DNA from: Frigoribacterium faeni
GTDB lineage: Bacteria; Actinomycetota; Actinomycetes; Actinomycetales; Microbacteriaceae
Assembly (NCBI RefSeq): GCF_007988805.1
Contig: NZ_BJUV01000023.1
Coordinates: forward strand, 1-43,075
Direction of reading: 5' to 3'
DNA length: 43,075 nt
Below are positions 1 through 43,075 of this stretch, piece by piece. Under the pieces are notes generated by a model. That model was not told the DNA's origin. It worked only from the letters and a program-made list of their open reading frames with translations, and ran no database searches. Position numbers and translations under genes: made by a program. Positions within the stretch are counted from its first letter, which is position 1, and the number at the start of each line of letters is the position of its first letter.

Positions 1-791
1 GCGAACGCGCCGTCGAGCCACTCGCCGGCGCCCGCGGCGCCGCCGGCGTCGGTCACGCGCGCCAGCAGCTCGAGGGCCGCCTCGTTGGCGCCGCCGTGCA
101 GCGGCCCCTTGAGCGCGCCGATGGCGCCGACGACGGACGAGTGCAGGTCGGAGAGCGTCGAGGCGATCACCCTGGCCGTGAACGTCGACGCGTTGAACGA
201 GTGCTCGGCGTAGAGCACCATCGAGACGTCGAACGCCTCGACGTCGAGCGGGTCGGCCTCGCGGCCGAAGACCTGGTGCAGGAAGTCGGCGCTGTAGCCG
301 AGGTCGTCGCGGGGCGCCACCGGGGGCAGGTCGTGGCGTCGGCGCTGGTCGTAGGCGATGACGGCCGGCAGGACGGCGAAGAGCCGGGTGGCCAGACGGC
401 GGGTCTCGGCGGCGTCGTACTCGCCGGGGGCCGTGCTCCGTTCGGGCTGGGCGGCGCCGAGGGCGCTGACGGCGGTGCGGACGACGTCCATCGGGTGGGC
501 CGAGGTGGGGATGAGGTCGATGACGTGCAGCAGACCGGGGGCGAGCGATCGCGCCGCGCGGAGCTCGGCGTCGAACGCGGCCCGTTCGGCGGCGGTGGGC
601 AGCTCGCCGTGCAGCAGCAGGTGGGCGACGTCCTCGATGTCGCGCCCGGCCGCGAGCTGCTGCACGGGATAGCCGCGGTAGAGCAGCGAGTTGCTCGCCG
701 CGTCGACCTTCGACACGGCGGTCCGGTCGACGACGACGCCGGCGAGCCCCTTGTGCAGATCGACGGTCGGGGCGGTGGTGGTGTCGCTCAT
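1..791 (-). CDS. prpC: 2-methylcitrate synthase (citrate synthase family), 3' end cut by window edge
   Basis: Condenses propionyl-CoA with oxaloacetate in the methylcitrate cycle that removes propionate in the cytoplasm. The visible 263 residues start MSDTTTAPTVDLHKGLAGVV and carry the citrate synthase signature GPLHGGANEA near the cut end, which holds one catalytic histidine. The second histidine and the catalytic aspartate lie beyond the window, so about 110 C-terminal residues are missing if the protein has the usual 370-390. The ATG at 791 has a good ribosome site (GAAGGAG). It is the last gene of a prpD-prpB-prpC run, 97 bases after prpB. Plain citrate synthase is the alternative; the PrpB and PrpD neighbours favour methylcitrate synthase. 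Confidence 0.93.
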   Translation of the reverse strand, partial: MSDTTTAPTVDLHKGLAGVVVDRTAVSKVDAASNSLLYRGYPVQQLAAGRDIEDVAHLLLHGELPTAAERAAFDAELRAARSLAPGLLHVIDLIPTSAHPMDVVRTAVSALGAAQPERSTAPGEYDAAETRRLATRLFAVLPAVIAYDQRRRHDLPPVAPRDDLGYSADFLHQVFGREADPLDVEAFDVSMVLYAEHSFNASTFTARVIASTLSDLHSSVVGAIGALKGPLHGGANEAALELLARVTDAGGAAGAGEWLDGAF

Positions 792-881
792 GGTCACTCC
801 TTCGTGAACAGATCGGTGTCGCATCGTGTCGCATCGGGGTGCCTCGTGTCGACCCCCGTTGCTGCCTTCCGGGAGGCGCGG

Positions 882-1781
882 TCAGCGCTCCACGGTGAAG
901 TCGAAGACGTTCGAGTCGAACGTCGAGTAGCCCTGGTAGTCGATCAGGTCGTAGAGATCGCTGCGGTGCTGCATCCGCGTGAGCAGCGCCTCCTGGGTGC
1001 CGGAGGCCGAGATCTCGTCCAGCCCGCGCGCCGCCTCGCCCATCGCGAGGCGGAGCAGCGTGACCGGGTAGATGACCACCCGCACGCCGGCGTCGCGCAG
1101 CTGGTCGGCCGTGTGCAGCCGCCCCTTGCCGAACTCGGTCATGTTGGCGAGCACCGGGACGTCGACCGCCCGCGCGACGGCCTCGAACTCGTCGAGGCCG
1201 GTCATCGCCTCGGGGAACACGGCGTCGGCTCCCGCGTCGACCAGCGCCTTCGCCCGGTCGACCGCGGCCGCCAGCCCGTCGACGGCCCGGACGTCGGTGC
1301 GGGCCATGATCAGCAGGTCGGGGTCGCGTCGGCCGTCGGCCGCGGCCCGGATCCGCTTCAGGGCCGTGTCGAGGTCGACCACGGCCTTGCCGTCGAGGTG
1401 GCCGCAGCGCTTCGGGTTGACCTGGTCCTCGATGTGCAGCCCGGCGACCCCGGCGTCCTCCATCGTCTGCACCGTGCGGGCCGCGTTCATCGGCTCCCCG
1501 AAGCCGGTGTCGGCGTCGACGAGCGTCGGCAGGTCGGTCATCCGGGCGATCTGATGCGCGCGCTGGGCGACCTCGGTCAGCGTGGTGAGCCCGATGTCGG
1601 GCAGGCCGAGGTCGGCGCTGACCACGGCCCCCGAGACGTAGACGCCCTCGAAGCCCTTCCGCTCGATCAGACGGGCGCTGAGCGGGTTGAACGCGCCCGG
1701 CAGGCGGAGCAGCCCGTCGCCGGCGAGGCGCTCGCGGAACCGGCGTCGCTTCTCGGCGGGGGTCAGGGTCGAGTACAGCAT
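882..1781 (-). CDS. prpB: Methylisocitrate lyase
   Basis: Cleaves 2-methylisocitrate to pyruvate and succinate, the last step of the methylcitrate cycle. The 299-residue protein has the usual family length and contains the isocitrate lyase/PEP mutase superfamily active-site motif with catalytic cysteine (NPKRCGH, about residue 120), plus DADTGFG, a metal-binding region. The ATG at 1781 overlaps the prpD stop by one base (TGATG), so it is translationally coupled to prpD. A copy of the dispersed GC-rich repeat (872-880) lies directly after the stop codon. Confidence 0.95.
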   Translation of the reverse strand: MLYSTLTPAEKRRRFRERLAGDGLLRLPGAFNPLSARLIERKGFEGVYVSGAVVSADLGLPDIGLTTLTEVAQRAHQIARMTDLPTLVDADTGFGEPMNAARTVQTMEDAGVAGLHIEDQVNPKRCGHLDGKAVVDLDTALKRIRAAADGRRDPDLLIMARTDVRAVDGLAAAVDRAKALVDAGADAVFPEAMTGLDEFEAVARAVDVPVLANMTEFGKGRLHTADQLRDAGVRVVIYPVTLLRLAMGEAARGLDEISASGTQEALLTRMQHRSDLYDLIDYQGYSTFDSNVFDFTVER

Positions 1782-3337
1782 CAGAACAGCCCGCCGGGCA
1801 CGGCCTCGTCGGCCGACCGCAGCGCCCCGGGAGGCGCGGTGAGGGTCAGCCGCTGGAGCTCGCCCGCCCCCAGCTCGGGGAGGCGCTGCGCGGTGTCGAG
1901 GAACCTCTCGACCTCGTCGTCGGCGAGCACCCCCGTGGCGAGGGTGCGGAACTTCCGCAGGTAGTCGGCGCGCGCGAACGGGCGGGCGCCGAGAGGGTGC
2001 GCGTCGGCCACGGCGATCTCGTCGACGAGGCGCCGCCCGTCCGCGAGCTCGACCTCGATGCGCCCGCCGAACGCCTTCTCGGTCGGGTCGATCGAGTGGT
2101 AGCGGCGGGTCCACTCGGGGTCCTCCGCGGTCGTGATGCGCCGCCAGAGGGCGACCGTGTCGGCGCGGCCGGCGCGCTCGGGCGCGTAGCTGCGCTCGTG
2201 GTGCCACTCGCCGTCCTGCAGGGCCACGGCCACGATGTACGGGATGGAGTGGTCGAGCGTCTCGCGGCTGGCCGTCGGATCGTACTTCTGCGGGTCGCCG
2301 GCGCCCGAGCCGATCACGACGTGCGTGTGGTGGCTGGTGTGCAGCACGATCGACGCGACGGCCTCGGGGTCGCGCAGCTCGGGGTGCTCGCGGCCGAGAC
2401 GACGGGCGAGGTCGATCCAGGCCTGGGCCTGGTACTCGGCGCTGTGCTCCTTCGTGTAGCTGTCGAGGATCGCCCGCTTCGACTCGCCCGCGCCGGGCAG
2501 CGGCACCTCGTAGTGCGCGTCGGGGCCGTCGAGCAGCCAGGCGATGACGCCGTCCTCGCCCTCGTAGATCGGGCTGGGGCTGGTCTGCCCGCGCATCGCC
2601 CGGTCGACGGCCTCGACCGCCTGCTTCCCGGCGAACGCCGGGGCGTAGGCCTTCCAGGTCGAGATGAGCCCCTTGCGCGACTGGCGGGTCGCCGTGGTGG
2701 TGTGCAGGGCCTGGGCGATGGCCTGGGCGATGGTGGCGGCGTCGAGGCCGAGCAGGGCGCCGATGCCGCCGGCGGCGCTGGGGCCGAGGTGGGCGACGTG
2801 GTCGATCTTGTGGGCGTGCAGGCTGATCGCCTTGACGAGGTCGATCTGCAGCTCGTAGCCCGCCGCGAGACCCCTCACGAGCTGCTCGCCGGTCGCGCCG
2901 ACGTGTTGGGCGACCGCGAGCACGGGCGGGATGTTGTCGCCGGGGTGCGAGTACTCGGCGGCGAGGAAGGTGTCGTGGAAGTCGAGCTCGCGCACGGCGA
3001 CGCCGTTCGCCCAGGCGGCCCACTCGGGCTGGATCCGGGTCGACTCGTCGAGCCCGAACACGGTCGATCCCTCTCGGCTGCCGCCTGCGGCGTCGGCCCG
3101 GTGACGGGAGGACTGGAGGCGCGCGGCGGCCTGGGCTCGGGCGGCGGCGACGGGCGCGCGTCCCAGGCTGGCGGCGGCGACGGCCGCGTTGTCGATGACC
3201 CGGTTGACGACCATGTCGACGACGTCGTCGTCGACGGGGACGGGGTCGACGGCGACGGCCGCCAGCTTGGCGGCCAGTTCGTCGGCCCGGGCGAGCGGGT
3301 CGTCGGAGCGGTGGACGTGCACGTCGTTGAGCATCAC
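1781..3337 (-). CDS. prpD: 2-methylcitrate dehydratase, MmgE/PrpD family
   Basis: Dehydrates 2-methylcitrate in the methylcitrate cycle. The 518-residue protein has typical PrpD features: [28 protein letters not shown] near residue 110, the [23 protein letters not shown] stretch, and a C-terminal half running to GGLF. The first codon is taken as GTG 3337 because a TAGAGT -10 box (complement of 3345-3350) lies only seven bases upstream, which is how leaderless actinobacterial mRNAs look. ATG 3334 is the alternative. First gene of the prpDBC operon; no prpR-type regulator lies beside it. Confidence 0.93.
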
Positions 3338-3344
3338 GCCCTCG

Positions 3345-3350
3345 ACTCTA
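3345..3350 (-). promoter_or_regulatory. -10 box of prpDBC, probably leaderless
   Basis: TAGAGT on the minus strand, seven bases before GTG 3337. No Shine-Dalgarno sequence fits between, so transcription probably begins at or next to the start codon. Confidence 0.6.
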
Positions 3351-3397
3351 GGCGTGCGCGCCGGGGATGCGCGAGACGACGACGGCCGGGCGCGGAC

Positions 3398-4327
3398 TCA
3401 GGGCCGGACGGCGGCGGTGGGCGCCGGCCGCGCCACGACGACGGCGACGACCCCGGCGAGCACGAGCGCGAGCCCGAGCCAGCCGGGCGCGGAGAGCCGC
3501 TCGCCGACGACGATCACCGCGAGGAGGGTCGCCACGAACGGCTCGAGCAGGGTCACCGTCGTGGCCCGCGAGCCCGGCACGGTGCGGAGGCCGCGGCCGA
3601 AGGCGAGGTAAGCGACGAACATCGGGCCGAGGGCGAGGTACGCGGCGATGCCGATCGATCCGCCCGACTGCAGCAGCGGGGCGCCGGTGAGCATCAGCAC
3701 CGGGGCAAGCAGCACGGCGCCGACCCCGAACTGGGCCGCCATCGCCCCGCGTGACGGATGCCCCTCGTGCATCAGCCGCCCGGCGGTGTACGTGTAACCG
3801 GCATAGGCGAGGCCGGCGAGCAGCCCGAGGGCGACGCCGGCGACCAGGTCGCCCGACTCGCCCGAGCCGCCGCCGACCGACGCGGCCGACGCGTCGGGGC
3901 CGTGGCCGAACACGGCGAGCAGCGCGACTCCGACGACGGCCGCACCGGCCGACGCCGCCCAGCGGGGATCCATCCGACGCCGACGCTCGGGCGGGTCGAC
4001 GAACCGCTCGAGCAGCGCCGCGAAGACGGGCGCCGTGCCGAGCGCGACCACGTTGCCGATCGCCACGCCGGCCAGCGACATCGACGAGTAGAACGCGAGC
4101 GGGTACGCGACGACCCCGAGCGCTCCCGGGAGGATCCAGCGCCAGCTGCGCGCGCCTCCTCGGAGCACCCCCGCGGTGAGCCGCGGCGCGGTCAGGGCGA
4201 GCAGCAGACCGCCGACGCACATCGTGGCCGCTCCGGTGGCGAGCGGGCCGACGTCGGCCGGGAGCAGGCTCGCGGCGGTGCCGGTGGTGCCCCAGAGGAG
4301 CGCGGCGAGCACGATGGCGTACATCAC
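3398..4327 (-). CDS. EamA/DMT-superfamily transporter
   Basis: Inner-membrane transporter of the drug/metabolite superfamily; substrate unknown. The 309 residues form about ten hydrophobic helices in two EamA halves (roughly 1-145 and 160-305). Typical signs are LLWGTTGTAASLLP near the start, ERFVDPPER between helices and the LEPFVATLLAVIVVGERLS stretch near residue 260, which is characteristic of EamA proteins. Start GTG 4327 or ATG 4324 follows a TACGAT -10 box (complement of 4333-4338) by 5 or 8 bases, so it is probably leaderless. It lies 60 bases from prpD and has its own promoter, so involvement in propionate use is not implied. Confidence 0.88.
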   Translation of the reverse strand: MMYAIVLAALLWGTTGTAASLLPADVGPLATGAATMCVGGLLLALTAPRLTAGVLRGGARSWRWILPGALGVVAYPLAFYSSMSLAGVAIGNVVALGTAPVFAALLERFVDPPERRRRMDPRWAASAGAAVVGVALLAVFGHGPDASAASVGGGSGESGDLVAGVALGLLAGLAYAGYTYTAGRLMHEGHPSRGAMAAQFGVGAVLLAPVLMLTGAPLLQSGGSIGIAAYLALGPMFVAYLAFGRGLRTVPGSRATTVTLLEPFVATLLAVIVVGERLSAPGWLGLALVLAGVVAVVVARPAPTAAVRP

Positions 4328-4401
4328 CCGTCATCGTAGGGCCTCCGGCGGGGTCCGCTGGGGGCGTCCGCAGCGCGCGTCCGCCGGCGCCGGGCACGGC
4401 C

Positions 4402-4477
4402 GAGGAGGCGCGGCGCGGGTCAGGAGGCGCTGCGCCGGTCAGGAGGCGCGGCGCCGTTCAGGAGGCGCTGCCCACCG
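4402..4477. repeat. Four tandem 19-bp copies of the dispersed GC-rich repeat
   Basis: The word GGAGGCG begins at 4404, 4423, 4442 and 4461, an exact 19-bp period. Each unit reads roughly TCAGGAGGCGCKGCGCCGG. The last unit contains the stop codon and final residues of the acyl-CoA synthetase (TCA 4458-4460 is its TGA), so the array looks like a repeated duplication of that gene's end. On the minus strand the second and third units also begin with TGA. Confidence 0.9.
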
Positions 4478-6044
4478 CCTCCTGGGCGCTGAACCGCTCG
4501 ACGAGGGCCCGTTTGAGGATCTTGCCGCTGGGTCCGAGCGGGAGCGCCTCGACGACGTGCACGACGCGGGGGAACTTGTAGGCGGCGATCTCGTCGGAGA
4601 CGAAGCGGACGAGCTCGTCGGGCTCGACCGTCGCGCCCTCGCGGAGGACGACGGCCGCCTCGATCTCCTGGCCGTGCAGCTCGTGGGGCACGCCGAAGAC
4701 GGCGGCCATGGTCACGTCGGGGTGCTGGGCGAGGACCTCCTCGACCTGGCGCGGGTACACGTTGTAGCCGTTGCGGATGATCATGTCCTTGGTGCGGTCG
4801 ACGATCGTGAGGTAGCCGTCGTCGTCCTTCGTGCCGAGGTCGCCGGTGCGGAACCAGCCGTCGACGATCGCCTCGGCGGTGTCCTCGGGCCGGTTCAGGT
4901 AGCCGTTCATCAGGTTGTGTCCGCGGATGACGAGCTCGCCGATCTCGCCGTGCGGGAGCAGGGCGATCGAGTCGGTCACGGCCGGGTCGGCGATCTCGAC
5001 GTCGACGCCCCAGATCGGGGTGCCGATGGTTCCCGGACGAGGGGTGCGCCCGACGTGGTTGAAGGTGGCGACGGGCGAGGTCTCGGTGAGGCCGTATCCC
5101 TCGTGCAGGGGCGCGCCGTAGACCTGCTCGAAGCGCTGGAGCACCGCCAGGGGCAGGGAGGCGCCGCCCGAGATCGCGTAGCGGAGGCGCGGGCGGGCCT
5201 CCGAGCGGGTGGCGGCGTCGAGCAGCGCCATGTACATCGTCGGCACGCCCATGAAGACGGCGCAACCGTGCTCGACCATGGCGGCGAGCGCGGCGTCGCC
5301 GTCGAACCGCGGGAGCATGACGATGGTGGCGCCGGCGCGGAACCCGGTGTTCATGGTGCAGGTCTGCCCGAAGGTGTGGAACAGCGGCAGGGCGCCGAGC
5401 AGGACGTCGCCGCGGGTGATGTCGAAGGTGCTCATCAGGTTGGTGTTGACCTGCTCGAGCAGCGCGAAGTGCGAGCCCTCGGCGCCCTTCGGCTGGCCGG
5501 TGGTGCCGCTCGTGTAGAGGATGGTGGCGGTGTCGAACGGGTCGCGGGGCACGTAGGTGTCGAGCGGCTCGGCGGTCTCGGCGAGCGCCTCCAGCCGGTC
5601 GTGTCCGGTGCCGTGCGGGTCGACGCTGGAGTCGGGGGCGAGCACGGTGACCACGTCGACGCCGGCCAGCGCGGCGCCGGCGGCGCCCTCGCCGAGCAGG
5701 GGTGCGGCGCAGACGAGGATGGTCGCGCCGCTGTCGCGGAGGACGTACTCGATCTCGTGGCGCTTGAGCAGGGCGTGGACGGGCACCGCGACGGCGCCGA
5801 GGGCGAGGGTGGCGTAGTAGACGCGGGGGAAGTCAGCGACGTTGGGCACGAGCATGGCGACGCGGTCGCCCTCTCCGACGCCCTTCTCGCGCAGGGCTCC
5901 GGCGTAGGCGAGGGTCTGGCTCCAGAGCTCGGCGTAGGAGGTGCGCTGGGCTCCCACGATGACGGCGACGTCGTCGGGGTAGCGGGCCGCCGATTCGGCG
6001 AGGATGGCGGCGACCGACGCGGTCGCGCGAGAGGGTGTGCTCAT
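4458..6044 (-). CDS. Acyl-CoA synthetase (AMP-forming, fatty-acid ligase type)
   Basis: Activates a carboxylic acid, probably a medium- or long-chain fatty acid, through an acyl-adenylate to its CoA thioester. The 528 residues carry the AMP-binding P-loop motif (ILYTSGTTGQPKG, about residues 174-186), GYGLTETSP (A5), GWFRTGDLG (A7), DRTKDMIIRNGYNVYPRQVEE (A8 hinge) and PSGKILKR (A10 catalytic lysine) close to the C-terminus. All core motifs are intact and length is normal. The ATG at 6044 has upstream GGAGACGGAG and a TATGAT -10. Substrate cannot be read from sequence; aromatic or propionate ligases are alternatives. Confidence 0.9.
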   Translation of the reverse strand: MSTPSRATASVAAILAESAARYPDDVAVIVGAQRTSYAELWSQTLAYAGALREKGVGEGDRVAMLVPNVADFPRVYYATLALGAVAVPVHALLKRHEIEYVLRDSGATILVCAAPLLGEGAAGAALAGVDVVTVLAPDSSVDPHGTGHDRLEALAETAEPLDTYVPRDPFDTATILYTSGTTGQPKGAEGSHFALLEQVNTNLMSTFDITRGDVLLGALPLFHTFGQTCTMNTGFRAGATIVMLPRFDGDAALAAMVEHGCAVFMGVPTMYMALLDAATRSEARPRLRYAISGGASLPLAVLQRFEQVYGAPLHEGYGLTETSPVATFNHVGRTPRPGTIGTPIWGVDVEIADPAVTDSIALLPHGEIGELVIRGHNLMNGYLNRPEDTAEAIVDGWFRTGDLGTKDDDGYLTIVDRTKDMIIRNGYNVYPRQVEEVLAQHPDVTMAAVFGVPHELHGQEIEAAVVLREGATVEPDELVRFVSDEIAAYKFPRVVHVVEALPLGPSGKILKRALVERFSAQEAVGSAS

Positions 6045-6075
6045 GTCCTGGTGTTCTCCGTCTCCGTTGACGACT

Positions 6076-6087
6076 AATCCTTCAGGA
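6076..6087 (-). promoter_or_regulatory. Small inverted repeat in the acyl-CoA synthetase leader
   Basis: ATCCT-GA-AGGAT on the minus strand lies just downstream of the TATGAT -10 box of the acyl-CoA synthetase gene, where a repressor such as a TetR-type protein could bind. It is short and could be chance. Confidence 0.25.
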
Positions 6088-6163
6088 TCATACGCCGCGC
6101 CGCCACACCCTCACTCCGGGGTCACGCCGCTCCGCCGCCGGCTCCCGCCCGGTCGTCGGGCTC

Positions 6164-6673
6164 TCAGTCGAAGCTGCCGCCGCCGTCGGCGTCGCGCGGC
6201 CAGTGACTCCTCCCCTGGCCCCGTCCGCTGAGGTTCAGCCGTCCGGCTCCGGGGCGGCCGCGCCTGACCGGGGCCGGGCTCGCCGGGGGTTCGGGCTCGC
6301 GGGCGTAGCCGCTGCGGACTCGGGCCCGATGGACCGGCTGGACCCAGCCGAGCTCCCGGACCGGCTGGCCGTCGCGCCAGGTGGTGCGCCATTCGTCGAC
6401 GGCCTGGTCGACGAGGTCGAGCCAGTCGTCGGCGAGGAAGTGGTAGCGGGTGGGGCCGTCCTCGAGCACCCTGGTGAAGCCCGACTCCTTGAGGACGCCG
6501 AGGTGGTGGGAGACGCTGGACCAGCCCTTGCCCATGTTGTCGTAGACCATCGTGGCGATGTCTCCCGACGAGGCCGCGCCCTGGCACAGCAACTCGACGA
6601 TGTAGTGGCGGACGGGGTCGCTCAGTACGACGAACGGGCTCACGCGGCGCGACCGGCCGCCGCGCGGGCTCAT
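6164..6673 (-). CDS. ArsR-family winged-helix transcriptional regulator
   Basis: Residues about 10-90 form a winged helix-turn-helix: LSDPVRHYIVELLCQGAASSGDIA, then the recognition helix GWSSVSHHLGVLKESGF and the wing VLEDGPTRYHFLADDW. The classical metal site ELCVCDL is absent, so this is not a typical metal sensor. Total length of 169 exceeds the usual 100-120. The last 70 residues are low-complexity (Pro, Arg, Gly, Ser) and end DADGGGSFD. The gene is divergent from hrpA, and its upstream region is the 7-copy palindrome array whose nearest core begins 70 bases before its start. Autoregulation through those sites is a guess. Confidence 0.85.
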   Translation of the reverse strand: MSPRGGRSRRVSPFVVLSDPVRHYIVELLCQGAASSGDIATMVYDNMGKGWSSVSHHLGVLKESGFTRVLEDGPTRYHFLADDWLDLVDQAVDEWRTTWRDGQPVRELGWVQPVHRARVRSGYAREPEPPASPAPVRRGRPGAGRLNLSGRGQGRSHWPRDADGGGSFD

Positions 6674-6742
6674 CGTCGGCGCATTCGGTCGGGGCCTCGG
6701 GTGGCCGGTGCGGCGTGCGTTCGAGGTCGCGTGCTCGCTCTC

Positions 6743-6911
6743 GAGCTATTACGCATCCATGCGCAGCAGTCCGACCAGGCACAGCGAGAGCCCTCCGGAC
6801 GCGTCCGCGCTGTCGAGCTATTACGCATCCATGCGCAGCCCACCGACCACACACGGCGACAGCCCTCCGAACCCGTCCGCGCTGTCGAGCTATTACGCAT
6901 CCATGCGCAGC
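6743..6911 (+). repeat. Palindromic repeat array A: three copies, 72-bp period
   Basis: Cores beginning GAGCTATTACGCATC at 6743, 6815 and 6887 are identical over at least 23 bases. Each is followed by CATGCGCAGC, an imperfect second half of a palindrome. The period is exactly 72 bp, and the first two full units are about 87 percent identical by eye, so spacers are repeated too, unlike a CRISPR. The cores are AT-richer than their surroundings. The region has open frames in several phases, as expected in GC-rich DNA; I do not call a gene here. Confidence 0.93.
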
Positions 6912-7013
6912 AGTCGCTCTCCCGCCGTGCATGACGGCTCATTGCCGGACTCTCATCCCGGCCCCTCCCCGCTCTCATGAACTCGACGTCACCGAATCCG
7001 CGCCCGAGCCCGC

Positions 7014-7320
7014 TACGCATCGATGCGTAACAGCTCCACAGCAGACGCACGTCCTGTCCACGCACGACAGCACGGAACCCGCCACCCCGCCGCTCCCCGA
7101 ACCCACTACGCATCGATGCGTAACAGCTCGAAAGCAGACGCACGCCTCGATCCCGAAGACGACGACCGAGCCCACCGACTCCAGCCCGCCACTCCCCGAG
7201 CCCGCTCCGCATCGATGCGTAGTAGCTCGCCCGTAGACGCACGCCCTGTCCACGCGCGACAGCACGGAACCCGCCACCCCGCCGCTCCCCGAACCCGCTA
7301 CGCATCGATGCGTAATAGCT
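7014..7320 (-). repeat. Palindromic repeat array B: four copies in opposite orientation, 93/99/93-bp spacing
   Basis: The palindrome TACGCATCGATGCGTA lies at 7014-7029, 7107-7122 and 7299-7314. A one-base variant is at 7206-7221. Each is followed by AACAGCTC or a close variant (AATAGCTC, AGTAGCTC), so the minus strand reads GAGCTATTACGCATC as in array A. Spacers after copies 1 and 3 are nearly identical over about 70 bases, so there is also a 192-bp higher-order repeat. Read in one minus-strand frame the core gives ELLRIDA followed by a stop in three of four copies, which argues against a protein repeat in that frame. Confidence 0.93.
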
Positions 7321-7419
7321 CGCGAGCGAACACGAGTCCGGACGCTGGATCCGCCCGCGGGTAGACCGTGACTCTCGCGCCGACCTCGATGCGCAGACAA
7401 CCCCTGACGCGCGAGCGGA

Positions 7420-7498
7420 CGATGACGCGACAGCAGACGACGGCCCGACAGCGCGACAGCGCGACGGCCCGACAGCGCGACAGCTCGACAGCCTCACG
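7420..7498. repeat. Short tandem repeats of GCGACAGC type
   Basis: The stretch 7420-7498 alternates GCGACAGC and CGACGGCCC, for example CCCGACAGCGCGACAGCG twice within 60 bases. It lies between palindrome array B and the hrpA promoter. No coding function is evident. Together with arrays A and B it fills the 969-bp gap between the ArsR and hrpA start codons. Confidence 0.7.
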
Positions 7499-7627
7499 CG
7501 GGACGGTGAGCGCGAGAGGACCTGCATGACGAGAGAATGCCCCGCGACGCACCCCGCACCTCCTCGGCTCGGTTGCGCCTGGGGAGAACTCGGCGGCGGA
7601 GGCGGCGGGGGACGACTCGTCAGCGCT

Positions 7628-7633
7628 TAAGCT
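7628..7633 (+). promoter_or_regulatory. -10 box of hrpA
   Basis: TAAGCT lies nine bases before ATG 7643. The gap is too short for a normal leader with a ribosome site, so a leaderless or near-leaderless mRNA is likely. Confidence 0.45.
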
Positions 7634-7642
7634 GGAACGCCC

Positions 7643-11512
<3,870 letters not shown>

Positions 11513-11537
11513 GATCCGCGCCGGTCGTCGTCGCCGC

Positions 11538-11543
11538 TAGCCT
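11538..11543 (+). promoter_or_regulatory. -10 box of the LacI-type regulator gene, leaderless
   Basis: TAGCCT lies six bases before ATG 11550 with no room for a ribosome site. This spacing recurs at several genes in the window. Confidence 0.55.
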
Positions 11544-11549
11544 GGTGCG

Positions 11550-12563
11550 ATGCGCGCGACCGTGAAAGACGTGGCGGCCCGGGCGGGGGTGTCGCCGAAG
11601 ACGGTCTCGAACGTCATCAACGGCGTCGTGCCGGTCAACGCCGACACCCGGGCGAGGGTCGAGGAGGCGCTGGTCGCCCTCGACTACGTGCCGAACCTCA
11701 GCGCGCGGGGACTCCGCAACGGCCGCACCGGCGCCATCGCCCTGGCGTTCCCCGACCTCGCCACCCCGTACAGCGCCGAGATGTCGCACTGGTTCGTCGA
11801 GGTCGCCCACGAACGGGGCTGGTCGGTCCAGCTCGAGCAGACCGGCCTGCGGCCCGAGCGGGAGGGCGAGCTGCTGCTGCGCGGCAAGGAGCACCTCGTC
11901 GACGGCCTCGTGCTGAACCCGACGAGCATCGACGAGAGCGCCATCGTCGGCGCCGAGTCGCTGCCCCCCGTGGTCGTGATCGGCGAGGTCGAGCAGAGCC
12001 TCGTCGACCAGGTGCGCGTCGACAGCGTCGCCGCGGCCCGCGACATGACCGACCACCTGATCGGGCTCGGGCACCGGCGCATCGCCGTGCTCGGCAGCTC
12101 GGGCGGCGACTTCGACACGGCCACGGCCCGGGCCCGCACGCAGGGCTGGGTGGAGGCGATGACGGCCGCGGGGCTCCCCGTCGGGGAGGACCTCCGCTGG
12201 TCGTGCCCGTCGTGGTCGCCCGGCGCCGCCGCCGCCGCGACCGCCGACGCCCTCGGACGCCACGGCGCCCCGGACGCCCTCTTCTGCTTCACCGACTCGC
12301 TCGCCATCGGCGCGGTCCACGCGCTCTGGTCGGCCGGGCTGAGCGTGCCGGGCGACGTCTCGGTCGCCGGCTTCGACGACGTCGCCGACGGACGCTTCAT
12401 GACCCCGCCGCTGACCACCGTGAGCAACGACAAGCGGCTCTTCGCCGAACGGACGCTCGAACTGCTGGCCGCGCGGATCCTCGACCGCGACCGCCCGCCC
12501 GAGCTGGTGCTCATCCCGTCCACGGTCGTCGCCCGCGCCAGCACGGCCCCACGACGCGGCTGA
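11550..12563 (+). CDS. LacI-family transcriptional regulator
   Basis: Repressor with an N-terminal LacI helix-turn-helix (TVKDVAARAGVSPKTVSNVINGVVPVNADTR, residues 3-33), the hinge helix SARGLRNGRTGAI, and a periplasmic-binding-protein-like sugar domain ending STVVARASTAPRRG. The DALFCFTDSLAIGAVHAL and VPGDVSVAGFDDV stretches are standard. The 337-residue length is normal. It lies 1.5 kb upstream of the arabinoside importer, whose promoter carries a LacI-type operator (14006-14019), so it may be its repressor. The intervening azl genes make that uncertain. Confidence 0.92.
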   Translation: MRATVKDVAARAGVSPKTVSNVINGVVPVNADTRARVEEALVALDYVPNLSARGLRNGRTGAIALAFPDLATPYSAEMSHWFVEVAHERGWSVQLEQTGLRPEREGELLLRGKEHLVDGLVLNPTSIDESAIVGAESLPPVVVIGEVEQSLVDQVRVDSVAAARDMTDHLIGLGHRRIAVLGSSGGDFDTATARARTQGWVEAMTAAGLPVGEDLRWSCPSWSPGAAAAATADALGRHGAPDALFCFTDSLAIGAVHALWSAGLSVPGDVSVAGFDDVADGRFMTPPLTTVSNDKRLFAERTLELLAARILDRDRPPELVLIPSTVVARASTAPRRG

Positions 12564-12594
12564 ACCCGGGGGAGAACGAGCGTCCCGCTCCCGC

Positions 12595-12600
12595 TAGGGT
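12595..12600 (+). promoter_or_regulatory. -10 box of the 76-residue membrane protein gene
   Basis: TAGGGT lies 27 bases before ATG 12628, and GAAGGG stands at a ribosome-site distance. Unlike its neighbours this gene therefore has a short leader. Confidence 0.45.
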
Positions 12601-12627
12601 GAGCGGACCTCGACCGAAGGGCCGCTC

Positions 12628-12858
12628 ATGAACACCGCCACCGTCGTCATCGCGCTGATCGTCTTCGCGATCGTCGCCCTCACCGTCGTCGTCGCCCTCC
12701 GCGAGCGTCGCGCCCGCGCGCTGGCCGCCCGCCTCGACACGGCCGACGCCGGCTCGGGCACCCGCGACCTGGCCGACGCGCTCCGCGAGCAGTCCGCCTC
12801 CCGCGGCGAGGCCGGCGGCTCGTCGTGGAGCGCGGCCGGCAAGAACTCCGCCGGCTGA
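12628..12858 (+). CDS. Small single-span membrane protein, unknown function
   Basis: The 76 residues start MNTATVVIALIVFAIVALTVVVAL, a clear membrane helix, followed by a positively charged RERRARALAARL segment and a polar tail ending SWSAAGKNSAG. Topology is probably N-out with the tail in the cytoplasm. No family recognised. Supported as real by a -10 box (12595-12600), a GAAGGG ribosome site and GC-rich third codon positions. It lies between a LacI regulator and azlC, both with their own promoters. Confidence 0.7.
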   Translation: MNTATVVIALIVFAIVALTVVVALRERRARALAARLDTADAGSGTRDLADALREQSASRGEAGGSSWSAAGKNSAG

Positions 12859-12903
12859 CCCCGGGGCGCCCCGCCGACCGCCGTCACGGACCGGTGCGGC
12901 CCC

Positions 12904-12909
12904 TACGAT
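12904..12909 (+). promoter_or_regulatory. -10 box of azlCD, leaderless
   Basis: TACGAT lies six bases before GTG 12916; no Shine-Dalgarno sequence intervenes. Confidence 0.55.
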
Positions 12910-12915
12910 GAGACC

Positions 12916-13650
12916 GTGTCGACGCCTGCTGCACCCGTGCCCCTGCGGCGCTCCCCCGGAGTCCGGGTCGGCCTCTCGATCGCCGTCGCGACCGGCCTCT
13001 ACGGCGTCTCGTTCGGGGCGCTCGCCGTCGCCTCCGGCCTGACGGTCGCCCAGGCCTGCGTGCTCAGTCTGCTGCTGTTCTCCGGCGGCTCGCAGTTCGC
13101 CTTCGTCGGCGTGATCGCCGGCGGCGGAGCGGGCTCCGCCGCCGCCGGCGCGGCCGCCCTGCTCGGCATCCGCAACGCGATCTACGGCATGCAGATCAAC
13201 GCGCTGCTGCACCCCCGCGGCCTGCTCCGCCCCGTCGCCGCCCACGTCACCATCGACGAGTCCCTCGCGACGAGCACCGGCCAGTCCGAGCCCGCCGAGC
13301 AGCGTCGCGGCTTCTGGGTCGCGGGCGTCGGCGTCTTCGTCCTCTGGAACCTCTTCACCCTCGTCGGTGCGCTCGCCGGCGACGCGATGGGCGACCCTCG
13401 ACGGTGGGGGCTCGACGGCGCCGCCGTCGCCGCGTTCCTCGCCCTGCTCTGGCCCCGGCTCCGGTCGCGCGACGCAGGGGCGATCGCGGTCGTCTGCGCC
13501 GTGGTGACCGTGATCGCGGTGCCTCTCGTCCCGCCCGGCGTGCCGATCGTGCTGGCCGCGGTCGTCGCCGCCGCCCTCGGCTGGTTCGGAGCGCGCGAGC
13601 CCCGACCCGACGAGCACCGACCCGACGAGCACCGAGGAGGCGCGGCGTGA
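12916..13650 (+). CDS. azlC: AzlC-family branched-chain amino acid exporter, large subunit
   Basis: Large subunit of the two-part AzlCD (BrnFE-like) exporter for branched-chain amino acids, in the inner membrane. The 244 residues include the conserved LLFSGGSQFAFVGVI segment (about 50-65) and GIRNAIYGMQIN (about 85-96), with seven or eight helices. The C-terminus carries a direct repeat, PRPDEHRPDEHRGGAA, coded by a 15-bp duplication and a dispersed-repeat copy (13632-13647). The stop overlaps the azlD start by four bases (GTGA). Start GTG 12916 chosen by the leaderless promoter. Confidence 0.9.
   Translation: MSTPAAPVPLRRSPGVRVGLSIAVATGLYGVSFGALAVASGLTVAQACVLSLLLFSGGSQFAFVGVIAGGGAGSAAAGAAALLGIRNAIYGMQINALLHPRGLLRPVAAHVTIDESLATSTGQSEPAEQRRGFWVAGVGVFVLWNLFTLVGALAGDAMGDPRRWGLDGAAVAAFLALLWPRLRSRDAGAIAVVCAVVTVIAVPLVPPGVPIVLAAVVAAALGWFGAREPRPDEHRPDEHRGGAA
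13632..13647 (-). repeat. Dispersed GC-rich repeat copy at the azlC/azlD junction
   Basis: CCGAGGAGGCGCGGCG, the reverse complement of the window-wide repeat. Its GAGGAGG falls at ribosome-site distance (seven bases) before GTG 13647, so the repeat appears to supply the Shine-Dalgarno sequence of azlD. Confidence 0.7.
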
Positions 13651-13958
13651 GCACCTGGATCTGGATCGCCGTCGCCTGCCTGGTCGCGTACCTGACGAAG
13701 CTCGTCGGCTACCTCGTGCCCCGCTCGCTGCTGTCGAACCCCCGGGTGGCGCGGGTCGCCGGGACCCTCACGGTCGGGCTCCTCGCCTCGCTGACCATCG
13801 CCAACACGGTGGCGACCGGGCAGCAGCTGGTCGTCGACGCCCGACTCGGGGCGCTGGTCGCGGCGGGGATCGCCCTGGTGCTCCGGGCGCCGTTCCTCGT
13901 CGTCGTGATCGCGGGGGCGGCGACCGCCGCCGGGCTGCGCCTCCTCGGCCTCCCCTGA
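13647..13958 (+). CDS. azlD: AzlD-family branched-chain amino acid exporter, small subunit
   Basis: Small partner of AzlC. The 103 residues form about four helices with the typical LTKLVGYLVPRSLL segment near the N-terminus and RAPFLVVVIAGAATAAGLRLLG at the end. GTG 13647 overlaps the azlC stop by four bases and has GAGGAGG upstream, so the two are translationally coupled. Length is normal for the family. Confidence 0.9.
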   Translation: MSTWIWIAVACLVAYLTKLVGYLVPRSLLSNPRVARVAGTLTVGLLASLTIANTVATGQQLVVDARLGALVAAGIALVLRAPFLVVVIAGAATAAGLRLLGLP

Positions 13959-14005
13959 GCCGCGCACACCCGTCGGCTCGGTTCGCGATGCCTCTTGCGC
14001 TCGCA

Positions 14006-14019
14006 TTACAACGATGTAA
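14006..14019. promoter_or_regulatory. LacI-family operator upstream of the arabinoside importer
   Basis: TTACAACGATGTAA is a near-perfect inverted repeat (TTACA arms around ACGA), the usual shape of actinobacterial LacI-family operators. It lies 41 bases before the substrate-binding protein start. The regulators at 11550 or elsewhere could bind it. Confidence 0.65.
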
Positions 14020-14059
14020 AGCTGTCGGCAGTCGACGACTCACAAAGGAGTGAACCCCG

Positions 14060-15406
14060 ATGACACCACCCCCACCCCCCTCGCGGCCCGGCCTCAGCCG
14101 CCGCAACCTCCTGGTCGGCGGTGCGGCCCTGCTCGGCGGCGCCTTCGCCGTCGGCGGCCTGGCCGGCTGCTCGACCGTCGGCGGCGCCACCGGCGCCGGC
14201 GGTGTCGCCCCGCTGGACTTCTGGCATCTGCTGAGCGGCGGCGACGGCGTCAAGATGTCGACGCTCGTCGACCAGGCCAACGCCGAGAACCCCGAGTTCC
14301 ACGCGACGCAGACCGTGCTCGCCTGGGGCACCCCGTACTACACGAAGCTCGCCATGGCCTCGGCCGGCGGCCGCGCGCCCGACGTCGCGATCATGCACGC
14401 CTCGCGGGTGCCCGGCTACGCGCCCGGCGGCCTGCTCGACCCGTGGGACGTCGAGAAGCTGGCCTCGTACGGCCTGCGCGAGGCGGACTTCCCGCCCGCC
14501 GTCTGGCAGGCCGGGTTCAGCGGAGAAGAGCTCTACTCGATCGCGCTCGACTCGCACCCGTTCATCCTGCTGTACAACACCGACATCGCCGAGCGGGCCG
14601 GGGTCCTCGGCGACGACGGCCGTCTCGTCGAGATCACCAGTCCCGAGCGGTTCCTCGAGGTCGCGAACGCCATGCAGGAGGTGACCGGCAAGCACGGCGC
14701 GTCGTGGGGCTACCTGAACGACGGCGCGCAGCTCTGGCGCATGTTCTACACGTTCTACAAGCAGCTCGGAGCCGAGATGGTGCTCCGCGAAGGAGGGACG
14801 GTCGAGTACGACGAGGCCGCCGCGGTCACCGCGCTCGAGTTCATGCAGAGGCTGACCGACGGCACGGCGATGGCGACCGCCTCCGACATCCAGTCGGGCA
14901 TCGCCGAGTTCGTCAGCGGCGAGAGCGGCATGCTGTTCACCGGCGTGTGGGAGGTGCCGAGCGCCCAGAACGCCGGCATCCCCTTCGACGCGAGCATCAT
15001 CCCGACGCTCTTCGGCACCCCTGCGGTCTACGCCGACTCGCACGCGTTCGTGCTGCCTCGTCAGAGCACGGTCGACGCGACCACGCGCGAGGACGTCTAC
15101 AAGATGGTCTCCACCATCCTCAAGGACTCGATCTCGTGGGCCGAAGCCGGGCACATCCCCGCGTACCGGCCGGTCGTCGACAGCAGCGCCTACGCCGAGC
15201 TGCGCCCGCAGGCGAACTACGCCGAGGCGGCCGACTACCTGAACTACGACCCGCCGGCCTGGTTCAGCGGCTCGGGGTCGGACTTCCAGACGTACTTCCT
15301 CGACACGGTGCAGTCCGTGGTGCTCGCCAAGGACGACGCCGCCGCCGGCATGCGCGCCTTCGTCGACCGCGTGAACACGCAGCTCTCGAGACCGGCACCG
15401 GTGTGA
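14060..15406 (+). CDS. Sugar ABC importer, substrate-binding lipoprotein (arabinoside locus)
   Basis: Extracellular solute-binding protein of family 1. It has a twin-arginine-like signal (GLSRRNLLVGGAALLGG, residues 11-27) and a lipobox LAGC near residue 37, so it is probably exported folded and lipid-anchored outside the membrane. The mature part has typical SBP features (LDFWHLLSGGDG; YNTDIAERAG; MLFTGVWEVPSAQNAGIPF). The 448-residue length is normal. ATG 14060 has AAAGGAG at proper distance. It heads an operon with two permeases and a GH51 arabinofuranosidase, so the ligand is probably an arabinose-containing oligosaccharide. Confidence 0.92.
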   Translation: MTPPPPPSRPGLSRRNLLVGGAALLGGAFAVGGLAGCSTVGGATGAGGVAPLDFWHLLSGGDGVKMSTLVDQANAENPEFHATQTVLAWGTPYYTKLAMASAGGRAPDVAIMHASRVPGYAPGGLLDPWDVEKLASYGLREADFPPAVWQAGFSGEELYSIALDSHPFILLYNTDIAERAGVLGDDGRLVEITSPERFLEVANAMQEVTGKHGASWGYLNDGAQLWRMFYTFYKQLGAEMVLREGGTVEYDEAAAVTALEFMQRLTDGTAMATASDIQSGIAEFVSGESGMLFTGVWEVPSAQNAGIPFDASIIPTLFGTPAVYADSHAFVLPRQSTVDATTREDVYKMVSTILKDSISWAEAGHIPAYRPVVDSSAYAELRPQANYAEAADYLNYDPPAWFSGSGSDFQTYFLDTVQSVVLAKDDAAAGMRAFVDRVNTQLSRPAPV

Positions 15407-15413
15407 TCGCCAC

Positions 15414-15430
15414 GACCCGCGCCTCCTCGG
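15414..15430 (+). repeat. Dispersed GC-rich repeat, exact consensus copy
   Basis: GACCCGCGCCTCCTCGG in the 85-bp gap between the binding-protein stop and the first permease start. Confidence 0.85.
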
Positions 15431-15491
15431 CCACCGCCGCTCCGACGGCACCGCAGCACCCCACGACGCACGACGACGAAGGAGTCGACCT

Positions 15492-16469
15492 GTGACCTCC
15501 ACCACGGTCAAGGCCCGCGGGGCCGCGCCCGACACGAGAGCGAGAGCGGCGAGCCGCTCCGCCGTCCGACCGACCACCCGGCTGCGTCCGGGCGCCCATG
15601 GAGACAACCGGATCGGCTGGGGCTTCGCGGCGCCGTTCGCGATCCTCTTCGGCCTGTTCCTGGTCTGGCCCGTCGTGCACGGGCTGTACCTCAGCTTCAC
15701 CGGCCAGAGCCTCACCGGCTCGGGCGGCGAGCTGATCGGGGTCGCCAACTACGCCGAGGCGTTCGCCGACGCGGCGATGTGGCGCTCGATGCTCAACACG
15801 CTGTGGTTCACGGTGCTGAGCACGATCCCGCTCGTCGTCATCGCGCTGCTGCTGGCGCTGCTGGTCAACACCGGCCTGCCCGGCCAGTGGCTCTGGCGGC
15901 TGAGCTTCTTCCTGCCGTACCTGCTGGCCTCGACCGTCGTGTCGCTGTTCTGGATCCAGCTCTACAGCCCCACGCTCGGCCCGATCAACAACGTCCTGGC
16001 CACGATCGGCCTGCCGCAGCCGGCCTGGCTGCAGGACCCGGACACCGCCATGATCGCCGTCGTCGCGACGACCGTCTGGTGGACGGTCGGCTTCAACTTC
16101 CTGCTCTACCTGGCCGCGCTGCAGAACATCCCCGACCAGCAGTACGAGGCCGCATCGCTCGACGGCGCCGGACGCTGGCGATCGCTCGTGTCGATCACGA
16201 TCCCCCAGCTGGGGCCGACCACCGGGCTGATCGTCGTCCTGCAGGTGCTCGCGTCGCTCAAGGTCTTCGACCAGATCTACCAGATGACCACCGGCGGTCC
16301 GGCGGGCACCACCCGCTCCGCCGTCCAGTACATCTTCGACACCGGGTTCACCGGCTACCGGTTCGGCTACTCGTCGGCCATCTCGTACATCTTCTTCGCC
16401 CTCATCATCGTCATCTCGGTCGCCCAGTTCGCCGTCGCGGCGCAGCGCCGGAAAGGAGCACAGCGATGA
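15492..16469 (+). CDS. Sugar ABC importer permease, MalF/UgpA type
   Basis: First membrane subunit of the arabinoside importer. The 325 residues have a charged N-terminus of about 40 residues and six helices. The EAA loop that contacts the ATPase reads EAASLDGAGRWRSLVSITIPQLGP (about 218-241). GTG 15492 follows GAAGGAG. The stop overlaps the next permease by four bases (ATGA). Confidence 0.92.
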   Translation: MTSTTVKARGAAPDTRARAASRSAVRPTTRLRPGAHGDNRIGWGFAAPFAILFGLFLVWPVVHGLYLSFTGQSLTGSGGELIGVANYAEAFADAAMWRSMLNTLWFTVLSTIPLVVIALLLALLVNTGLPGQWLWRLSFFLPYLLASTVVSLFWIQLYSPTLGPINNVLATIGLPQPAWLQDPDTAMIAVVATTVWWTVGFNFLLYLAALQNIPDQQYEAASLDGAGRWRSLVSITIPQLGPTTGLIVVLQVLASLKVFDQIYQMTTGGPAGTTRSAVQYIFDTGFTGYRFGYSSAISYIFFALIIVISVAQFAVAAQRRKGAQR

Positions 16470-17377
16470 CCGCCCCCGCCGTCGCCCCGGGCAGCGGTCT
16501 CCGCGCCCCCACCGCCGACCGAGCCCCTCGTCCGCACAAGCCCGGGCAGCGCCGGTTCGGGCCGCTCGCCGTCGCCAGCGTCGTCGTGCTGATCGTCCTG
16601 GCCGTCCTCTGGCTGCTGCCGTTCCTCTGGTCGCTGTCGACCTCGTTCAAGAGCGAGGCGGACGCCGCCGCCACACCCCAGACCTGGCTGCCGGCCGGAG
16701 GCTTCACCCTCGACGCCTACCGCGCCGTGCTCGAGCAGGGGAACATCCCGACCTGGCTGTTCAACAGCCTGTTCACCTCGGTCGTCATCACCGTGATCGT
16801 CGTCGCGACGTCGGCCCTGGTCGCCTACGCCTTCTCGAGGCTCGACTTCGCCGGCAAGAGGTGGCTCTACATCGCGACCATCGCGTCGATCATCGTGCCG
16901 CCGCAGGTGCTGATCGTGCCGCTGTTCTACCAGATGCTCGCCTTCAACATGGTCGACACCTACTGGGGCATCATCCTGCCGCAGGCGATCGCACCGGCCA
17001 TGGTGTTCGTGCTGAAGAAGTTCTTCGACCAGGTGCCGATCGAGCTCGAGGACGCCGCCCGCGTCGACGGCGCCGGACGCGTCCGGGTGTTCTTCACCAT
17101 CCTCCTGCCCCTGTCGCGCCCCATCCTCGGGGCCGTGTCGATCTTCGTGTTCATCGGGGCGTGGAACAACTTCCTCTGGCCGTTCATCGTCACGAACGAC
17201 GCGTCGCTGCTGACGCTCCCGGTCGGGCTGCAGACGATCAAGAGCGCGTACGGCATCCAGTACGCCCAGAACATGGCCGCGGCGATCCTCGCCGCGCTGC
17301 CGCTCATCCTGGTGTTCCTGTTCTTCCAGCGACAGATCATCAAGGGCATCTCGACCACCGGATTCGGGGGGCAGTGA
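16466..17377 (+). CDS. Sugar ABC importer permease, MalG/UgpE type
   Basis: Second membrane subunit, 303 residues with six helices. The EAA loop is EDAARVDGAGRVRVFFTILLPLSRP (about 193-217), and the C-terminal QRQIIKGISTTGFGGQ is typical of MalG-type subunits. ATG 16466 overlaps the previous stop and has GAAAGGAG. No ATPase gene follows, so a shared MsiK-type ATPase from elsewhere is presumed. Confidence 0.92.
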   Translation: MTAPAVAPGSGLRAPTADRAPRPHKPGQRRFGPLAVASVVVLIVLAVLWLLPFLWSLSTSFKSEADAAATPQTWLPAGGFTLDAYRAVLEQGNIPTWLFNSLFTSVVITVIVVATSALVAYAFSRLDFAGKRWLYIATIASIIVPPQVLIVPLFYQMLAFNMVDTYWGIILPQAIAPAMVFVLKKFFDQVPIELEDAARVDGAGRVRVFFTILLPLSRPILGAVSIFVFIGAWNNFLWPFIVTNDASLLTLPVGLQTIKSAYGIQYAQNMAAAILAALPLILVFLFFQRQIIKGISTTGFGGQ

Positions 17378-17453
17378 CCACCGCGTCCACCCGACCCGAG
17401 CCTCCTCGTCCTCTCCCTCCGCCTGCACGCCACCCTCTTCACCAAGGAGCACC

Positions 17454-18989
17454 ATGTCCACCGCCCGCATCACCGTCGACCGCGAGTTCACGATCGGCCC
17501 GGTCCCCCGCCGCCTCTTCGGTTCGTTCGTCGAGCACATGGGCCGCTGCGTCTACAGCGGCATCTACGAGCCCGGTCACGCCACCGCCGACGAGAACGGC
17601 TTCCGCCAGGACGTCCTCGACCTGACCAGGGAGCTCGGCGCCACCGTCATCCGCTACCCCGGGGGCAACTTCGTGTCCGGGTACGACTGGGAGGACGGGG
17701 TCGGTCCGGTCGACCAGCGGCCCCGCCGGCTCGACGGCGCCTGGCACACCGTCGAGACCAACGCCTTCGGACTGCACGAGTTCGTCGAGTGGTCGAAGCG
17801 GGCCGGCACCGAGGTGATGGAGGCCGTCAACCTCGGCACGCGCGGCGTCGACGCGGCCCGCGAGCTCGTCGAGTACGCGAACCACCCCGGCGGAACCGCC
17901 CTCAGCGACCGCCGCATCGCCAACGGCGCGAAGGACCCGTTCGACATCAAGCTCTGGTGCCTCGGCAACGAGCTCGACGGACCCTGGCAGATCGGCCACA
18001 AGACGGCGACGGAGTACGGCCGGCTGGCGCAGGAGGCGGCGAAGGCGATGAAGTTCGTCGACCCGACCATCGAGCTCGTCGCGGTCGGCAGCTCGGGCCG
18101 CTCGATGCCGACCTTCGGCAGCTGGGAGCACGAGGTGCTCACCCACGCCTACGACGAGGTCGACTACGTGTCGATGCACGCCTACTACCAGGAGCACGAC
18201 GGCGACGCCGAGAGCTTCCTCGCGACGGGCGTCGACATGGACGCCTTCATCGAGGAGGTCGTCTCGACCGTCGACGGCGTCAAGGCCGCGGGCAAGCACT
18301 CGAAGCGGATCAACCTCTCCTTCGACGAGTGGAACGTCTGGTACCAGACCGGTCTCGACACCGACGACCAGCCGCACAACGTCTCGAAGGGCTGGGTCGA
18401 GCACCCTCGGCTGATCGAGGACCAGTACAACGTCACCGACGCGGTCGTGGTGGGGACGTTCCTCAACTCGCTGCTGCGTCACGGCGACCGGGTGCACATC
18501 GCCAACCAGGCGCAGCTCGTCAACGTGATCGCGCCGATCCGCAGCGAGCAGGGCGGGCCCGCCTGGCGGCAGACGATCTTCTGGCCGTTCGCGCGCATGG
18601 CCGCGCTCGCCACCGGGCAGATCCTCCGCACCCTCGTCACGAGCGACAGGATCGACACGGCGAAGTACGGCGACGCCGACCTGGTCGACGTCAGCGCGAC
18701 CTACGACGAGGAGACCGGCAGACTGGCGTTCTTCCTCGCCAACCGCGGCCTGGAGGAGGCCGCCGACGTCGAGCTCGCCCTGCGCGGCTTCGCGGGCGGC
18801 CGCGTCACCCGCGCCGAGCTGCTGACCGTGCCCGAGGGCGGCGACCGCTTCACGTCGAACACCGAGCACGCGCAGGACGCCGTCGGCCTCGTGCCGCTGA
18901 CCGGCGTCGCGGTCGACGGCGGCACCGCCCGCCTGACCCTGCCCGCGCTGTCGTGGGCGGTCGTCGAGCTCGAGGTCGGCCGGGCCTGA
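17454..18989 (+). CDS. abfA: Alpha-L-arabinofuranosidase, glycoside hydrolase family 51
   Basis: Releases terminal alpha-L-arabinofuranose from arabino-oligosaccharides. No signal peptide, so it acts in the cytoplasm on imported sugars. GH51 hallmarks: YPGGNFVSGYDWEDGVGP (about 66-83), acid/base glutamate in WCLGNELDGPWQ (about residue 172), and the nucleophile glutamate in FDEWNVWY (about residue 291). A C-terminal beta domain follows (ALRGFAGGRVTRAELLT). The 511-residue length is typical. ATG 17454 has AAGGAG. Last gene of the importer operon, 76 bases after the permease. Confidence 0.95.
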   Translation: MSTARITVDREFTIGPVPRRLFGSFVEHMGRCVYSGIYEPGHATADENGFRQDVLDLTRELGATVIRYPGGNFVSGYDWEDGVGPVDQRPRRLDGAWHTVETNAFGLHEFVEWSKRAGTEVMEAVNLGTRGVDAARELVEYANHPGGTALSDRRIANGAKDPFDIKLWCLGNELDGPWQIGHKTATEYGRLAQEAAKAMKFVDPTIELVAVGSSGRSMPTFGSWEHEVLTHAYDEVDYVSMHAYYQEHDGDAESFLATGVDMDAFIEEVVSTVDGVKAAGKHSKRINLSFDEWNVWYQTGLDTDDQPHNVSKGWVEHPRLIEDQYNVTDAVVVGTFLNSLLRHGDRVHIANQAQLVNVIAPIRSEQGGPAWRQTIFWPFARMAALATGQILRTLVTSDRIDTAKYGDADLVDVSATYDEETGRLAFFLANRGLEEAADVELALRGFAGGRVTRAELLTVPEGGDRFTSNTEHAQDAVGLVPLTGVAVDGGTARLTLPALSWAVVELEVGRA

Positions 18990-19005
18990 CGGCCGTCCCC
19001 AGCCG

Positions 19006-19044
19006 AGGAGGCGCGGTGCCGGTCCGACCGGCACCGCGCCTCCT
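19006..19044. terminator. Perfect 18-bp hairpin made of two inverted dispersed-repeat copies
   Basis: Arms 19006-19023 and 19027-19044 are perfect complements with a CCG loop. Each arm begins or ends with the AGGAGGCGCGG repeat. It lies 17 bases after the abfA stop and 39 bases before the end of the convergent gene at 19083-19490. A bidirectional terminator is likely, though there is no T-tract. Confidence 0.8.
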
Positions 19045-19082
19045 GCGGTCTCCCGTCCCGTCGCGCGGCGGCCGGGCGCGAC

Positions 19083-19490
19083 TCAGCCGCGGGGGCGGAA
19101 GAGCCGGGCGATGCTGTCGCGCACCGACTCCTCGATGGTGTCCGAGAAGCTGTTCGAGTAGCCGAGGGCGTCGCCCGCCGCCGACGAGGCCGTCATCTGG
19201 GCGACGATCTGCTCGCCGTGGTGGGCCCGCGCCTCGCGGACCGACGCGAAGCCCAGGCCGAGCGACGCGGCGGCCGACTCGAGCAGGGCCGCGCGCTGCT
19301 CGTCGGTGCGCGTCAGCGCCTCGGCCAGTTCGCGCACGGAGGCGTCGTCGACGCCGTCGAGCACCCACTGCTCGGCTCTGCTCGGCAGGCTGCCGGCCGA
19401 GAGCATCCCGAGGAGGCGCTTGGCCTCGTCCCCGCGGATCTCGCGTCGGGCGGTGGCCACGTCACGGGGTGCGGGGGTGTCGTCGGTCAT
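19083..19490 (-). CDS. Hypothetical helical protein, 135 residues
   Basis: No family recognised. The sequence begins MTDDTPAPRDVATARREIRGDEAKRLLGML and is rich in charged and alanine residues, suggesting a soluble all-helical protein. It ends SVRDSIARLFRPRG. ATG 19490 is chosen because a TATCGT -10 box (complement of 19498-19503) lies seven bases upstream, giving a leaderless start; an in-frame start further upstream at 19514 would sit above that promoter. Convergent with abfA. Confidence 0.7.
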   Translation of the reverse strand: MTDDTPAPRDVATARREIRGDEAKRLLGMLSAGSLPSRAEQWVLDGVDDASVRELAEALTRTDEQRAALLESAAASLGLGFASVREARAHHGEQIVAQMTASSAAGDALGYSNSFSDTIEESVRDSIARLFRPRG

Positions 19491-19497
19491 GCCCACG

Positions 19498-19503
19498 ACG
19501 ATA
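19498..19503 (-). promoter_or_regulatory. -10 box of the 135-residue gene, leaderless
   Basis: TATCGT on the minus strand, seven bases before ATG 19490. Confidence 0.45.
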
Positions 19504-19542
19504 CCCGGCGGCATCGCAAAGGCCGCCCCCGAGGACGACGGG

Positions 19543-20202
19543 TCAGCTGAACAGCCGCGTCGGGGCCGCCGACGCGCCCTCGAGCTCGGGCGCGACGTCG
19601 TCGGTCCGCTCGCCGAGCAGCTCCCGCTCGATGCGCTCCTTCTCGGCGATGCTCGAGCGGATCAGCGGCAGACCCCGGGCGATGGCGTTGCGGATGCGCT
19701 CCTGCAGCAGCGGCGCCGTCACGCGCCGATCGGTGAAGTCGCTCGCATGGGCGTAGACGCCGAGCGGGAGGGTCAGCGCCTGGAAGAAGCCGAAGAGCGG
19801 ACGCAGCGAGTGCTCGAGGATGAGCGCGTGCCGTTCGCTGCCGCCGGTCGCCGCCAGCAGCACGGGCACGTCCACCAGGGCGTACTGCTCGACGAAGTCG
19901 AACAGGTGCTTGAAGAGCCCGGTGAACGACGCCCGGTAGACCGGCGACGCGGCGATCAGCAGGTCGGCGCTCTCGATCGCGCGGAGCTCGCGCTCGACGC
20001 GCTCGTCGAGCTGGTCGCGGGTGAGGGCGCCGGCGAAGAGCGGACCGAGCTCGCTGACCCGGATCACATGACGTTCGATCGGCAGCACCTCGGCGAGCTC
20101 GTCGAGGATCGCGTCGACGAGGGCGTCGGTCTTGGACGGCGTGCTGAGGGTTCCGGACACGGCGACCACGCGGAGGGGATGTGGGTGCGTCATCTGATCC
20201 AT
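19543..20202 (-). CDS. NADPH-dependent FMN reductase, SsuE/MsuE type
   Basis: Flavin reductase of the flavodoxin-like NADPH-dependent FMN reductase family, which supplies reduced FMN to monooxygenases such as sulfonate or methanesulfonate enzymes. The 219 residues show the flavin loop VVAVSGTLSTPSKTDALVD (about 10-28), ASPVYRASFTGLFKHLFDFVE (about 84-104) and LLAATGGSERHALILEHSLRPLFGFF (about 111-136), which is characteristic of MsuE/SsuE. ATG 20202 has GGAGG five bases before it. No monooxygenase or sulfonate transporter lies nearby, so its partner is unknown. Divergent from the methyltransferase gene. Confidence 0.85.
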   Translation of the reverse strand: MDQMTHPHPLRVVAVSGTLSTPSKTDALVDAILDELAEVLPIERHVIRVSELGPLFAGALTRDQLDERVERELRAIESADLLIAASPVYRASFTGLFKHLFDFVEQYALVDVPVLLAATGGSERHALILEHSLRPLFGFFQALTLPLGVYAHASDFTDRRVTAPLLQERIRNAIARGLPLIRSSIAEKERIERELLGERTDDVAPELEGASAAPTRLFS

Positions 20203-20264
20203 GGTCCTCCGAGCGCGACGTAACGTTCGCACTGTGACGCAATGAGTCGTGCGACAGTGTTCCG

Positions 20265-21038
20265 GTGACGCATCAACCAACCCAGCACGGGTTCGACCCG
20301 ACCCACCCCGATTCCGACCTCGCCTCGTCGTTCGGCCTCGCCGCCGACGTCTACGAGCGCGGCCGCCCGTCGTACCCGACGGAGGCCGTCGACTGGCTCC
20401 TCCCGAGCGGCGCCTGTCACGTGGTCGACCTGGGTGCGGGCACGGGCAAGCTGACCCGCGTGCTGCTCGAGAAGGTGCCCGCCGTCACCGCCGTCGAGCC
20501 CTCCGACGGCATGCGCGCGCAGCTCGAGCAGGTCGTGCCGGCGGCCGCCTCCGTCGCCGGCTCCGCCGAGTCGATCCCGCTCGACGACGACTCGGTGGAC
20601 GCCGTGTTCGTCGCCCAGGCGTGGCACTGGGTCGATCCGGTCCGGGCCGTCCCCGAGGTCGCGCGGGTGCTGCGCCCGGGCGGCACCCTCGCCCTGATCT
20701 GGAACATCCGCGACGAGACGGTGCCGTGGGTGGCCGAGCTGAGCCGGGTCATGCGGCAGCCCCGCGAGCGCGACATGCACTCCGACAACCCGCCCGTCGG
20801 CGCCCCGTTCGGCGAGATCGAACGGCACGACGTCGAGTGGGTGCACGAGATGGAGCGCGCCGAGTTCCTCGACATGATCGCCTCGCGCAGCTACGTCATC
20901 ACCCTGTCCGACGTCGAGCGCGCCGACCTGCTGGCGCGCGTCGAGCACCTGCTCGACACCCACCCCGACACCCGCGGCATCGACCTCATCCGCGTCCCCT
21001 ACGTGGCACGGTGCAGTCGGGCCGTGCTGCCCGGCTGA
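20265..21038 (+). CDS. Class I SAM-dependent methyltransferase
   Basis: Methyltransferase of the type-11 class. SAM-binding motif I is VVDLGAGTGKLTRVLLEK (about 52-69), followed by the acidic VEPSDGMRAQL and motif IV AVFVAQAWHWVDP (about 114-126). The 257-residue length is normal. The substrate is unknown; the C-terminal part (SRSYVITLSDVERADLLARVEHLL) resembles small-molecule methyltransferases of the SmtA/UbiE-like group. GTG 20265 starts the protein; 62 bases separate it from the divergent FMN reductase gene. Confidence 0.88.
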   Translation: MTHQPTQHGFDPTHPDSDLASSFGLAADVYERGRPSYPTEAVDWLLPSGACHVVDLGAGTGKLTRVLLEKVPAVTAVEPSDGMRAQLEQVVPAAASVAGSAESIPLDDDSVDAVFVAQAWHWVDPVRAVPEVARVLRPGGTLALIWNIRDETVPWVAELSRVMRQPRERDMHSDNPPVGAPFGEIERHDVEWVHEMERAEFLDMIASRSYVITLSDVERADLLARVEHLLDTHPDTRGIDLIRVPYVARCSRAVLPG

Positions 21039-21052
21039 GCCCGCGCGATCGG

Positions 21053-21108
21053 GACGACCCGCGCCTCCTCGACTCCTGAAGGCAGGAGCCCGGGAGGCGC
21101 GGGTCGTC
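21053..21108. terminator. Hairpin of two inverted dispersed-repeat copies with an inner stem
   Basis: Arms 21053-21068 and 21093-21108 are 16 bp and perfect. Inside, CTCCTG (21073-21078) pairs with CAGGAG (21083-21088). It sits 14 bases after the methyltransferase stop and 21 bases before the convergent aztD end, so it can act as a bidirectional terminator. Confidence 0.8.
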
Positions 21109-21129
21109 GTCCTGACGCCGGTCAGCCGG

Positions 21130-22413
21130 TCAGCCGGTCACGACCGCGATCTCGTTCGGCACCTCGGGCAGCTCGGCCGAGGCGAGCAGCTCGCCGGTGG
21201 CGACGTCGACCGCGTGGATCGACGACGCGGCCGTGTCGGTGACGTAGGCGGTGCCGCCCTGCACGACGAGGGCCGGATGGGCGTCCTGCCATTCGACCGG
21301 GCTCTCCCACGCGTCGATCAGCGGGTACGACGCGGTCTCGGTGCCGGTGGTCTCGTCGAGCACGTGCAGCGCGCCGTCCGAGCCGAGCAGGAGGATCTCG
21401 TCGTCCGGGCCGCGGGCGACGTCGCGCCAGGTGTAGGTCACGCCCTCGGGCAGGTCGACGACGGTCGCCGTCTTCGCGACGGTGTCGGTCAGCACGAGGC
21501 TGCTCAGCAGGTAGCCCTCGCTGTCGGGGTCGGAGTTGTAATCGCCGACCGCGATGCTCGACGTGTCCGTCACGTAGGCGTTCCCGGTGCGGCCGTAGGC
21601 GTCGGGAGCGTCGATCTTGGTGAAGGCGCCGTCGTCGTAGAGGAGCACGCCGTCGGTGCAGCCGAAGACGACCACCTCGTCGGCCGCGGTGCCCTCGCCG
21701 TGCACGGAGGGGCACTCCTCGCTGCGGGCGATCTCGGAGCGGTCGGCGTCGAGGGCGCGGACGCCGGTCCGCTCGTCGGGCGTGCCGATGGTCGTCAGCA
21801 GCGTGCCGTCCTCCAGCTCGATCGAGACGCCGTGGTGCGCCTCGGGCGACTCGATCGTCTCGGTCTCGGGCAGGCCGCCGCTCGTGTCGAGCAGGTCGGC
21901 GGTCTCGAAGACGGTGGTGTCGCCCGTCCCGTCGGCGAAGAGGATCGTCCTGCCGCCGTGTCGCACGACGTGACCGGGGGTGTCGCCGGCGAACACCAGG
22001 TCGGTCAGCGCGGGCTCGGCGACGCGGTGGCTGCCGTCGGCGGCGGTCCAGGTGCCGGTGTCGAGCACCTGCCAGCCGCCCCCGGTCGAGACGAGCACGT
22101 GCCGTCCGTCGCCGCTCGCGTTGAGGCGGTTGAAGCCCGCGAGATCGAGGTCGGCCTCCGTCTCGAGGGTCTCGCCGTCGAGCACGTACAGCCCGCCGTC
22201 GTAGGTGAGGGCGATGCGCGGCTGCGCCGAGTCGACCTCGGTGCCGGCCGACGTGCCGGCCGAGGCGCCGGTCGTGCCGGAGCCGCCGGACGGGGTCTCG
22301 CCCGAGCCGACCGAGCAGGCGGTCAGCAGCAGGGCCGACGACGCGACCGCGGCGACGGCCAGGGAGGCGCGGCGTGCGCGCCGCCCTCGGGTGGAGTGGT
22401 GCAGGGGGTTCAT
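21130..22413 (-). CDS. AztD-like zinc metallochaperone lipoprotein, copy 1
   Basis: Extracytoplasmic beta-propeller-type protein of the AztD family, which in other bacteria passes zinc to the binding protein AztC. The 427 residues start with a signal peptide and lipobox (LLLTACS, cysteine near residue 33), a Ser/Gly/Thr-rich linker, and then repeats such as ALTYDGGLYVLDGETLE. AHHGVSIELEDGTLLTTIGTPDERTGVRALD (about 193-223) is the family's recognisable block. The His-rich HGDHSHYY segment of the second copy (23371-24684) is absent; this copy has ADGSHRVAEP instead. ATG 22413 has GAAAGGA. It lies 43 bases after aztC and ends the operon. Confidence 0.85.
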   Translation of the reverse strand: MNPLHHSTRGRRARRASLAVAAVASSALLLTACSVGSGETPSGGSGTTGASAGTSAGTEVDSAQPRIALTYDGGLYVLDGETLETEADLDLAGFNRLNASGDGRHVLVSTGGGWQVLDTGTWTAADGSHRVAEPALTDLVFAGDTPGHVVRHGGRTILFADGTGDTTVFETADLLDTSGGLPETETIESPEAHHGVSIELEDGTLLTTIGTPDERTGVRALDADRSEIARSEECPSVHGEGTAADEVVVFGCTDGVLLYDDGAFTKIDAPDAYGRTGNAYVTDTSSIAVGDYNSDPDSEGYLLSSLVLTDTVAKTATVVDLPEGVTYTWRDVARGPDDEILLLGSDGALHVLDETTGTETASYPLIDAWESPVEWQDAHPALVVQGGTAYVTDTAASSIHAVDVATGELLASAELPEVPNEIAVVTG

Positions 22414-22456
22414 GCGTTCCTTTCGGGGTGGGGGCCGGTCACGGCGACCGCGTGGG

Positions 22457-23374
22457 TCACGGCGACAGGCCGGTGGCGATGCGCTCGGTGTTCGTGCGCA
22501 TCATCTGGAGGTAGGTCTCGGCGCCCTCGCCCGGCTCGCTGAGCGACTCGGTGAAGAGGTCGACGACGGCGACGTCGACGCCCGCCTCGTCGGCCAGCAC
22601 CTGAGCGAGACGGTCGGGCTGCGACGAGTCGGCGAAGATCGCCCGCACACCGGTCCGGTCGATCGCCGAGACGAGGTCGTCGAGGTCGGAGGCGCTCGGC
22701 GCGGCGAGCGTGGTGCCGCTCGGCACGACGGCGCCGATCACGGCGACGTCGTAGCGGGCCGCGAGATAGCCGAAGACGTGATGGTTCGTGACCAGCGCGC
22801 GCTGCGCCTCGGGGATCGCGGCGAACGCCGACGCCATCTCGGCGTCGAGCGCCCGGAGCTCCGCCGTGTAGGCGGCGGACGACGCGGCGAGCTCGCCGGC
22901 GTCGAGCTCGTCGCCGAGCGCGGTCTCGAGCGAGTCGGTCAGACCGGCGACGACGTCGACCATCCGGGTCGGGTCGGTCCAGAGGTGCGGGTCGTCGAGC
23001 CCCTCGGCGTCGCCGTCGGCGTAGGCGAGCGGCGTGATGAGGTCGCCGGCCTCGACCGTCGGCACCCCCTCGGCGGCGGCCGCGTCGACGTGCTGCTGCA
23101 GTCCCTCCTCGAGGCCGAGGCCGTTGCTCACCAGGAGGTCCGCGGTGCGGAGGCGCGCCTCCTCCTGCGCCGAGATCTCGAACGAGTGCGGGTCGGCGTC
23201 CGGCCGCATCAGGGTCATCACCTCGACCTGGTCGCCGACCAGCTCGCCGACGACGTCGCCGAGGATGTTCGTCGTGACGACCACGAGCGGCCGGTCGCTC
23301 GCCGCCGGCGCGCATCCCGCCAGCGCTCCGACGACGAGCCCCGCGCCGAGCAGACCGGCGATCGCGCGCCTCAT
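22457..23374 (-). CDS. aztC: Zinc ABC importer, substrate-binding lipoprotein
   Basis: Cluster A-I metal-binding protein (ZnuA/AztC family). The 305 residues have a signal peptide with lipobox LAGC (cysteine near 21). Likely zinc ligands are the histidines in RPDADPHSFEIS, DDPHLWTDP and TNHHVFGYLA and an acidic residue in FADSSQ. There is no long His-rich loop as in classical ZnuA, which agrees with AztC-type proteins; the separate AztD proteins may replace it. The start overlaps the upstream aztD copy by four bases (ATGA). Confidence 0.9.
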   Translation of the reverse strand: MRRAIAGLLGAGLVVGALAGCAPAASDRPLVVVTTNILGDVVGELVGDQVEVMTLMRPDADPHSFEISAQEEARLRTADLLVSNGLGLEEGLQQHVDAAAAEGVPTVEAGDLITPLAYADGDAEGLDDPHLWTDPTRMVDVVAGLTDSLETALGDELDAGELAASSAAYTAELRALDAEMASAFAAIPEAQRALVTNHHVFGYLAARYDVAVIGAVVPSGTTLAAPSASDLDDLVSAIDRTGVRAIFADSSQPDRLAQVLADEAGVDVAVVDLFTESLSEPGEGAETYLQMMRTNTERIATGLSP

Positions 23375-24684
23375 CGGCCGGTCTCCGCGAGCAGCGCGGG
23401 GGCCCCGACGTGCTCGAAGGTGCGCGACACCCGGGCCTCGTCGGCGTAGTCGATCTCGAACACGGCGCCCTCGAGAGGGGCGTTGAGGTAGGCGCGGCTG
23501 GCGTCGACCGTGAGGGTGACGCCCGCGAGCGCGGCCTCGTCCGCCGCGGTCTCGGGCAGCAGCGCGGCGGTCGTCGCGAGGACGCCGTCGTCGGCGGTCA
23601 GGACGACGACGCGGCCCGCGGCGTCGAGCCCGACGACGTGCCCCTCGGCGTCGTCGACGGCGGCGACCCGGATCAGCGGGTCGGGGGTCTCGACCAGGCT
23701 CCAGGTGCGCTCGCGGGTGTCGAGCAGCCAGACGCCCCGGTCGCCCGCGACGGCGGCCACGGTCGGTCGGCCGCGCCGGCCGTCGAAGGCGACGGCGCGG
23801 TCGGCCGGCGTCACCGTCTCGGGGTAGGCGATGCGGTCGAACGACACCGCCCCGGCGTCGTCGGCCGTGGCCAGCAGAGCGCCGTCGGCGCAGCCGACGA
23901 CCACGCCGACGCGCGTGGTGATCGTGCCGGCGGCGTCGACGCAGGCGGTCTCGGCGCCGTCGACGGGGCGACCGTCGAGGTCGACGACCCGCACGGCCGC
24001 CGCACCCTCGTCGCCGGTGTCGCCCGGGGTGCTCACGATCAACGACTCCCCCAGCGGCACGACCACGCCGTCGTGGGGCGCGTCGTCCCAGCGGGCCCGC
24101 TCGTCGATCTCGCCCGCGCCCAGGGCCTCGGTGTCGAGCACGACGCGCTCGCCGGTGGCCGGGAACTGCACGGCCGTGAGGTCCGCGCCGGATGCGACCC
24201 GCGCCTCCCCGGCGTCGGGGGTCGAGGCCTCGACCGTGCCGACGGTGCGCGGCTCGGCGAGGTAGTAGTGCGAGTGGTCGCCGTGGTCGACGGTCCAGAC
24301 GCCGGTGTCCACGACGTCGACGGTTCCGGAGGCACGGGTGGCGAACACGAAGCGGCCGTCGGTCGAGAGGGAGTCGGCGGGGTCGATCTCGGCGACGCCC
24401 TCGCTCTCGCCGTCGAGCAGGTCGAGCAGGTCGACCCGGCCCTCGGGGTCGACCGTGGCGAGTCGCAGCTGGGGTTCGGAGCCCTCGCTCGCGCCCTCGA
24501 CGTAGCCGTGCGGGGTCGAGGCGTCGGTCGCCTCGGCGGCGGGCTCGGCGGCGGGGGCGCTGCAGGCGGAGAGCGCGACGAGGGTCGCGGCGGCGGCGAG
24601 GGCCGTCGCGGCTCGGGGAGACCGCCGGAGGGTCGATGCCGAGGAGGTGCGGGTCGGGTCAGACGAGGGGGCGCGCAGGTGCAC
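23371..24684 (-). CDS. aztD: AztD zinc metallochaperone lipoprotein, copy 2
   Basis: Second AztD-family protein, 437 residues, with a signal peptide and lipobox (LVALSACS, cysteine near 42). It carries the histidine-rich segment VDHGDHSHYYLAEPRTVG (about 131-148), the likely zinc site, and DDAPHDGVVVPLGESLIVSTPGD further on. Propeller-like strands follow. GTG 24684 has GAAAGG upstream and overlaps the permease end by 26 bases. The N-terminal DPTRTSSAS is coded by a dispersed-repeat variant (24638-24655), and another copy (24196-24212) lies in the coding region. This is the more canonical of the two AztD proteins. Confidence 0.85.
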   Translation of the reverse strand: MHLRAPSSDPTRTSSASTLRRSPRAATALAAAATLVALSACSAPAAEPAAEATDASTPHGYVEGASEGSEPQLRLATVDPEGRVDLLDLLDGESEGVAEIDPADSLSTDGRFVFATRASGTVDVVDTGVWTVDHGDHSHYYLAEPRTVGTVEASTPDAGEARVASGADLTAVQFPATGERVVLDTEALGAGEIDERARWDDAPHDGVVVPLGESLIVSTPGDTGDEGAAAVRVVDLDGRPVDGAETACVDAAGTITTRVGVVVGCADGALLATADDAGAVSFDRIAYPETVTPADRAVAFDGRRGRPTVAAVAGDRGVWLLDTRERTWSLVETPDPLIRVAAVDDAEGHVVGLDAAGRVVVLTADDGVLATTAALLPETAADEAALAGVTLTVDASRAYLNAPLEGAVFEIDYADEARVSRTFEHVGAPALLAETGR

Positions 24685-25570
24685 GGAGGCCTTTCGGTCG
24701 GGTGGGATCGGACGAGGCGGGCTCGGGCGAGGCCGGCGAGGGGTCGTCGGCGGGACGGACGGGGAGGGCGCGGCGCAGGAGCGCCGAGAGCGGCACGAGC
24801 GCGACCGCGACGCCGGCGATCGACGCGCCGGCGGCGGTGCCGGCGTGCCAGGAGACGAGCAGGCCGACGAGGGCGGCGAGCGCCCCGAAGCCGGTGGCGA
24901 GCAGCATCGTCGAGGGGATGCGTCGCACCCAGTGGCCGGCCGCGACCGCGGGCGCGAGCAGGAGGGCGACGACGAGGAGGCTGCCGACCGCCCCGTACGA
25001 GGCCACGACGGCGACGGTGACGAGGCCCACGAGCACGACGCGGGCCCGTCGTGGGCGGAGGCCCAGGGTGGCGGCCAGGCGCTCGTCGACGGCGAGCGCG
25101 ACGAACGGCCGGTGCATGACGGTCGCGACCGCGATCACCACCACGAGGGCTCCCGCCATCAGGGCGAGGTCGTCGGCGGAGATCGCGAGGACGTCGCCGA
25201 ACAGGATGGACGTGAGGTCGGTGGCGAAGCTCCGGGAGCGCGAGACGATGACGACGCCGAGGGAGAGCATGCCGACGAAGAGCAGCCCGATGGCGGTGTC
25301 CGCCCCGATGCGGGCCCGGCGCTCGACCACGCCGACGCCGACGCTCATGACGAGCGCGCTGACGGCGGCCCCGATCACGACGGGGACGCCGGAGAGCGCC
25401 GCGAGCGCGACGCCGGGCAGCATGCCGTGCGCCATCGCCTCGCCGAGGAACGCCATGCCGCGCAGCACCACCCAGGTGCCGACGACGCCGCAGATGGCGG
25501 CGACGAGCACGCCGCCGAGCAGGGCGCGGAGCACGAAGGAGGCGCTGAGGGGATCGGTCAACCAGGTCAC
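24659..25570 (-). CDS. aztB: Zinc ABC importer permease
   Basis: Integral membrane subunit of the ABC-3 (ZnuB/AztB) family. The 303 residues from GTG 25570 begin VTWLTDPLSASFVLRALLGG and contain eight or nine helices, with the typical GTWVVLRGMAFLGEAMAHGMLPGVALA segment and the GSLLVVALLLAPAVAA segment. GTG 25570 is chosen because a TAGGGT -10 box (complement of 25579-25584) lies eight bases upstream; the longer in-frame extension to 25645 would run through the Zur-like box and the aztA start. First gene of the minus-strand zinc operon. Confidence 0.9.
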   Translation of the reverse strand: MTWLTDPLSASFVLRALLGGVLVAAICGVVGTWVVLRGMAFLGEAMAHGMLPGVALAALSGVPVVIGAAVSALVMSVGVGVVERRARIGADTAIGLLFVGMLSLGVVIVSRSRSFATDLTSILFGDVLAISADDLALMAGALVVVIAVATVMHRPFVALAVDERLAATLGLRPRRARVVLVGLVTVAVVASYGAVGSLLVVALLLAPAVAAGHWVRRIPSTMLLATGFGALAALVGLLVSWHAGTAAGASIAGVAVALVPLSALLRRALPVRPADDPSPASPEPASSDPTRPKGLRAPARPLV

Positions 25571-25578
25571 GGTCGACG

Positions 25579-25584
25579 ACCCTA
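25579..25584 (-). promoter_or_regulatory. -10 box of aztB operon, leaderless
   Basis: TAGGGT on the minus strand, eight bases before GTG 25570 and next to the Zur-like box. Confidence 0.55.
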
Positions 25585-25586
25585 CA

Positions 25587-25601
25587 TGAAAACGATTATC
25601 A
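25587..25601. promoter_or_regulatory. Zur-like operator between divergent zinc-transport genes
   Basis: TGAAAACGATTATCA is an imperfect inverted repeat close to the actinobacterial Zur pattern TGAAAATNATTTTCA. It lies between the two -10 boxes (25579-25584 and 25609-25614), so one bound repressor dimer could block both the aztB and aztA promoters when zinc is plentiful. This AT-rich patch stands out in the window. Confidence 0.75.
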
Positions 25602-25608
25602 ATATGGA

Positions 25609-25614
25609 TAGGCT
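25609..25614 (+). promoter_or_regulatory. -10 box of aztA, leaderless
   Basis: TAGGCT lies six bases before GTG 25621, just right of the Zur-like box. Confidence 0.55.
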
Positions 25615-25620
25615 GGGTAC

Positions 25621-26295
25621 GTGACCCCGACCGCTCGAACCCCACCCCCGCACCGCGCCCCCCTGACCCTCCACGAGGTCACGGCCGCCCACGACGATCG
25701 ACGCGTGGCCCTGCACTCGATCAGCCTCGAGCTGCCCCGAGGCGCGACCACGGCCCTCGTGGGGCACAACGGCTCCGGCAAGTCGACCCTGCTCGCCGTG
25801 CTCGCCGGCACGCACGCGCCGACCGGCGGCTCCGTCGACCGACGGGACGTCGCCTCGACGGCGTGGGTCGTCCAGCGCAGCCAGGCCCCCGACCGCTTGC
25901 CGCTCACGGTGCGCGACGTCGTCGCGATGGGCCGCTGGGCCGCCCTCGGCGCCTGGCGCCGCGCGTCCGCGGCCGATCGGGTGATCGTCGACGTTGCGCT
26001 CGACCGGCTCGGGCTGACGCGCCTCGCGCGGCGCCCGTTCGGCGATCTGTCGGGCGGACAGCGTCAGCGGGTGCTCCTCGCGCAGGCGGTCGCTCAGCAG
26101 GCCGATCTGGTGCTGCTCGACGAGCCCGAGGCCGGCCTCGACGCCGACGCGCGGAGCATCGTCGAGGAGGTCGTCGCCGCCGAGGTCGCCCGCGGCGCGA
26201 CCGTGGTGCACGCGACCCACCACGAGTCGTCGGCGGCGCGCGCCGACCGGGTGGTGCACCTGCGCGACGGCCGGGTGACGCGCGTCTCGGGCTGA
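25621..26295 (+). CDS. aztA: Zinc ABC importer ATPase
   Basis: ATP-binding subunit for AztB. The 224 residues contain Walker A GHNGSGKST (about 47-55), Q-loop VVQRSQAPDRLPLTVRDVVAMG (about 82-103), signature LSGGQRQRVLLAQA (about 142-155), Walker B LVLLDEPEAGLD and the switch histidine THH. It runs divergently from aztB with the Zur-like box between. The start GTG 25621 is set by the promoter spacing. Confidence 0.92.
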   Translation: MTPTARTPPPHRAPLTLHEVTAAHDDRRVALHSISLELPRGATTALVGHNGSGKSTLLAVLAGTHAPTGGSVDRRDVASTAWVVQRSQAPDRLPLTVRDVVAMGRWAALGAWRRASAADRVIVDVALDRLGLTRLARRPFGDLSGGQRQRVLLAQAVAQQADLVLLDEPEAGLDADARSIVEEVVAAEVARGATVVHATHHESSAARADRVVHLRDGRVTRVSG

Positions 26296-26299
26296 CGCC

Positions 26300-26323
26300 G
26301 CGCCTCCTCGGCTCGGGAGGCGC
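26300..26323. terminator. Hairpin of inverted dispersed-repeat copies after aztA
   Basis: GCGCCTCC (26300-26307) pairs with GGAGGCGC (26316-26323) over an 8-base loop, four bases after the aztA stop codon. Confidence 0.65.
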
Positions 26324-26412
26324 CCCGGGCGTCGCCGTACGTCATCGCGCGGAACGGTCCGCCGACCACGCGCGTCCCACCCGGACACGCCCGCATTCCC
26401 GGCGACTCGGCA

Positions 26413-26418
26413 TAGGGT
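26413..26418 (+). promoter_or_regulatory. -10 box of amidohydrolase-kynU operon, leaderless
   Basis: TAGGGT lies six bases before ATG 26425. Confidence 0.55.
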
Positions 26419-26424
26419 CGTGGC

Positions 26425-27477
26425 ATGACCCAGGAGGCGCGGTTCGTCACGGTCGACCACGCCTGGTCGGGCGCGTGGTCGCGTCGCAGCGTCGTCCGGC
26501 TCACCGACGAGATCGAGCTGCTCGGTCCGCCGCACACCGCCCACGACGGGATCCCGCACCTGCCGGGCACGCTGCTCAGCCCCTTCACGGACTCGCACGT
26601 CCACCTCGGGCTCATCGATCCGCTGCTGCTCGGACCCGGCGGCATCGCCCGCGTGGACGACCTCGGCTGGGACCCGGACACCGCCTCGCTCTGGCCCGAG
26701 CACGGCCGTCTCGACCCCCGATGGCCCGAGGTGCGCGTCGCGGGAGGGCTGCTCTGCCCTCCCGGCGGCTACCCGAGCCGTTCGGCGTGGGCCCCCGACA
26801 CCGCCTCGGTCGTCGTCGCGAACCCCGCCGCCGCCCGCCGGGCCGTCGAGCGGATGCACGATCTCGGGGCCGCGCTGGTGAAGATCACGCTGAACTCCGA
26901 CGTCGGACCCGTGTTCGACGACACCACCCTGCGCGCGATCGTCGACGCGGCGGCCGAGCACGTGATGACGACGACGGCGCACGTGCAGGGAGTCGGCCAG
27001 GCCCGCCGCGCCCTCGCCGCGGGCGTCGACCGGTTCGCGCACACCCCCTTCAGCGAGCTCCTCGACGACGAGCTGATCGAGCGGCTCGCGGCCCGCACCA
27101 GCTGGATCAGCACCCTCGACATCCACGGCCACGGCCGAGGAGGGGCGGTGCACGACGTCGCCGTCGCCAACCTCGCGAGGTTCCGCACCGCCGGCGGGCA
27201 CGTGCTCTACGGCACCGACCTCGGCAACGGCGACCTGCCCGTCGGGGTGAACGAGCGCGAGCTCCGGGACCTCCAGCGGGCCGGGCTCGGCCTCGACGAG
27301 CTGCTGCACGCGCTCGTCGCCGGCGTGCCGCTCGGCGGCGTCGGCGAGGGCGGACGCGGCACCGCGCACGCGACCTGGATCCCCACCCCGCCACCCGACG
27401 ACCCGGCCGAGGCACCCGCCTGGCTGGCCACCGCCGTGGTGACCACCCCCGACACCCTGCTGGAGAAGACCACGTGA
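26425..27477 (+). CDS. Amidohydrolase-superfamily protein next to kynureninase
   Basis: Metal-dependent hydrolase of the amidohydrolase superfamily. Visible metal-site elements are SHVHLG (about residues 56-61), a candidate bridging lysine in LVKITLN (about 152-158), THV-like TAHVQG (about 184), AHTPFSE (about 200) and YGTDLGNGD (about 263). The 350-residue length suits the fold. Its stop overlaps the kynU start by four bases, so the two are one operon. A role in kynurenine metabolism, for example hydrolysis of N-formylkynurenine, is inference from this coupling only. A dispersed-repeat copy (26429-26442) codes residues 2-6. Confidence 0.8.
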   Translation: MTQEARFVTVDHAWSGAWSRRSVVRLTDEIELLGPPHTAHDGIPHLPGTLLSPFTDSHVHLGLIDPLLLGPGGIARVDDLGWDPDTASLWPEHGRLDPRWPEVRVAGGLLCPPGGYPSRSAWAPDTASVVVANPAAARRAVERMHDLGAALVKITLNSDVGPVFDDTTLRAIVDAAAEHVMTTTAHVQGVGQARRALAAGVDRFAHTPFSELLDDELIERLAARTSWISTLDIHGHGRGGAVHDVAVANLARFRTAGGHVLYGTDLGNGDLPVGVNERELRDLQRAGLGLDELLHALVAGVPLGGVGEGGRGTAHATWIPTPPPDDPAEAPAWLATAVVTTPDTLLEKTT

Positions 27478-28727
27478 CCCGCGCCTCCTCGGCCTCCGCG
27501 CCCCTCGCCGCCCCCGATCCCGAGCTGCCCGCCGACGCCCTCGACGCGGCCGACCCGCTCGCGGCCCTCGTCTCGCGATTCGCGCCCGCCGGGGACGTCG
27601 TCTCGTACCTCGACGGCAACTCGCTCGGCCGGCCGCTCACCGCCACCTCCGGGCGGATCGAGGGATTCCTCCGCCACGACTGGGGCACCCGCCTGATCCG
27701 CTCGTGGGACGAGCGGTGGATGGACCTGCCGACCGTGCTGGGCGACCGCATCGGCGCGGCCGCCCTCGGCGCCGCGGCCGGCCAGACCGTGGTCGGCGAC
27801 TCGACGACGGTGCTGCTCTACAAGGCGATCCGCGCCCTGCTCGCGGCGCGGCCCGACCGGCACGAGATCGTGATCGACGACGACCAGTTCCCGACCGACC
27901 GCTTCGTGGTCGAGGGCATCGCGCGCGAGCGCGGCGCCACGGTCCGCTGGGTGCACGTCGACCCGACGCTCGGGGTGACCGTCGACCTGCTCGCCGACGT
28001 CGTCGGGCCGGACACCGCGGTCGTCCTGGTCAACCACGTCTCGTACCGCTCGGGATACGTGGCCGACATGGCCGCCATCACCGAGCTCGTGCACGCGGCG
28101 GGCGCGCTGGTGCTGTTCGACCTCTGCCACTCGGTCGGCGTCGTGCCGATGCGGCTCGACGAGTGGGGCGTCGACGTGGCGGTCGGCTGCAGCTACAAGT
28201 ACCTCAACGGCGGGCCGGGGGCGCCGGCGTTCCTCTACGCGAGGCGGGACCTGCTGCCGACGCTCGAGCAGCCGATCCAGGGCTGGATGGGCGCCGCCGA
28301 CGTCTTCGCGATGGCGGACGGCTACACCCCGGCGCCGGGCATCCGCCGGTTCATCAGCGGGACGCCGCCCGTCGTCGGCATGCTCCCGCTGCACGACATG
28401 CTCGACCTCGTCGAGGAGGCCGGCATCGACGCGATCCGCGCGAAGTCGCTCGCCCTGACCGACTACGCGTTCGCCCTGGTCGACGCCTGGCTCGGGCCGC
28501 TCGGCGTGACGGTCGCGACGCCGCGGGCCGCCGAGCTGCGCGGCAGCCACGTGACGGTCACGCATCCGTCGTTCCGGGCGGTCGTGGCCGCGCTCTGGGA
28601 GGAGGGCGTCGTACCCGACTTCCGCAACCCGGACGGGCTGCGCATCGGGCTCTCGCCGCTCAGCACGACGTTCGCCGAGGTGCGGGTCGGCATCGCGGCG
28701 ATCCGCGCCGCGCTGCTCGCCGGCTGA
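27474..28727 (+). CDS. kynU: Kynureninase
   Basis: PLP enzyme that cleaves kynurenine to anthranilate and alanine in tryptophan breakdown. The 417 residues have YLDGNSLGRP (about 42-51), DDDQFPTDRFVVEG (about 136-149), FDLCHSVGVVPMRLDEWGVDVAVGCSYKYLNGGPG, with the PLP lysine in SYKYLNGGPG near residue 242, and GWMG with the FISGTPPVVGM block after it. Length and motifs are normal. GTG 27474 overlaps the previous stop; the first nine residues (VTRASSASA) are coded by an exact dispersed-repeat copy at 27476-27492. No tryptophan dioxygenase lies in the window. Confidence 0.94.
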   Translation: MTRASSASAPLAAPDPELPADALDAADPLAALVSRFAPAGDVVSYLDGNSLGRPLTATSGRIEGFLRHDWGTRLIRSWDERWMDLPTVLGDRIGAAALGAAAGQTVVGDSTTVLLYKAIRALLAARPDRHEIVIDDDQFPTDRFVVEGIARERGATVRWVHVDPTLGVTVDLLADVVGPDTAVVLVNHVSYRSGYVADMAAITELVHAAGALVLFDLCHSVGVVPMRLDEWGVDVAVGCSYKYLNGGPGAPAFLYARRDLLPTLEQPIQGWMGAADVFAMADGYTPAPGIRRFISGTPPVVGMLPLHDMLDLVEEAGIDAIRAKSLALTDYAFALVDAWLGPLGVTVATPRAAELRGSHVTVTHPSFRAVVAALWEEGVVPDFRNPDGLRIGLSPLSTTFAEVRVGIAAIRAALLAG

Positions 28728-28770
28728 CGCGGTGCGCGGCACCGCCGCGCCGCGCCGCGCCGCACCCATC

Positions 28771-28827
28771 AACCCCGATTACGAAGATGAACCCGTTTTA
28801 GCGTGGTTCATCTTCGCGAACGGGGTT
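28771..28827. terminator. 57-bp nested palindrome between kynU and the convergent LacI gene (copy 1 of 2)
   Basis: Inner arms 28782-28793 and 28805-28816 (CGAAGATGAACC and complement) are perfect over 12 bp. Outer arms AACCCCG (28771-28777) and CGGGGTT (28821-28827) also pair. The same architecture recurs at 35374-35431, again between convergent genes. A bidirectional terminator or REP-like element; a dispersed-repeat copy follows at 28834. Confidence 0.8.
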
Positions 28828-28868
28828 CATCTCAGGAGGCGCGGGGTGAGAGGTGCGGGCGGCGCGCG

Positions 28869-29927
28869 TCAGCGGCGGGGCGCGGCGGTGCTCTTGCGGA
28901 CGACGAGGTGCGTCGGCACGATGCGGTCGCGCGAGGGCGCCCGCCCGTCGAGCAGCTCGAGGAGCACGTCCATCGAGCGCCGCCCGATCTCGGTGAAGTT
29001 CTGATGCACGGTGGTCAGCGGGGGCCAGAACGACCCCGACTCCTCCGTGTCGTCGAAGCCGATCACACTGACGTCGCGCGGGATCGACCGGCCCGACTCG
29101 TGGAGCGCGTGCATGACGCCGAGCGCCATCTGGTCGTTCGCCGCGACGACCGCGGTGACGTCGTCGCGACGGGCCAGCTCGAGACCGTGCCGATACCCGG
29201 AGGCGGTGGTCCAGTCCCCCTTGAGCACCGGCTGCGGGTCGACCCCCGCGTCGCGCATCGTCGCCGCCCAGGCGGCCTCGCGCCGGGTGGCCGAGAACGA
29301 GGTGTCGGGACCGGAGACGTGCACGATGCAGCGGTGCCCGAGGTCGAGCAGGTGCTGCGTCGCGAGCCGGGTGCCCTGCTCCTGGTCGGTGTCGACCACG
29401 ACGTAGGGGTCGCGGGCGTCGGAGTCGATGATGACGACCGGCAGCCCTACGGGGATGATCACCTCGGCGCGGTCGAGCATGTGCGCCTCGATGACGATGA
29501 TGACGCCGTCGACCGCCTCCTCCTGCAGACGGCTGAAGGCCCCGGCGACCTCCCCCTCGGTCGGGTGCGCCACCGGCATGAGGGTGATCGTGTAGCCCGC
29601 GCCGGACGCCGCCGTGACGATGGCGTCGAGCGTGCGCATGTTGCCGAGGGTGGACAGCGTGAACATGATCACGCCGATGCTGCGGAAACGGCCGGTCTTC
29701 AAGGCACGTGCGGCGCTGTTCGGCCGGTAGCCGAGCTCGCTCATCGCGTCGAGCACGCGCTGCCTCGTCGACGACTCGACGTTCGGCGCCGAGTTCGAGA
29801 CGCGGGACACCGTCTGCGACGACACACCGGCGAGAGCGGCGACGTCGGCCATCGAGACCGTCCGTGCGCGACCGTGACCAGACGGTGACTTGACGAGTCG
29901 CGTCGGAGATGTCATGGTTACCACCAT
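28869..29927 (-). CDS. LacI-family transcriptional regulator of the beta-galactoside locus
   Basis: Repressor with a LacI helix-turn-helix at about residues 24-50 (SMADVAALAGVSSQTVSRVSNSAPNVE), hinge SAARALKTGRFRSIGV, and a sugar-binding core with VAANDQMALGVMHALHESGRSIPRDVSVIGFDDTEES, ending LVVRKSTAAPRR. The 352 residues include a roughly 20-residue N-terminal extension; MTSPTR at 29915 is an alternative start. It is divergent from the importer operon, and two identical-type operators lie between them, so it very probably represses both. Confidence 0.93.
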   Translation of the reverse strand: MVVTMTSPTRLVKSPSGHGRARTVSMADVAALAGVSSQTVSRVSNSAPNVESSTRQRVLDAMSELGYRPNSAARALKTGRFRSIGVIMFTLSTLGNMRTLDAIVTAASGAGYTITLMPVAHPTEGEVAGAFSRLQEEAVDGVIIVIEAHMLDRAEVIIPVGLPVVIIDSDARDPYVVVDTDQEQGTRLATQHLLDLGHRCIVHVSGPDTSFSATRREAAWAATMRDAGVDPQPVLKGDWTTASGYRHGLELARRDDVTAVVAANDQMALGVMHALHESGRSIPRDVSVIGFDDTEESGSFWPPLTTVHQNFTEIGRRSMDVLLELLDGRAPSRDRIVPTHLVVRKSTAAPRR

Positions 29928-29933
29928 CCCAGA

Positions 29934-29947
29934 TGTTTACGTAAACA
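29934..29947. promoter_or_regulatory. LacI-family operator 1 of the beta-galactoside locus
   Basis: TGTTTACGTAAACA is a perfect 14-bp palindrome, placed seven bases upstream of the regulator start. Confidence 0.85.
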
Positions 29948-29967
29948 CCTAGCGGCACGCGCCGATG

Positions 29968-29981
29968 TGTTTACGCAAACA
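29968..29981. promoter_or_regulatory. LacI-family operator 2 of the beta-galactoside locus
   Basis: TGTTTACGCAAACA differs from operator 1 at one base. The centres are 34 bp apart, about three helical turns, so two dimers would sit on one face of the DNA. It lies 21 bases before the permease start. Confidence 0.85.
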
Positions 29982-30002
29982 CCCCCGACGAAGTGGATGG
30001 AC

Positions 30003-30950
30003 ATGACAACGCTGTCGACACCCGCGACCCGCCCACCGGCGGGTCCGCCTCCCGGCCCGACCCGCGCCTCCTCGGGCCTGCGTCGCGACAAGCGCCGGTG
30101 GACGGGCTGGGGCTTCGTGCTCCCGTTCATGATCGTCTTCGCGGTCATGCTCGTCGCCCCCGTCGTCTACGCCATCTACCTCAGCCTCTTCAAAGAGCAG
30201 CTGATCGGCGGCAACTCGTTCGTCGGACTGGCGAACTACGCCCAGGCCCTCAGCGACCCGAACTTCTGGGACTCCCTCGGCCGCGTCAGCCTGTTCCTGC
30301 TCGTGCAGGTGCCGATCATGCTGCTGATCGCCCTCGCCGCGGCGCTGGCGATCGACTCGGCGCGACTGTTCTTCTCGCCGCTGTTCCGCATCTCGATCTT
30401 CCTGCCGTACGCCGTCCCCGCCGTGGTGGCCGCCCTGATGTGGGGCTTCATCTACGGCAAGCGCTTCGGCCTGGTCGGCAACCTCGAGGACGGGCTCGGC
30501 ATCACCCTGCCCGACCCGCTCTCGCAGAGCTGGATCCTGCTGTCGATCGGCAACATCGTCACGTGGGAGTTCGTCGGCTACAACATGCTGATCTTCTACG
30601 CCGCTCTCCGGGTCATCTCGCCCGACCTCTACGAGGCCGCCGAGCTCGACGGCGCCGGCCAGTTCCGCATCATCCGCAGCATCAAGCTGCCCGCCATCCG
30701 CGGCGCTCTCGTCATCGCCGCCATCTTCTCGGTGATCGGCAGCTTCCAGCTCTTCAACGAGCCGAACATCCTGCAGACCCTGGCGCCGAACTCGATCAGC
30801 ACCTACTTCACCCCGAACATGTACGCGTACAACCTGTCGTTCGCGGGTCAGCAGTACAACTACTCCGCCGCCATCGCGATCATCATGGGCGTCCTCACGG
30901 CGGTCGTCGCCTACGTGGTCCAGCTCAGCGGATCCCGGAAGGACTCCTGA
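30003..30950 (+). CDS. Sugar ABC importer permease, MalF/UgpA type (galactoside locus)
   Basis: First membrane subunit, 315 residues from ATG 30003, six helices. The EAA loop is EAAELDGAGQFRIIRSIKLPAIRG (about 213-236). Earlier in-frame starts (29967, 29997) overlap the operator or lack a better ribosome site. Residues about 19-24 (PTRASSG) come from an exact dispersed-repeat copy (30059-30075) inside the cytoplasmic N-terminus. Next permease begins one base after the stop. Confidence 0.92.
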   Translation: MTTLSTPATRPPAGPPPGPTRASSGLRRDKRRWTGWGFVLPFMIVFAVMLVAPVVYAIYLSLFKEQLIGGNSFVGLANYAQALSDPNFWDSLGRVSLFLLVQVPIMLLIALAAALAIDSARLFFSPLFRISIFLPYAVPAVVAALMWGFIYGKRFGLVGNLEDGLGITLPDPLSQSWILLSIGNIVTWEFVGYNMLIFYAALRVISPDLYEAAELDGAGQFRIIRSIKLPAIRGALVIAAIFSVIGSFQLFNEPNILQTLAPNSISTYFTPNMYAYNLSFAGQQYNYSAAIAIIMGVLTAVVAYVVQLSGSRKDS

Positions 30951-30951
30951 C

Positions 30952-31920
30952 ATGTCGACCCTCCTGACCGACGCGACCGACGCCTCCACGGCGGCCCCCG
31001 CCTCCGGCCGTCCCGCCCGCACGGCCCGCTCGGGTCGCGGCGGCGGAGTCGTCCGGCGCGGATCCGGCCGCGGCCCGCAGGCCAAGCGGAGCCCGGTGCT
31101 CACGATCCTCATGGCGCTGATGCTCGTCTACGCGCTCCTCCCCCTGTTCTGGCTGCTGGTCAACTCGACCAAGACGCAGGACGCCCTGTTCAGCTCGTTC
31201 GGCCTCTGGTTCAGCGGCGACTTCGTCCTGTTCGACAACATCCGCGACGTCTTCACCTACAACGACGGCGAGTTCGTCCGCTGGCTCGGCAACACCGTGC
31301 TCTACGTCGTCGTCGGAGCGGGAGGCGCGACCCTGCTGGCCACGCTGGCCGGCTACGGCCTCGCCAAGTTCGACTTCCCCGGCAAGAAGGCCGTCTTCGC
31401 GATCGTGCTCGGCGCGGTCGCCGTGCCCGGGACGGCCGTCGCCGTGCCGACCTTCCTGATGTTCAGCCAGATGGGCCTGACGAACACGCCGTGGGCGATC
31501 ATCCTGCCGTCGCTCATCAGCCCCTTCGGCCTCTACCTGATCTGGACCTACGCGGTCGACTCGGTGCCGACCGAGATCCTCGAGGCGGCCCGGATGGACG
31601 GCGCGAGCGAGCTCCGCACGTTCTTCACCATCAGCCTGCGCCTGCTCAGCCCCGGCCTGATCACGGTGCTGCTGTTCACCATGGTCGCGACCTGGAACAA
31701 CTACTTCCTGCCCCTGATCATGCTGAGCGACTCGACCTGGTACCCCCTCACGGTCGGTCTCAACCAGTGGAACGCGCAGTCGACGACCGTCGGCGGCGAC
31801 CCGATCTACAACCTGGTCATCACCGGCTCGTTCCTCACCATCATCCCGATCGTCGTGGCGTTCCTGTTCCTCCAGCGCTACTGGCAGTCGGGACTGACCG
31901 CCGGCGGCGTGAAGGCCTGA
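30952..31920 (+). CDS. Sugar ABC importer permease, MalG/UgpE type (galactoside locus)
   Basis: Second membrane subunit of 322 residues with a positively charged, Ala/Arg/Gly-rich N-terminus of about 45 residues and six helices. The EAA loop reads EAARMDGASELRTFFTISLRLLSPG (about 210-234). ATG 30952 has GGAAGGA. The C-terminus is FLQRYWQSGLTAGGVKA. No ATPase gene follows in the locus. Confidence 0.92.
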   Translation: MSTLLTDATDASTAAPASGRPARTARSGRGGGVVRRGSGRGPQAKRSPVLTILMALMLVYALLPLFWLLVNSTKTQDALFSSFGLWFSGDFVLFDNIRDVFTYNDGEFVRWLGNTVLYVVVGAGGATLLATLAGYGLAKFDFPGKKAVFAIVLGAVAVPGTAVAVPTFLMFSQMGLTNTPWAIILPSLISPFGLYLIWTYAVDSVPTEILEAARMDGASELRTFFTISLRLLSPGLITVLLFTMVATWNNYFLPLIMLSDSTWYPLTVGLNQWNAQSTTVGGDPIYNLVITGSFLTIIPIVVAFLFLQRYWQSGLTAGGVKA

Positions 31921-31935
31921 CCCGCGCCTCCCCGG
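31919..31935 (+). repeat. Dispersed GC-rich repeat overlapping the permease stop codon
   Basis: GACCCGCGCCTCCCCGG, one mismatch to consensus, begins inside the TGA stop (31918-31920). A looser partial copy (CGCACCTCC) follows within the 91-bp gap before the binding-protein gene. Confidence 0.8.
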
Positions 31936-32011
31936 CTCCCCCGCACCTCCCCTCACCGCGACACCCGAACACCCGCAGCACACCCCACACGAAGAAGTGA
32001 AAGGCAGCACC

Positions 32012-33373
32012 ATGACTCGACGCTCCACCTTCCGCCGCACGGCGACGCGCGCCGCCGCGCTCGGCCTCGGCCTCGCCCTGGCCGGCTCGCTGGCCGCCTG
32101 CTCGAGCGGATCCGGCTCCGGCTCCGGCTCCGCCGAGGGCTCGCCCGACGACATCGCCGCGGCCCTGACCGAGAAGCAGACCATCACCGTCTGGGCCTGG
32201 GCCCCGGCCGTCGAGCCGATCGCCGAGGCCTTCGAGAAGAAGTACCCCGACATCACCGTCGACGTGCAGAACGTCGGCACCGGCGCCGACCAGTACACCA
32301 AGCTGCAGAACGCGATCAAGGCCGGCAAGGGCGCCCCCGACGTCGCGCAGATCGAGTACTTCGCCGTGCCGCAGTTCTCGCTCGCCAGCTCGCTCGCCGA
32401 CCTCGGCGGCTACGGTTTCGGCGACCTCGAGGGCGACTTCACCGCCTCCACCTGGAACTCCGTCACCGACGGCGACCAGATCTGGGCCCTGCCGCAGGAC
32501 AGCGGCCCCATGGCGATGTTCTACCGCCAGGACGTCTTCGACAAGTACGGCATCGACGTGCCCACCACGTGGGACCAGTACGTCGCGGCCGCGAAGAAGA
32601 TGCACGACGCCGACCCGAACCAGTACATCACCAGCGACTCCGGCGACGCCGGCTTCACGACGAGCATGATCTGGCAGGCCGGCGGGCACCCGTACACGGT
32701 CGACGGCGAGAACGTCACGATCAACATGCAGGACGAGGGCGCAAAGAAGTACACCGCCATGTGGGACCAGCTCGTCGAGGGCGGCGAGCTCGCCCAGACC
32801 CCCGGCTGGACCGACGAGTGGTTCCGCGGCCTCAGCGACGGCTCGATCGCGACCCTGCTGACCGGCGCCTGGATGCCCGGCAACCTCGAGGCGCAGGCCG
32901 CCGACGGCTCCGGCCAGTGGCGCGTCGCCCCGATGCCCCAGTACGAGGAGGGTGACACCGCGACCGCCGAGAACGGCGGATCGTCCGTCGCCGTGATGGA
33001 GCAGTCCGAGCACAAGGCCGCCGCCGCCGCGTTCGCCAAGTTCGCCACCGCCGAGGAGGAGGGCCGCACCATCTCGATGGACGCCGGCGGATTCCCGTCG
33101 ACGACCGCCGACCTCACCAGCGAGGAGTTCACCAGCGAGGCTCCCGAGTACTTCGGCGGTCAGAAGATCAACGAGGTCCTCGGTCAGGCCGCGCAGGACG
33201 TCCTCCCCGACTGGCAGTACCTGCCCTTCCAGGTCTACGCGAACAGCATCTTCAGCGACAGCGCCTCGTCGGCCTACACGAACGGCAGCTCGCTCGAGCC
33301 GGTGCTCGAGAAGTGGGGCCAGTCGTCGGCGTCGTACGGTGAGGAGCAGGGCTTCACGGTGAGCGACGAGTAG
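32012..33373 (+). CDS. Sugar ABC importer, substrate-binding lipoprotein (galactoside locus)
   Basis: Family 1 solute-binding protein of 453 residues from ATG 32012, preceded by GAAAGGCAG. It has an arginine-rich signal peptide and lipobox SLAACS (cysteine near 30), then a SGSGSGS linker. The mature part shows TITVWAWAPAVEPIAEAFEKKYPDI, MFYRQDVFDKYGIDVPTTWDQY and LLTGAWMPGNLEAQA. Gene order permease-permease-binding protein-glycosidase differs from the arabinoside locus, where the binding protein comes first. The ligand is probably a beta-galactoside, inferred from the following GH35 gene. Confidence 0.92.
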   Translation: MTRRSTFRRTATRAAALGLGLALAGSLAACSSGSGSGSGSAEGSPDDIAAALTEKQTITVWAWAPAVEPIAEAFEKKYPDITVDVQNVGTGADQYTKLQNAIKAGKGAPDVAQIEYFAVPQFSLASSLADLGGYGFGDLEGDFTASTWNSVTDGDQIWALPQDSGPMAMFYRQDVFDKYGIDVPTTWDQYVAAAKKMHDADPNQYITSDSGDAGFTTSMIWQAGGHPYTVDGENVTINMQDEGAKKYTAMWDQLVEGGELAQTPGWTDEWFRGLSDGSIATLLTGAWMPGNLEAQAADGSGQWRVAPMPQYEEGDTATAENGGSSVAVMEQSEHKAAAAAFAKFATAEEEGRTISMDAGGFPSTTADLTSEEFTSEAPEYFGGQKINEVLGQAAQDVLPDWQYLPFQVYANSIFSDSASSAYTNGSSLEPVLEKWGQSSASYGEEQGFTVSDE

Positions 33374-33396
33374 CACTCCGCTCCCCGGATCCGAGG

Positions 33397-33437
33397 GACG
33401 GGGAGGCGCGGGTCATCACGACCGCGACCTCCCCGTC
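33397..33437. terminator. Imperfect hairpin of two inverted dispersed-repeat copies
   Basis: Arms 33397-33414 and 33420-33437 pair at 14 of 18 positions with a 5-base loop. It lies 23 bases after the binding-protein stop. A third copy (TCCGCGCCTCCCCCG, 33444-33458) follows. It may lower read-through into the GH35 gene. Confidence 0.65.
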
Positions 33438-33506
33438 TCCGTGTCCGCGCCTCCCCCGCTCCGTCCGCTCAGCCCCTCTCGCCCACCTCGCTCCTCCGGA
33501 GGAATC

Positions 33507-35348
33507 TTGTCCCGCTTCACCATCGGCGCCACCGACTTCGAACTCGACGGTCGCCCGCACCGGGTGCTCTCCGGCGCCCTCCACTACTTCCGCGTGCACC
33601 CCGCCCAGTGGGCCGACCGGATCCACAAGGCGCGCCTCATGGGGCTGAACACCATCGAGACGTACGTCGCCTGGAACGCGCACTCGCCGCAGCGGGGCGA
33701 CTTCGACACGACGGAGGGCCTCGACCTCGGGAGGTTCCTCGACCTCGTCGCCGCCGAGGGCATGCACGCGATCGTGCGACCCGGGCCGTACATCTGCGCC
33801 GAGTGGGACGGCGGCGGGCTGCCCGGCTGGCTCTTCGACGACCCGGCCGTGGGAGTCCGCCGCAGCGAGCCGCTCTACCTCGAGGCCGTCGACGAGTTCC
33901 TCCGCCGCGTCTACGAGATCGTCGCGCCCCGGCAGGTCGACTCGGGCGGGCCCGTCGTGCTGGTGCAGATCGAGAACGAGTACGGCGCGTACGGCGACGA
34001 CTCGGCGTACCTGCGGCACCTGGTCGACCTGACCCGCGCCTCCGGGATCACCGTGCCGTTGACCACCGTCGACCAGCCCACCGACGAGATGCTCGAGGCC
34101 GGCAGCCTGCCGGAGCTGCACAAGACGGGGTCGTTCGGCTCGCGCGCCGACGAGCGGCTCGCGACCCTGCGCCGCCACCAGCCGACCGGGCCGCTGATGT
34201 GCTCGGAGTTCTGGGACGGCTGGTTCGACCACTGGGGCGAGCACCACCACACGACGCCCGTCGCCGAGGCCGCCGCCGAGCTCGACGCGCTGCTCGCGGC
34301 CGGCGCCTCGGTCAACATCTACATGTTCCACGGCGGCACGAACTTCGGGTTCACCAACGGGGCCAACCACAAGGGCATGTACCAGTCGCACGTGACGTCG
34401 TACGACTACGACGCCCCGCTCGACGAGGCGGGGTTCCCGACCGAGAAGTTCTTCGCGTTCCGCGAGGTGATCGCGCGCTACGCCGCGGTGCCCGACGAGG
34501 TGCCGGCGGCCGCGATGCCGGCGCCCGTGCTCGAGGCCTCGTTCGACACCGTGCTGCCGTTGCGCGACGCGGTCGCCCACGGCACCGCCGGCCCGTGGCG
34601 GTCCGCCCACGAGGTTCCGACGATGGACTCGCTGGGCCGGTACACCGGGTTCACGCTGTACCGCGTGGGGCTGCCGGTCGCGGCCGGGGCCTCGCCGCGC
34701 GTGCTGTCGTTCGGCGAGGTGCGCGACCGGGCGGTCGTCTCGGTCGACGGGGTGCGCGTCGGCGTGCTGCAGCGCGATCATCACGACCACGCGATCACGC
34801 TGCCCGCCGGGGACGTGCTGGAGGTGCTGGTCGAGGATCAGGGGCGCGTCAACTACGGCGTCCGCATCGGCGAGGCGAAGGGCCTGATCGGGCCGGCCCT
34901 GCTCGACGGGACACCCCTCGTCGACTGGCAGGCGCTGCCGCTCGACCTCGACGCCGTGGTGGCGTCGCTCGGCGGGGGCGGTGCGGTGAGCACCGCGGTC
35001 GACGCGACCCGCGCCTCCTCGGGGGCGGCGGGTTCGGCGGTCGACACGGCCCGCGCCTCCTCGGGGGCGGTGCCGCTGGCGGGGCCGGTGTTCGCGCACG
35101 CCACCCTGCACGTCGACGAGCCGGTCGACCTCTATCTCGACACGTCGTCGTGGGGCAAGGGCGTCGTGTGGGTCAACGGCTTCTCCCTGGGGCGGTACTG
35201 GTCGCGCGGGCCGCAGCACACGCTGTACCTGCCCGGCGAGCAGCTGCGCGCGGGCGCGAACGACGTGGTCGTGTTCGAGGTGGGAGCGGCGGCGTCGGCC
35301 GGCCTGTCGTTCGTGGCGCGGCCCGATCTGGGGCACACCGAGCAGTAG
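33507..35348 (+). CDS. Beta-galactosidase, glycoside hydrolase family 35
   Basis: Hydrolyses terminal beta-galactose; no signal peptide, so intracellular. GH35 hallmarks: GALHYFRVHPAQWADRI (about 28-44), RPGPYICAEWDGGGLPGW (about 91-108), acid/base glutamate in VQIENEYGAYG (about residue 157), nucleophile glutamate in MCSEFWDGWFDHWG (about residue 233) and NIYMFHGGTNFGF. C-terminal beta domains end VARPDLGHTEQ. The start is taken as TTG 33507, after GGAGGA, because homology begins there and no ATG or GTG fits. Residues about 497-524 are a 14-residue tandem duplication coded by two dispersed-repeat copies. Confidence 0.93.
   Translation: MSRFTIGATDFELDGRPHRVLSGALHYFRVHPAQWADRIHKARLMGLNTIETYVAWNAHSPQRGDFDTTEGLDLGRFLDLVAAEGMHAIVRPGPYICAEWDGGGLPGWLFDDPAVGVRRSEPLYLEAVDEFLRRVYEIVAPRQVDSGGPVVLVQIENEYGAYGDDSAYLRHLVDLTRASGITVPLTTVDQPTDEMLEAGSLPELHKTGSFGSRADERLATLRRHQPTGPLMCSEFWDGWFDHWGEHHHTTPVAEAAAELDALLAAGASVNIYMFHGGTNFGFTNGANHKGMYQSHVTSYDYDAPLDEAGFPTEKFFAFREVIARYAAVPDEVPAAAMPAPVLEASFDTVLPLRDAVAHGTAGPWRSAHEVPTMDSLGRYTGFTLYRVGLPVAAGASPRVLSFGEVRDRAVVSVDGVRVGVLQRDHHDHAITLPAGDVLEVLVEDQGRVNYGVRIGEAKGLIGPALLDGTPLVDWQALPLDLDAVVASLGGGGAVSTAVDATRASSGAAGSAVDTARASSGAVPLAGPVFAHATLHVDEPVDLYLDTSSWGKGVVWVNGFSLGRYWSRGPQHTLYLPGEQLRAGANDVVVFEVGAAASAGLSFVARPDLGHTEQ
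34995..35072 (+). repeat. 42-bp tandem duplication with two dispersed-repeat copies inside the GH35 gene
   Basis: GCGGTCGAC starts at 34995 and again at 35037; each 42-bp unit contains the dispersed repeat (35006-35022 exact; 35048-35064 one mismatch). It codes AVDATRASSGAAGS then AVDTARASSGAVPL, a low-complexity loop between the C-terminal beta domains. Confidence 0.88.
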
Positions 35349-35373
35349 CGGCGGGCCGCACCCTGTCGCCGAG

Positions 35374-35431
35374 AACCCCGTTCGCGACGGTGAACCCCGA
35401 TCGAACGGGGTTCATCGTCGCATCCGGGGTT
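35374..35431. terminator. 58-bp nested palindrome after the GH35 gene (copy 2 of 2)
   Basis: Inner arms 35384-35399 and 35406-35421 pair at 15 of 16 positions around loop ATCGAA. Outer arms AACCCCG (35374-35380) and CGGGGTT (35425-35431) pair. Same design as 28771-28827. It lies between the convergent GH35 and membrane-protein genes. Confidence 0.8.
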
Positions 35432-35453
35432 CATCAGCCAGGCCGGCCGTGTC

Positions 35454-36395
35454 TCAGTGCGGGCTCGCGCCGCCCAACCGCCGCAGCACGGGACCGCGCA
35501 GCGTCAGCCCGACCGCGGCGATGACGGCCGCCGCGACGACCGCCCGCCACGTCGCCGGGCTCAGCAGGGCCGCCCGGAAGATCTGGCCCACGACCTCGGC
35601 CATCTCGAAGGGGTAGCCGGCGTAGACGCGCGTGCCCGCCGCGCTCGAGATCGCCGTGATCGCGGCGGGCCCGCTCCAGAGGGCGAGCAGCGACACCAGG
35701 GCGCCGATCACGCGCCCGACCGTGGAGACCCCCGCCCAGACGATCGCGGCGGCGACCAGCACGGCGGGGAGCCAGACGAGCACGGCGTCGATGGCCGGGG
35801 AGGCCTGTGTGACGAGCGAGAAGATCGGGTAAACCAGCCCCTGGGCCCATTGGACGATGGCCAGGGCGCCGATGCTGAGACCGACGACGGCCGCACCCGC
35901 CGGAGCCCGCGCGATCAGCACGACGACGACCGCCCCCATGACGATGGCGACGACACCCGCCGTGGTCGCGGCGGCGAGGTAGACGACCGACTCGAGGCGA
36001 TCCTGCAGCCCGGCCGCGGCCGTGAGGGCGCTCTGCAGCAGGGCGACGAGCTGCGTGAGGACCACGCCGGCGAGCACGGCGACGACGGCTCCGCGGCGAG
36101 CACGAGCCCGCAGGAGGCGCGCGGCGAGTCCCGCGACGGCCGCTCCGGCGATCAGCAGCGTCGCGGTGAAGGTCAGCGCGTACTGGCTGAACGGCAGCAG
36201 CGCGATCGGCATCGATTCGGGCGCCGCCGTGACCCCGTCGGGGGCGACGACCGGTTCCGCCCAGAGGTTCTGGAGTGGGAGGCGCATCCCCGTGATGAGC
36301 CACGGAACGAGACCCAGCACGGCGGCCACCACCCCCACCGCGGCGAAGAGCAGGACGGTGCGGGCGCTGATCGGTGTTCGTTCCCCCGTGTTCAC
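35454..36395 (-). CDS. Multi-span membrane protein of unknown function
   Basis: No family recognised. The 313 residues form about eight hydrophobic helices. After the first helix there is an extracytoplasmic loop (LQNLWAEPVVAPDGVTAAPESMPIALLPFSQYAL, about 40-73), and short charged loops such as RLLRARARRGA follow. GTG 36395 is chosen because a TAGGGT -10 box (complement of 36402-36407) lies six bases upstream. Convergent with the GH35 gene and followed across a 115-bp gap by nrdF on the same strand. Confidence 0.75.
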   Translation of the reverse strand: MNTGERTPISARTVLLFAAVGVVAAVLGLVPWLITGMRLPLQNLWAEPVVAPDGVTAAPESMPIALLPFSQYALTFTATLLIAGAAVAGLAARLLRARARRGAVVAVLAGVVLTQLVALLQSALTAAAGLQDRLESVVYLAAATTAGVVAIVMGAVVVVLIARAPAGAAVVGLSIGALAIVQWAQGLVYPIFSLVTQASPAIDAVLVWLPAVLVAAAIVWAGVSTVGRVIGALVSLLALWSGPAAITAISSAAGTRVYAGYPFEMAEVVGQIFRAALLSPATWRAVVAAAVIAAVGLTLRGPVLRRLGGASPH

Positions 36396-36401
36396 GCTCC
36401 G

Positions 36402-36407
36402 ACCCTA
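36402..36407 (-). promoter_or_regulatory. -10 box of the membrane-protein gene, leaderless
   Basis: TAGGGT on the minus strand, six bases before GTG 36395. Confidence 0.5.
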
Positions 36408-36510
36408 GCGGGGCCGCCGATGCGCATAGACGACCCCGGAACGACGGAATCGACGCGGGACCACGATGCTCTGTGGTCCCGCGCCGGTTCGACGGTGTGA
36501 TGCTTCGGGG

Positions 36511-37542
<1,032 letters not shown>

Positions 37543-37548
37543 TCAGGA

Positions 37549-37578
37549 GGCGCGGGTCGAGTGGTCCCGACCCGCGCC
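37549..37578. terminator. Hairpin in the nrdE-nrdF gap built on the dispersed repeat
   Basis: GGCGCGGGTC (37549-37558) pairs perfectly with GACCCGCGCC (37569-37578) over a 10-base loop. Left arm is part of an AGGAGGCGCGGGTC repeat copy. It may cause partial termination or protect the end of the upstream mRNA. Confidence 0.65.
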
Positions 37579-37631
37579 GGGTGAGCCGTGGGTCCGCGCC
37601 GCCGCAGATGCGGCGGTCGCGGCGACGGGCT

Positions 37632-39779
37632 CTAGAGCATGCAGCTGACGCAGCCGTCGACCTCGGTGCCCTCGAGGGCGAGCTGACGGAGACGGATGTA
37701 GTAGATCGTCTTGATGCCCTTGCGCCATGCGTAGATCTGCGCCTTGTTGATGTCGCGCGTCGTGGCGGTGTCCTTGAAGAAGAGCGTCAGCGAGAGGCCC
37801 TGATCGACGTGCTGCGTCGCCGCGGCGTACGTGTCGATGATCTTCTCGGGGCCGATCTCGTAGGCGTCCGTGTAGTACTCGAGGTTGTCGTTCGACATGA
37901 ACGGCGCCGGGTAGTACACGCGGCCGAGCTTGCCCTCTTTGCGGATCTCGATCTTCGACGCGATCGGGTGGATCGACGACGTCGAGTGGTTGATGTACGA
38001 GATCGATCCGGTCGGCGGGACGGCCTGGAGGTTCTGGTTGTAGAGACCGTGGGCCATGACGCTGGCCTTCAGCTCGCGCCAGTCGTCCTGCGTGGGGACG
38101 GCGACCTGAGCGTCGGCGAAGAGCGATGCGCCGCGGGCCGTCGACGGAGCCCAGACCTGCTCGGTGTACTTGTCGAAGAACTCACCCGACGCGTACGTGC
38201 TGTCGGCGAAGCCGCCGAACGTCACGCCGCGCTCGATCGCGATGGTGTTCGAGGCGCGGAGGGCGTGGAACAGCACCGTGTAGAAGTAGATGTTCGTGAA
38301 GTCGATCGCTTCTTCGCTGCCGTAGTGCACGTGCTCGCGAGCGAGGTAGCCGTGCAGGTTCATCTGGCCGAGGCCGATCGCGTGCGACTGGTCGTTGCCG
38401 ACCTCGATCGAGCGGACCGACGAGATGTGGCTCATGTCGCTCACCGCGCTGAGTCCGCGGATCGCGGTCTCGACGGTCTTGCCGAGGTCGGGGGCGTCCA
38501 TCGACAGCGCGATGTTCATCGAGCCGAGGTTGCACGAGATGTCCTTGCCGATCTCGTTGTACGAGAGGTCCTCGTTGAAGGTGGTCGGCGTGTTGACCTG
38601 CAGGATCTCGGAGCACAGGTTCGACATGTTGATGCGGCCCTTGATCGGGTTCGCCTTGTTGACCGTGTCCTCGAACACGATGTAGGGGTAGCCCGACTCG
38701 AACTGGATCTCGGCGATCGTCTGGAAGAAGTCGCGCGCCTTGATCTTGGTCTTCTTGATGCGCGAGTCGGCGACCATCTCGCGGTACTTCTCGCTGATGG
38801 CGACGTCGCCGAAGGGGACGCCGTAGACCTTCTCGACGTCGTACGGCGAGAAGAGGTACATGTCCTCGTTGTTCTTCGCGAGCTCGAACGTGATGTCGGG
38901 CACGACGACGCCGAGCGACAGCGTCTTGATGCGGATCTTCTCGTCGGCGTTCTCGCGCTTCGTGTCGAGGAACCGCATGATGTCGGGGTGGTGCGCGCTG
39001 AGGTACACGGCACCGGCGCCCTGACGGGCCCCGAGCTGGTTGGCGTAGCTGAAGCTGTCTTCGAGGAGCTTCATGACGGGGATGATGCCCGATGACTGGT
39101 TCTCGATCTGCTTGATCGGCGCACCGGCCTCGCGGATGTTCGAGAGCGACAGGGCCACGCCGCCACCGCGCTTCGACAGCTGCAGCGACGAGTTGATGCC
39201 GCGCGAGATCGACTCCATGTTGTCTTCGATGCGGAGCAGGAAGCAGCTGACGAGCTCGCCGCGCTGGGCCTTGGCCGTGTTGAGGAACGTCGGCGTGGCC
39301 GGCTGGAACCGGCCGGCGATGATCTCCTCGACCAGGTCGATCGCGAGCTGCTCGTCGCCCTGGGCGAGACCGAGGGCGGTCATGACGACGCGGTCCTCGA
39401 AGCGCTCGAGGTAGCGCTTGCCGTCGAACGTCTTGAGCGTGTACGAGGTGTAGTACTTGAACGCGCCGAGGAAGGTCTGGAAGCGGAACTTCTTCGAGTA
39501 GGCGAGGTCGTTGAGCTTCTCGACGAACGAGAAGTCGTACTGCTCGATCGTCGCGGCCTCGTAGTACTCGTTCTCGACGAGGTAGTCGAGGCGCTCACGC
39601 AGGTTGTGGAAGAAGACCGTGTTCTGGTTGACGTGCTGCAGGAAGTACTGCTTGGCCGCCTCGCGGTCCTTGTCGAACTGGATCTCGCCCGACGGACCGT
39701 ACAGGTTGAGCATCGCGTTGAGCGCGTGGTAGTCCATACCGGTGGTGCCGGCGAGCCCCTGGCCCGGGGCGGCGATCAC
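37632..39779 (-). CDS. nrdE: Class Ib ribonucleotide reductase, large (catalytic) subunit
   Basis: Reduces ribonucleoside diphosphates. From GTG 39779 the protein has 715 residues, close to mycobacterial NrdE. It contains [28 protein letters not shown] near the start, [27 protein letters not shown] with a redox cysteine, the [19 protein letters not shown] active-site region, [19 protein letters not shown], and the C-terminal CVSCML cysteine pair that NrdH reduces. GTG 39779 overlaps the nrdI stop by four bases (GTGA). TTG 39806 and ATG 39737 are alternative starts. Core residues match the family almost without change. Confidence 0.96.
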
Positions 39780-40192
39780 TTCGAGATCATCGACTGCTGA
39801 GTCCAAAATCGTTCCAATCCTGTGTGTACTGCGTTGACGTCGCCTGGCGTTCCGAAGACCTCGAAACGGTAGAGAAGGGGCACCTCGCACTTGGCGGCGA
39901 TGATGTCGCCGGCCAGGCAGTAGCCCTCCCCGAAGTTGGTGTTGCCCGCCGCGATCACGCCTCGGATGAGACGCCGGTTGCCCTCGTCGTTGAGGAACCG
40001 GATGACCTGCTTCGGGACGGCGCCTCGCCCTTCGCCGCCACCGTAGGTGGGCAGCACGAGGACGTAGGGGTCACTGACATGGAGCGGCTGTTCCGAAGGG
40101 AACAGGGGGATGCGCTCGGCCGGCACCCCCAGCTTCTCGACGAACCGTCGAGTGTTGCCGGAGACGCTGGAGAAGTAGACGAGATTCGCCAT
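39776..40192 (-). CDS. nrdI: NrdI flavodoxin-like protein
   Basis: FMN protein that supplies the oxidant to build the dimanganese-tyrosyl cofactor of NrdF. The 138 residues start [22 protein letters not shown], with the FMN phosphate loop SSVSGNT, followed by [22 protein letters not shown] and [18 protein letters not shown]. Length is normal. ATG 40192 has GGGAGG upstream. The gene lies between nrdH and nrdE. Confidence 0.96.
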
Positions 40193-40281
40193 GTCGTCGT
40201 GACCTCCCTGCGATGCGCGGACGGTGGGGTGCCGACCCGGCGAGGTCGTGGTGACGACCTCGCCGGGTGCGGCACGCCGGG

Positions 40282-40515
40282 TCAGGAGATGCGAGCGGCG
40301 AGACCGGCGATCTTGTCGGGGCGGAAACCGCTCCAGTGGTCGTCGTCGGCGATGACCACGGGGGCCTGGAGGTAGCCGAGCGCCTTGACGGTCTCGAGCG
40401 CGGCGTCGTCGGCCGTGACGTCGAGGATGTCGTACTCGATCCCCTTGTTGTCGAGGGCGCGGTACGTGGCCGTGCACTGGACGCAGGACGGCTTGGTGTA
40501 GACGGTGATGGCCAT
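40282..40515 (-). CDS. nrdH: NrdH glutaredoxin-like redoxin
   Basis: Electron donor for NrdE, reduced by thioredoxin reductase. The 77 residues have the redox motif CVQC (about 11-14), [20 protein letters not shown] and the C-terminal [13 protein letters not shown] block, all typical of NrdH. First gene of nrdHIEF; regulated by the NrdR-like boxes upstream. Confidence 0.96.
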
Positions 40516-40601
40516 GTGATCCCCTGTGTTCTGGCCGGCTTTCGAGGCCGGGTCTGGTGGTTCGTGGGCCAGCGGGGCGTAGTGCCCGCGGCGACTCTTC
40601 G

Positions 40602-40607
40602 ATACTA
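40602..40607 (-). promoter_or_regulatory. Candidate -10 box of nrdHIEF
   Basis: TAGTAT on the minus strand, overlapping the first NrdR-like box. It implies a leader of about 80 bases before ATG 40515. Confidence 0.45.
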
Positions 40608-40647
40608 CATCTAGTGGCCGACACTCGTGGGCACAACTAGATGCGGT
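40604..40647. promoter_or_regulatory. Tandem NrdR-like boxes upstream of nrdHIEF
   Basis: Box 1 is ACTA-CATC-TAGT (40604-40615). Box 2 is ACTA-GATG-CGGT (40636-40647), weaker in its right arm. They are 32 bp apart, the three-turn spacing seen for paired NrdR boxes. Box 1 overlaps the candidate -10. NrdR would repress the operon when dATP is abundant. Confidence 0.6.
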
Positions 40648-40663
40648 GTTACACCGGTGTAAC
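40648..40663. promoter_or_regulatory. Perfect 16-bp palindrome GTTACACCGGTGTAAC
   Basis: A perfect palindrome directly next to the second NrdR-like box, between nrdH and the divergent MFS gene. It looks like a repressor operator. The regulator is unknown, and it could serve either gene. Confidence 0.6.
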
Positions 40664-40677
40664 TCTCATACAGCCGA

Positions 40678-40791
40678 CTTTCCACAGGGTCGCCCACAAG
40701 TTGCCAACAGTTCTGCGGGTGTTGTCCCCGTTTCCGGTGAGTTCTCCACATCCTTCTCCCCACCTCCGACATTCGAATCGGGCTGTCCCCA
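40678..40791. promoter_or_regulatory. Cluster of weak DnaA-box-like words
   Basis: CTTTCCACA (40678), TCGCCCACA (40690), TTGTCCCCG (40722), TTCTCCACA (40742) and CTGTCCCCA (40783) each differ from TTGTCCACA at one to three bases. They lie in the gap between the nrd promoter and the MFS gene, and DnaA is known to act at nrd promoters in E. coli. The matches are weak, so confidence is low. Confidence 0.3.
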
Positions 40792-40831
40792 CTTCGGGCC
40801 GACGGCGTGTCGCGACGGCCCCGTCCGCTCG

Positions 40832-40837
40832 TAGACT
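40832..40837 (+). promoter_or_regulatory. -10 box of the MFS transporter gene
   Basis: TAGACT lies nine bases before GTG 40847; no ribosome site is visible. Confidence 0.45.
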
Positions 40838-40846
40838 TGTCCCCTC

Positions 40847-42055
40847 GTGAGCACCTATTCGACCCTGCTGAAGACGCCCGGCGTCTCGCGCATCATCGCG
40901 GCCCAGCTGACCGCGCGCTTCCCGTTCGGCATGCTGTCGCTCGCGTTCCTGCTCCACGTCGAGCACGTGCACCATTCCTATGCGGCGGCCGGTCTCGTCC
41001 TGGCCGCGACGAGCATCGGGCAGGCGATCTCCGGCCCCCTCACCAGTCGCTGGATGGGCCGCTGGGCGATGCGCCCCGTGCTCACCCTGACCCTGATCGT
41101 CTGCTTCCTCACGATGGTCACCTTCTCGCTCTACGACTTCTCGGTCCCCGCCTTCATGGCCCTCGGTTTCGTCACCGGCCTCAGCGTGCCTCCCGTCCAG
41201 CCCGCGGTCCGCACCATCTACCCCAAGATGGTCACCTCGAACCAGCTGACGCCCCTCTTCTCGCTCGACGCATCCGCCCAGGAGATCATCTGGGTCGCCG
41301 GCCCGGTCATCACGACGTTCGTCGGCACGCAGATCGGCACCCAGGAGGCCATCTGGCTCGCGGCCGCCTTCCTGGTCGGCGGCGGCATCTGGTTCATCGC
41401 CTCCCCCGAGGTCGGCCGGGTGCGCATCCCCCGCAGCAAGCGCGCCTTCGGCAAGGTGCTCGCCCGCCCCACCGTGCTGCTCGCCACCGTCGCCGGGTTC
41501 CTCCTGATCGGCGCCTGCGCCGCGGTCGAGGCCGGCGTCGTCGCCCTCTTCGGCGAGGGCAGCGCCGACTCGGGCATCGCGCTGGCCATCTTCGCGGCCG
41601 GCTCGCTCGTCGGCGGTCTCGCCCTCGGGCACGTGCCCGTCGGCCCCTGGGCCCTGGCCCGCCGGCTCGCGATCGTCTTCGTCGGCATGACGCTGGCCAT
41701 CTTCGCCACCGGCCTGTGGCCGCTCAGCATCACCCTGCTCATCGCCGGCGTCGGCATCGCCCCGGCCCTGGCCGTGATGTTCGCGATCGTCTCGTCGAGC
41801 GTCAAGTTCAGCGACACGGCCGAGGCCTACGGCTGGGCCGGCACCGGGCAGCTCATCGGATCGGCCCTCGGCTCGGCCATCGCCGGGTTCTACATCGACC
41901 GCATCGGCGGCCAGGGCGGCCTCATCGTGGCCGCCGTCTTCGCCCTGGTCGGCATGCTCGTCGGCATCGCCTTCCATCGCGCCCTCCCCGATCTGCGGGG
42001 GCGCGATGCGAGCCCGCTGCCCGACACCGAGCCGGTGACGATCCAGCCGAGCTGA
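40847..42055 (+). CDS. Major facilitator superfamily transporter
   Basis: Inner-membrane transporter of 402 residues with about 12 helices in two halves and a central cytoplasmic loop (PEVGRVRIPRSKRAFGKVLARP, about 188-209). The N-terminal half has ATSIGQAISGPLTSRWMGRWAMRPVL, an A-like loop of the family. Substrate is unknown; the shape is that of sugar or drug efflux MFS proteins. GTG 40847 follows the -10 box by nine bases. Divergent from nrdH. Confidence 0.88.
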   Translation: MSTYSTLLKTPGVSRIIAAQLTARFPFGMLSLAFLLHVEHVHHSYAAAGLVLAATSIGQAISGPLTSRWMGRWAMRPVLTLTLIVCFLTMVTFSLYDFSVPAFMALGFVTGLSVPPVQPAVRTIYPKMVTSNQLTPLFSLDASAQEIIWVAGPVITTFVGTQIGTQEAIWLAAAFLVGGGIWFIASPEVGRVRIPRSKRAFGKVLARPTVLLATVAGFLLIGACAAVEAGVVALFGEGSADSGIALAIFAAGSLVGGLALGHVPVGPWALARRLAIVFVGMTLAIFATGLWPLSITLLIAGVGIAPALAVMFAIVSSSVKFSDTAEAYGWAGTGQLIGSALGSAIAGFYIDRIGGQGGLIVAAVFALVGMLVGIAFHRALPDLRGRDASPLPDTEPVTIQPS

Positions 42056-42070
42056 CCCGCGCCTCCTCGG
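42054..42070 (+). repeat. Dispersed GC-rich repeat overlapping the MFS stop codon
   Basis: Exact consensus GACCCGCGCCTCCTCGG starts inside the TGA stop (42053-42055). Confidence 0.85.
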
Positions 42071-42154
42071 CCGTCCGCACCGGACGCGACCCTCCCAGGG
42101 AGCGGATGCGCCCGACCGGGCCCCGGTCCGGCTCGCGGCTGGCAGGATCGAGGC

Positions 42155-42985
42155 ATGCCCGACATCGACGTCCCACTGATCACGCTGAACGACGGCGCGA
42201 CGATCCCCCAGCTCGGCCTCGGCGTCTACAAGGTCGCCGACGACGAGGCCGAACGCGTCGTCCGCACCGCCCTCGACGCGGGCTACCGGCACGTCGACAC
42301 GGCCACGCTCTACGGCAACGAGGCGGGCGTCGGACGGGCGCTGCGCGACTCCAGCCTGGCGCGCGACGAGGTGTTCCTCACGACGAAGGTCTGGAACACG
42401 GCGCAGGGCTACGACGAGACGCTGCGGGCCTTCGACGAGAGCCTGGCCCTGCTCGGCACGGACCACGTCGATCTCTACCTCATCCACTGGCCGGCTCCCC
42501 GCCGTGACCGGTACGTCGAGACCTACCGCGCGCTCGAGGCGATCCGCGCCGAGGGCCGTGCCCGCTCGATCGGGGTGAGCAACTTCTCGGTGAGCCACCT
42601 CGAGCGGCTCCTCGGCGAGACCGACGTCGTGCCGGTCGTCGACCAGGTCGAGGCGCATCCGTGGCTGCCCCAGCGCGAGCTCCGCGCATTCGCCGACGAA
42701 CGGGGCATCGTGACCGAGGCCTGGTCGCCGCTGGCGCGCGGGCGGATCCTCGACGATCCGACCCTGACCGCGATCGCGGACGCCCACGGGGTGAGCGTGG
42801 CGCAGGTCGTCATCCGCTGGCACCTCCAGCAGGGCCTCGTGGTGATCCCCAAGTCGGCGACCGCGTCGCGCATCCGATCGAACCTCGACGTCTTCGGCTT
42901 CGAGCTCGACGCGGACCAGCTCGCGGCGATCGCCGGGCTCGAGTCGGGGCAGCGCACCGGATCGCACCCCGACGACGTCGACTGA
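42155..42985 (+). CDS. Aldo/keto reductase
   Basis: NADPH-dependent carbonyl reductase of the AKR superfamily, close to 2,5-diketo-gluconate reductase-like actinobacterial enzymes. The 276 residues carry GYRHVDTATLYGNE with catalytic Asp and Tyr (about 44-57), TTKVW with the catalytic Lys (about 74-78), LIHWPAP with the catalytic His (about 109) and the cofactor-binding IPKSATASRIRSN (about 232-244). All catalytic residues are present. The ATG at 42155 lies about nine bases after a CAGGAT -10-like word. The 90 bases after its stop show nothing recognisable. Confidence 0.93.
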   Translation: MPDIDVPLITLNDGATIPQLGLGVYKVADDEAERVVRTALDAGYRHVDTATLYGNEAGVGRALRDSSLARDEVFLTTKVWNTAQGYDETLRAFDESLALLGTDHVDLYLIHWPAPRRDRYVETYRALEAIRAEGRARSIGVSNFSVSHLERLLGETDVVPVVDQVEAHPWLPQRELRAFADERGIVTEAWSPLARGRILDDPTLTAIADAHGVSVAQVVIRWHLQQGLVVIPKSATASRIRSNLDVFGFELDADQLAAIAGLESGQRTGSHPDDVD

Positions 42986-43075
42986 CCCGCTCCTCCCTCG
43001 CGTCCTCCCGTGAGCGCCGTGGCTGCTGCCCGGGGCGGCGGGTCCCTGTCGTCGGGGGCGGGTCGGCGCTGACCC

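Follow-up and report, generated by a model that had tools for sequence, protein, structure and literature searches.

The gap between the divergent arsR-type and hrpA genes of Frigoribacterium faeni carries several copies of a palindromic element, and the question raised by this locus is whether these copies form a regulatory device of the gap itself or are local members of something more widespread. The features concerned are listed below with their coordinates in the window, by which we mean the whole stretch of 43,075 nucleotides that was analysed:

4458..6044, minus strand: gene presumed to be acyl-CoA ligase-like; in the 10 genus members that lack arsR, it is the first gene called upstream of hrpA
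6164..6673, minus strand: ArsR-type winged-helix gene, 169 aa (Pfam HTH_5, 25.1 bits, cut-off 22)
6743..6772, plus strand: left array copy 1, intact half GAGCTATTACGCATC
6815..6844, plus strand: left array copy 2, 72-bp unit
6887..6916, plus strand: left array copy 3, 72-bp unit
7007..7036, minus strand: right array copy 1, inner 16 bp TACGCATCGATGCGTA perfect
7100..7129, minus strand: right array copy 2, inner 16 bp perfect
7199..7228, minus strand: right array copy 3
7292..7321, minus strand: right array copy 4, inner 16 bp perfect
7643..11512, plus strand: hrpA-type helicase gene (label of the initial annotation), present in 16 of 16 genus members

The half-site GAGCTATTACGCATC occurs with 0 mismatches at 6743, 6815 and 6887 (plus strand) and at 7307 (minus strand), and with 1 mismatch at 7022, 7115 and 7214 (minus strand). 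These seven are its only matches at ≤3 mismatches in the 43-kb window, and none of 100 dinucleotide shuffles (mean, 0.40 matches) reached this number. The pattern search and the shuffles confirm the seven copies in two opposed arrays described in the initial annotation, and its spacings of 72/72 bp for the three forward copies and 93/99/93 bp for the four reversed ones are correct. The dyad is likewise real, the inner 16-bp dyad TACGCATCGATGCGTA being perfect in three of the seven copies, whereas the perfect 30-bp palindrome that had been proposed is a construct found in none of them; the supposed mirror symmetry of the region is only loose, with three copies against four and different periods. 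A simple gene caller found no gene across the arrays. We expect hrpA to be little affected by the copies of the window; arsR may be affected if a putative reader binds the palindrome.

The same element is found far beyond this gap. A ~24-bp palindrome, CTATTACGCATNNATGCGTAATAG, recurs about 36 times in the genome of F. faeni (G000), spread over 12 places (33 found by pattern, one at L069, and two weak ones in FliK). At ≤2 mismatches the half-site gave 31 match rows in this genome against 1 in a reversed control, and a longer pattern gave 35 rows per strand against 2 and 1 in the controls. The arrays of the window are local copies of a dispersed element and not special to the arsR-hrpA gap. The neighbours at the other places include genes for CrcB, AIR synthase-like, HutD, NlpC/P60, DUF1349, TetR, PAP2, ROK, ABC/NMT1 and heme oxygenase proteins, and no common function was seen among the neighbour genes. 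According to the initial annotation, a regulatory role would fall if the arrays occurred at random positions in many genomes without link to ArsR or hrpA; as the element is present at 11 other places whose neighbours have no common function, the idea of a local device fails by this test. The search for the half-site in related genomes that had been suggested was run and revealed the element to be dispersed across Frigoribacterium. The start of contig 3 (L011, 1-180) and the end of contig 31 (L017, 3040-3144) of G000 carry palindromes with similar flanks and are probably one array broken by assembly.

A scan of 84,980 named genomes with a 19-letter pattern returned more than one stretch only in Frigoribacterium sp. 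Leaf263; five further matches, each a lone one in an unrelated taxon, were put down to chance. Spelling A, as the form in F. faeni is termed here, was found outside the genus in 2 of 133 genomes with one one-mismatch hit each. Spellings B and C, defined below, were searched outside the genus in the FliK regions of 11 other genera only (G058 partly covered), and these regions held no A or B/C copy apart from one weak match with 5 mismatches. An origin from plasmids was rejected, the gap being without match in 72,556 plasmid records, and so was a viral origin: the 17-letter A pattern matched once in each of 6 viral stretches listed, which was taken as chance, and the exact C palindrome had no match in viral sequences. 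Searches of the open-licence literature turned up no account of an element of this kind in Frigoribacterium.

Within the genus, the spelling of the element varies from branch to branch. Spelling A is present at ≤1 mismatch in G000 and in 2 of 15 other members (G002 and G003). Palindromes of the same size in other branches are spelled approximately CTGATCCGGTACGTACCGGATCAG (B) and CTGATCCGTCACGTGACGGATCAG (C); both were seen first upstream of arsR in other species and then at many places by pattern search, their genome-wide counts being taken among the matches listed. In short form the spellings are CTATTACGCAT.. (A), CTGATCCGGTAC.. (B) and CTGATCCGTCAC.. (C), B and C differing in two bases per half (GT vs TC), and the stretches examined contain 49 sites of A, 41 of B and 62 of C. 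FliK of G006 contains a fourth palindrome, CTGATCCGCTCCGGAGTGGATCAG, with related copies upstream of arsR; it is probably a fourth spelling, D (CTGATCCRCTC..), represented by one genome and looked for only in this FliK gene and in 16 stretches upstream of hrpA. The boundary between B and C is leaky: the six copies upstream of arsR in G010 consist of one B half and one C half, and further single hybrid copies occur in G005 and G014. In a purM tree, G000, G002 and G003 form one clade (0.996) that is joined to the B genomes (1.000), and G012 is split from the other C genomes; in an hrpA tree calculated from a shorter stretch, C forms a clade and A does not. These data are best read as one element with three and probably four lineage dialects, some of them at common positions.

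Places common to lineages are FliK (A, B, C, D), the gap upstream of arsR (A, B/C hybrid, C, D), the ABC-NMT1 gap (A in G000 and G003, C in G012), an MFS gene (B and C) and, by one flank only, L162/L175 (C and B). G005 shares two places with G007 and two with G012, one of the latter by one flank only. A few places are thus older than the lineages. Within lineage B, G005 has 14 clusters, 8 of which have an orthologue among the 17 clusters of G014 (three pairs were obtained with eight G014 stretches and eight pairs with eight more), so that the copies are largely inherited in this lineage; within C, 3 of 11 G007 clusters match the nine G012 stretches fetched, in addition to arsR. Neither recent movement nor an empty site with target duplication was seen in the comparisons made, and in the one comparison of an occupied with an empty site, the purM gap, the sequences were too different to show an insert such as a MITE, with its terminal inverted repeats and target duplication, would leave. 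The purM-glyoxalase gap of other genus members (L099-L111) contains other long inverted repeats, distinct from the A-D families.

The symmetry of the element is independent of the way in which it was found. When one half served as probe (≤1 mismatch; 48 A, 36 B and 59 C places), the other half was complementary at 76% (A), 81% (B) and 80% (C) of pairs, against 27-30% after shuffling of that half, so the dyad is not an artefact of the search. Within arrays, similarity of the core exceeded the mean of the two flanks in all 17 cases, a comparison biased by the choice of cores by consensus; in arrays L014 and L015, the core was less similar than one of its flanks. G005 and G014 were compared at five orthologous intergenic pairs, in which 17, 20, 23, 21 and 22 of 24 palindrome positions are identical, compared with 89, 52, 92, 78 and 42% of the rest of the gap, the palindrome thus being better kept than the gap in four pairs and clearly worse in one. 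In that one, the first, the flanks have changed more slowly than the palindrome, whose two arms carry matching substitutions; in the fourth, one half has gone over from one of the forms B and C to the other. Matched changes on both arms characterise the orthologous pair L168/L179 of these two genomes. Such changes fit a dyad whose symmetry persists as its letters drift. Of the original description, a dyad-symmetric element that is kept above its spacers within arrays and possibly is a protein site stands; a device special to this gap does not.

Placement was analysed in 39 of 40 stretches from G005, G007, G012 and G014 (L156, a likely chance match, was omitted) together with 19 A stretches. 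The 65 clusters comprise 18 in convergent, 21 in tandem and 8 in divergent gaps (the window gap and seven others); a further 6 lie in FliK, 3 at an edge and 9 in called genes other than fliK, including a likely chance match (L013 6347). Control gaps of at least 50 bp without copies in the same stretches were convergent in 43, tandem in 141 and divergent in 63 cases. Convergent gaps are thus enriched (18 of 47 intergenic clusters vs 43 of 247 control gaps; Fisher p 0.003, with a home-made gene caller and related genomes), and a similar enrichment of REPs is described in the text of a published survey (PMC3733652).

Copies inside genes occur in the linker of FliK, where they are present in 12 of 15 genomes and in all of the spellings A, B, C and D (G008 had no FlgE match, and the comparison covers 15 genomes). 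G000 has two weak copies there (8 and 6 mismatches), and the spellings looked for are all absent from FliK of G004, G013 and G015. De novo clustering of palindromes in FliK missed the A copies, which were caught by the pattern search. The FliK domain PF02120 scores 42 to 50 bits in the proteins of G003 and G007. All 42 copies lie in the FliK frame and in one register, five rows in overlapping second frames having been left out; this common register could be chance, two frames being open. The B and C stretches have 13 matches in called genes, and 11 of these are in the register of the FliK copies, the two exceptions being L146, at the very end of a called gene, and L156, a weak match in an ATPase-like gene. 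The hosts include an MFS transporter, a ROK protein, a beta-lactamase-fold protein and an extension of glyceraldehyde-phosphate dehydrogenase. In the MFS gene, the copies of G007 (C) and G005 (B) occupy the same aligned codons (DPSRDGS vs DPVRTGS), and G014 (B) has two copies, the first of which begins at the same PDP. An ArsR-type regulator gene adjoins the palindrome-carrying MFS gene of G007 (L148, 4730-5344).

Several described repeat systems share features with this element. Like it, the CGTC REPs and the neisserial dRS3/NIME repeats are ~20-bp palindromes without a dedicated transposase, some of them inside genes, and dRS3 has conserved arms, a variable centre and arrays with elements of 30-160 bp, as described in the texts of two papers (PMC3733652, PMC3898611). 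In the former, a survey of 2013, the lack of a dedicated transposase for CGTC REPs is stated as an open problem, the dRS3 class is given a CCA tail and an 8-9 bp stem whose first two pairs are A-T, and the word Actinobacteria is absent from the main text (PMC3733652). The present element differs in its actinobacterial host, in its lineage spellings at common places and in its number, about 36 in the F. faeni genome against almost 700. Within ~5 bases of the stem ends, the CGTC tag of CGTC REPs (CGTC/TGTC/CCTC) was found at 1 of 49 A, 1 of 41 B and 4 of 62 C sites. GTAG REPs, BIMEs and REPtrons with RAYT resemble the element as short dispersed palindromes with a bias for gene ends, but their GTAG tag occurs at 1 of 49 A sites and at none of the 41 B and 62 C sites, and the RAYT-type Y1 transposase (Y1_Tnp) was detected in 0 of 16 genus genomes at E≤0.001, compared with 5 of 14 control genomes. 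Without a Y1 transposase and with hardly any GTAG or CGTC tag, the element falls outside both described REP superfamilies. It is a dispersed, mostly intergenic palindrome of 20-40 bp, as loose definitions of REPs have it, whereas the high copy number reported for REPs, usually >100, exceeds that of the F. faeni genome. Rickettsia palindromic elements share in-frame copies inside unrelated protein genes (PMC10969869); here the unit has 24 bp instead of ~150 bp and is mostly intergenic. Multi-site operators of the ArsR family share palindromes upstream of an arsR-type gene, but depend on their regulator and lie at promoters, whereas the element is dispersed and occurs also in genomes without that arsR.

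The reading that we prefer, with a probability of about 0.5, is that the arrays represent, at this locus, a dispersed, REP-like actinobacterial palindrome family whose dyad is read by a putative sequence-specific factor with a drifting taste. The copies would sit in tolerant DNA, such as gene ends, long gaps and protein linkers, and arrays would grow by tandem duplication of palindrome plus spacer. The factor may read the palindrome as a dyad, either as the site of a dimeric protein or as a DNA hairpin; as its taste drifts, the copies of each lineage would drift with it, including those that stay in place. The original spread is assumed to have occurred by mobility. The change of spelling at common places suggests that something reads the sequence in trans, and REP-like behaviour accounts for the dispersal, the arrays, the bias for convergent gaps and the in-frame copies in linkers. 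Counting against this reading are the ~36 copies, which are few for REPs, the absence of a detected transposase, the large share of inherited copies within B, the closeness of B and C with their hybrids, and the one copy that changes faster than its flanks. A more far-reaching version is tentative, and we would not expect it to hold: with each shift in the specificity of the reader, the palindromes would be rewritten in place and in concert, giving heritable dialects even in coding sequence, with the hybrids as intermediates. The reader may in that case be the ArsR-type protein, in an arrangement like a REPtron without the transposase.

The ArsR-type protein is also at the centre of the first alternative, in which the palindromes are its operators, autoregulatory and at sites throughout the genome, and ArsR and sites co-evolve. 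The arrays lie 5' of the arsR-type gene, which is accessory in the genus: a match at E≤1e-20 was found in 6 of 16 members, and all six have palindromes upstream of it (seven in G000, six in G010, three each in G006 and G011, two in G007, one weak copy in G012), whereas in all 10 members without a match the gap before hrpA is free of A, B/C and D copies. The ligase-hrpA gap of these ten measures ~83 to 275 bp in nine genomes and ~870 bp in G001. The arsR-array segment thus behaves as an accessory block in which both parts come and go together. G006, G007, G011 and G012 have a further gene between arsR and hrpA, and in G007, G011 and G012 more arrays lie downstream of arsR. ArsR is 45-49% identical to that of G000, against 89-98% for the N-terminal part of HrpA in the same five genomes, and in the motif GWS[SA]VSxHL, which we take to be the recognition-helix region, the residue at x differs between lineages: H in G000, E in G010, R in G006 and Q in all three C genomes. 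Position beside the arrays, fast evolution and this lineage-specific residue make ArsR one candidate reader. The evidence on the link to ArsR suggested in the initial annotation is mixed: the arsR-bearing members fit it, but several of the ten others, namely G005, G014, G009 and G001, have many copies in other places, several of them perfect in G005. The arsR match of G012 (contig 2, 182400-182897, L054) has an internal TAA in frame, and copies nearby persist. Among the matches listed, the highest count in A and in B belongs to an arsR-bearing genome, a count biased by patterns taken from such genomes, but in lineage C, G001 without arsR (32 rows) exceeds the arsR-bearing G011 (27 rows). The preference for convergent gaps, the copies inside genes and the B/C hybrid rather than plain B form of the G010 array also argue against operators. 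We regard this alternative as doubtful, and operators of ArsR only as unlikely.

Equally doubtful is the idea that the copies are fixed sites of another conserved chromosome-wide protein, for instance a nucleoid or segregation factor, that were selected place by place and never were mobile DNA. Inheritance within B (8 of 14), a dyad kept through paired changes and changed spellings at places common to lineages would all be in line with such sites, whereas the small number of common places (two each for G005 with G007 and G012), the orthologous copy that outran its flanks, identical 20-mers at many places between unrelated genes and the lack of a candidate protein are not. Transcribed hairpins at gene ends, with a terminator-like or mRNA-stabilising role, would explain the enrichment in convergent gaps, and three hand-picked copies from other loci do fold strongly as RNA (z -4.8 to -7.6). 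The seven copies of the window, on the other hand, hardly surpass shuffled sequences in folding (z -0.06 to -2.06), a scan limited to one promoter type called neither a promoter- nor a terminator-like site at 6600-7700, and eight clusters including the window gap are divergent; we consider this explanation very improbable. The structured RNA array put forward earlier is unlikely as well, given the weak folding and the lack of an Rfam match at E up to 5 in window positions 6000-8000.

On the preferred reading, that of a REP-like family followed by a drifting reader, the element would bear on short palindromic repeats without a known transposase, which are an open problem. Dialects at orthologous, even codon-exact, positions turn the question of what sets the sequence of a repeat into a testable comparison, for which the arsR-linked arrays name one candidate reader. 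They also carry a warning, since such arrays are easily misread as local operators.

Other repeats were observed beside the element. Different near-palindromes adjoin copies of it in G002 (L071, 3874-4161; AGTGGTCAGAAGATGCCC...) and in the L172/L211 gap (GAGTGGGCAGAAGATGCTGCTC...), and a tandem 8-bp unit (CGACAGCG-like) is located upstream of hrpA at 7438-7493 of the window.
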